From positions 1-36,118 of the forward strand of contig JASHTF010000246.1 of the NCBI GenBank assembly GCA_030040715.1: a DNA stretch of 36,118 bases. The letters run 5' to 3'. Below the pieces are notes generated by a model. The model worked only from the letters and a program-made list of their open reading frames with translations. It ran no database searches and was not told the DNA's origin. Below, piece by piece: positions 1 through 36,118 of this stretch (positions are counted from its first letter, which is position 1; every line of letters starts with the position of its first letter). The DNA comes from Gammaproteobacteria bacterium. GTDB lineage: Bacteria > Pseudomonadota > Gammaproteobacteria > Steroidobacterales > Steroidobacteraceae. The translations under genes were made by a program, and so were the position numbers.

Positions 1-800
1 CTCGCCGATTGCCCGCCGGCCCAGTCTGCCAGCTCGGGCAGGCTGGGACGATCCAGCGGGTTGAAGCTCAGACATTGGCTGACGATGTCGCGGAATGCCG
101 GGGGGAAATCGGCTGGTAGTACGACGGCTTCCTTGCCGGACTCGCCCGAGCGGGGAGGCGGACGGCGCGTGAGCGCCTCGAACAAGCTGATGCCGAGGGC
201 CCAGATGTCCCCCGCCGGAGAGCTGCTTTCGGCCCCCGCTTCCGGCGGATCGTAGGCACTGGCTGTGTTGCCGCTGGTCGCACCATCACTGAGGCGCCGG
301 ATCGTATCGGTTGCCAGCTTCAGCTGATCTCCAACCACCAAGATGTTGGTCGGCTTGAGCTGTCCTTGCACCAGGTTTCGGCTATGCAGGAACGCCAGCG
401 CGTCCAGGATCGGCGGCAGCATCTCGCGCGTTTCGGTCTCCGTCAGGGCCCGATGTCGCAACAGCTGTGCCAGCGTCTGATCGGCGTACTCCATGACCGT
501 GTACAGGTAGGGCAACCCGTCCAGCTGGCACCCGCCCAGCTCCCATAGTCGCAGCAGATGCGCATGGGTGAGACTGGCAGCTCGCTTCCATCGCGGCAGC
601 TGTACTTCTGCCAGCGCCCGATTGGTGGGGGAGAGCTTGATCGCGACCATCGAAGGGCTTCGCGCCACAGACTCGGTCAGGAAGACGCCGCTGTGATCCG
701 AGCAGCCGAGATAACGCCCAAGCGGGAACACGCCGTTGATGACGTGTCCCTGCCACCTCGTCCACGCCTCCCCCATCGATTCGCTGGGTTCCACGCTCAT
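1..800 (-). CDS. Protein kinase-fold protein, catalytically degenerate (partial, 3' end outside window)
   Basis: Reading leftward from ATG at 798-800, the frame stays open to the window edge (about 266 residues seen). It has a Hanks-type kinase layout: a P-loop-like YLGCSDHSGVFL at residues 30-41, the VAIK lysine at K55, the hinge VMEYAD near 102-107, and the helix-F DIWALG with D198. The catalytic loop reads LVQGQLKPTN, so the HRD aspartate is Gln147. The DFG position reads ATDT (163-166), so the metal-binding aspartate is not in place. I infer a pseudokinase or an atypical kinase. From memory, related bacterial proteins with a similar HGHLKPSN loop exist and some carry C-terminal extensions; the C-terminus here is not visible. 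The upstream region is shared with the divergent acetyltransferase. Its substrate or partner is unknown. Confidence 0.75.
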   Translation of the reverse strand, partial: MSVEPSESMGEAWTRWQGHVINGVFPLGRYLGCSDHSGVFLTESVARSPSMVAIKLSPTNRALAEVQLPRWKRAASLTHAHLLRLWELGGCQLDGLPYLYTVMEYADQTLAQLLRHRALTETETREMLPPILDALAFLHSRNLVQGQLKPTNILVVGDQLKLATDTIRRLSDGATSGNTASAYDPPEAGAESSSPAGDIWALGISLFEALTRRPPPRSGESGKEAVVLPADFPPAFRDIVSQCLSFNPLDRPSLPELADWAGGQSA

Positions 801-1064
801 ATGCACCCCGGACGCAGCTGAGCAGCAGACATCGCACCCCCTGACCACGGACAGCGCGTGCCAGACAGCGCGCGCGACCGTCCGCGAATCAGGCGAGAAC
901 AATACCCGAGTCGGCTCCGCAATGTTGAGCGGCAGCACTCGGAATCCCGGACGAGCTGACCCCGTTCCCCGGGCAGGTCAGGCCCGAGACGTCGGCGCAC
1001 GCGAAACCGAACGACGACTTTCGGTCTAACGACGACTTTCGGTCTGAGGTAATGCACCAAGCCG
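801..1064. other. Divergent intergenic region, kinase / acetyltransferase
   Basis: No protein was recognised here in any frame. A 97-codon plus-strand frame (736-1029) overlaps the kinase 5' end and has arginine-rich composition typical of a chance frame in GC-rich DNA. The one structured element is an 18-bp tandem duplication at 1010-1045. The promoters of the two divergent genes should lie here, but no convincing -35/-10 pair was found. Confidence 0.5.
1010..1045. repeat. Perfect 18-bp tandem duplication
   Basis: The unit aacgacgactttcggtct occurs at 1010-1027 and again, identical, at 1028-1045. It lies in non-coding DNA upstream of the AAC(3)-like gene. Copy 1 is followed by AA and copy 2 by GA, so on the plus strand each copy runs into a TAA or TGA triplet. 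Confidence 0.85.
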
Positions 1065-1643
1065 ATGCTCTTGGCGCGGCTTGGTTCAGTGCACCATGCA
1101 TCGATGGAACGGGAGTCGGCTTCACATAAGGATAGCTTCGCAGCCGAATACGAGTACCGTACCCGTATGTGCGCAGCCGTCAGGATTCGTCGGCTCGGTT
1201 CGGCCGACGTTGCATCGCTGCGAGCACTGAACGCCGTCTTCGGGGAGGCATTCGGCGAATCTGAGAACTACACGCAATCGCCACCGCCCGATACTTATCT
1301 TTCGGGGCTGCTGACGAAGGAGCACCTGATCGTGCTGGTCGCCGCCGTCGCAGAGCGAGTAGTTGGCGGACTGGTCGCTTACGAACTCGACAAGTTCGAG
1401 CGGCAACGGCGTGAGCTGTATATTTATGATTTGGCTGTTAGCTTAGGCTACCGCCGCCAAGGGATCGCAACAGCCTTGATTGAGAGACTGCGTGAAATTG
1501 CCGTCGAGCGTGCTGCCTGGGTGATCTATGTTCAGGCGGACTACGGCGACGATGCGGCGATCGCGCTGTACGAGAAACTTGGGATCCGCGAGGACGTGAT
1601 GCATTTCGACCTCCCGGTGGTCTCGAGCAGTAGGGGGAGGTAA
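1065..1643 (+). CDS. AAC(3)-I family aminoglycoside 3-N-acetyltransferase-like GNAT protein
   Basis: A GNAT-fold acetyl-CoA-dependent N-acetyltransferase. It carries stretches I recognise from AAC(3)-I aminoglycoside acetyltransferases: YIYDLAVSLGYRRQGIATAL (acetyl-CoA motif A, R/QxxGxA), VIYVQADYGDDAAIALYEKLGI, and the C-terminal REDVMHFD. If it works like the family, it acetylates the 3-amino group of gentamicin-type drugs in the cytoplasm; actual drug range is inference. The 192-residue frame starts at 1065, but AAC(3)-I homology begins near MCAAVRIRRL, so ATG 1167 (158 aa) or ATG 1104 may be the real start. No start has a strong ribosome binding site. Its TAA overlaps the ATG of the NnrU gene by one base (TAATG), which suggests translational coupling. 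No integron or IS element is visible nearby, so it looks chromosomal. Confidence 0.82.
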   Translation: MLLARLGSVHHASMERESASHKDSFAAEYEYRTRMCAAVRIRRLGSADVASLRALNAVFGEAFGESENYTQSPPPDTYLSGLLTKEHLIVLVAAVAERVVGGLVAYELDKFERQRRELYIYDLAVSLGYRRQGIATALIERLREIAVERAAWVIYVQADYGDDAAIALYEKLGIREDVMHFDLPVVSSSRGR

Positions 1644-2326
1644 TGCCGGATCTCATTGCCGCGAGCGCCTTTTTTCTCTTCATCCACTTTGCCGTGTCCG
1701 GAACGAAGCTTCGAGATCGGCTGATCGCCCGCGTCGGGGAGGGACCCTATCGCGGAGCGTTCGCACTGGTTTCGCTCGGCGGTCTGGTTTGGATGATATA
1801 CGCCTTCCGACGGGCGCCGTATCTTCCGCTCTGGGGCCTGCTGCTGCCATTCCGACCGGCCGCCTATGTATTGGTATTTATCGCCTTTTTGTTCGTAGTG
1901 ATCGGCCTTGCGACACCGAGCCCTACGCGCGTGGGCATGGAATCGAAGCTGGCACAGGGAGAAGGCTCGGCGAGGGGTATGGTCCGCATCACTCGCCACC
2001 CGTTTCTGTGGGGAGTAGCACTCTGGGCGCTGGTTCACCTTATCGTCAACGGCGACATTGCTTCCTTGGTTCTGTTCGGCGCTCTGTTGGTGCTCGCGGT
2101 CGGTGGAACGTTTTCCATTGACGCCAAGCGACGGCGCACCTTCGGTGAGCAATGGGCGCCGTTTGCCGCGGTGACCTCCGACATACCCTTCGCGGCCATT
2201 GTTGCCGGCAGAAACCGCCTCGCCCCGGCCCTGACGGAGATCGGGGCCTGGAGAGTGCTGGCCGCGATCGTCGGTTACGCGGTGACGTTCTATCTCCATG
2301 GGGTCGTGGGACCGGCGCTGACGTAA
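1643..2326 (+). CDS. NnrU family integral membrane protein
   Basis: A 227-residue polytopic membrane protein. It has hydrophobic segments near residues 5-20, 38-55, 70-92, 115-150 and 205-225. The loop ITRHPFLWGVALWALVHL is typical of the NnrU domain and of the related isoprenylcysteine methyltransferase-like membrane proteins. NnrU was named from denitrification clusters, but no nitrogen-oxide genes are present here, so the role is unknown. A strong purine-rich site (gggggagg) sits just before the ATG, which overlaps the preceding stop codon, so this gene is probably co-transcribed with the acetyltransferase. The tail beyond residue 190 is a further predicted membrane span. Confidence 0.85.
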   Translation: MPDLIAASAFFLFIHFAVSGTKLRDRLIARVGEGPYRGAFALVSLGGLVWMIYAFRRAPYLPLWGLLLPFRPAAYVLVFIAFLFVVIGLATPSPTRVGMESKLAQGEGSARGMVRITRHPFLWGVALWALVHLIVNGDIASLVLFGALLVLAVGGTFSIDAKRRRTFGEQWAPFAAVTSDIPFAAIVAGRNRLAPALTEIGAWRVLAAIVGYAVTFYLHGVVGPALT

Positions 2327-2424
2327 CCAGCGGGCGCGCGCGCGTGCTTGGCCCATGGGGCCGCCACTCTACTCACCGAAGAGCAGTATGCTGAGCTCGC
2401 GTCTGGGATTTTGCAGTCGCTCGA

Positions 2425-3486
2425 GTGGCAGAAGTAGTATCCTCGCGACGGTTCATCATGGCCAAGGCGAAGCGACCAACCCGCACGGCGCGCGCGACTG
2501 GGACGAGGGCCCGAGCGACCGCTCGTCGCGGCAAGCTGGCTCCGCCCGCGACAGCACGCGGGCTTGATTCCGCAGCCATCGCGATCGGTCTGGATGCGCC
2601 CGAGATCGCCGGCCTGGTCGCGCTGGTGCGCGACTCGGGGGGCGCCCCGATCGGTGCCTATCACGAGCCGCTCGGCGGCCGCGCGTTGCTGCTCGCCTCG
2701 CTCCCGCTCGGCGCCGTGCAGCCGACGCCGTTTCAGCGCGACCTCTCACCCACGCATGCCAAACGTTTGGCAGAGAAGATCGAGGAGACCGCGGCTTTCC
2801 TCGATCCGCTCACGGTCGTGCGCGGAGAGGATGGACGCTTGTGGACCCCAAACGGGCGCCATCGGCTGGCGGCAGCCAAGTCGCTGGGTTTGCGGCAGGT
2901 GACCGCGTTGATCTCGCCGGACGAGTCGCTCGCCTATCGCATCCTCGCCCTCAACACCGAGAAGGCACACAACCTGCGCGATCGCAGCCTCGAGGTCATG
3001 CGCATGGCGCGCAGCCTCGCCGTGCGCCACGCGCAGATGCGTGAATCGCAGTTCGCGCCCCAGTTCGAGTCTGCGGAGCTGCTGACGCTCGGGCTGGTGT
3101 ACGAGCAGGCATCGCGCTTCGCGGGTGGCGCCTACAGCGCCTTCCTGAAGAAGGTTGACCGCTTCAGTGATCGCACGCTTGCAGCGAGTCTGCGCGAGCG
3201 CGCCGACTATGCCGCCCGCCTGCGAGACATCGACACCGTGGTGAGCAGGCTCATCAAGGCGCTGCAAGCGCGCGGCTTCAAGTCGCCCTACCTGCGCAAC
3301 TATGTAACCGCACGCATCAATCCCGTGCGCTTTCACAAGGCCAAGAAGGGAGCAACGAACCCTCCCATGCCGCTGGCGCAGGCGCTCACGCGTATGGCCG
3401 CGGCCGCGCGGGCATTCAAGCTCGAATCCGTGTCGAACTCCGACATCGCCTGGGTGGCGGTGGGTGCCGCGGCGTCTGAAGGTTGA
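2425..3486 (+). CDS. ParB N-terminal-domain protein (orphan ParB/Spo0J-like)
   Basis: 353 residues from GTG 2425; ATG 2458 (12th codon) is an equally plausible start. The first 50 residues are Arg/Ala/Thr-rich and basic, resembling a nucleic-acid-binding tail. The ParB/sulfiredoxin-type domain follows: PFQRDLSPTHAKRLAEKIEE near 102-120, DPLTVVRGEDGRLWTPNGRHRLAAAK near 126-150 (the GxxRxxA box equivalent to the ParB CTP-binding GERR motif), and LNTEKAHNLRDRS near 175-187. No ParA is adjacent and no parS-like 16-mer was noticed. I therefore read it as a stand-alone ParB-family protein, not the chromosome segregation ParB. The C-terminal 120 residues are unassigned. Confidence 0.75.
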   Translation: MAEVVSSRRFIMAKAKRPTRTARATGTRARATARRGKLAPPATARGLDSAAIAIGLDAPEIAGLVALVRDSGGAPIGAYHEPLGGRALLLASLPLGAVQPTPFQRDLSPTHAKRLAEKIEETAAFLDPLTVVRGEDGRLWTPNGRHRLAAAKSLGLRQVTALISPDESLAYRILALNTEKAHNLRDRSLEVMRMARSLAVRHAQMRESQFAPQFESAELLTLGLVYEQASRFAGGAYSAFLKKVDRFSDRTLAASLRERADYAARLRDIDTVVSRLIKALQARGFKSPYLRNYVTARINPVRFHKAKKGATNPPMPLAQALTRMAAAARAFKLESVSNSDIAWVAVGAAASEG

Positions 3487-3537
3487 GCGCTTCGAAGAAG
3501 CCGTGATCCGCCATCCGACACCCACAGAGGAACGTCG

Positions 3538-4296
3538 ATGCTCCAGCATGCGAATCAATTCGGGCAAGCGATCGGCTTCCCGGTCTCGGGATGGTCCACG
3601 CGACCGCGACCCGCGCGCGCGGCGGTTGTGGGGCGGTATTGCCGGCTGGAGCCTATCGATGTGCCGCGACACGCGCCGGAGCTGTTTGCGCACTACATGG
3701 AGGCTCCCGATGGGCGGGATTGGACTTACCTGTTCCACGAGCGCCCGGAGACATTCGCCTCCTTCCGTGCATATCTTGGCGAGCTGGCACGCAGTGAGGA
3801 CCCGCTGCACTTCACCATCGTCGACTGCGGCACTAATGGGGCCGTCGGCACCGCGGCACTGATGCGCATCGACTGCGCGCACGGCGTCATCGAGGTCGGC
3901 AGCATCGCCTATTCGCCGCGGCTGCAGCGCACGCGCGCCGGCACCGAGGCGATATATCTTTTCATGCGCTTCGCCTTCGACGAGCTCGGTTACCGCCGCT
4001 TCGAGTGGAAGTGCGACAGCCTCAATGCCCCCTCGTGCGCCGCGGCGGAGCGCTTTGGCTTCACCTTCGAGGGCGTATTCCGCAGAGCCATCGTCTACAA
4101 GGGCCGAAATCGCGATACCGCCTGGTATTCGGTGATCGCCGAGGAGTGGCCGCGTATTCGGGCAGCATTCGAGATTTGGCTGAGCCCGGAAAACTTCGAC
4201 CAACTCGGACGACAGCGGCAGTCGTTGCGGCAGATACGGGAAGCAAACCCGGAGTCGGCCGGACAGTCAGGCGCAGCTTCATCCACAACCAAATAG
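3538..4296 (+). CDS. RimJ/RimL-type GNAT N-acetyltransferase
   Basis: A 252-residue acetyltransferase of the RimJ/RimL group, which acetylates protein N-termini or small amines using acetyl-CoA. Seen features are LEPIDVPRHAPELFAHY in the first quarter, IEVGSIAYSPRLQRTRAGTEA (motif A region, Q/RxxRxGTEA), and YRRFEWKCDSLNAPSCAAAERFGFTFEGVFRRA, the NxxSxxxxERxGFxxEG signature of this group. A purine-rich gagg site lies about 8 bases before ATG 3538. The last 40 residues are Gln/Ser-rich and probably disordered. The gene's last bases contain the first of the two ArsR operator-like repeats (4285-4300) used by the next operon. Substrate unknown. Confidence 0.85.
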   Translation: MLQHANQFGQAIGFPVSGWSTRPRPARAAVVGRYCRLEPIDVPRHAPELFAHYMEAPDGRDWTYLFHERPETFASFRAYLGELARSEDPLHFTIVDCGTNGAVGTAALMRIDCAHGVIEVGSIAYSPRLQRTRAGTEAIYLFMRFAFDELGYRRFEWKCDSLNAPSCAAAERFGFTFEGVFRRAIVYKGRNRDTAWYSVIAEEWPRIRAAFEIWLSPENFDQLGRQRQSLRQIREANPESAGQSGAASSTTK

Positions 4297-4300
4297 TTGT
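4285..4300. promoter_or_regulatory. Operator-like inverted repeat O1 (ACAAC-N6-GTTGT)
   Basis: ACAAC at 4285-4289 and its complement GTTGT at 4296-4300 are separated by six bases. The same arms and the same spacing occur again 44 bp downstream at 4329-4344. O1 covers the end of the upstream acetyltransferase gene and overlaps a possible -35 element TTGTAC (4297-4302). Confidence 0.6.
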
Positions 4301-4326
4301 ACATTCAAATCGCGCGCTGCCAGAAT
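4297..4326 (+). promoter_or_regulatory. Putative sigma-70 promoter of AHSA1-arsR operon
   Basis: TTGTAC (4297-4302) and CAGAAT (4321-4326) are spaced 18 bp apart, each four of six matches to consensus. Transcription would start inside operator O2, so a repressor bound there would block initiation. The pairing with the operators is the main reason to believe it. Confidence 0.4.
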
Positions 4327-4348
4327 ATACAACCTGGAGGTTGTATAT
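4325..4348. promoter_or_regulatory. Operator-like palindrome O2 over RBS and start codon
   Basis: A perfect inverted repeat with 10-bp arms (4325-4334 and 4339-4348) and a 4-bp centre. Its core is ACAAC-N6-GTTGT (4329-4344), the same as O1. It contains the ribosome binding site ctggagg and two bases of the AHSA1 start codon. This is the expected place for autoregulation by the ArsR repressor encoded by the next gene; that link is inference. Confidence 0.7.
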
Positions 4349-4835
4349 GAGCGCCAACCGCATTGAGAAACATATTGTGTTACGAGCGCCGCTGGCGCGC
4401 GTATGGAGTGCGCTTTCGGACTCGCGGCAATTCGGCAAGTGGTTTGGTGCGTCATTCGACGGTCCCTTCATCCCCGGTAGCGAGCTGACCGGTCGGATCG
4501 TGCTGACCTCCGTGGATCCGGAAGTAGCCAAGTTGCAGAAGCCGCACGAAGGTAAGACGTTTATGCTTTACGTTGAGCGAATCGAGCCGATGAGCCTGAT
4601 CGCGTTTCGCTGGCACCCCTTTGCCATCGATCCGGCAACCGACTACTCGAACGAGCCTATGACTCTCATTGAGTTCAAATTGCAGTCGAACGGCGATAAC
4701 ACCGAATTGACGGTGATCGAATCGGGATTCGAGACTATTCCGGCCTCCCGCCGGGCCGATGCACTGCGTGCGAATGACGCCGGCTGGAGCCATCAAATGA
4801 AGCTCATTGAGAAGTATTTATCGGTGAGTGCTTAG
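4347..4835 (+). CDS. SRPBCC (AHSA1-type) domain protein
   Basis: 162 residues from ATG 4347, chosen because it follows the aacctggagg ribosome binding site and matches the family start (IEKHIVLRAPLARVWSALSD). It is a START/Bet v1-like helix-grip fold seen in AHSA1-domain proteins, with FGKWFGASFDGPFIPG, the central VERIEPMSLIAFRWHPF, and the C-terminal GWSHQMKLIEKYL helix. Family members bind hydrophobic ligands or act in stress or detoxification responses; the ligand here is unknown. It overlaps the downstream ArsR start region, the usual SRPBCC-ArsR pairing, so it is probably a target of that repressor. The frame extends upstream without a stop, but that part overlaps the acetyltransferase and is spurious. 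Confidence 0.88.
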   Translation: MSANRIEKHIVLRAPLARVWSALSDSRQFGKWFGASFDGPFIPGSELTGRIVLTSVDPEVAKLQKPHEGKTFMLYVERIEPMSLIAFRWHPFAIDPATDYSNEPMTLIEFKLQSNGDNTELTVIESGFETIPASRRADALRANDAGWSHQMKLIEKYLSVSA

Positions 4836-5190
4836 CGGCATGGTGCGTGCGGGTTTGCGGCAAGCCAGGCCTCGGCTCGACTCTGCGGCACCCACCTTCG
4901 CGGCCCTGGGTGATCCCCAGCGCCTCAGAATGCTGGTCCGACTCAGCCGCGAGGGGCCGCAGAGCATCACGAGTCTTGCAGCCGGCGTTGAGATCTCCCA
5001 TCAGGCAGTGAGCAAGCACCTGCGCACGTTGGAGAGAGCACGACTGGTATCGAGTGCGCGCTCGGGGCGAGAGCGAATTTGGACGTTAGAGAGGAATGGT
5101 TTTACGGGGCTGCAGAGCTTTCTTGCGGAGATCTCTGGACAGTGGGACCGAGCCCTCGAAACACTACGCAGAATGGTCGAAGAGGATTGA
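4828..5190 (+). CDS. ArsR-family winged-helix transcriptional repressor
   Basis: 120 residues from GTG 4828, or 116 from ATG 4840. The GTG start would overlap the AHSA1 stop, so translation is likely coupled. The winged helix is clear: FAALGDPQRLRMLVRLS, then the recognition helix ISHQAVSKHLRTLERARLV, then the wing SSARSGRERIWTLE. No CxC or other metal-binding cysteine motif is present, so it is not an arsenic/metal sensor. It belongs with the SRPBCC-linked ArsR group, whose signals are mostly unknown. Its probable targets are the two ACAAC-N6-GTTGT repeats before the AHSA1 gene. Confidence 0.9.
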   Translation: MLSGMVRAGLRQARPRLDSAAPTFAALGDPQRLRMLVRLSREGPQSITSLAAGVEISHQAVSKHLRTLERARLVSSARSGRERIWTLERNGFTGLQSFLAEISGQWDRALETLRRMVEED

Positions 5191-5197
5191 CGCCCCG

Positions 5198-5918
5198 CTA
5201 TTGCCGTGACAGGTTCGGGCGCCCGCCGCGCAGTACGAACTTCTGAATCTTTCCGGTCGCCGTCTTAGGTAACGAAACGACGAACTCGAACGCCGTCGGT
5301 ACCTTGAAATGCGCGAGCTGGGAACGCGCGAAATCCCTCAGCTCTTCGGCGCTAGCACGCTGGTCGGGTCGCAGGACGATAAACGCCTTTGGCGATTCGC
5401 CCCAGCGCTCGTGTGGTACACCGATAACTGCCGCTTCGAGTATAGACGGATGGCGCAGCAGCGCGCTCTCAACCTCGATCGTCGAGATATTCTCGCCGCC
5501 GCTGACGATGACGTCCTTGACGACCCACGTGAAGGTCCAGCCGTTGGCGTGGAACATCGGCAGGGTCCACAGGTACCGATCCGCCGAGGTCATCGGCCAG
5601 TGGGCCAGCACGCCGATTGTGATTGACCAGGTAGACAAAATCGTTCGCGGCGAGCCGGTAGTTCATCGGCACGAGCACGGCACCGAGGCTCGGGACGGCA
5701 TAGAACTGCTCCAGATGCTGGTGCGTGTTCGGCGCAATGGATCCTACGCGGTCGCCGCGCTGCACGCCGAGCTTTGCCAATGCCGCTGCCCATCGATCGC
5801 ACCGCGCGCCGAACTGCTGGTACGTGAGGCGCAGTGCGCCGTCGACGATCGCCTCGCGCTTGCCGTGCAGCTTGCGGGCACGGCGCAGGAACTCGAGTGG
5901 CGTCAGAGGTAATTCCAT
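5198..5918 (-). pseudogene. Decayed AMP-dependent acyl-CoA synthetase
   Basis: Remains of an adenylate-forming acyl-CoA synthetase whose intact relatives are about 520-550 residues. The N-terminal piece begins at ATG 5918 (MELPLTPLEFLRRARKLHG) and runs to FVYLVNHN. The reading frame then shifts near 5640 and a short internal piece follows, AHWPMTSADRYLWTLPMFHA. After TFTWVV it jumps to the C-terminal domain KDVIVSGGENISTIEVE and ends in KTATGKIQKF, which carries the catalytic lysine region. The AMP-binding signature between these pieces is missing. I infer at least two internal deletions, one causing a frameshift. The stop codon lies eight bases from the convergent arsR stop. Two overlapping open frames (5198-5638 and 5469-5918) are fragments of this single gene. 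Confidence 0.85.
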
Positions 5919-6013
5919 TTACATCTCCGGCCCTCCCTGAAACAGTAGCTTACCCGAACTCTGACGCTCGCTCTAACGGAGCCGACGGTGCAGAGCCTCG
6001 ATGATCTCAGCAG

Positions 6014-6781
6014 TCAGGAGTTAGATAGCGGACCGTCCTGAGCCGCGGAGCGCCGGAACAGGCGCGGCAGCAGCATCGGCACGCTGCGTCGGTACGTCTG
6101 GTAGCGGCTGCCATGCTCCCGCAGGAGATCTCGCTCCTCGAACTGGATAGCGAGCACGATGTAGGCGGTCGTAGATGCGGCGAACAACAGGTGAGCGAGA
6201 GTCATGTGCGGTGTCGCCCAGAAAGCAATCAAAAATCCTAGATAGAGCGGATGTCGCACGACGCGGTACGGAAACGGCGTACGGAAGGATACCGCGGTGT
6301 ACGGTCGGCCGATCAGCGGCAGCCAGGCCTGACGCAGTCCGAAGAGATCGAAATGGTTGATGTAGAAGGTCATGGCCAGCACGGTGGCCCATCCGGCCGC
6401 ACACAGCGACCAGATGGCGAGCCGTGCATGCGCGTCATCGATGCTCCAGATAGCGATGCCAATGGGTCGCCACTGCCAGAACAGCAGCAACAGCGCGAGG
6501 CTGGCACAAAGCACGTAGGTCGAGCGCTCGATGGTCCAGGGGACGATCTGAGTCCAGCGCTCCTTGAACCACCGGCGCGCCATGATGCTGTGCTGGAGTG
6601 CGAACAGCATCAGCAGACCTACATCGATACCGACGGCGACCGGAAGCGGACCGCGCAACGGTGCATCGAGCTGCGTCGGCACGACAAAGCCCCCGACGAA
6701 GCCGATAGCGTAAAGGAACGTGGCCAGGAAGATCAGGTACGAGACGACGGCGTAGACCATGAAAAACAGATGTTTGCGCAT
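6014..6781 (-). CDS. mddA: MddA-like S-methyltransferase (integral membrane, ICMT/NnrU fold)
   Basis: 255 residues with about six membrane segments. It resembles methanethiol S-methyltransferase MddA, which turns methanethiol into dimethyl sulfide with S-adenosylmethionine. The supporting stretches are ALQHSIMARRWFKERWT, IERSTYVLCASLALLLLFWQWRP, HFDLFGLRQAWLPL, FPYRVVRHPLYLGFLIAFWATP and FEERDLLREHGSRYQTYRRSVPML. The last two form the RHPxYxG...E(E)RDL SAM-binding region shared by isoprenylcysteine methyltransferases. The ATG at 6781 follows a near-perfect aaggagg site. The substrate is inferred from resemblance; other thiols are possible. It is divergent from the hydrolase-LuxR gene. Confidence 0.75.
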   Translation of the reverse strand: MRKHLFFMVYAVVSYLIFLATFLYAIGFVGGFVVPTQLDAPLRGPLPVAVGIDVGLLMLFALQHSIMARRWFKERWTQIVPWTIERSTYVLCASLALLLLFWQWRPIGIAIWSIDDAHARLAIWSLCAAGWATVLAMTFYINHFDLFGLRQAWLPLIGRPYTAVSFRTPFPYRVVRHPLYLGFLIAFWATPHMTLAHLLFAASTTAYIVLAIQFEERDLLREHGSRYQTYRRSVPMLLPRLFRRSAAQDGPLSNS

Positions 6782-6839
6782 GTTGAGCCCTCCTTGGCAT
6801 ACAGCATCCGCCCGCAGGTACCGCTGCCACCATCGGATC

Positions 6840-6890
6840 TTTGTCCCGAGCCCCCTTAGAATGAGGTCGGGTCCCGTGGCATTTGTCCCG
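6840..6890. promoter_or_regulatory. Three direct GTCCCG repeats in divergent promoter
   Basis: GTCCCG occurs at 6843-6848, 6871-6876 and 6885-6890, at intervals of 28 and 14 bp. The outer two share a longer match, tttgtcccg (6840-6848 and 6882-6890), 42 bp apart. They sit between the mddA-like and hydrolase-LuxR genes, close to the latter's start, and could be activator or repressor sites. GC-rich hexamers also recur by chance. Confidence 0.3.
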
Positions 6891-6910
6891 GAGCAGACGG
6901 TTTAGAGTAC

Positions 6911-7969
6911 ATGCAAGCGCGCCAGCGCATCCACTACGTGCGGTCGGCCGACGGAACTCGCCTCGCCTGGGCTCGGGCCGGAACGGGGCAGCCGCTGGTC
7001 AAGGCCGCTAACTGGCTCACTCATCTGGAGTACGACTGGACCAGCCCGGTGTGGCGGCATTGGATCCAGTTCCTCTCGGCCCATTTTCAATTTATTCGAT
7101 ACGACGAGCGCGGGTGCGGCATGAGCGAGTGGCGCGCCGGAACGCTGACCATCAGGGAGTGGACGGCGGACCTCGAGCTCATCGTCGCTACCGCCCAAAT
7201 TGATTCGCCGATCACGCTACTGGGCATCTCCCAGGGTGCGGCGGCCTGTATTCAATACGCGGTGCTGCATCCCGAACGGGTCGCGCGCATGGTTCTATAC
7301 GGGGGCTACGCGCAGGGCGCATATAGACGGGACAACGTCACCGCTGCGCGGGCATACCGGGCGATGGTCGAGCTGGCGCGAGCGTCCTGGGGAGCGAGCA
7401 ATCCGACTTTTCGTCAGGTGTTCACCTCGCGATTCATACCCGAGGGTACCCCCGAGCAGCTGCAGTGGTTCAATGAGCTTTGCGCCAAGTGCACGGTGGG
7501 GGAGGTCGCGGGGGAACTCCTGGAAGCGCGCGCGGAGATCGATATCCGTGAGCTCCTCCCCCGGGTGCGCACGCCGACATTGGTGCTGCATGCGCGCAAC
7601 GACGAGGTGGTACCGATCTCGGAAGGTCGGCGACTTGCCACGGACATCGAGGGCGCAGAGTTCGTCGAGCTCGACTCCCGCAACCACGTTCTGCTCGAGC
7701 ACGAACCCGCGTGGGCGCGCTTTCAGGAGGAAGTGCTCGCTTTTGTGAACGGCGAGTTAACCGCGGATGCGTTCTCCGCCCTGTCGCACCGCGAGCGCGA
7801 GGTGCTGGCATTGATCGCGCACGGTCTGAGCAACGCGCGGATAGCCGAGCAGCTGCAAATTGGTGATAAAACGGTACGGAATCACGCGTCGAACCTGTTC
7901 GACAAGCTCGGCGTGCGCTCGCGAGCCGAGGCGATCGTATTCGCGCGCGAGCATGGGTTCAGGCGCTAG
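6911..7969 (+). CDS. Alpha/beta-hydrolase fused to LuxR-type HTH (hydrolase-sensor regulator)
   Basis: 352 residues in two domains. Residues about 1-280 form an alpha/beta-hydrolase with the nucleophile elbow GISQG (Ser107), the acid in HARNDEVVP (Asp231) and the base in SRNHVLLEH (His259), so the triad is intact. Residues about 286-345 form a LuxR/FixJ HTH: LSHREREVLALIAHGLSNARIAEQLQIGDKTVRNHASNLFDKLGVRSRAEA. The domain order suggests a regulator whose hydrolase domain binds or hydrolyses a ligand and so controls DNA binding; this is inference. No signal peptide. It is divergent from the mddA-like gene, whose intergenic region carries three GTCCCG repeats. Its stop overlaps the 3' end of the convergent VOC gene by 11 bases. 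Confidence 0.88.
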   Translation: MQARQRIHYVRSADGTRLAWARAGTGQPLVKAANWLTHLEYDWTSPVWRHWIQFLSAHFQFIRYDERGCGMSEWRAGTLTIREWTADLELIVATAQIDSPITLLGISQGAAACIQYAVLHPERVARMVLYGGYAQGAYRRDNVTAARAYRAMVELARASWGASNPTFRQVFTSRFIPEGTPEQLQWFNELCAKCTVGEVAGELLEARAEIDIRELLPRVRTPTLVLHARNDEVVPISEGRRLATDIEGAEFVELDSRNHVLLEHEPAWARFQEEVLAFVNGELTADAFSALSHREREVLALIAHGLSNARIAEQLQIGDKTVRNHASNLFDKLGVRSRAEAIVFAREHGFRR

Positions 7970-8408
7970 CAACGAGCGCGACCGACGGCACCCAGACATA
8001 TCCGTCAGCGTCCGCAATGTGAACTTCTCGCTGGCCGTGCGCTTGATTCATGGCAGGGGACAGGACGAGCGCACCGCGCGTGCGCGCCTGCGCCTCCGCT
8101 CGATCGGGGTCGACTCCATTCAAGCGTAGCTCGACACCGGCGCCGCGCGCTTGCACGCCCACGATCGAACTGCGAAAGGCATGTGCCCGGTATGACCAGT
8201 CGGAATGCAACAGCCATGTGCTTCCGACGGCATGCATGATCGCAAAGTGCTCTTCCCAATAGCGAATTTCTGCCCCGAAAACCGCGGCCTGGAACTCGGC
8301 GGAGGCCACCACGTGGCTGACCAGCAGATTGATCGAGAGCCCAGGCGCGACTCGCCGGCCGTATTCAACCGGATTGGGTCGGTTGGCGCCGATTTCGGGA
8401 CGTTGCAT
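7959..8408 (-). CDS. VOC-family (glyoxalase/bleomycin-resistance-like) protein
   Basis: 149 residues with a single vicinal-oxygen-chelate domain: LSINLLVSHVVASAEFQAAVFGAEIRYWEEHFAIMHA in the first half, and GVELRLNGVDPDRAEAQARTRGALVL followed by QREVHIADADGYVWVPS in the second half. The ending resembles the D-P-DGY-W strand of VOC proteins. Such proteins bind small molecules or metals as dimers; the substrate is unknown. ATG 8408 has a gagg motif upstream. It is convergent with the hydrolase-LuxR gene, whose last 11 bases it overlaps, and divergent from the GST gene. Confidence 0.82.
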   Translation of the reverse strand: MQRPEIGANRPNPVEYGRRVAPGLSINLLVSHVVASAEFQAAVFGAEIRYWEEHFAIMHAVGSTWLLHSDWSYRAHAFRSSIVGVQARGAGVELRLNGVDPDRAEAQARTRGALVLSPAMNQAHGQREVHIADADGYVWVPSVALVASA

Positions 8409-8476
8409 AGCTCAGCCTCGCTCGTGAGTTAATAGATTCGCCGCCAATTCTGCCGACCCGCAAGCGCTCTGTCACG

Positions 8477-8506
8477 ATGACCGACTGAGCCGTACCCGCG
8501 TACAAT
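8477..8506 (+). promoter_or_regulatory. Putative sigma-70 promoter of the GST gene
   Basis: TACAAT (8501-8506), five of six matches to the -10 consensus, is preceded after 18 bp by ATGACC (8477-8482), four of six matches to -35. It lies in the VOC/GST divergent gap, about 25-35 bp before the GST start candidates. Confidence 0.4.
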
Positions 8507-8530
8507 AAGGCTCGGTTCACGGGCTCGGCT

Positions 8531-9169
8531 GTGCTGCAGATGCTGCTCATCGGCATGTTTGATTCTCCGTTCGTGCGGCGCGTCGCGGTGTCGTTGAAGC
8601 GACTCTCAATCCCGTTCGAGCACGCCAACTGGTCGGTTGGCGCGGACCACACGCGAATTCGCCAATACAGCCCTCTCGGGCGTGTCCCGACGCTCGTGCT
8701 TGACGATGGCATGGCTCTTACCGACTCGAGTGCGATCCTCGATCACCTCGACTCGGTGGTCGGCAGCGCGCGCGCTCTCGTACCGGTCTCCGGGACGCCG
8801 CGTCGCGACGTGATGCAGCTCATCGCGCTGGCCGTTGGTGCTGCGGAGAAGGGGCGCGAACAGATCTACGAGCGCGTGTTCCGACCAGCAGAGAAGCGAC
8901 ACGAACCCTATCTCGACCGTTGTCGCACCCAGATGCACGGCGCGCTCGAGGAGATTGAGCGTTGGCGAGCGAGCCACGCGGGCATCTGGATCACCGGCGA
9001 GCGGCTCACGCAGGCGGACATTACCATCACCTGCTGCTGGACGTTCCTGGTCGACGCGCTCGCGCTCGAATCGAGCCGATACAACATGCTGGCCGCACTG
9101 GCAGAGCGCTGCGAAGCGTTGTCGGAATTTGCCGCGACGCGCGCGCGCTGGAGCCCTCCGCGCTCGTGA
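8531..9169 (+). CDS. Glutathione S-transferase family protein
   Basis: 212 residues from GTG 8531, or 209 from ATG 8540, which better matches the usual GST start MLLIGMFDSPFVRRVAVSLK. The N-terminal thioredoxin-like domain includes SPFVRRVAV, YSPLGRVPTLVLDDGMALTDSSAILDHLD (the cis-proline VPTL and the glutathione-binding DSSAI), and ends near residue 80. The C-terminal helical domain includes GIWITGERLTQADITITCCWTF, the conserved N-capping D. Expected to be a cytosolic enzyme conjugating or reducing electrophiles with glutathione; substrate unknown. It is followed about 135 bp later by the peptidase gene. Confidence 0.9.
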   Translation: MLQMLLIGMFDSPFVRRVAVSLKRLSIPFEHANWSVGADHTRIRQYSPLGRVPTLVLDDGMALTDSSAILDHLDSVVGSARALVPVSGTPRRDVMQLIALAVGAAEKGREQIYERVFRPAEKRHEPYLDRCRTQMHGALEEIERWRASHAGIWITGERLTQADITITCCWTFLVDALALESSRYNMLAALAERCEALSEFAATRARWSPPRS

Positions 9170-9306
9170 ATCTTGTGTCGCGAGGCGAGCGTGCGTTTGC
9201 CGTACGCCTGCTTTGCCACGAGCGTAGCTTGACTTGGCTCGGGCCGCACGGTGATCATCAAAAGCTCTCATGCCAGCGAACTCTCTTGAGCACAGAGAGG
9301 TCATCC

Positions 9307-10881
9307 ATGAAGTTCGCACCAGTATTCGTAGGTTTGATAGCCTCGTTGCTCCTTTGCTCTCGTCAAGCGACGGCTCAAGAGGCATCTGGCTCCCAGTCTG
9401 TCGGCCTTCCCTCTGGCACGGAGCCCTTGCGCGGGTCAGTCTCCGCGGCGGGCCAACCCTACCGATCGATCGACGGTAGGCGCATGTGGCAATACGTGGT
9501 CGAGCAGGCGCAGATTGCGGAGCAGTATCGGAGCAACGGTCATGCTCAATTTTGGGGGCGCATCGTCGGCACATCCGGCGACGTCGCCGATGCGCAGTGG
9601 CTGCTCACCCAATACCGACGAATAGGACTAACCGATATACGTCTCCAGACAGTCAAATTCTTTGCCCCGCAGTGGTCAGCCCGATCGTGGAGCATCACAT
9701 TGACCGCCGGAGCCAAGACCGCGCAGCTCGCCTCTGCGCAGCCGTCCTACGGTAGCCCCACAACCGACGGCAAAGAGTTGGATCTTGAGATTGTGTATGC
9801 GGGGCTTGGAAGCGCTGCGGATTTCGCCGGACGCGACGTTCGCGGGAAGGCGGTACTGCTGGTCAAGGCTCCGGCGAGCTATCAGATCGGCGCGGCAGAG
9901 GTCCTGAAACGTGCCGAGGATCATGGGGCGGCCGCCATCTTTTCCATGGACATGCGCGGCGGCGACTATAACTCGCAGGCCTACCGGGCATATACCAGCG
10001 TTCCAAGCTTTGACCTGGGCACCGAGGACGGCGAGCAGGTGCGCGCGATGATTGGCGATGCTCCCGCCAACGAGCCGCCGCGGGTCAAGATCCGCTTGGA
10101 TGCCAGTTGGGTCCCGAATCAGAAGACCTATCTGGTATGGGGCTCGCTACCCGGAGAGACCGATGAGACCATCTATGTGATCGCCCACCGCGACGGCTGG
10201 TTCGATGCGGCCGGTGACAACGCCAGCGGCGTCGCTTCGATGCTTGGCTTGGCGGAATACTACGCGCGGTTGCCGATGAGTCAGCGCCGCCGCACGATGA
10301 TCTTCATCGGAACGGACGGGCACCATAACGTCAAGCCCGGCGGTTTCGGCCGCGAGTGGCTGGTCGCCAATCGTGGCAAATTGTTCTCGAAGACGGCCTT
10401 GATGATCAACGATGAGCACCCCTCGGAGCTGCTCACGCACGGCGGCAATGCCGGATGGACCACGACCACGATTCCCCTCGAGTGGTATGCGGGCGGTGCC
10501 TCGCGGCCACAACTGGAGCGAATCGCGCGTGCCGCCTTCCATCAATTCGCAGTGCCCATCTGGGCTGAACCGAGCGCCCGGCCGCCGGCCGGTGACCTGG
10601 GGAGATTCGATTGGTTCTTGCCTGGAGTCGTCGCACAGTCCAACGATTTCGCCTATATGCACACGACCGCAGACACGCCCGACAACGTGTCAGCGGCTGG
10701 GCTCGAAGCGGTAACGCGTGCCTACGCGAAGATCATCGACGAAGTAAACCGGCTGCCTCTGACGGATTTGCAACGGCCGGCAGCAGCCGATCCGAATCCT
10801 CCCGACTCGCCGCAGGGGTATTTGAGCCTGGTCGGGTGCGCGGCATGGGTGCGCGACTCATCGAGCGATTGCGCGCACTAG
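9307..10881 (+). CDS. Exported M28-family-like peptidase with PA domain
   Basis: 524 residues from ATG 9307, which has a gagagg site 7 bases upstream and starts a signal peptide (FVGLIASLLLCSRQATAQ, cleavage near 23). The upstream open frame is not coding. A PA-like insert (about 155-255; GRDVRGKAVLLVKAP and GAAAIFSMD) precedes the zinc-aminopeptidase core. Metal ligands are visible as His294 (VIAHRDGW) and Asp304 (AGDNASG), with NDEH near 390 and YMHTTADTPDN near 455 giving the last histidine. The M28 EE pair (catalytic Glu plus ligand) is not seen at its expected place, where the sequence reads GTDGHHN (335-341). Activity may therefore differ from typical aminopeptidases. It probably acts in the periplasm or outside the cell. 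Confidence 0.85.
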   Translation: MKFAPVFVGLIASLLLCSRQATAQEASGSQSVGLPSGTEPLRGSVSAAGQPYRSIDGRRMWQYVVEQAQIAEQYRSNGHAQFWGRIVGTSGDVADAQWLLTQYRRIGLTDIRLQTVKFFAPQWSARSWSITLTAGAKTAQLASAQPSYGSPTTDGKELDLEIVYAGLGSAADFAGRDVRGKAVLLVKAPASYQIGAAEVLKRAEDHGAAAIFSMDMRGGDYNSQAYRAYTSVPSFDLGTEDGEQVRAMIGDAPANEPPRVKIRLDASWVPNQKTYLVWGSLPGETDETIYVIAHRDGWFDAAGDNASGVASMLGLAEYYARLPMSQRRRTMIFIGTDGHHNVKPGGFGREWLVANRGKLFSKTALMINDEHPSELLTHGGNAGWTTTTIPLEWYAGGASRPQLERIARAAFHQFAVPIWAEPSARPPAGDLGRFDWFLPGVVAQSNDFAYMHTTADTPDNVSAAGLEAVTRAYAKIIDEVNRLPLTDLQRPAAADPNPPDSPQGYLSLVGCAAWVRDSSSDCAH

Positions 10882-10882
10882 T

Positions 10883-10946
10883 GGTGGCAGGGGGTGTGGC
10901 ACTGCTCATCGGTTGGTGGCAGGGGGTGTGGCACTGCTCATCGGTT
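10883..10946. repeat. Perfect 32-bp tandem duplication covering the OPT gene stop
   Basis: Two identical 32-bp units at 10883-10914 and 10915-10946. On the minus strand each begins AACCGATGA, the last two codons and stop of the OPT transporter gene, so the 3' end of that gene has been copied once into the gap before the convergent peptidase gene. Confidence 0.9.
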
Positions 10947-12995
10947 CGCGAGGCGAGCAATCCATCGATACAGCAGGAAGGTCACCGCTGCGAATGCGAT
11001 GCCGCCGGCCCAGATGCTCGCGGTCTCGAACCCCTCGCCGACCAGCGCGATCGGTGCCGCATTACCGGAGAAGGCGATCGCCGCGGCGAATACGATTCCG
11101 AGCAGACTTTCCCCCACGATCAGGCCCGAGGCCAGCAGCACGCCGAGCTGCCGGGTGGCCTCCGGCCTGCGGGCGCGATCGGCGCGCCGCGTGAACAGCC
11201 AGCCGACGATGGCACCGACCACCACCATGAGCGTAGTCGAGGTCGGCAGGTAGATTCCCAGTCCCACCGCCAGCGGCGGCAGGCGCGCGGATTTGGCGGC
11301 ACGGCGCAAAACCTCATCGAGCACGATACAGCCGGCGCCGATGAGTGCGCCGATGCCGATCAGGCCCCAGTCGATATTGTTCTGGATCACCCCCTGGGCG
11401 AGCGCCGAGATCAACCCTGCCTGGGGTGCTGGCAGGGCGCGCGCCGGATTCACGCCGGGCGCACCCACGAAGCCGTAGGCATGATTGAGGAGATCGAGCA
11501 CCGGTGGGATGACCACCGCGCCGGCGAGGACGCCGATCACCAGTGCCCACTGCTGCTTGGCGGGGGTGGCCTCGACGAGCTGGCCGGTCTTGAGATCCTG
11601 CAGATTGTTGTTGGCGATCGACGCGATGGCGAATACCACGGCGGTCACGAACAGTGCGAATGCCACCAGCGTCTTGCCCGCGCCGGGTGGCAGGCCGGAT
11701 TTCACGCCCAGCATGAGCAGCAGCGCGAACAGGACCACCACCAGGATGCCAACGCCGGACAGCGGGCTGTTGGAAGCGCCGATGAGACCGGCCATATAGC
11801 CGCACACCGCTGAAACCAGGAAGCCCATGATGGCGACGAAGGTCACGGCCTCGATGGTCAGCACCCAGGCGCGGTCGCCGAGGCCGCTCGTGGCGCTGAA
11901 ATGCCAGAACAGCCAGGCCACCGGTAGCAGGCATAGCAGCGACACCATGCCTACCTGGCCAATCGGAATGTCGCGCTCGACCGGCGGTAATGTGTGCGCC
12001 TGACCGGCCTTGCGCACGCGCGCTGCGGCCATGGCGCCCGCCAGCCCGCCGGTAACGGGCTTCACGAGCGTCCCGAGCGTCCAGACCGCGGCGACCCCGA
12101 TCGCGCCTGCTCCGACGAAGCGGACCGAGTGGCTCCAGGCGCCCTGCGCCACATCCGCGGCGGCACCGGCCAGCGGGTGCAGCGCGGTGAAGTAGGGAAC
12201 CGCCCAGCCCCAGCCGATCAGCGCGCCCACCAGCATGGCGAAGCCACACGACAGACCCACTAGGTGGCCGATCGCAAACAGGGCGAACGACAGGCTGAAG
12301 TCGAAGCCGGTCGTTGCGCCCTTGCTACCGACGCGAAAGTAAAACGCCACGTCGCTCGCGAACATGCGCGTCTGAACCAGGAGGTAAAACACCGCTGAGA
12401 CGATTGAGCCAACGACCACGGCTTTCAGCCCGGCACCGTGAGACTCTACCGTCTCGGTGTCACCCTCCTGCTCGCGGCCGGCACCGACCTTCAGTACCTC
12501 CGCACAGGCCACGCCCTCCGGGTACGGCAGGTCCGAGTCGGTCACCAGCGCGCGGCGCAGGGGAATGGTGTACATCACGCCGAGGATCCCACCCGACGCG
12601 CAGATGATGAACGAATCCCAGAATGAAAAGCCGCTCCACCACCCGACGATGATCAGGCCCGGAAGCACGAAGATGATGGCGCTCAGCGTGCCGGCCGCCG
12701 AGGCGACGGTCTGTACGATGTTGTTCTCCTGGATGGTGGCGCCGCGCAAGCCGCGCAGGATCGCCATGGAGATCACGGCGGCGGGAATCGAGGTGGAGAA
12801 GGTGAGGCCCGCCTTGAGGCCGAAGTAGACGTTGGCCGCCGTAAAGATCAGCGTGATGACGACGCCGATCAGCAGCCCTCGCAGAGTGATCTCCGCGATA
12901 GCCTCGGCCCTGGGAGCTGCCGATCGTCGCCCGGCCGGCTTGGCTTCTTCCCCGCGGGCCCGGAGCGTCTCGGGTGTTACCTGACCGGAGCCCAT
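10938..12995 (-). CDS. OPT family oligopeptide transporter
   Basis: 685 residues with about 14-16 membrane segments. This is a proton-coupled OPT-family carrier for small peptides or metal chelates in the inner membrane. The N-terminal core LRGLLIGVVITLIFTAANVYFGLKAGLTFSTSIPAAVISMAI and the following RGATIQENNIVQTVASAAGTLSA and DSDLPYPEGVACAEVLKVG are diagnostic of the bacterial OPT subgroup. Other conserved stretches are GASNSPLSGVGI and NNNLQDLKTGQLVEATPAKQQ. The first 35 residues are hydrophilic and charged. No clear ribosome binding site precedes ATG 12995. It is the last of three minus-strand genes (citrate synthase, ferritin-like protein, OPT). Substrate unassigned. Confidence 0.93.
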   Translation of the reverse strand: MGSGQVTPETLRARGEEAKPAGRRSAAPRAEAIAEITLRGLLIGVVITLIFTAANVYFGLKAGLTFSTSIPAAVISMAILRGLRGATIQENNIVQTVASAAGTLSAIIFVLPGLIIVGWWSGFSFWDSFIICASGGILGVMYTIPLRRALVTDSDLPYPEGVACAEVLKVGAGREQEGDTETVESHGAGLKAVVVGSIVSAVFYLLVQTRMFASDVAFYFRVGSKGATTGFDFSLSFALFAIGHLVGLSCGFAMLVGALIGWGWAVPYFTALHPLAGAAADVAQGAWSHSVRFVGAGAIGVAAVWTLGTLVKPVTGGLAGAMAAARVRKAGQAHTLPPVERDIPIGQVGMVSLLCLLPVAWLFWHFSATSGLGDRAWVLTIEAVTFVAIMGFLVSAVCGYMAGLIGASNSPLSGVGILVVVLFALLLMLGVKSGLPPGAGKTLVAFALFVTAVVFAIASIANNNLQDLKTGQLVEATPAKQQWALVIGVLAGAVVIPPVLDLLNHAYGFVGAPGVNPARALPAPQAGLISALAQGVIQNNIDWGLIGIGALIGAGCIVLDEVLRRAAKSARLPPLAVGLGIYLPTSTTLMVVVGAIVGWLFTRRADRARRPEATRQLGVLLASGLIVGESLLGIVFAAAIAFSGNAAPIALVGEGFETASIWAGGIAFAAVTFLLYRWIARLANR

Positions 12996-13128
12996 TGCTC
13001 AGACCACGACACGTTCCCGCTGTGACTGCGAACGACCTGAACCATCGACACCGAGACGATACAGGGTCCTTCAAAAGTGGACCAGTCCCATCAACCAGCC
13101 GCCGGGGGTAACTCCTGGCTCGAGTCAG

Positions 13129-13201
13129 TCGCTCAGGCGCGATTCGCCCAAGCGCGATTCGCTCAGGCGTCATTCGCAGGCGTCATTCGCTCAGGCGGGA
13201 T
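13129..13201. repeat. Five-unit 15-bp minisatellite at the ferritin-like gene stop
   Basis: Units at 13129-13143, 13144-13158, 13159-13173, 13174-13186 (13 bp) and 13187-13201 are variants of tcgctcaggcgNNAT. On the minus strand the first unit holds the last codons and TGA of the ferritin-like gene (ATCCCGCCTGAGCGA). The others repeat it downstream, several keeping the TGA. Confidence 0.85.
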
Positions 13202-14288
13202 TGCTCTGTTGGGGTGCCTTGCGAATGAGGCGTAACGCGAGCCGTACCAGCGCGGGTACGGTCTGAGGCCGCAGCAGGCGCGCGTCGTATCCACCGAAGC
13301 GCCGATCGTTCTCTTGCAGGCACAGGCGCAGCAACTCGGCTGGGCCGAGATCGCAGACCGACACCGAATTCGCGCCGCTCAGGGTGAAGTTGTTGTCCTG
13401 GCGCTTTTCATTGCCGTCGGCATCGAGGGTGCGCGCGAGGCCGATGCGCTCATAGACGAGAAACACCCACGCGGCCGCCACTCTGAGCTCGAAGCGCAAG
13501 CGTCGCCACCACGAGAGCTGGCGTCGATGCCAGGCGACCCAGTTGGCGAACAGTAGAATGTGACGACACTCGTCCTGGATCACCGGCTCGAACGTTGCAA
13601 CCAGCTGCGCCGGAAATAGCCCCGAGCGACGCGCCACTTCATACAAGCCAAACGCGAAGAAGCTGTCGATGCATTCACTGTATCCGGTGACGAGGTAGGC
13701 CCACTCCGGGTCGCTCGGGTATGCATCCACCGCCTCGCTGGCGAGCTTGATGCCATATGCGGCGACCATCCGTGACAGCACCTCCCGGTGGCGGCTCTCT
13801 TCCCAGGCGTTCAGTCCAATGGTGGCGCGCATCTCAGCATCGTCGATTGTGTTGGCGAACGCCGCCATGCGCACACGCGCCTTGGCTTCAGTCTGCACCG
13901 CAATGTTCCAGATCGGGAGCGAGATGATGCGTTCCAGCGTCGACGGCGGCAGCACGGGCCAGTCGATCACCGAAGGGCGGTAGGGATTGAACGTGTCGCG
14001 AAACATGCGGCAGACGGCGCGCTTGTGCGAGTCGCTACCGACCTGGAGCGCACCTTCGAGGTCGCTCGTCCAGTGGCGGGCGATACGGTCGGCCGCTTCG
14101 AGCGTGGCAGCATCGGGCGCGGCGTGGGGAAGGCGCGGTGCCGTGAAGCCGGCCACCAAGCGCTCTACATCAAATGCGTCTCTGGAGCCTTTGTCTTGGC
14201 TTTGTCGCCGCCGCGACGACGTACGGCCGTGCACTGCCTCTGGCGCGGGCAGCGTCGTGGTCGACGAAGGCGGTGCCATCCACTGCAT
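13191..14288 (-). CDS. Ferritin-like di-iron (rubrerythrin/oxygenase-fold) protein
   Basis: 365 residues. A four-helix-bundle di-iron core lies between about residues 120 and 250. Candidate ligands are Glu134 in QTEAKARVRM, the ExxH in EESRH (Glu164/His167), Glu205 or Glu217 in the third helix, and the ExxH in DECRH (Glu240/His243). This pattern of two ExxH plus single Glu residues fits class-I ferritin-like oxygenases and oxidases. The substrate is unknown; AurF-like N-oxygenases are one comparison, without close match. The first 40 residues are low-complexity and basic, and no strong ribosome binding site was found, so the start could be further in. It sits between citrate synthase and OPT genes on the same strand. 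Confidence 0.75.
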   Translation of the reverse strand: MQWMAPPSSTTTLPAPEAVHGRTSSRRRQSQDKGSRDAFDVERLVAGFTAPRLPHAAPDAATLEAADRIARHWTSDLEGALQVGSDSHKRAVCRMFRDTFNPYRPSVIDWPVLPPSTLERIISLPIWNIAVQTEAKARVRMAAFANTIDDAEMRATIGLNAWEESRHREVLSRMVAAYGIKLASEAVDAYPSDPEWAYLVTGYSECIDSFFAFGLYEVARRSGLFPAQLVATFEPVIQDECRHILLFANWVAWHRRQLSWWRRLRFELRVAAAWVFLVYERIGLARTLDADGNEKRQDNNFTLSGANSVSVCDLGPAELLRLCLQENDRRFGGYDARLLRPQTVPALVRLALRLIRKAPQQSNPA

Positions 14289-14370
14289 GAGCGAGCAGGC
14301 GATGTTGGCGTGCTCGCCGCGCTGAGTATTGTCCGGGAGTGCTGACTTAACTCAGTCTGTGCTGGGAGAC

Positions 14371-14427
14371 GCGGATTATGTTGATATCCGCGGATTATGC
14401 TGATATCGGCGGACTATGCCGATACCG
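14371..14427. repeat. Three-unit 19-bp tandem repeat at the citrate synthase stop
   Basis: Units at 14371-14389, 14390-14408 and 14409-14427, of the form gcggaNtatgNNgataNcN. On the minus strand the first unit is the gene end CCGGTATCGGCATAGTCCG (Pro-Val-Ser-Ala-stop). The next two are diverged copies carrying TAA where the TAG was. Confidence 0.88.
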
Positions 14428-15499
14428 GCGGACCGACGTAGTGCGACTGCGGTCTGATCAAGCGTCCGCGCAGCACCTGTTCGCGGGCATGAGCGATCCA
14501 GCCGCCAACACGACTCGCGGCGAAGACGCAGGTGAATGCACCGACCGGAAAGCCGAGCGCCTCGAGGAGCAGTGCGGTGTAGAACTCGAGATTTGTTTGC
14601 AGCGGGCGGCCCGGTTTGCGGTACGCGAGCAGCTCGAGCGCCGCGTCCTCGACGGCTTCGGCCAGCCGCAGCCTGTCGACGGCGACCTGTCCGGCCGCGG
14701 TGAGCAGTTGCAGCGCCGCTTTGATCGCGTCGGCCCGCGGATCACGAACGCGGTAGACGCGATGCCCGAAGCCCATCAGCCGCTCACCGCGGGAAAGCGC
14801 AGCCTCGAGGTAGGCTCGCGCCCGCTCGGTGCTGCCGATGGCATCGAGCATCTCGAGCACCGGCCCCGGTGCCCCGCCGTGCAGCGGACCCTTGAGCGCG
14901 CAGCACGCGCCGATCACGGCCGCGGCGAGGCCTGCGTGCGTGGAGGCGATGACGCGGGCCGTGAAGGTCGATGCATTGAGCCCATGATCACTCGCGGTCA
15001 CCAGGTACCGATCGAGTGCCGAGACCTGCGCGGCGGCGGGTGCGGTTCCATGCAGCATGCGCAGCACATCGGCAGCGTGCGAGAGCAGCGGCTCAGGCGC
15101 GAGCGGCTCGAGTCCGCGCTGACGGCGAATCACGGCCGGCGTAAATACCGCCGGTGCTGCAACGAGGTTCAAGGCGGCCGTCAAGCCATCGCCATCCTCG
15201 AGGCGCGTGAGCAATGACAGGACGGCGTCGAAGGCGGGCAGATCGAGCAGCGGGCCATCAAGCGCATGCACGTGCTCGAAGACCCGGACTCTCGCCGTGC
15301 CCAGACCGGCCGCGAGCGCAGCTGCATCCGGGCAATCGGCGATGAGCTCCGCCCACAGGAGCGCGATAACATCCTCGTAGCGGCTGCGGGCGACGAGCTC
15401 ATCGAGCGAACGGCCGCGAATGATCAGCCGACCGGCTTGCCCATCGATGTCCGACAAGACGGTCTCGGCGGCGATGACGTCCTCGAGCCCGTTCAGCAT
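14414..15499 (-). CDS. Citrate synthase family protein
   Basis: 361 residues from ATG 15499, chosen over an upstream ATG at 15607 because cggaggacc lies just before it and family homology starts at MLNGLEDVIAAETVLSDIDG. The fold condenses oxaloacetate and an acyl-CoA. Active-site regions are present: GPLHGGAPGPVLEML (first catalytic His), GFGHRVYRVRDPRA (second His) and TNLEFYTALLLEALGFP, where the usual catalytic Asp is Glu. That Glu variant is known to me from other citrate-synthase-like proteins. It could be a citrate or methylcitrate synthase, or an unassigned paralogue. It is divergent from a second, HTH-bearing citrate synthase gene 116 bp away, with a palindromic control region between them. 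Confidence 0.88.
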   Translation of the reverse strand: MLNGLEDVIAAETVLSDIDGQAGRLIIRGRSLDELVARSRYEDVIALLWAELIADCPDAAALAAGLGTARVRVFEHVHALDGPLLDLPAFDAVLSLLTRLEDGDGLTAALNLVAAPAVFTPAVIRRQRGLEPLAPEPLLSHAADVLRMLHGTAPAAAQVSALDRYLVTASDHGLNASTFTARVIASTHAGLAAAVIGACCALKGPLHGGAPGPVLEMLDAIGSTERARAYLEAALSRGERLMGFGHRVYRVRDPRADAIKAALQLLTAAGQVAVDRLRLAEAVEDAALELLAYRKPGRPLQTNLEFYTALLLEALGFPVGAFTCVFAASRVGGWIAHAREQVLRGRLIRPQSHYVGPPVSA

Positions 15500-15573
15500 G
15501 AACGCTGGTCCTCCGATAGGGCGCCGCGGCACTCGCGTGCATCGGCGCTGTTCGACTACCCTATGCAATCCAT

Positions 15574-15587
15574 GATTGACGTCAATC
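15574..15587. promoter_or_regulatory. Perfect 14-bp palindrome between the divergent citrate synthase genes
   Basis: GATTGACGTCAATC is its own reverse complement. It contains a -35-like TTGACG on both strands, so it may serve both divergent genes. It abuts the next inverted repeat at 15588-15604. Confidence 0.55.
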
Positions 15588-15604
15588 TTGATCCATTCGA
15601 TCAA
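15588..15604. promoter_or_regulatory. Inverted repeat TTGATC-N5-GATCAA next to HTH-citrate synthase start
   Basis: Six-base arms (15588-15593 and 15599-15604) around five bases, 11 bp before the ATG at 15616. Its TTGAT/ATCAA arms resemble the TTGAC/GTCAA arms of the neighbouring palindrome, so both may be sites for one protein. Confidence 0.5.
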
Positions 15605-15615
15605 CATGAGTCCTT

Positions 15616-16815
15616 ATGGGCTGGCTGACCGCGGCGCAGGCGTTAGGCGTGCTGGGCGTACGCCCCCAGACCCTGTACGCCAACGTAAGTCGCCGCAGAA
15701 TCCGTGCGCGGCCAGATCCGAAGGACCCGCGGCGCAGCCTGTATCACGAAGCCGACGTACGAAAACTCGCCCGGGCTCGCTCCGGGACACGCAGGGCAGA
15801 GCGCGTGGCGGCCGGGACGATCCAGTGGGGCGATCCGATCCTGTCGTCCGCAGTCTCGACCGTCGCGCACGGTCGGCTCTGGTACCGCGGTCGGGATGCC
15901 GTGGCGCTCGCCGAGACACAAACCCTCGAGGAGGTCACGAGCCTGCTGTGGGAAGCCGATTCCTTCAGCCTGTCAGCACCCGCTCGGCGCCGCACGCGGG
16001 GGCGGCGCTGCAAGCCGGGCGCGGCCGCTACGCCGACGGATTCGTTGCTGCCGCGACTGTTCGTCGCGCTCGCGAGTCGTGCCGGCACCGATTCTCCTTC
16101 ACACGGGCGCGCGCTGTCCGTGCTGCGGGCCGAGGCGGCCGGCGTGCTCTCGACGTTGGTGGAGGCGGTGATCGGGCCACCCGATCGCGGGCCGGTCCAC
16201 GAGCGGTTGGCCGCCGCTTGGCGCTGCGGCCGAGCGGCCGATGTTCTGCGGCGGGCGGTCGTGCTGCTTGCGGATCACGAGCTCAATGCCTCCACCCTTG
16301 CCGCACGCGTGACGGTCTCGACCGGTGCCTCCCTGGCGTCGGGAGTTCTGGCCGGCCTCGCCACCCTCAGCGGGCCCTTGCACGGGCGGGCATCGCAGGG
16401 CGTCTTCGAGCTGATCCGTGCGGGACAGCGCCAAGGAATGCAAGCCTCGGTGCGCGATTGGCTGCTGCAGGGCCGTCCGCTGAGCGGGTTCGGACATCCG
16501 CTCTATCCGGACGGGGACGCGCGGGCGAAGGCGTTGCTGGCTCGGTTTCCGGTTCCGATCGAGTATCGGGAACTGCGCGCTGCCGTCGAGGAGCTCGCTG
16601 GCGAGCTGCCCAACATCGACTTCGCGCTGGCGGCGGTGACAGCAGCCTATCGGTTGCCGATGCACGCGCCGCTGGCCGTGTTCGCACTCGCCCGCGGCGT
16701 CGGCTGGCTGGCCCACATGCTGGAGCAAGTCGCGACGGGACACCTGATCCGACCTCGCGCGCGCTACACGGGGCCACCCATCGCGGTAGCGTCGGCTGTC
16801 GAAGCCCACCGATAA
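15616..16815 (+). CDS. Citrate synthase-like protein with N-terminal MerR/excisionase-type HTH
   Basis: 399 residues. Residues about 1-52 form a short winged-HTH-like domain, MGWLTAAQALGVLGVRPQTLYANVSRRRIRARPDPKDPRRSLYHEADVRKLA split as helix-turn-helix then basic wing, as in MerR/excisionase (HTH_17) domains. A citrate synthase domain follows. Active-site regions are TLSGPLHGRASQGVFELI, SGFGHPLYPDGDARA and PNIDFALAAVTAAYRLP, so both catalytic His and the Asp are in place. The arginine-rich GFGHRVYR loop seen in the divergent paralogue is replaced by HPLYPDGD. I infer a DNA-linked or regulatory citrate synthase homologue that may bind the palindromes just upstream. No clear ribosome binding site at 15616. 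The CPBP protease gene follows closely. Confidence 0.85.
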   Translation: MGWLTAAQALGVLGVRPQTLYANVSRRRIRARPDPKDPRRSLYHEADVRKLARARSGTRRAERVAAGTIQWGDPILSSAVSTVAHGRLWYRGRDAVALAETQTLEEVTSLLWEADSFSLSAPARRRTRGRRCKPGAAATPTDSLLPRLFVALASRAGTDSPSHGRALSVLRAEAAGVLSTLVEAVIGPPDRGPVHERLAAAWRCGRAADVLRRAVVLLADHELNASTLAARVTVSTGASLASGVLAGLATLSGPLHGRASQGVFELIRAGQRQGMQASVRDWLLQGRPLSGFGHPLYPDGDARAKALLARFPVPIEYRELRAAVEELAGELPNIDFALAAVTAAYRLPMHAPLAVFALARGVGWLAHMLEQVATGHLIRPRARYTGPPIAVASAVEAHR

Positions 16816-16830
16816 GGGATGTGCCGACCA

Positions 16831-17535
16831 ATGAGTCTCGTCAGTCCCTCCACGGGAACGTCTAACTCCAGCATCGCCCCGGCCTGGCACACCGCGGTCG
16901 TGCTGCTCGTGATGCTCGGTGTTTCGCTGCTGGGCGCCCTGGTCGAGTTACCCCCGATCTTCGGTATCCATGGCCGTGCCGGGAGCTATCTGCTCGTCAT
17001 GGTCGTTGAGTGGGCGACGGTGGCGCTCATCGGCTGGGGGCTGAGCCGCCGCGGCGTCGCGTTATCGGATCTGATCGGTGGCCGCTGGACGCGCCGCGCG
17101 GACCTTGTGCGCGACCTCGGCATCGGCATCGCATTTGTCGTGATCGTTGGCGGCGCCATGCAGGCGCTGACCAGTCTGCTCAAGGCCGCTCCGCCGCAGA
17201 GCCTGCGTGCACTGCTGCCGCAAACGCCGTTCGAACTGGTGCTTTGGGTCCCGCTGTCGGTGACCGGCGGCTTCTGCGAGGAAGTGATTTTTCGCGGCTA
17301 TCTTCAGCGGCAATTGTCCGCGCTCACGCGCTCCCTCGTGGGGGGCGTCGTGCTCCAGGCCATCGCTTTCGGTCTCAGCCACGGCTACCAGGGTTGGAAG
17401 TTGATGGCGATCATCGCCATCTACGGAGGCTGTTTCGGCTGGCTCGCACACTGGCGTCGCAGCCTGCGTCCCGGCATGGTGGGCCATGCCCTGCAAGACA
17501 CCCTCGGCGGACTGCTCGCTCGCTACATGCACTGA
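16831..17535 (+). CDS. CPBP-family intramembrane metalloprotease
   Basis: 234 residues from ATG 16831; an ATG at 16819 is an alternative, but aaggga at 16814-16819 fits 16831 better. It has about six to seven membrane segments. The CPBP (CAAX protease and bacteriocin-processing, Abi) motifs are visible: EExxxR in GGFCEEVIFRGYLQR (Glu150, Glu151, Arg155), FGLSHGYQGW (His184) and a late GHALQD. Family members cleave peptides within the membrane or give bacteriocin self-immunity; the substrate is unknown. It begins 15 bp after the HTH-citrate synthase stop, so they are likely co-transcribed. Its stop is one base from the convergent lipase-like gene stop. Confidence 0.9.
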   Translation: MSLVSPSTGTSNSSIAPAWHTAVVLLVMLGVSLLGALVELPPIFGIHGRAGSYLLVMVVEWATVALIGWGLSRRGVALSDLIGGRWTRRADLVRDLGIGIAFVVIVGGAMQALTSLLKAAPPQSLRALLPQTPFELVLWVPLSVTGGFCEEVIFRGYLQRQLSALTRSLVGGVVLQAIAFGLSHGYQGWKLMAIIAIYGGCFGWLAHWRRSLRPGMVGHALQDTLGGLLARYMH

Positions 17536-17536
17536 T

Positions 17537-18742
17537 TCAGCCGTGCGGACAGTTCGGCATTGCGGGCTTGCCCGCAAAGCGATCGCGAATCCACGCGAGC
17601 TGATCAGGGGTGGAATTCGTCATCGTCGGGTCGTGATCGAGACCCGGGTAGCTCTTGAACGTGAGCGCGATGCCGTTGCGGCAGGCGCGGGCCACAGTCT
17701 CGCGCACGCCGCTGATCGGGACCGAGAGGTCCGCCTCACCCGCCAGGACCAGCAGCGGCTTGCGCACGGGCGCTGCCCCGAGCTCATCCTCCTGCGAGAG
17801 GCGCTGGATGTAGGGGTCTGCTCTCCAGTCAGACCTCAGCACGCCGCCCGCCGGCATGGAGGCGAAGGCCGCGTACCCGTAATCCCAACACCCCTGCGTC
17901 GTCACGAGTGGATAGAGCTGCATCGCCTGCGGGGTGAGCAAATCCTCGGGCCTGGAGTCGGGAAAGCGCGCATGCAGCGCGTAGGCCATGTAGGCGACGT
18001 ACATCGTGAGGCCGCCCTGGGTGTGGTCCATCAGGTCGAGAAACTGCTCGAGGCGAAGCGCGCCCGAGACGGAGACGGAACCGAGATAGCTCGGGTCGTT
18101 GACCGAGGATTCGAGTTCCGCCACCCCCCAGGCGGTGAGTCCGCCCTGCGAGTGGCCATCGGCGACCCAGCGCCGGCCGAGCGACGGCACCGCCTTGCGA
18201 GCCGCGGGCACCGAATAGAGCACATCGTATGCCTGCGCCTTCTTGTCGACCCACTGATGAGGTCCCGCCGTGCCGAGACCTGCGTAGTCGGTAGCGACGA
18301 CCGCAAAACCCGCCCGGAGCATGTCCTTCAAGCCCTCATCAGCGTACTCCACGTCTTTCATCAGCGAAGGGGCACACTGGGGTGCAACGCCGCTGGTTCC
18401 ATGCGCCCAGGCGATCACCGGCCAGCCGCCGGACGGCGCCCTTCCGGGTGGCAGCAGCACGGCGGCGGTCGTCGCGACATCGCGCCCGGTGGCATCGAGC
18501 GAGTGATAGGCGATGCGGACCGCTTTGACCCCTGGCAGTAGCTGGTAGCTCGCCACCGGTTCCTGGGCCAGAAGATCTCCGGGGTGAGTCGCTGGCGTCG
18601 CCTGTGCCCGGTACAGCGCCGTGGCCGGAAGTGCATCCTCGCTCTCCATCTTCTGCGCTTCGGCCACCGAGCGCGGCGCCTCCTGGGCGAGAAGCGCGGC
18701 GGGGAGAGTCAGGATTGCCAAAGCGAGCAGCTCGTTTCTCAT
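17537..18742 (-). CDS. Secreted lipase-like alpha/beta-hydrolase
   Basis: 401 residues from ATG 18742, which follows a gaggggg site and begins a signal peptide (MRNELLALAILTLPAALLAQ, cleavage near 20). The frame extends 16 codons further upstream, but that part lacks a signal peptide. The hydrolase elements are the oxyanion region VIAWAHGTSGVAP, the nucleophile elbow GHSQGG, LVLAGEADLSVP (acid) and YPGLDHDPT (base). The layout resembles bacterial secretory lipases (LIP family) that act on esters outside the cytoplasm. It is 22 bp downstream of the Tat-exported amidohydrolase on the same strand, so both exported enzymes are probably co-expressed. Substrate unknown. Confidence 0.88.
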   Translation of the reverse strand: MRNELLALAILTLPAALLAQEAPRSVAEAQKMESEDALPATALYRAQATPATHPGDLLAQEPVASYQLLPGVKAVRIAYHSLDATGRDVATTAAVLLPPGRAPSGGWPVIAWAHGTSGVAPQCAPSLMKDVEYADEGLKDMLRAGFAVVATDYAGLGTAGPHQWVDKKAQAYDVLYSVPAARKAVPSLGRRWVADGHSQGGLTAWGVAELESSVNDPSYLGSVSVSGALRLEQFLDLMDHTQGGLTMYVAYMAYALHARFPDSRPEDLLTPQAMQLYPLVTTQGCWDYGYAAFASMPAGGVLRSDWRADPYIQRLSQEDELGAAPVRKPLLVLAGEADLSVPISGVRETVARACRNGIALTFKSYPGLDHDPTMTNSTPDQLAWIRDRFAGKPAMPNCPHG

Positions 18743-18764
18743 GTTCGCCCCCTCCGCTACGACT

Positions 18765-20300
18765 CTAACTCGTCGCTCGGTCGTCGCCAACTGACCGCCG
18801 CGGCTCGCGCGGCACCGGGATCGGTCCGGCCTTCCTCACCTGATCCCAGACGCGCTGCGAGACGCTGGCGCTGTCGGCAATGATCGCGCGTTCATCCAGG
18901 GTCAACACCCTGTTGTCGCGCATGATGAATTGGCCGTCGACCATCACGGACTCGACATCGGTCGAGTTTCCACAATGAATGATGGCGGAGAGAATGCGCC
19001 CTGCGGGCACCAGATACGGCTTTGAGGTGTCGATCACGATGAGATCGGCCTTCTTGCCCACTTCGAGCCTACCTATCATCCGCTCCTGGTTGACCGCGGC
19101 CGCACCGCCCTGCGTGCAATCGGCGAGCATGTCCTCGGGCTGCGGTCGTGTGCCCGGTCGCGCATCATGGCGCGCGATGCGCTCGGTCAAGAGAGCGATC
19201 TTCATTACACTGAAGACGTCATTGGTGTTGTTGTCGGTACCGTTGGCGATGGTGCAGCCCGCGGCGCGCAGCTTGGCGATCGGTGGGATGACGCCGCGGT
19301 TGGCCGCCATATTCGCCTGATGACTGACGATCGTGCGCGTGCGGCCGAGCAGTGCGATATCCGCTTCGTCGACATAGCGGCAGTGAGCCGCGAACAGCCG
19401 CGGCCCGAGAAAGCCGGCCTGCTCGAGGAATGCCGGCGGCGACCGCCCATGCCATCTCCTCATGAACTCGACTTCCCACGTCGACTGCGACAGATGAATC
19501 GTGTAACCGAGGCTGCGCCTATCGGCGAACTCGCGCACCGCCTTGAGCAGCTGCGGTGATGAGGTCTCCGCGAGCGAGCACGCAGGAAAGACGCTGATCC
19601 GGCCATCGCTCTTGCCGTGCCAGGCGCTGAATAGCTGCTCGATTCTTTGCATGCCGTCCTCGCGCGCCTGTTGCGAGAACCGGGGCGCTTCGCGCGCGGC
19701 CGCGAGGGCTTCCGGCGTCATCGGGCCACGAACATTCTCGGCGTCGCTCACGCTCTCGGCGAAGACGCAGCGCAGTCCGCTGGCTGCCAGGGTCGGGGCG
19801 GTGCGACTGATGCCACCCGCAACCTCGACGATCGTGGTCGTGCCGGTCTTGATCGCCTCCAGCGCCGCCAGCTTCATCATCAACAAATGTTCCTCGCCCT
19901 GGAGCAGGCTCGCGGGCGATACCGCCAGATGCACGCTGTTCGGAAAACCGAAGTCCTCGTTGAAGCCGCGCTCCAGAACCTGCGCCATGTGCATATGGCA
20001 GTTGATCAGGCCGGGCAGAATCACCTTGCCGCGGCCATCGTAGACGTCCGCATTGGGAAACTGCCGCAGCACCCGTTCGGTCGCATCGATCGCCACGATC
20101 CGGTCGCCCGCGACCGCGAGGGCCACGTCATCGCGCTCGGCGTCCGGGGTCACGACGCTCGTGTGTACGAACACGACGGGCCGGCGCACCGTCGCCTGAG
20201 CTTGCGCGCCGCCTGGGGCGAGAAGCAGAGAGGCGCTGAGACCGGCCCCAGCCAACAGTTCGCGCCTGGTGATGCTGTAGGAATCGCTGCATTCGGACAT
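18765..20300 (-). CDS. Tat-exported amidohydrolase (deaminase/atrazine hydrolase superfamily)
   Basis: 511 residues from ATG 20300, which follows ggaggccgtc. The longer open frame to 20486 overlaps the aldehyde dehydrogenase and the intergenic hairpin and is rejected. The N-terminus has a twin-arginine signal, SITRRELLAGAGLSASLLLA, ending AQAQA, so the folded metalloenzyme should go to the periplasm. Metal ligands of subtype-III amidohydrolases are present: His102/His104 in INCHMHM, a His in YTIHLSQS, a His in FAAHCRYV, and Asp in NGTDNNTND. This superfamily hydrolyses C-N or C-Cl bonds in purines, triazines and hydantoins. The substrate cannot be told from sequence. It is followed by the lipase-like gene. 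Confidence 0.9.
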   Translation of the reverse strand: MSECSDSYSITRRELLAGAGLSASLLLAPGGAQAQATVRRPVVFVHTSVVTPDAERDDVALAVAGDRIVAIDATERVLRQFPNADVYDGRGKVILPGLINCHMHMAQVLERGFNEDFGFPNSVHLAVSPASLLQGEEHLLMMKLAALEAIKTGTTTIVEVAGGISRTAPTLAASGLRCVFAESVSDAENVRGPMTPEALAAAREAPRFSQQAREDGMQRIEQLFSAWHGKSDGRISVFPACSLAETSSPQLLKAVREFADRRSLGYTIHLSQSTWEVEFMRRWHGRSPPAFLEQAGFLGPRLFAAHCRYVDEADIALLGRTRTIVSHQANMAANRGVIPPIAKLRAAGCTIANGTDNNTNDVFSVMKIALLTERIARHDARPGTRPQPEDMLADCTQGGAAAVNQERMIGRLEVGKKADLIVIDTSKPYLVPAGRILSAIIHCGNSTDVESVMVDGQFIMRDNRVLTLDERAIIADSASVSQRVWDQVRKAGPIPVPREPRRSVGDDRATS

Positions 20301-20324
20301 GACGGCCTCCGCGTGGCACACAAC

Positions 20325-20350
20325 AGAGGCCCCGCAGATGCGGGGCCTCT
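20325..20350 (-). terminator. GC-rich hairpin after the aldehyde dehydrogenase gene
   Basis: Perfect 11-bp arms (20325-20335 and 20340-20350) around a 4-base loop, 24-50 bp past the aldehyde dehydrogenase stop. On the minus strand it is followed by gttgtgtg, not a real U-tract, so it may be a weak terminator, attenuator or mRNA-stabilising stem in front of the amidohydrolase gene. Confidence 0.6.
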
Positions 20351-20373
20351 GGCTACTCGCGTCGTGAGCGCGA

Positions 20374-21879
20374 CTACAGCCCGATCGTGACCGCCTTGGT
20401 GTTGAGATAGTTCTCGAGCACCGCCTCGCCCATCTCCCGCCCCCAACCGGATTGCTTGTAGCCTCCGAAAGGCAACGCGGCATCAAAGATGTTGTAGCAA
20501 TTGATCCAGACGGTGCCGGTCTTCAGGCGTGCGGCCAGCGTATGGGCCTTGCTCACATCGCGCGTCCAGATACCAGCGGCCAGTCCATAGATCGTATCGT
20601 TAGCCGCCCGCACGAGCTCTTCGTTGACCTCGTCGAACGGCGCGACGGTTACGACCGGACCAAAAATCTCTTCCTGCACGATCTTCATGTTCGGCTGCGT
20701 ATCGACGAACACCGTCGGCTCGATGAAATATCCAGCTCCGTCGCGCGGCTTGCCGCCGGTGATCGCTCTCGCACCGTCCTTGCGACCGGAGTCGAGATAC
20801 CCGCACACGCGGTTGCGCTGCGTCTCGGAGACCATCGGCCCCATCTGCGTCGACGGATCCAGCCCCGATCCAAGCTTGATCGAACGTGCTTGTGCCGCCA
20901 CCCCCTCGACCACCTGGTCGTAGATCTTACGCTGCGCGTACAGGCGCGAACCGGCACAGCAGCACTGGCCGTGATTGAAGAACACCGCATTCGCCGCGCC
21001 GGGAATGGCCACATCGAGGTCCGCATCCTCGAGCACGATGTTCGGTGACTTGCCGCCGAGCTCGAGCGATACGTGCTTCAAGTCGCGCGCCGCGGCCTGC
21101 ACGATGAGCCTGCCGACTTCGGTGGAGCCGGTGAATGCGATCTTGTCGACGCCGGGGTGGGCGGCGAGTGCGGCACCCGCAGTCTCGCCGAAGCCGGTGA
21201 CGATGTTCACCACCCCGTCGGGAAGCCCCGCCTCCTGTAGCAGCTCTCCCAGACGCAGCGCCGACAGCGGCGTCTCTTCTGCAACCTTCAGCACGATGGT
21301 GCAGCCCGTCGCCAGAGCCGGAGCGAGCTTCCAGGCCGCCATCAGCAGCGGGAAGTTCCACGGGATGATCTGCCCGACGACCCCGATCGGTTCGGGCAGC
21401 GTATAGGAATGATACCGAGCGCCGGGGGTATAGAGCACCGAGAGGGGAATAGTCTTGCCCTCAATCTTGGTAGTCCAGCCGGCCATGTACTGAAAGATAT
21501 CCGCCGCCAGCGGAATGTCGGCCGCCTTGGCGACCGCCAGCGGCTTACCGTTGTTAAGGGTCTCGAGCTCCGCGAGCTCGTCGGCGTGCTGGGCGATCAG
21601 CTCCCCAATCTTCCAAACGAGCTTTCCGCGTTGCGAGGGTGTCATTGCCGGCCAAGGTCCGGACTCGAAGGCAGCACGGGCCGCACGCACGGCAATATCG
21701 ATGTCCTCCTTCTCCCCTTCGGCGACCCGCGCGATCGGCTCGGCGGTGGACGGATCCATCACCTCGAAGGTCTTGCCCGATAGAGCGGGCACCCACTTGC
21801 CGTTGATCAGCATCTTCTTGGGCGTGGCCAGGAACTGCTGGTTGACCGAGGTCGGGAAGTCTTTCATGACTGCGCTCAT
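20374..21879 (-). CDS. NAD(P)-dependent aldehyde dehydrogenase
   Basis: 501 residues, the full size of the ALDH superfamily. It oxidises an aldehyde to its acid in the cytoplasm. The catalytic nucleophile is Cys307 in FFNHGQCCCAGSR, the general base Glu273 in LELGGKSPN, and the cofactor site includes PWNFPLLM (168-180) and FTGSTEVG (249-256). It ends with the usual GGYKQSGWGREMGEAVLENY. Relatives act on betaine aldehyde, phenylacetaldehyde and other substrates; the exact one is not decided. gagggggt lies just upstream of ATG 21879. It is first in the run ALDH, amidohydrolase, lipase. A stable hairpin follows it. Confidence 0.95.
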   Translation of the reverse strand: MSAVMKDFPTSVNQQFLATPKKMLINGKWVPALSGKTFEVMDPSTAEPIARVAEGEKEDIDIAVRAARAAFESGPWPAMTPSQRGKLVWKIGELIAQHADELAELETLNNGKPLAVAKAADIPLAADIFQYMAGWTTKIEGKTIPLSVLYTPGARYHSYTLPEPIGVVGQIIPWNFPLLMAAWKLAPALATGCTIVLKVAEETPLSALRLGELLQEAGLPDGVVNIVTGFGETAGAALAAHPGVDKIAFTGSTEVGRLIVQAAARDLKHVSLELGGKSPNIVLEDADLDVAIPGAANAVFFNHGQCCCAGSRLYAQRKIYDQVVEGVAAQARSIKLGSGLDPSTQMGPMVSETQRNRVCGYLDSGRKDGARAITGGKPRDGAGYFIEPTVFVDTQPNMKIVQEEIFGPVVTVAPFDEVNEELVRAANDTIYGLAAGIWTRDVSKAHTLAARLKTGTVWINCYNIFDAALPFGGYKQSGWGREMGEAVLENYLNTKAVTIGL

Positions 21880-22507
21880 AGTTACCCCCTCGCGATGGTT
21901 TTGAGATCAGGCCCTCATCGTCTTGGTCGAACATCACTAATTTACGTCGCACCGCGCATACATCCAAGACAAGCAGCAAAGACCACAAAGATCAGTGCGT
22001 TAGGGATCGTCAGCGGCGCCAGGCACAATCTCATCCGCCTTGGTGAGGTCCGATCGGCGGTTCCGGCGCTCGTCGGCGCGTTCAGCGCATCGGCATCCGC
22101 GGGCGCCGTGAACGCGAGTCGATTATCGGCATGATCGGGGCGGTCAGCACCGACGATCGATGCGGATGTGGTGCATGTCGCGGCTGCCGTCGGCGCTCGC
22201 AACCTCGCGATTCGTGTGCGCGAGCAGTCGCGCGTTCCGAATAACGCATCACAAAAGCCCGCAAAAGCAAGCCATTCGGGCATTCTTCATACCGTAAAAT
22301 CGACCGACGCGTCTCGGTCGCGCCCATCATGGATTGGACTGACCAGTTGCGAAAATATTGTGGATCCAACAGCTTGCAGACCAGGTGAAGTTCTGGTCTC
22401 TTTACATCTGCTGTTGTGGTTGGTTATTCGATATCCCGCCGCGAAGCAGGCAGAGGGCTGCAGTATCATTAAAGGCCCGCTTCCGGTGAGCTACGTCGCA
22501 GTCGCAT
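21880..22507. other. 628-bp divergent intergenic region (ALDH / formate dehydrogenase)
   Basis: No recognisable protein in any frame; the open frames here have no family likeness. It must hold promoters for the ALDH run and for fdsG. One weak sigma-70 candidate for the fds side is TTGGAC (22334-22339) with TATTGT (22356-22361), spaced 16 bp. No clear sigma-54 (GG-N10-GC) element was found. The stretch 22200-22480 is more AT-rich than its surroundings. Confidence 0.4.
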
Positions 22508-23032
22508 ATGGTTCAGAAGTCGCCGTCACTTGGAGTCATCCCGATTAGGGTCGAACCATCGCTGCCGGCCGCGCAGCGGACCGCGGTACTGGAGGTGTGC
22601 GCACGACTCAAGTCGGTCGCCGGCGCGTTGATGCCGATCCTGCACGGAGTCCAGGCCGCCTTGGGCTATGTGCCCAAAGATGCCGTGCCGCTCATTGCCT
22701 CGGAGCTGAATCTCTCCCGGGCCGAGGTTCACGGCGTGCTGAGCTTCTATCACTACTTTCGCAAGCAGCCCCCGGGCCGACATGTCATGCACTTGTGTCG
22801 GGCGGAGGCCTGCCAGTCGGTGGGAGCGGTCACCCTGGAAGCTCACGTAAAGCAGAGTCTCGGCATCGACTTCCATCAGACGACCGCGGATGGAGCCATC
22901 AGTCTCGAGCCGGTCTATTGCCTGGGTAACTGCTCGCTCGGCCCTTCGATCATGGTTGACAAGCAGCTGCAGGGAAGGGTGTCACCCAAGCGGTTCGATG
23001 AGTTAGTGGCACAAGCCCGAGCGAGCTCATGA
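22508..23032 (+). CDS. fdsG: NAD-dependent formate dehydrogenase gamma subunit (NuoE-like)
   Basis: 174 residues of the 24-kDa/NuoE-type thioredoxin-like [2Fe-2S] family. Cluster ligands are Cys97 and Cys102 (LCRAEACQSVG) and Cys138 and Cys142 (VYCLGNCSLGPS). The family signatures GYVPKDAVPLIASELNL and VHGVLSFYHYFR are also present. With FdsB it forms the diaphorase arm that passes electrons from formate to NAD+. It is first in the fdsG-B-A-D run and overlaps fdsB by four bases (ATGA). Only a distant ggtgag precedes ATG 22508, so the start is less certain than the rest. Confidence 0.93.
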   Translation: MVQKSPSLGVIPIRVEPSLPAAQRTAVLEVCARLKSVAGALMPILHGVQAALGYVPKDAVPLIASELNLSRAEVHGVLSFYHYFRKQPPGRHVMHLCRAEACQSVGAVTLEAHVKQSLGIDFHQTTADGAISLEPVYCLGNCSLGPSIMVDKQLQGRVSPKRFDELVAQARASS

Positions 23033-24588
23033 GCGGAGCCAGAATTTATGTTTCTCGCGACGCCTCGGCCCAAGGAGTTGGGGCCAATCAGGTCGCGGAC
23101 GCGATCACCACGGAAGCCGCCCGCCGCGGCATCGACATCGAGCTGGTACGTAACGGCTCGCGTGGATTGTATTGGCTCGAACCTCTGGTCGAGGTCACGA
23201 CCGCCGCCGGCCGCGTGGCCTACGGTCCCGTCACACCCGACAGAGTAGCGGATCTGTTCGATGCCGGCTTTACGCGCGGTCAGCGACACGAGCTGCACTT
23301 GGGACTGACGGAAGACATCCCTTATCTCAAGAAGCAGGAGCGGCTCACCTTTGCGCGGGTCGGCATCACCGACCCGGGCAGTCTCAAGGACTACCTTGAT
23401 CATGAGGGCTATCGAGGCCTTAAGGCCGCACTGGGACTGGATCCCGCAGCGATCGTCGCCCGGGTGACGGATTCCGGATTGCGGGGCCGCGGCGGGGCGG
23501 CGTTCCCGGCCGGTATCAAATGGCGAACCGTGCTGGCCACGCCCGCCGCGCAGAAATACATCGTGTGCAACGCGGATGAAGGCGACTCGGGTACCTACTC
23601 CGATCGCATGATCATGGAGGGGGATCCGTTTGTTCTGATCGAGGGCATGACGATTGCGGGGCTCGCGACGGGCGCGACACAGGGGTTCATTTACCTGCGA
23701 TGGGAGTACCCGGACGCGCACATGGCACTGGATACAGCGATTGCCGCTGCCACACAGGCCGGCTACCTCGGCGACGATGTCCTCGGCAGCGGCAGATCCT
23801 TTCATCTCGAGGTCCGACTCGGTGCCGGCGCCTATATTTGCGGTGAAGAGACCTCTCTGCTCGAATCCCTCGAAGGCAAACGCGGGCAGATACGCTACAA
23901 GCCGCCGCTGCCGGCGATCGCGGGTCTGTTCGGCAAGCCCACGGTCGTCAACAACGTGATCACGCTGGCTTCGGTTCCGATCATCCTGGACCGCGGTGTC
24001 GACTACTACCGCAACTATGGCGTTGGCCGCTCGCGCGGCACGCTGCCCATTCAGCTCACCGGCAACGTCAAGTGTGGTGGCCTCATCGAGAAGGCGTTCG
24101 GCGTTACGTTGCGGGAATTGCTGTACGACTACGGCGGCGGATCGCTCAGCGGGCGCCCGATCCGGGCCGTGCAGGTGGGCGGGCCTCTGGGGGCCTACCT
24201 GCCCGAATCGCAATTCGACACCCGGTTGGACTACGAGGAATTCGCGAACATCGGGGCGATGCTGGGTCACGGCGGGATTGTCGTGTTCGACGACACCGTC
24301 GATATGGCAGCGCAGGCCCGCTATGCCATGGAGTTCTGCGCCATCGAGTCGTGCGGCAAGTGCACGCCGTGTCGCCTCGGCTCTACGCGCGGAGTTGAAG
24401 TCATTGATCGACTGGTCGCCGGCCAGGACGCGGCGAAGCAGGAAGTTCTGCTTCGTGATCTATGCAACACTATGATCCAAGGTTCGCTGTGCGCGCTGGG
24501 TGGCCTGACTCCCTACCCGGTGATCTCGGCGCTGAATCATTTTCCTGAGGACTTTGGCAAGTCCACCATCGTGAAGGCAGTCGGCTGA
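23029..24588 (+). CDS. fdsB: NAD-dependent formate dehydrogenase beta subunit (NuoF-like, FMN/NADH binding)
   Basis: 519 residues. The N-terminal 120 residues are a variable/thioredoxin-like part and the rest is NuoF-like. Seen are the NADH/FMN sites GLRGRGGAAFPAGIKW (150-165), CNADEGDSGTYSDR (180-193), and GAGAYICGEETSLLESLEGKRG (about 265-286). The [4Fe-4S] ligands are in ESCGKCTPCRLG and the later Cys in RDLCNTM, in the last 80 residues. It reduces NAD+ with electrons from FdsA. Overlap with fdsG and a 19-bp gap to fdsA support a single operon. Cytoplasmic; no signal peptide. Confidence 0.95.
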   Translation: MSGARIYVSRDASAQGVGANQVADAITTEAARRGIDIELVRNGSRGLYWLEPLVEVTTAAGRVAYGPVTPDRVADLFDAGFTRGQRHELHLGLTEDIPYLKKQERLTFARVGITDPGSLKDYLDHEGYRGLKAALGLDPAAIVARVTDSGLRGRGGAAFPAGIKWRTVLATPAAQKYIVCNADEGDSGTYSDRMIMEGDPFVLIEGMTIAGLATGATQGFIYLRWEYPDAHMALDTAIAAATQAGYLGDDVLGSGRSFHLEVRLGAGAYICGEETSLLESLEGKRGQIRYKPPLPAIAGLFGKPTVVNNVITLASVPIILDRGVDYYRNYGVGRSRGTLPIQLTGNVKCGGLIEKAFGVTLRELLYDYGGGSLSGRPIRAVQVGGPLGAYLPESQFDTRLDYEEFANIGAMLGHGGIVVFDDTVDMAAQARYAMEFCAIESCGKCTPCRLGSTRGVEVIDRLVAGQDAAKQEVLLRDLCNTMIQGSLCALGGLTPYPVISALNHFPEDFGKSTIVKAVG

Positions 24589-24607
24589 ACCGACCCGAGA
24601 GCATTCT

Positions 24608-27454
24608 ATGCAGTCCATTGCGGAAAAAGACTTAGGTACCCCGGCGCGGCAGAGCGCCAAGATGGTCAGCCTGACCATCGACGACCGGGAGGTCGTGGTT
24701 CCAGAGGGAACTTCGGTCATGCGCGCAGCCGCACTGGCCGGTGTGTCGATCCCGAAGCTGTGCGCCACCGATCAGCTCGAGGCCTTCGGCTCCTGTCGTC
24801 TGTGCCTGGTGCAAATCACCGGGATGAAGGGAATGCCAGCCTCCTGCACCACTCCGGTCGCCGAGGGTATGAAGGTCACCACCGAGAGCAAGGCGCTCGC
24901 GGACGTGCGTCGCGGCGTGATGGAGCTCTATATCTCCGATCATCCGCTCGATTGCCTGACCTGCCCGGCCAATGGCCATTGCGAGCTACAGGACATGGCG
25001 GGTGTCGTCGGGCTGCGCGAGGTTCGCTACGGCTACGACGGCGCGAATCACCTCAAGGAGGAGAAGGACACCAGCAATCCCTATTTCACCTTCGATCCGA
25101 GCAAGTGCATCGTGTGCTCACGCTGTGTGCGCGCGTGCGACGAGCAGCAGGGCACATTGGCGCTCACCATCCAGGCACGCGGCTTTGACTCCAAGGTGTC
25201 GGCCAGTCAGGACGACTCGTTCATGGATTCGGAGTGCGTCTCGTGCGGAGCCTGCGTGCAGGCGTGTCCGACCGCTACGCTCTCCGAGAACAGCCTGATC
25301 GACAAGGGCCAGGCCGAGCACAGCGTCATCACCACCTGCGCCTATTGCGGTGTCGGGTGCTCCTTCCGCGCCGAGATGCGGGGCGAAGAGGTCGTGCGCA
25401 TGGTGCCGAACAAGGACGGGCACGCGAATCACGGTCACTCGTGCGTCAAGGGACGCTTTGCCATCGGCTACGCGACGCACCCCGACCGCATCGTGAAGCC
25501 GATGATCCGGGCCAAGATCACCGATCCCTGGCGCGAAGTATCCTGGGAAGAGGCCATCCGCTACGCCGCCGGCGAACTGAAGCGCATTCAGGCGAAGTAC
25601 GGCCGTGACTCGATCGGCGGTATTACCTCATCCCGCTGCACGAACGAGGAAACCTATCTGGTGCAGAAGCTGGTGCGCGCGGGTTTCGGCAACAACAACG
25701 TCGACACGTGTGCCCGCGTCTGCCACTCCCCGACTGGCTACGGGCTGAAGAACACCATCGGCGAGTCGGCGGGCACACAGGCGTTTGACTCGGTGATGAA
25801 GGCCGACGTCATCATGGTGATCGGCGCCAATCCCACCGACGGGCATCCGGTGTTTGCTTCGCAGATGAAACGCCGGCTGCGCCAGGGTGCACACCTCATC
25901 GTCGCCGACCCACGTCGCATCGACCTGGTGCACACTCCGCACATCCAGGCGGACTATCACCTCGCTCTGCGTCCGGGAACCAACGTCGCGCTGATCAATT
26001 CGATTGCGCATGTGGTGGTTGCCGAGGGGCTGGTCAAGGAGGACTACGTCCGTGAGCGCTGCGAGTGGGATTCGTTCGAGAAGTGGCGGGCGTTGGTTGG
26101 CGACCCGAAGTACTCGCCGGAGGCCATGGAGAGCGTGACGGGAGTCCCGGCGGCCGCCGTGCGTGGGGCGGCTCGCCTCTATGCCACCGCCGGTAACGGC
26201 GCGATTTACTACGGCCTGGGCGTTACCGAGCACAGCCAGGGCTCGACCATGGTCATGGGCATCGCGAACCTCGCGATGGCGACCGGAAATCTCGGGCGCG
26301 AGGGTGTCGGCGTCAACCCGTTGCGCGGCCAGAACAACGTCCAGGGCTCATGCGATATGGGCTCCTTCCCGCACGAGTTCACCGCCTACCGACACGTGGC
26401 CGACGATGCAGTGCGGCACTCGTTTGAGGCGGCGTGGGGTGTGACGCTGCGTGCCGACCCGGGCTTGCGCATCCCGAATATGTTCGAAGCGGCGCTCGAT
26501 GGCGAGTTCAAGGGTCTGTACATCGAGGGGGAGGACATCGGGCAGTCCGATCCCAACACGCAGCACGTCACGGCCGCGCTCACTTCCATGGAGTGCATCA
26601 TCGTTCAGGACCTGTTCCTGAACGAGACCGCGAAATTCGCGCACGTGTTCCTGCCGGGTTCGACCTTTCTCGAAAAGGACGGAACCTTTATCAACGCCGA
26701 ACGGCGCTGCTCACGCGTGCGACGCGTCATGAAACCGAAGAACGGTTATGCCGACTGGGAGATTACGCAGCTGCTCTCGAACGCCGTCGGATTTCCCATG
26801 AACTACCGGCACGCGTCCGAGATCATGGATGAGATCGCTCGGCTCACTCCCACGATGACCAATATCAGCTTCGATCTGCTCGATCGGCTGGGGAGCGTGC
26901 AATGGCCGTGCAACACGGCGCACCCGGAGGGCACTCCGACGATGCATGTCGGTACCTTCGTGCGCGGCAAGGGTAAATTCCTGCTGACCGAGTACGTCCC
27001 GACCCGCGAGAAGGTCAACGCCAGGTACCCGCTGATCCTCACGACCGGCCGGATACTGACCCAGTACAACGTCGGCGCGCAGACCCGGCGTACCCCAAAC
27101 ACGGTTTGGCACGACGAAGACCGCCTGGAGATTCATCCGACCGATGCGGAGGACCGGGGTATTAAGGAGGGAGACTGGTGCGGTATCGCCAGCCGCGCCG
27201 GAGAGAGCGTGCTGCGCGCTCGCGTGACCGACCGTGTGCAGCCGGGCGTCGTCTACACGACGTTCCATTTCCCGGAGTCGGGGGCCAACGTCATCACCAC
27301 GGAAAATTCCGACTGGGCGACCAATTGCCCCGAGTACAAGGTCACGGCGGTCCAGGTTACCCGCGTGTCTCAGCCCTCGGAATGGCAGCGACGCTTCAGG
27401 GAATTCACCAAGACGCAGGAAGAGCTCGTCAATCCCGACGTGTTCGTGAAGTAG
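24608..27454 (+). CDS. fdsA: NAD-dependent formate dehydrogenase alpha subunit (molybdopterin, Cys-type)
   Basis: 948 residues. It oxidises formate to CO2 at a bis-MGD molybdenum centre. The N-terminal NuoG-like part carries a [2Fe-2S] set (Cys52, 63, 66, 80), a His-Cys3 [4Fe-4S] set (His112, Cys116, 119, 125) and two ferredoxin [4Fe-4S] sets (Cys167-170-173-177 and 210-213-216-220). The catalytic part begins with another [4Fe-4S] set (Cys244, 247, 251, 279). The active site reads DTCARVCHSPTGYGL, so Cys372 replaces selenocysteine, and the following His is conserved. The C-terminus has the molybdopterin dinucleotide fold with TTGRILTQYNVG and VYTTFHFPESGANVIT. gagagc lies 5 bases before ATG 24608. 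Confidence 0.96.
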   Translation: MQSIAEKDLGTPARQSAKMVSLTIDDREVVVPEGTSVMRAAALAGVSIPKLCATDQLEAFGSCRLCLVQITGMKGMPASCTTPVAEGMKVTTESKALADVRRGVMELYISDHPLDCLTCPANGHCELQDMAGVVGLREVRYGYDGANHLKEEKDTSNPYFTFDPSKCIVCSRCVRACDEQQGTLALTIQARGFDSKVSASQDDSFMDSECVSCGACVQACPTATLSENSLIDKGQAEHSVITTCAYCGVGCSFRAEMRGEEVVRMVPNKDGHANHGHSCVKGRFAIGYATHPDRIVKPMIRAKITDPWREVSWEEAIRYAAGELKRIQAKYGRDSIGGITSSRCTNEETYLVQKLVRAGFGNNNVDTCARVCHSPTGYGLKNTIGESAGTQAFDSVMKADVIMVIGANPTDGHPVFASQMKRRLRQGAHLIVADPRRIDLVHTPHIQADYHLALRPGTNVALINSIAHVVVAEGLVKEDYVRERCEWDSFEKWRALVGDPKYSPEAMESVTGVPAAAVRGAARLYATAGNGAIYYGLGVTEHSQGSTMVMGIANLAMATGNLGREGVGVNPLRGQNNVQGSCDMGSFPHEFTAYRHVADDAVRHSFEAAWGVTLRADPGLRIPNMFEAALDGEFKGLYIEGEDIGQSDPNTQHVTAALTSMECIIVQDLFLNETAKFAHVFLPGSTFLEKDGTFINAERRCSRVRRVMKPKNGYADWEITQLLSNAVGFPMNYRHASEIMDEIARLTPTMTNISFDLLDRLGSVQWPCNTAHPEGTPTMHVGTFVRGKGKFLLTEYVPTREKVNARYPLILTTGRILTQYNVGAQTRRTPNTVWHDEDRLEIHPTDAEDRGIKEGDWCGIASRAGESVLRARVTDRVQPGVVYTTFHFPESGANVITTENSDWATNCPEYKVTAVQVTRVSQPSEWQRRFREFTKTQEELVNPDVFVK

Positions 27455-27462
27455 CCGGATAG

Positions 27463-27708
27463 ATGAGCGACGCCTCTCATAGCGGCGAGACCGCTGAGCA
27501 CCTGGTCGCGATGGCGAACGACATCGCCGACTACTTTCGTCCGCAGGGGCGAGAGGAGGCGATCGCCGGCATCGCCAATCACATCAAGCGGTATTGGACG
27601 GTGCGCATGCGGCAAAAGCTCAACGCCTACCTGGCGCGAGGGCAGGGTGGTGACCTCGATGAGCTGCCGCGCGCCGCGGTGGATCGCCTGAACCAGCAAC
27701 CCTTGTGA
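27463..27708 (+). CDS. fdsD: NAD-dependent formate dehydrogenase delta subunit
   Basis: 81 residues, the size of FdsD. The core is LVAMANDIADYFRPQGREEAIAGIANHIKRYWTVRMRQKLNAYL. The pattern M-N-I--F-----EEA---IA-H---FW-PRMR is what I know from the family; here Trp is followed by TVRMR rather than PRMR. It helps the large subunit assemble in the complex. It starts eight bases after the fdsA stop and ends the recognised operon. No fdsC/fdhD sulfurtransferase gene lies between fdsA and fdsD, although some relatives have fdsC there; it must be encoded elsewhere if needed. Confidence 0.9.
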   Translation: MSDASHSGETAEHLVAMANDIADYFRPQGREEAIAGIANHIKRYWTVRMRQKLNAYLARGQGGDLDELPRAAVDRLNQQPL

Positions 27709-27748
27709 GTGCCTGGATGCGCGGCGAAACAGCGGTCGCGAGGGACGA

Positions 27749-28216
27749 TTGCTTGCGCAAAAACGAGATCGACGACTCTCGAGTCGACTTACATCAGATC
27801 AGATGATCGCTGCGGTGTCGCGAGCAGAGCCTACCTTCGAGCGTCGGCCGCAGACCAACGCCGAGTGGGAGTCCCTCCGACGCAGCGCGACGATTTTGCT
27901 GGAGGCTACGAACCTACTGGTCATACCCGGCCGACAGGTAGCGCTTGCGCCGTTTTCGTCGGACGGTTCGGGCGTACTCAGCTCAGCGGAAATTCAACAG
28001 CGGCTCGACCTTCATCGACCCGAGTTCAATGCGCGCGCGCTGGCGCTGCGAGCCGTCGTCAGCAGCGAGCTGAGCACGATCAATGCGCACGATGCCGCGG
28101 CGCTCGCGGCGCTCGGCGACGCTATGGACGCTGCCTGCGAGGCCTGTCATGTTGACAATTGGTATCCGCACGAGGTGATCCCGCAGTTGCCGGCCCATCC
28201 AGCGCCTCCTGGCTGA
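27749..28216 (+). CDS. C-type cytochrome-like protein with CxxCH, lacking an export signal
   Basis: 155 residues from TTG 27749; ATG 27803 is another start. The C-terminus contains CEACHVDNWYPHE, a c-type heme motif followed by the WYP seen in a group of small secreted cytochrome c-like proteins. Before it are WESLRRSATILLEATNLLVIPGR and ALRAVVSSELSTINAHDAAALAALGDAMDAAC, which fit the helical bundle of that group. Heme attachment needs export to the periplasm, yet no signal peptide is visible in this or the other frames just upstream. I infer a truncated or decaying gene, or a start missed by a frameshift. It begins 40 bp after fdsD. Confidence 0.55.
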   Translation: MLAQKRDRRLSSRLTSDQMIAAVSRAEPTFERRPQTNAEWESLRRSATILLEATNLLVIPGRQVALAPFSSDGSGVLSSAEIQQRLDLHRPEFNARALALRAVVSSELSTINAHDAAALAALGDAMDAACEACHVDNWYPHEVIPQLPAHPAPPG

Positions 28217-28451
28217 CTCACGCCGGGCGAGACGCAGCCTCCACGAGCTATCTACGCTCGCTGAGAAGCCTCCATTGTCAGCGCTCCTCCGCATACCGAG
28301 AGCCAGTCACAACCCCCCCCGCGATCATTCTGCGGTGACAAACCGGCGACATATCAACCGCTCACTTCGTCATGCACCGTACGCCATTGTCCCTGTGGCG
28401 CCGTAGCGGCTAGCCTAGTTTCGTTCGAGCGCTAGATGCACGGCGCTTTGC
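28217..28451. other. 235-bp gap between CxxCH gene and exported barrel-like gene
   Basis: No coding likeness or clear hairpin. Contains an eight-C run at 28313-28320. The promoter for the downstream small exported protein may lie in it. Confidence 0.4.
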
Positions 28452-28928
28452 ATGGATCAACTTATGCAAATGAAACTCAGGCAACTCTTGTTCTCGTGCT
28501 CACTACTCGCTGTGTCGTTTATCGTAGCGTCAGATTCCCGCGCCCAGTCGAGTGCCACCGTGACGCAGGATAAGCCATACGTCGTGGAGTGGGTCTACAA
28601 GGTGAAATGGGGCCACGCGGATGAGTTCTTCGATATCTTCAAGAAGTATCAAATCCCAATTCTCGACCGGTTGCAGAAGCTCGGCTACGTGACTCGTTAC
28701 ACTGTCTATCGGCCCGGACTGCACACCGGCGAGGATGAGCGTTGGGACTATACGGTCCTGATCGTCTACCGCAACCAACTGGCCAGCACGCACGAAGCGG
28801 ATATCGAAGCGCAGCTGTTCCGGGACCGCGCTACGCTCAAGCGAGAGGAAAACCACCGTTGGGAACTGGTCGAATCGCATTGGGATCTGCCCATCCAGGA
28901 AATCGATCCTCACGCGGCTGAGCCGTAG
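28452..28928 (+). CDS. Small exported protein, dimeric alpha/beta-barrel-like
   Basis: 158 residues from 28452, with in-frame ATGs at codons 5 and 7. A signal peptide is clear (MKLRQLLFSCSLLAVSFIVASDSRAQ, cleavage near residue 32). The mature part PYVVEWVYKVKWGHADEFFDIFKKYQIPILDRLQKLGYVTRYTVYRPG looks like a ferredoxin-like beta-alpha-beta half of a dimeric barrel (EthD/NIPSNAP type). It is followed by a second beta/alpha part ending VESHWDLPIQEI. No catalytic residue was recognised. It has a similar neighbour at 29082-29510 of the same design. The function is unknown. Confidence 0.7.
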   Translation: MDQLMQMKLRQLLFSCSLLAVSFIVASDSRAQSSATVTQDKPYVVEWVYKVKWGHADEFFDIFKKYQIPILDRLQKLGYVTRYTVYRPGLHTGEDERWDYTVLIVYRNQLASTHEADIEAQLFRDRATLKREENHRWELVESHWDLPIQEIDPHAAEP

Positions 28929-29081
28929 CCAATTCCATCACTGCCCGCTGCGGGCATCAGAGTCATTCGTCCAACCGAGTGGGTGCGCGACCGCTGCACC
29001 AGACGGGAAAATGGCAATAGTCGACACTGGAGCGACGTTGACGCTGGTCGGGAGCGGCCCGAAGATGGTGGTCGTGTGCAG

Positions 29082-29510
29082 ATGACCCAGTTGAAGAAAT
29101 CATGGGTTATCGCCGCACTCGCGTGTTGCGCCAGCGCTGACAGCATGCTCCCAGTGATTGCTCGCAGTTCCGCCGACCGGACTTCGGGCCCGATCGTCGT
29201 GCAGAACTATTACTACGCGCTCCCCGGAAAAGCCGACGAGGTCTACGAATGGCGGCTACATGCAAGCGACGTTCGAGCGAAGCTTGGGCTGCCACGCGGC
29301 CGCGTTCTTCGACGAATCGCTCAGCAGGGGGATACCAAGGGCTCGTCCATTCTGCCGGATGTGGTCTGGGAATGCGATTACCCCTCGCAGGCCTCCCGGA
29401 AAACAGATGTCGAGCGACTCGGCAAGAGTTCCGAGTTCGACCAAGTGGAGAGGCATATGGACAGGTTGCTTCGCAGATTCGATCGCGTGATCTTAGAGCC
29501 GGCAAACTGA
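29082..29510 (+). CDS. Small exported protein, probable paralogue of the preceding gene
   Basis: 142 residues from ATG 29082, which starts a signal peptide (MTQLKKSWVIAALACCASADSMLPVIA). The frame extends 33 codons further upstream but that part is hydrophilic and has no signal. The mature part starts GPIVVQNYYYALPGKADEVYEWRLHASDV, parallel in layout to the previous protein: beta strand, then GxADE, then helix. It continues with ILPDVVWECDYPS and ends in a Arg-rich helix RHMDRLLRRFDRVIL. I infer a dimeric alpha/beta-barrel-like fold; identity to its neighbour is low by eye. The function is unknown. Confidence 0.65.
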   Translation: MTQLKKSWVIAALACCASADSMLPVIARSSADRTSGPIVVQNYYYALPGKADEVYEWRLHASDVRAKLGLPRGRVLRRIAQQGDTKGSSILPDVVWECDYPSQASRKTDVERLGKSSEFDQVERHMDRLLRRFDRVILEPAN

Positions 29511-29555
29511 ATTCGACTCGGAGCTCGCCCGCGAGCACCGGCGGCCACCGTAGTT

Positions 29556-30740
29556 TCACGGTCGATCCAACTGAACTTCCGGTTCATCCAGGCGCCTCCA
29601 GCGATAGATCGCAATCGCGCACAGCCAGCCGAGAATGAACACACCGACGATGAGATATCCGATCAGTCCGAAATTCTCGCTCAGCGCGTGGATCCCCGCC
29701 CAGAAGGGCCCGGATAGTTGCAGTTTTTCGCTCAGCAGGCCGAGTCCTTCGATGCCGCCAATTATTAAGGCGACTATGACCGAGATCGATGTGATTGCGA
29801 TGTTGTAGTAGAGCTTACGGATCGGCTTTACGAACGCCCAGCCGTAAGCGCCAAGCATGAGAATGCCGTCCGTCGTGTCAATCAGCGTCATACCGGCGGT
29901 GAACAGGGCGGGAAATACCAGGATCGACCAGATCCGCAGTCCATGGGCCGCGCCCGAGGCAGAGATCCCGAGCACCCCAATCTCGGTGGCGGTGTCGAAG
30001 CCGAGACCGAACAGCAGGCCGAGAAAATACATGTGCCAACTGCGCGTGATGAGCCGGAACAGCAGGCGGAATATCCGTGCGAGGATTCCGCGTCTTGCGA
30101 GCAGCAGGTCGAAATCCTCCTCGATATAGGGCTCGCCCCGGTTCACGCGTCGGAGCGACGCGACGAGCGCCTTAAGGATCAGCAGGTTCATCAACGCAAT
30201 GGCCAAGAGAAAGAAAGTCGACACCAGCGCGCCGAAGATTCCTCCAATCTCCTTGAGCCAGTCCATATGGCTTTTCATTGCCAGCGCCGTCGCCGCAATA
30301 GCGACGGACGCAACCACTACGACCGTCGAGTGACCGAGAGAGAACATGAGGCCGACCGTGATCGGCCGCTGTCCGCACTGCATGAGCTTGCGTGTCACGT
30401 TGTCGATGGCTGCGATATGGTCCGCATCTACCGCGTGACGCAGACCGAATGACCACGCAACTAAGCTCATCCCCATCAACAACGGCTGACGATGAAACGT
30501 AAGATATGCCACAACCCAGGCTGCGATGCTGAGGCTAATCAATAGCAGGTACAGGACCCCGATCCTTTGCGTCGCCAATCCCGCTTCGTCGCCGGACCGC
30601 TTGCCGGTCGCGTTGCTAATGGTGAGGCGCACGTTCCGAGTCAGTGCTCGCGAGGCACCGAGGCCGAGCTTCTCGATAAACCGACTAGGCCGCGATGGCT
30701 GTCGGACCGAGCTTGAAGACATCGGCTTTCCCGATCGCAT
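29556..30740 (-). CDS. HoxN/HupN/NixA-family nickel/cobalt permease (NiCoT)
   Basis: 394 residues with about eight membrane segments. The NiCoT signature HX4DH is complete in RHAVDADHIAAIDN (His102, Asp107, His108). Other family stretches are LMFSLGHSTVVV, LGLLFGLGFDTATEIGVL, LFTAGMTLIDTTDGILMLGAYGWAF and the N-terminal SLVAWSFGLRHA. It imports Ni2+ or Co2+ across the inner membrane using the proton gradient. Start is ATG 30740 or ATG 30722 (codon 7), since gggaaag lies before the latter. Residues 1-50 are extra relative to many family members. It is divergent from a TonB-dependent receptor. No nickel enzyme gene is in the window, so the metal is undecided. Confidence 0.93.
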   Translation of the reverse strand: MRSGKPMSSSSVRQPSRPSRFIEKLGLGASRALTRNVRLTISNATGKRSGDEAGLATQRIGVLYLLLISLSIAAWVVAYLTFHRQPLLMGMSLVAWSFGLRHAVDADHIAAIDNVTRKLMQCGQRPITVGLMFSLGHSTVVVVASVAIAATALAMKSHMDWLKEIGGIFGALVSTFFLLAIALMNLLILKALVASLRRVNRGEPYIEEDFDLLLARRGILARIFRLLFRLITRSWHMYFLGLLFGLGFDTATEIGVLGISASGAAHGLRIWSILVFPALFTAGMTLIDTTDGILMLGAYGWAFVKPIRKLYYNIAITSISVIVALIIGGIEGLGLLSEKLQLSGPFWAGIHALSENFGLIGYLIVGVFILGWLCAIAIYRWRRLDEPEVQLDRP

Positions 30741-31127
30741 GTCACGCGAGAGGGATGCTCGAGCTCGAGCGCCGCCCGGTCCCTCGCCCCGGACGAGGCC
30801 GTCGACCGGCGAGCTGAAGTCCTGCTCTCTCGGTGAATGACCTTGGCAGCCCGCCGGATGGGAACCATGGCGGTATAACGCATCGCGCCGTCGGATTGCC
30901 TTCGGGATTGGATCGTTGCCATGATGTGTTTCGAGGAGATATGAGGATCATGTCGTCTTTATGTCTTCCCTGCAAACCCTGAACTCGCATAAATGCCCGC
31001 CAATCAGGCAGAAACACCCGAATAGGAAAGGGCTCATGAAACAGGCATTCCAGAGCATCTGAAGCGCACATAATCAGCGATGTCGGACCGCCCAAGGTGG
31101 CCGACCTGATGAAAAGACAGGGAAACA
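30741..31127. other. 387-bp divergent intergenic region (NiCoT / TonB receptor)
   Basis: No protein recognised. Searched by eye for a cobalamin riboswitch (GCCACTG box) and found none. A small inverted repeat ATGA-GGA-TCAT lies at 30941-30951, and the run tttcgaggagatatgagg lies just before it, but neither matches a NikR or Fur site well. A cagggaaaca purine stretch lies before the receptor ATG. Confidence 0.45.
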
Positions 31128-33164
31128 ATGAAGGCGACCACCCGTCTCGCGCTCGTGTGTGCCTCGCTGAGCCTAGCCCTCGCGGCCCGAGCCCAGACCT
31201 CCGACCAACAATCTTCCAGTCTGGAGGAGGTCGTCGTCACGGCCCAGAGCATCGAGAATGAGCTGCCGCAGCAGCTGGCGCAGTACGGCACGCGCGTCGA
31301 CACGGTGACGTCTGGCGACATCGTTACCGGCGGCTTCCTGGACGTCGCCCAGGCGCTCGATGCCCTGACGCCGGGACTCTACATCAGCTCCAATGCGGGA
31401 CCCTTCAACTACGTCGACGTGTCGCTGCTCGGCTCGAGGACCGAGGATGTCCTATGGCTGGTCGACAACGTGCGCATTAATAACCGCTTGTATGCCGGCA
31501 CTACACCGCTCGATACGATCCCGGCCAGCATGATCGAGCGCATTGAGGTGCTCGACGGCGGGCAGGCGCTTTTCTACGGTACCCAGGCGGTGGCCGGCGC
31601 GGTCAACATTGTCACCAAGTCGTTTACGAATCATCCGGACGGTGCTTTCTCGCTCGGCGCCGACAGCAATGATGGCAAGCACCTCAATGGTTACTTTCGC
31701 GATGCCCTGGACAACAATTTCTTCGTCCTCTACGCGACCCACGATGAGGCCTCGCCGGGCCTGCAGCCGTTCCCCACAGCCGACTTTCAGCCGAGTGGCA
31801 CTGAGCGAAATCGCGCCTACAACGTGACGACGCTCGGCGCTAAATATGCCTACAATTTCACCAGTGACCTGGCCTTCAGCTCGCTCTACCAGCACACTGA
31901 CGCGACGCTCGATCTGCCGCAGCCGCAGTTGACCCAGACGGCTTTCAATCGGCGCGATGAGGACCTGGTCCAGGCGAAGCTCGACTACGTACCGAGCGAC
32001 CTGCTCAAGTTCTACGTCAAAACCTACTACCATCGCTGGAGCTCTTACTACACGGAGTACGACAACGGCAGCACGCCATTTTTCTATACGCCGGGCGCAC
32101 CCGGCCAACTTAGCGTTGCTGAGGACAATGGCTATTGGGGCTACAAGGACTACGGCGCCAACCTGATGGTGCAGGCGGCAATCGCCCGCGGTTTGGAATC
32201 GGTCGGCGGCTATGATCTGCAGAATTACATCGGCCGCGACTCGGTGCTGGTGATCCGGCAGGAGACCGAGCGCATCAATGCTGTCTTCGAGCAGCTTCGG
32301 ACCACCCCCGATCTGATCCCGGACGCCCACCTCTCGGCAGGGCTGCGCTATAACATCGCGAGCTTCGGCCCGTCGGCCCTGGTATGGAACTTCGGGGGTG
32401 AGTACGACTTTCTGCGCTCGTTCTATGTCAAGGCCAACACGGGCACCGCCTTCCGGTTGCCGACCGACGAGGAGCTGTTCGCGAACGACCCCGAGGACGA
32501 GCGCGGGGACCCGAACCTTAAGCCCGAAACGAGCCACAACGGGACCCTGGCCGTCGGCGGCGCGATTCCGCTCAACGCGGCCGGCTCTCTGCATTGGGAA
32601 GCGATGACGTTCTATCGCTTGATCAGCAATCTGATCGCTTTTACGAGCTATGACAACGCGACCAAACAAGATGTGTTCGGCAATGCAGCAGGGGAAGTGA
32701 GAACCTTTGGCGAGCAGCTCACGCTGGCTGCTCCATTCTCGCCCTCGCTCTCAGGGAACCTCAGCGGCACGTTCAACCATGCACGCGAGTCGGGGGAGGA
32801 TTATCAGTTTGATCAGGTCCCAGAGACGATTCTAAAAGCCGGCTTCGACTACCATCCGTCCAGTCTACCCTTGGGCGTCAACCTCACCGTTGAGCACATC
32901 GGAGAGCTCGACGATGAGCCCTTGGGAGTGGGCAACGGACGGGTCGGCTACGGCAACTACACCATCGTCGACGTGAACGGCCGATTCTTCCTCGACGCGA
33001 AGCGTCACCAGCGCATCGACCTCCACATCGACAACCTGTTCAATCGCGTCTACTACTCGGGCGTGTCCTTCGGCGTTACCGACGCGAACCAAACGCCTTA
33101 CGTGGTGCACGATCTGGCGGTGCCCAGGACCTTCCAGGCGAATTACACCTATTTCTTCAACTGA
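31128..33164 (+). CDS. TonB-dependent outer-membrane receptor
   Basis: 678 residues. Signal peptide MKATTRLALVCASLSLALAARAQ, cleavage near 23. A TonB-box-like stretch follows (SSLEEVVVTAQ, about 26-40), then the plug domain with VDTVTSGDI, LLGSRTEDVLWLVDNVRINNRLY, and PASMIERIEVLDGGQALFYGTQAVAGAVNIVTK (about 150-175). The remainder is an outer-membrane beta-barrel rich in aromatic residues, ending FQANYTYFFN with terminal Phe-Asn. It brings a ligand into the periplasm using TonB energy. Beside a Ni/Co permease and a PepSY protein, I infer a metal chelate or cobalamin-like ligand, but this is not shown. cagggaaac precedes the ATG. Confidence 0.93.
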   Translation: MKATTRLALVCASLSLALAARAQTSDQQSSSLEEVVVTAQSIENELPQQLAQYGTRVDTVTSGDIVTGGFLDVAQALDALTPGLYISSNAGPFNYVDVSLLGSRTEDVLWLVDNVRINNRLYAGTTPLDTIPASMIERIEVLDGGQALFYGTQAVAGAVNIVTKSFTNHPDGAFSLGADSNDGKHLNGYFRDALDNNFFVLYATHDEASPGLQPFPTADFQPSGTERNRAYNVTTLGAKYAYNFTSDLAFSSLYQHTDATLDLPQPQLTQTAFNRRDEDLVQAKLDYVPSDLLKFYVKTYYHRWSSYYTEYDNGSTPFFYTPGAPGQLSVAEDNGYWGYKDYGANLMVQAAIARGLESVGGYDLQNYIGRDSVLVIRQETERINAVFEQLRTTPDLIPDAHLSAGLRYNIASFGPSALVWNFGGEYDFLRSFYVKANTGTAFRLPTDEELFANDPEDERGDPNLKPETSHNGTLAVGGAIPLNAAGSLHWEAMTFYRLISNLIAFTSYDNATKQDVFGNAAGEVRTFGEQLTLAAPFSPSLSGNLSGTFNHARESGEDYQFDQVPETILKAGFDYHPSSLPLGVNLTVEHIGELDDEPLGVGNGRVGYGNYTIVDVNGRFFLDAKRHQRIDLHIDNLFNRVYYSGVSFGVTDANQTPYVVHDLAVPRTFQANYTYFFN

Positions 33165-33229
33165 CGAGCCTGGCCACTCACGGATCTACGAACGGCAGCA
33201 TCGGGCTGCGCCAACGCACGAGCCATGCA

Positions 33230-34732
33230 ATGACCCGCTTGCTGCTGTTAGTGCACCGCTACCTCGGCATTGGTATCGGAATCCTTATGGTGATGTGGTG
33301 CCTCTCAGGTTTCGTCATGATGTACGTCAGCTATCCAGCGTTGCCTCCGCAGACACGGCTCGCCCATCTTGAGCCGATTGCCTGGGGCAACTGCTGTCGC
33401 GTCTCTGTGCAAGCGCTCGCGGACTCCGAACGGGTCAGCAGCTTTCGTATCGAAATGCTCACCGATCACCCGCTATTGGAGGTGCACACCGATCGCGGTT
33501 CAGAAAAGCTGATTGACCTCATGAGCGGCGCGCTCCTCGGGCCGGTAGCGCCGCGTGAGGCTGCACTGGTGGCACAATCCTATCGGGAGGCCCCGACCTC
33601 GCCGCTCCCAAATGTACACGCAGCCAGAGACACGACGGTCGCGACGCCACAACTGCTCGGGCTCATCGAGCTCGACGAGTGGACGCTAGAGGGTGTCTCC
33701 GCCGGCGAGCGACCTCTCTATCGCTTCAAGATGGAAGACCCGCGCGGGACCGAGCTCTACGTCTCGAGTACCACCGGTCGCGTCGTGCAGCTGACAACCC
33801 GCGTCGAGCGGTTCTGGAACTGGTTTGGCTCGGTGCCTCACTGGCTCTACTTTACGGGCCTGCGCCGTCATGCAGAGCTCTGGAGCGAGATCGTGATCTA
33901 CACGTCTCTCGCGGGATGCTTCCTGACGATCATCGGAATTTACCTGGGCGTGCGTCAGCTCCTCAGTCAGCCTTGTGGGCGCTGGTCGCCGTATCGCGGC
34001 TTTCGGTTGTGGCATCACCTGGCGGGTCTCGTGGTCGGCCTCTTCACGTTGAGCTGGGTCTTGAGTGGGCTACTGTCGATGAATCCTTGGGGCCTGCTCG
34101 AGGGCGCCGGCGCGGAAGTAGAGCGTGCACAGCTGCGCGGGCTCGAGCCCAGCGGGCTGCAGGTGAAGAGCGCCGTACAAGCCTTGGCGGCAGCCCACCC
34201 GACTGGGGTCGTCGCAGTGCAAAGCGCCCCGCTGCACGGGCGACTCTATCTCGTCACGAGCTACGCTTACGACAAACGTCGACGATTGGATGCCAACGGC
34301 ACGGATGATCCACTGGATGACTCACAACTCTCGCTCATCGCGAGAACTTTAAGCGCGCGCACAATCCCACCTACCGAGCACGCATCTGCGCAGACGCTGG
34401 TCCCGCTGCAATTGCAATGGTTAAGCGAGGGAGACAACTACTACTTCAGCCACGATAGCAGCCCCGTGCGATTGCCAGTCTATAGGTTAGCCCCTGTACA
34501 CGCCTCGGGTACTCGCTACTACGTGGATACGGTATCAGGCGAGTTACTCGCCGAGATGGATGGCGGTAATCGAGGCTACCGCTGGTGGTACCAAGGACTG
34601 CACCGACTGGACTTCTCAGCCTGGCTGCGCGGGCGCCCCCAGTGGGACCTGCTGGTGTGGATCTTGCTGTCTGGGGTAACAGTCGTGTGCGTGACGGGAG
34701 CGTATCTCGGCTATCAGCGCCTGCGGCGCTGA
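33230..34732 (+). CDS. PepSY-domain membrane protein (PiuB/FpvG-type reductase-like)
   Basis: 500 residues with about four membrane segments: near 8-32 (LVHRYLGIGIGILMVMWCLSGFVMMYVSYP), 220-245, 265-285 and 475-495. PepSY-type periplasmic segments lie between, such as LYRFKMEDPRGTELYVSSTTGRVVQLTTRVERFWNWFGSVPHWLYF and YYVDTVSGELLAEMDGGNRGYRWWYQGLHRLDF. Conserved His in LVHRYLG, VPHWLYF, WHHLAGL and GLHRLDF could bind heme, as in inner-membrane reductases that release metal from siderophores. It follows the TonB receptor by 65 bp and is likely co-transcribed. The role as metal-chelate reductase is inference. Confidence 0.82.
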   Translation: MTRLLLLVHRYLGIGIGILMVMWCLSGFVMMYVSYPALPPQTRLAHLEPIAWGNCCRVSVQALADSERVSSFRIEMLTDHPLLEVHTDRGSEKLIDLMSGALLGPVAPREAALVAQSYREAPTSPLPNVHAARDTTVATPQLLGLIELDEWTLEGVSAGERPLYRFKMEDPRGTELYVSSTTGRVVQLTTRVERFWNWFGSVPHWLYFTGLRRHAELWSEIVIYTSLAGCFLTIIGIYLGVRQLLSQPCGRWSPYRGFRLWHHLAGLVVGLFTLSWVLSGLLSMNPWGLLEGAGAEVERAQLRGLEPSGLQVKSAVQALAAAHPTGVVAVQSAPLHGRLYLVTSYAYDKRRRLDANGTDDPLDDSQLSLIARTLSARTIPPTEHASAQTLVPLQLQWLSEGDNYYFSHDSSPVRLPVYRLAPVHASGTRYYVDTVSGELLAEMDGGNRGYRWWYQGLHRLDFSAWLRGRPQWDLLVWILLSGVTVVCVTGAYLGYQRLRR

Positions 34733-34798
34733 GCACCGATGCCGGCGAATACACACCTGCCGATCATGTCGATCTCGTCTGGAATCGCTATCTGCAGT

Positions 34799-36118
34799 TC
34801 ACCAGGAGATTCGAGAGGACTTCCTTCGACTCTTCAACCTGATTCCGGTCAGCCCGAGGAGGCCTCCGACGAGCAGCGCCCAGGTCCCCGGCTCCGGGAC
34901 CGCGGCAGAGGAGCCGCTGGCGGTCACGACGTCGATGTCGATGGAGTCAGCGCTGATCACCTCGGTCAGATCCAGCGCGCTGAGATCCGCGCAGTGCCAT
35001 AGGTCACCGCCCTCGTCGGAGCAGTCGACCGCATCCAACGACAGCGTGCTCAAATCCTCGGCTGTGAAGCTAGCGACGTTGACCACATCGAAACTGTCGC
35101 CGGCCGCGAGCTTGAAGCCCCCCGTCAGGTCGAGCGCGAGCCCCCCATCGAGCGCGGCCAGACCCGTGACGCTGAGCGAGCCGTATTGGCCCAAGCCCTC
35201 GAGCACGAAGTCGAGCACGCCGGAGGAGGTTTGTCCGAAATTACCCGTGATGCTCTCGGGCGCGGCGAGCTGCAGTACCCCGCCGTTCGTCACCGTCCCC
35301 GCGCCGCCGTTGACACTGATATCGTCGCCGAGCGCCGTATTGCCGCCGGCGAAAATCAGATTCCCGTTGCCGATCGTAATCGTGCCGCCCGACCAGGACC
35401 CGAAGCTCGCGCCGGAGCCGCCATGCACGGTGACGCTCGCCTGGTTGTCGATCTCGACGTTGCCAATGATTTGTCCTCTGTTGGTGATCGGGCCGATCGA
35501 GCCGGTGCTGTAGATGGCATAGCTGGGGCCGCCGATCATGCCCGAGTTGTTGAGCGCACCGATGTTGCCGCTGTTGTAGAGGCCTGCGCCGTCCGGGCCG
35601 CCCGAGAAACCGCCGATCCCGCCGGTATCGCCGCTGATCGCGCCATTGTTGGTCAGCGTCCCGATCATCCCGGCATTCGACACACCCGCCCCGCCCGCGC
35701 CGCCCACGAGACCGCCGAACCCGCCGGCACCGCCGACGATCGTGCCGCTATTGGTCAGCGTCGTGATGGTGACGGCGTTCGACACACCCGTCCCGCCCGC
35801 GCCGCCTGCGACACCGCCGACCCCGCCGCCACCGCCGACGATCGTGTTGCTGTTGGCCAGCGTCGTGATCGTGCCGGAATTCAACACACCCGCGCCGCCC
35901 GCGCCGCCTGCGACACCGCCGACGGCGCCGGTACCGCCGATGATCGTGCCGCTGTTGGTCAGCGCCGTGATCGTGCTCGCGTTCGCAGCGCCCGCGCCGC
36001 CCGCCCCTCCAGCGCTGCTGCCGTACCCGCCGCGCGCGCCGCTGATCGTGCCGCTGTTGGTCAGCGTTCCGATCGTCCCGGCGTTCGACACCCCCGCGCC
36101 TCCCGCTCCACCCTTTAA
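34799..36118 (-). CDS. PEP-CTERM-sorted repeat protein, beta-helix-like (partial, 5' end outside window)
   Basis: At least 439 residues, open to the right edge of the window. The C-terminus (34799-34900) has the PEP-CTERM sorting signal: VPEPGTWALL, a hydrophobic segment VGGLLGLTGI, then basic RLKSRRK. Such proteins are handled by an exosortase and go to the surface or exopolysaccharide; no exosortase is in the window. The body toward the N-terminus has tandem 34-residue repeats (see 35528-36118). A non-repeat part near residues 200-380 has glycine/aspartate-rich, beta-strand-like sequence (GNVEIDNQASVTVHGGS, SVNGGAGTVTNGG). It is convergent with the PepSY gene. The true start and length are unknown. 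Confidence 0.88.
   Translation of the reverse strand, partial: LKGGAGGAGVSNAGTIGTLTNSGTISGARGGYGSSAGGAGGAGAANASTITALTNSGTIIGGTGAVGGVAGGAGGAGVLNSGTITTLANSNTIVGGGGGVGGVAGGAGGTGVSNAVTITTLTNSGTIVGGAGGFGGLVGGAGGAGVSNAGMIGTLTNNGAISGDTGGIGGFSGGPDGAGLYNSGNIGALNNSGMIGGPSYAIYSTGSIGPITNRGQIIGNVEIDNQASVTVHGGSGASFGSWSGGTITIGNGNLIFAGGNTALGDDISVNGGAGTVTNGGVLQLAAPESITGNFGQTSSGVLDFVLEGLGQYGSLSVTGLAALDGGLALDLTGGFKLAAGDSFDVVNVASFTAEDLSTLSLDAVDCSDEGGDLWHCADLSALDLTEVISADSIDIDVVTASGSSAAVPEPGTWALLVGGLLGLTGIRLKSRRKSSRISW
35528..36118 (-). repeat. 34-residue (102-bp) coding repeats, Gly-rich and TNSGTI type
   Basis: About five and a half in-frame units running out of the window. Each is GGAGGAG, then a 27-residue strand part of the form xxNxxTIxxLTNSGTIxGG, then GxxGGxA. 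Unit length is constant at 34 residues. The pattern NxG(T/M)I with Gly loops resembles rungs of a parallel beta-helix in adhesins. Confidence 0.9.

Follow-up and report, generated by a model that had tools for sequence, protein, structure and literature searches.

Tandem repeats that overlap stop codons have been described before. In Yersinia pestis, 16 of 88 variable-number tandem repeats (VNTRs) overlap gene boundaries, ten at stops and six at starts, and according to the authors the cases at stops might have less effect on the protein (PMC3689786). In the account of the Borg repeats, the first unit is located in gene ends; inside genes the unit length is a multiple of three, and between genes it mostly is not (PMC9879509). 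A preliminary description of the present locus knew of no named element of this form; these two reports are precedents for it. Stop-spanning repeats are already known in print, and the three arrays described here are a further case. Among the top matches of a search of open-licence papers, no title deals with tandem-repeat enrichment at stop codons against a geometric null, which is no proof of absence.

The window, the whole stretch of 36,118 nucleotides that was analysed, belongs to a draft genome of 428 contigs that is 85% complete. Three consecutive genes on its minus strand each end in a tandem array, as the preliminary description had claimed and as the sequence, Tandem Repeats Finder (TRF) and a unit-by-unit check confirm. 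The order of transcription is citrate synthase, ferritin-like, OPT, based on our own gene calls, which use codon usage and start choice in place of a standard annotator. The last codons and the stop sit in the first unit of each array. The OPT family oligopeptide transporter gene (10938..12995, minus strand; PF03169, TIGR00733) has its stop TGA at 10938-10940, and its array (10882..10946, minus strand) consists of two identical 32 bp copies. The first base of this array directly follows the stop codon TAG (10879..10881, plus strand) of a convergent M28-peptidase gene, and the array fills the whole 56-base convergent gap. Since the array is 65 bases long, it must touch a gene end.

The ferritin-like gene (13191..14288, minus strand) is an open reading frame with the stop TGA at 13191-13193 and an uncertain start, for which the gene caller chose 14156 rather than 14288. 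Its assignment is weak, with matches to AurF and Rubrerythrin only, both sub-threshold. The array (13129..13201, minus strand) has five units of 15, 13, 15, 15 and 15 bp with the TGA in the first. Further TRF calls at this locus are 13129-13206 with period 15, 13124-13197 with period 28 and 13164-13190 with period 13. The citrate synthase gene (14414..15607, minus strand; PF00285, NF009005) also has an uncertain start (the gene caller chose 15499 rather than 15607) and has its stop TAG at 14414-14416. Its array (14371..14427, minus strand) is made of three 19 bp units, the first with the TAG and the two later ones with TAA; TRF extends it to 14371-14433 with 3.3 copies. The likeness among units in TRF is 88% for citrate synthase and 80% (period 15) for the ferritin-like array, and the OPT copies are identical. 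Because the divergence of the units differs, the three arrays probably arose at different times.

The arrays are not one repeat family. A search with each array against its own genome (4.12 Mb draft, 428 contigs) returned the query array and, beyond it, no more than weak matches, the best with E values of 3.08, 0.174 and 0.507. There is no convincing second copy and the arrays are mutually unrelated; a single dispersed family is therefore ruled out, in agreement with the preliminary description. The arrays also score higher than any in simulated windows. In 100 order-2 Markov windows there were 191 arrays with a score of at least 40, the best reaching 71 and none reaching 80. The real window has four arrays with a score of at least 80, three of which are those of OPT, ferritin-like and citrate synthase.

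In the window, 3 of the 29 genes have a stop-spanning array; of 643 genes sampled from the rest of the genome, 10 have one (binomial P about 0.01, for a window that was examined because the cluster had already been seen there). Consecutive triples are expected about 0.013 times per 3500-gene genome if genes are independent. This assumption is too strict, since noncoding arrays are overdispersed across stretches (P 0.0002). There is no adjacent pair of genes with different stop arrays among the 643 genes of the genome or 573 congener genes. Three genes in a row is the oddest part of the finding, and it exceeds the prediction under independence.

The comparison with relatives over the stop covers the OPT and ferritin-like genes. 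Citrate synthase orthologues were dropped from it, since the best outside match is 40% identical and too distant for a gene-end comparison. None of 80 OPT relatives, all of which were tested and 18 of which had the gene end displayed, has an array over the stop. At locus L141 (OPT 83% identical), a different array of 18 bp units starts 20 bp after the stop, and at L168 (87% identical) a weak 13-bp array (score 40) lies 6 bp after it. These loci appear to belong to G006 and G010, two congeners with which they share the contig numbers and coordinates of their Ku hits. Thus each of the three OPT genes known from the genus has its own array, of another unit, at the stop or no more than 20 bp beyond it, and none of the other 78 relatives has one at or just after the stop. 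Among 19 ferritin-like relatives, the stop lies in an array in one (L133, 58% identical), and that array is different and weak (score 42). On these sequence comparisons, the three arrays are lineage-specific. Across the genome and the genus, 10 of 35 stop-array genes have an orthologue-like match in the sampled DNA. Among the matches listed (the best eight or fewer per gene), one pair, L068 gene 0 and L259, shares a 21-bp array, and the orthologue of L240 gene 11 in L248 has a different array.

The placement of arrays was analyzed in three samples. The own-genome sample has 80 stretches with 797,140 of 4,116,629 bases and leaves out the window; among the first twenty contigs ten were picked for weak array-search matches there, two contigs (C97, C397) were picked for citrate synthase matches, and the remaining ones were drawn at approximate intervals of contig number. 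The genus sample has 40 stretches (646 kb) from 12 of 14 congeners, many on contigs with citrate synthase matches. The control set has 80 OPT loci of mixed taxa, mostly other bacteria. Noncoding array density per 100 kb is 40.9 in the genome, 54.1 in the genus and 21.1 at the OPT loci. Among congeners, it ranges from 21 per 100 kb of noncoding DNA in G007 to about 193 in G010.

Among TRF arrays with a score of at least 40 and at least 30% noncoding bases, stops are overlapped by 10 of 56 arrays in the genome against 5.0 expected under placement in noncoding DNA (P 0.024) and by 14 of 54 in the genus against 5.2 (P 0.0004), together 24 against about 10. Starts are overlapped by 4 against 5.0 expected and 2 against 5.6, respectively. 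At a score of 50, the genome has 7 stop overlaps against 3.5 (P 0.058). The control loci, with L141 and L168 kept in, have 2 stop overlaps among 35 arrays against 3.8 and no start overlaps against 4.0. This null is loose, since 48 of 81 wholly noncoding arrays in the genome and genus have a period divisible by three, which suggests that genes were missed in long gaps. In two first looks, a stop was overlapped by 14 of 108 arrays against 4.9 (random placement, window included) and, for example, by 6 of 34 against 2.4 (P 0.03; noncoding null, score of at least 50, at least half noncoding, window excluded). Both were later replaced by a short-gap null that controls gap geometry.

In the short-gap null, the genome and genus are combined and the window is excluded. 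The 46 arrays in gaps of at most 250 bp overlap 20 stops against 12.3 expected (P 0.01) and 3 starts against 12.0 (P 0.0006). In gaps of at most 150 bp (36 arrays), the counts are 19 stops against 13.8 (P 0.053) and 3 starts against 11.8 (P 0.0005). The genome alone, at 250 bp, has 7 stops against 4.6 (P 0.15) and 1 start against 4.2 (P 0.049). The controls, with L141 and L168 removed, have too few arrays (7), with 1 stop against 1.3 and no starts against 1.1. In co-directional gaps, array coverage on the stop side and start side is 0.033 and 0.020 in the genome and 0.047 and 0.022 in the genus. The firm asymmetry is the avoidance of starts; the surplus at stops is modest. The preliminary description had proposed a repeat-finder placement test at stops, and enrichment is present in the genome and genus samples and persists, though reduced, under the control for geometry. 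Its suggestion of a local slippage bias at gene ends is borne out only in part: arrays lean to gene ends in this clade, but much of the apparent stop enrichment comes from geometry and start avoidance. The pattern thus says more about the sites at which duplications survive than about those at which they form.

The most probable explanation, at roughly 0.7, is that selection has filtered three short tandem duplications, which are independent of each other and specific to the lineage and would be harmless across a stop. Short tandem duplications are common in part of the genus, and would probably result from local template misalignment that needs little homology. Among exact noncoding duplications with a period of at least 12 (genome, window and genus), 16 of 27 have only 0-3 bp of match beyond the two copies; therefore, long pre-existing repeats are not needed. 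Within genes, mainly the duplications that keep the frame would survive, and those across start codons would be lost. Across a stop, the final codons and the stop itself would stay in the upstream copy, with the added DNA falling downstream. Such a duplication would be harmless because the upstream copy stays whole and the protein is unchanged whatever the unit length, and the array may be neutral at the gene end. Gene ends would therefore retain arrays whose first unit holds the stop. What is observed is that the arrays exist, that they are independent of one another and that relatives lack them over the stop, together with units free of frame, the avoidance of starts and a moderate tilt to stops. 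Periods are multiples of three in 9 of 27 stop arrays and 207 of 258 coding arrays (genome including the window, and genus), so the stop arrays are as expected without frame.

Some observations speak against survival as the whole cause. Survival alone may not explain everything, since a stop excess is left after the geometric control. The three consecutive genes and the three different arrays at or near the OPT stop in the genus also do not follow from it. The stop-overlapping VNTRs of Y. pestis have low diversity, which their authors take as constraint (PMC3689786), and this sits badly with neutrality.

The same three observations at this locus and in its genus favor a mutational hotspot, in which the duplication process of the clade acts mainly at gene 3' ends, for instance at transcription ends, at collisions between convergent genes, or in the repair of breaks that are filled in and joined with the help of Ku. 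The avoidance of starts is a larger effect than the stop excess, and a hotspot is unlikely to be the main cause. The Ku variant draws on the presence of Ku in 5 of 15 genus genomes, the source genome included. In the sampled congeners, stop arrays occur at 13 of 304 genes where Ku is present and 1 of 269 where it is absent (P 0.002, or 0.049 without G010), an association found after the fact. It is not seen outside the genus, where the 78 control loci have 13.5 arrays per 100 kb of noncoding DNA in Ku-bearing and 22.7 in Ku-less genomes (P 0.21), and stop arrays at 0 of 194 and 1 of 410 genes, respectively. Without G010, noncoding density in congeners is also similar, at 34.9 per 100 kb with Ku and 32.4 without (P 0.85), and the presence of Ku follows clade, judged by relatedness in one protein over 7 genomes. 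Ku occurs in 68 of 217 genomes of the family, from which a further set (2 arrays at 11 Ku-bearing loci and 5 at 18 Ku-less loci) has too few loci to be informative. Ku is therefore a weak lead. A MutS domain is present in 12 of 15 genus genomes, including the repeat-rich G010 and the repeat-poor G007, and has no pattern. Less likely again is that part of the genus has an unusually active, nearly homology-free duplication process aimed at gene 3' ends. One possible route is that nicks or breaks where transcription stops are filled in and sealed, with Ku/LigD as one candidate. If such a process exists, new sequence would arise in these bacteria above all at gene ends, the three-gene cluster would be a local burst, and the OPT end would have been hit separately in three species.

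A functional 3'-end element is very unlikely. It would supply reserve stop codons or act in the RNA on termination or stability, and stop triplets do reappear in later units of several arrays. A further in-frame stop follows within 10 codons at 9 of 29 array genes and 22.1% of 1198 others, a slight difference that is not significant (Fisher P 0.26); the median distances are 25 and 36 codons. The 32- and 19-bp units shift the next stop copy out of frame, and periods in general are independent of it. The fail-safe stop series of the preliminary description is thus not borne out. Nor is the 3'-end RNA feature that it offered as another choice. Folding energy over the 80 bases from the stop has no array-linked difference (P 0.67; GC-corrected P 0.95), and the arrays contain no terminator-like site (a stem and then a T run) and no common sequence. 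The sole Rfam match of the arrays is 5.8S rRNA at 21.1 bits against a cut-off of 42, which is taken as chance. OPT relatives also have no array over the stop, which argues against a function. The least probable source is the metagenome assembler, which may have made or misplaced copies. The draft state of the genome and the identity of the OPT copies are consistent with such an error; the diverged units in two of the three arrays and the similar arrays in several congeners are not.

If the duplications are left standing by selection, a striking positional habit can stem from selection, since a duplication is harmless across a stop and not across a start. A clade with very uneven repeat density is also a possible system for tracing the determinants of the short-duplication rate in bacteria.

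The arrays can be compared with four known systems. The mycobacterial MIRU are also intergenic repeats at gene boundaries; they are one dispersed, apparently mobile family that inserts at start codons (PMC12548453), whereas the present arrays form no family, and searches of their own genome found no homologous copies elsewhere. The Borg repeats are like them in being independent, rapidly arising arrays. As described, Borg repeats are perfect, A-rich and carried on archaeal extrachromosomal elements (PMC9879509); here the genome is GC-rich, and the OPT copies are identical but the other two arrays are diverged. The VNTRs of Y. pestis are likewise short, unrelated tandem arrays that enclose a stop codon. 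Their copy number has been shown to vary between strains, the present arrays are known from one genome, and the section on gene boundaries notes no adjacent cluster (PMC3689786). The term "stop codon" is absent from the main text of the report on prokaryote satellites, where gene-end position is untreated under that term. Those satellites resemble the present arrays in another respect, as they are unique, unrelated arrays scattered in the genome, with an abundance that is strongly species-dependent (PMC6749651).

The window also contains two further repeats. The gene called at 1065 has a perfect duplication roughly 20 bp upstream, 2 x 18 bp at 1010-1045 with zero additional matching bases. At the other end of the window, a 102-bp unit is repeated 5.2 times (35586-36113) within a glycine-rich gene (34799-36091), the end of which has a weak, sub-threshold match to PEP-CTERM. 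The window has two citrate synthase genes (14414-15607 and 15616-16815), which are divergent and lie back to back. The second of these (15616-16815) has a match to the HTH_17 domain that is below the cut-off.

Ku was found in 5 of the 15 genomes of the genus; these are the larger ones, at 3.7 to 4.5 Mb, and the ten genomes of 2.2 to 3.3 Mb are without it.

Tandem arrays are also present in sampled stretches of congeners. The density is very high in G010, which has 25 noncoding tandem arrays in 13 kb of noncoding DNA (stretches L246-L254), and 7 of these 25 overlap a stop codon. In another congener, G006, 8.6 copies of a 13-bp unit (stretch L243, 12010-12120) occupy the entire 100-base gap between two convergent genes, and the array overlaps the stop codons of both.
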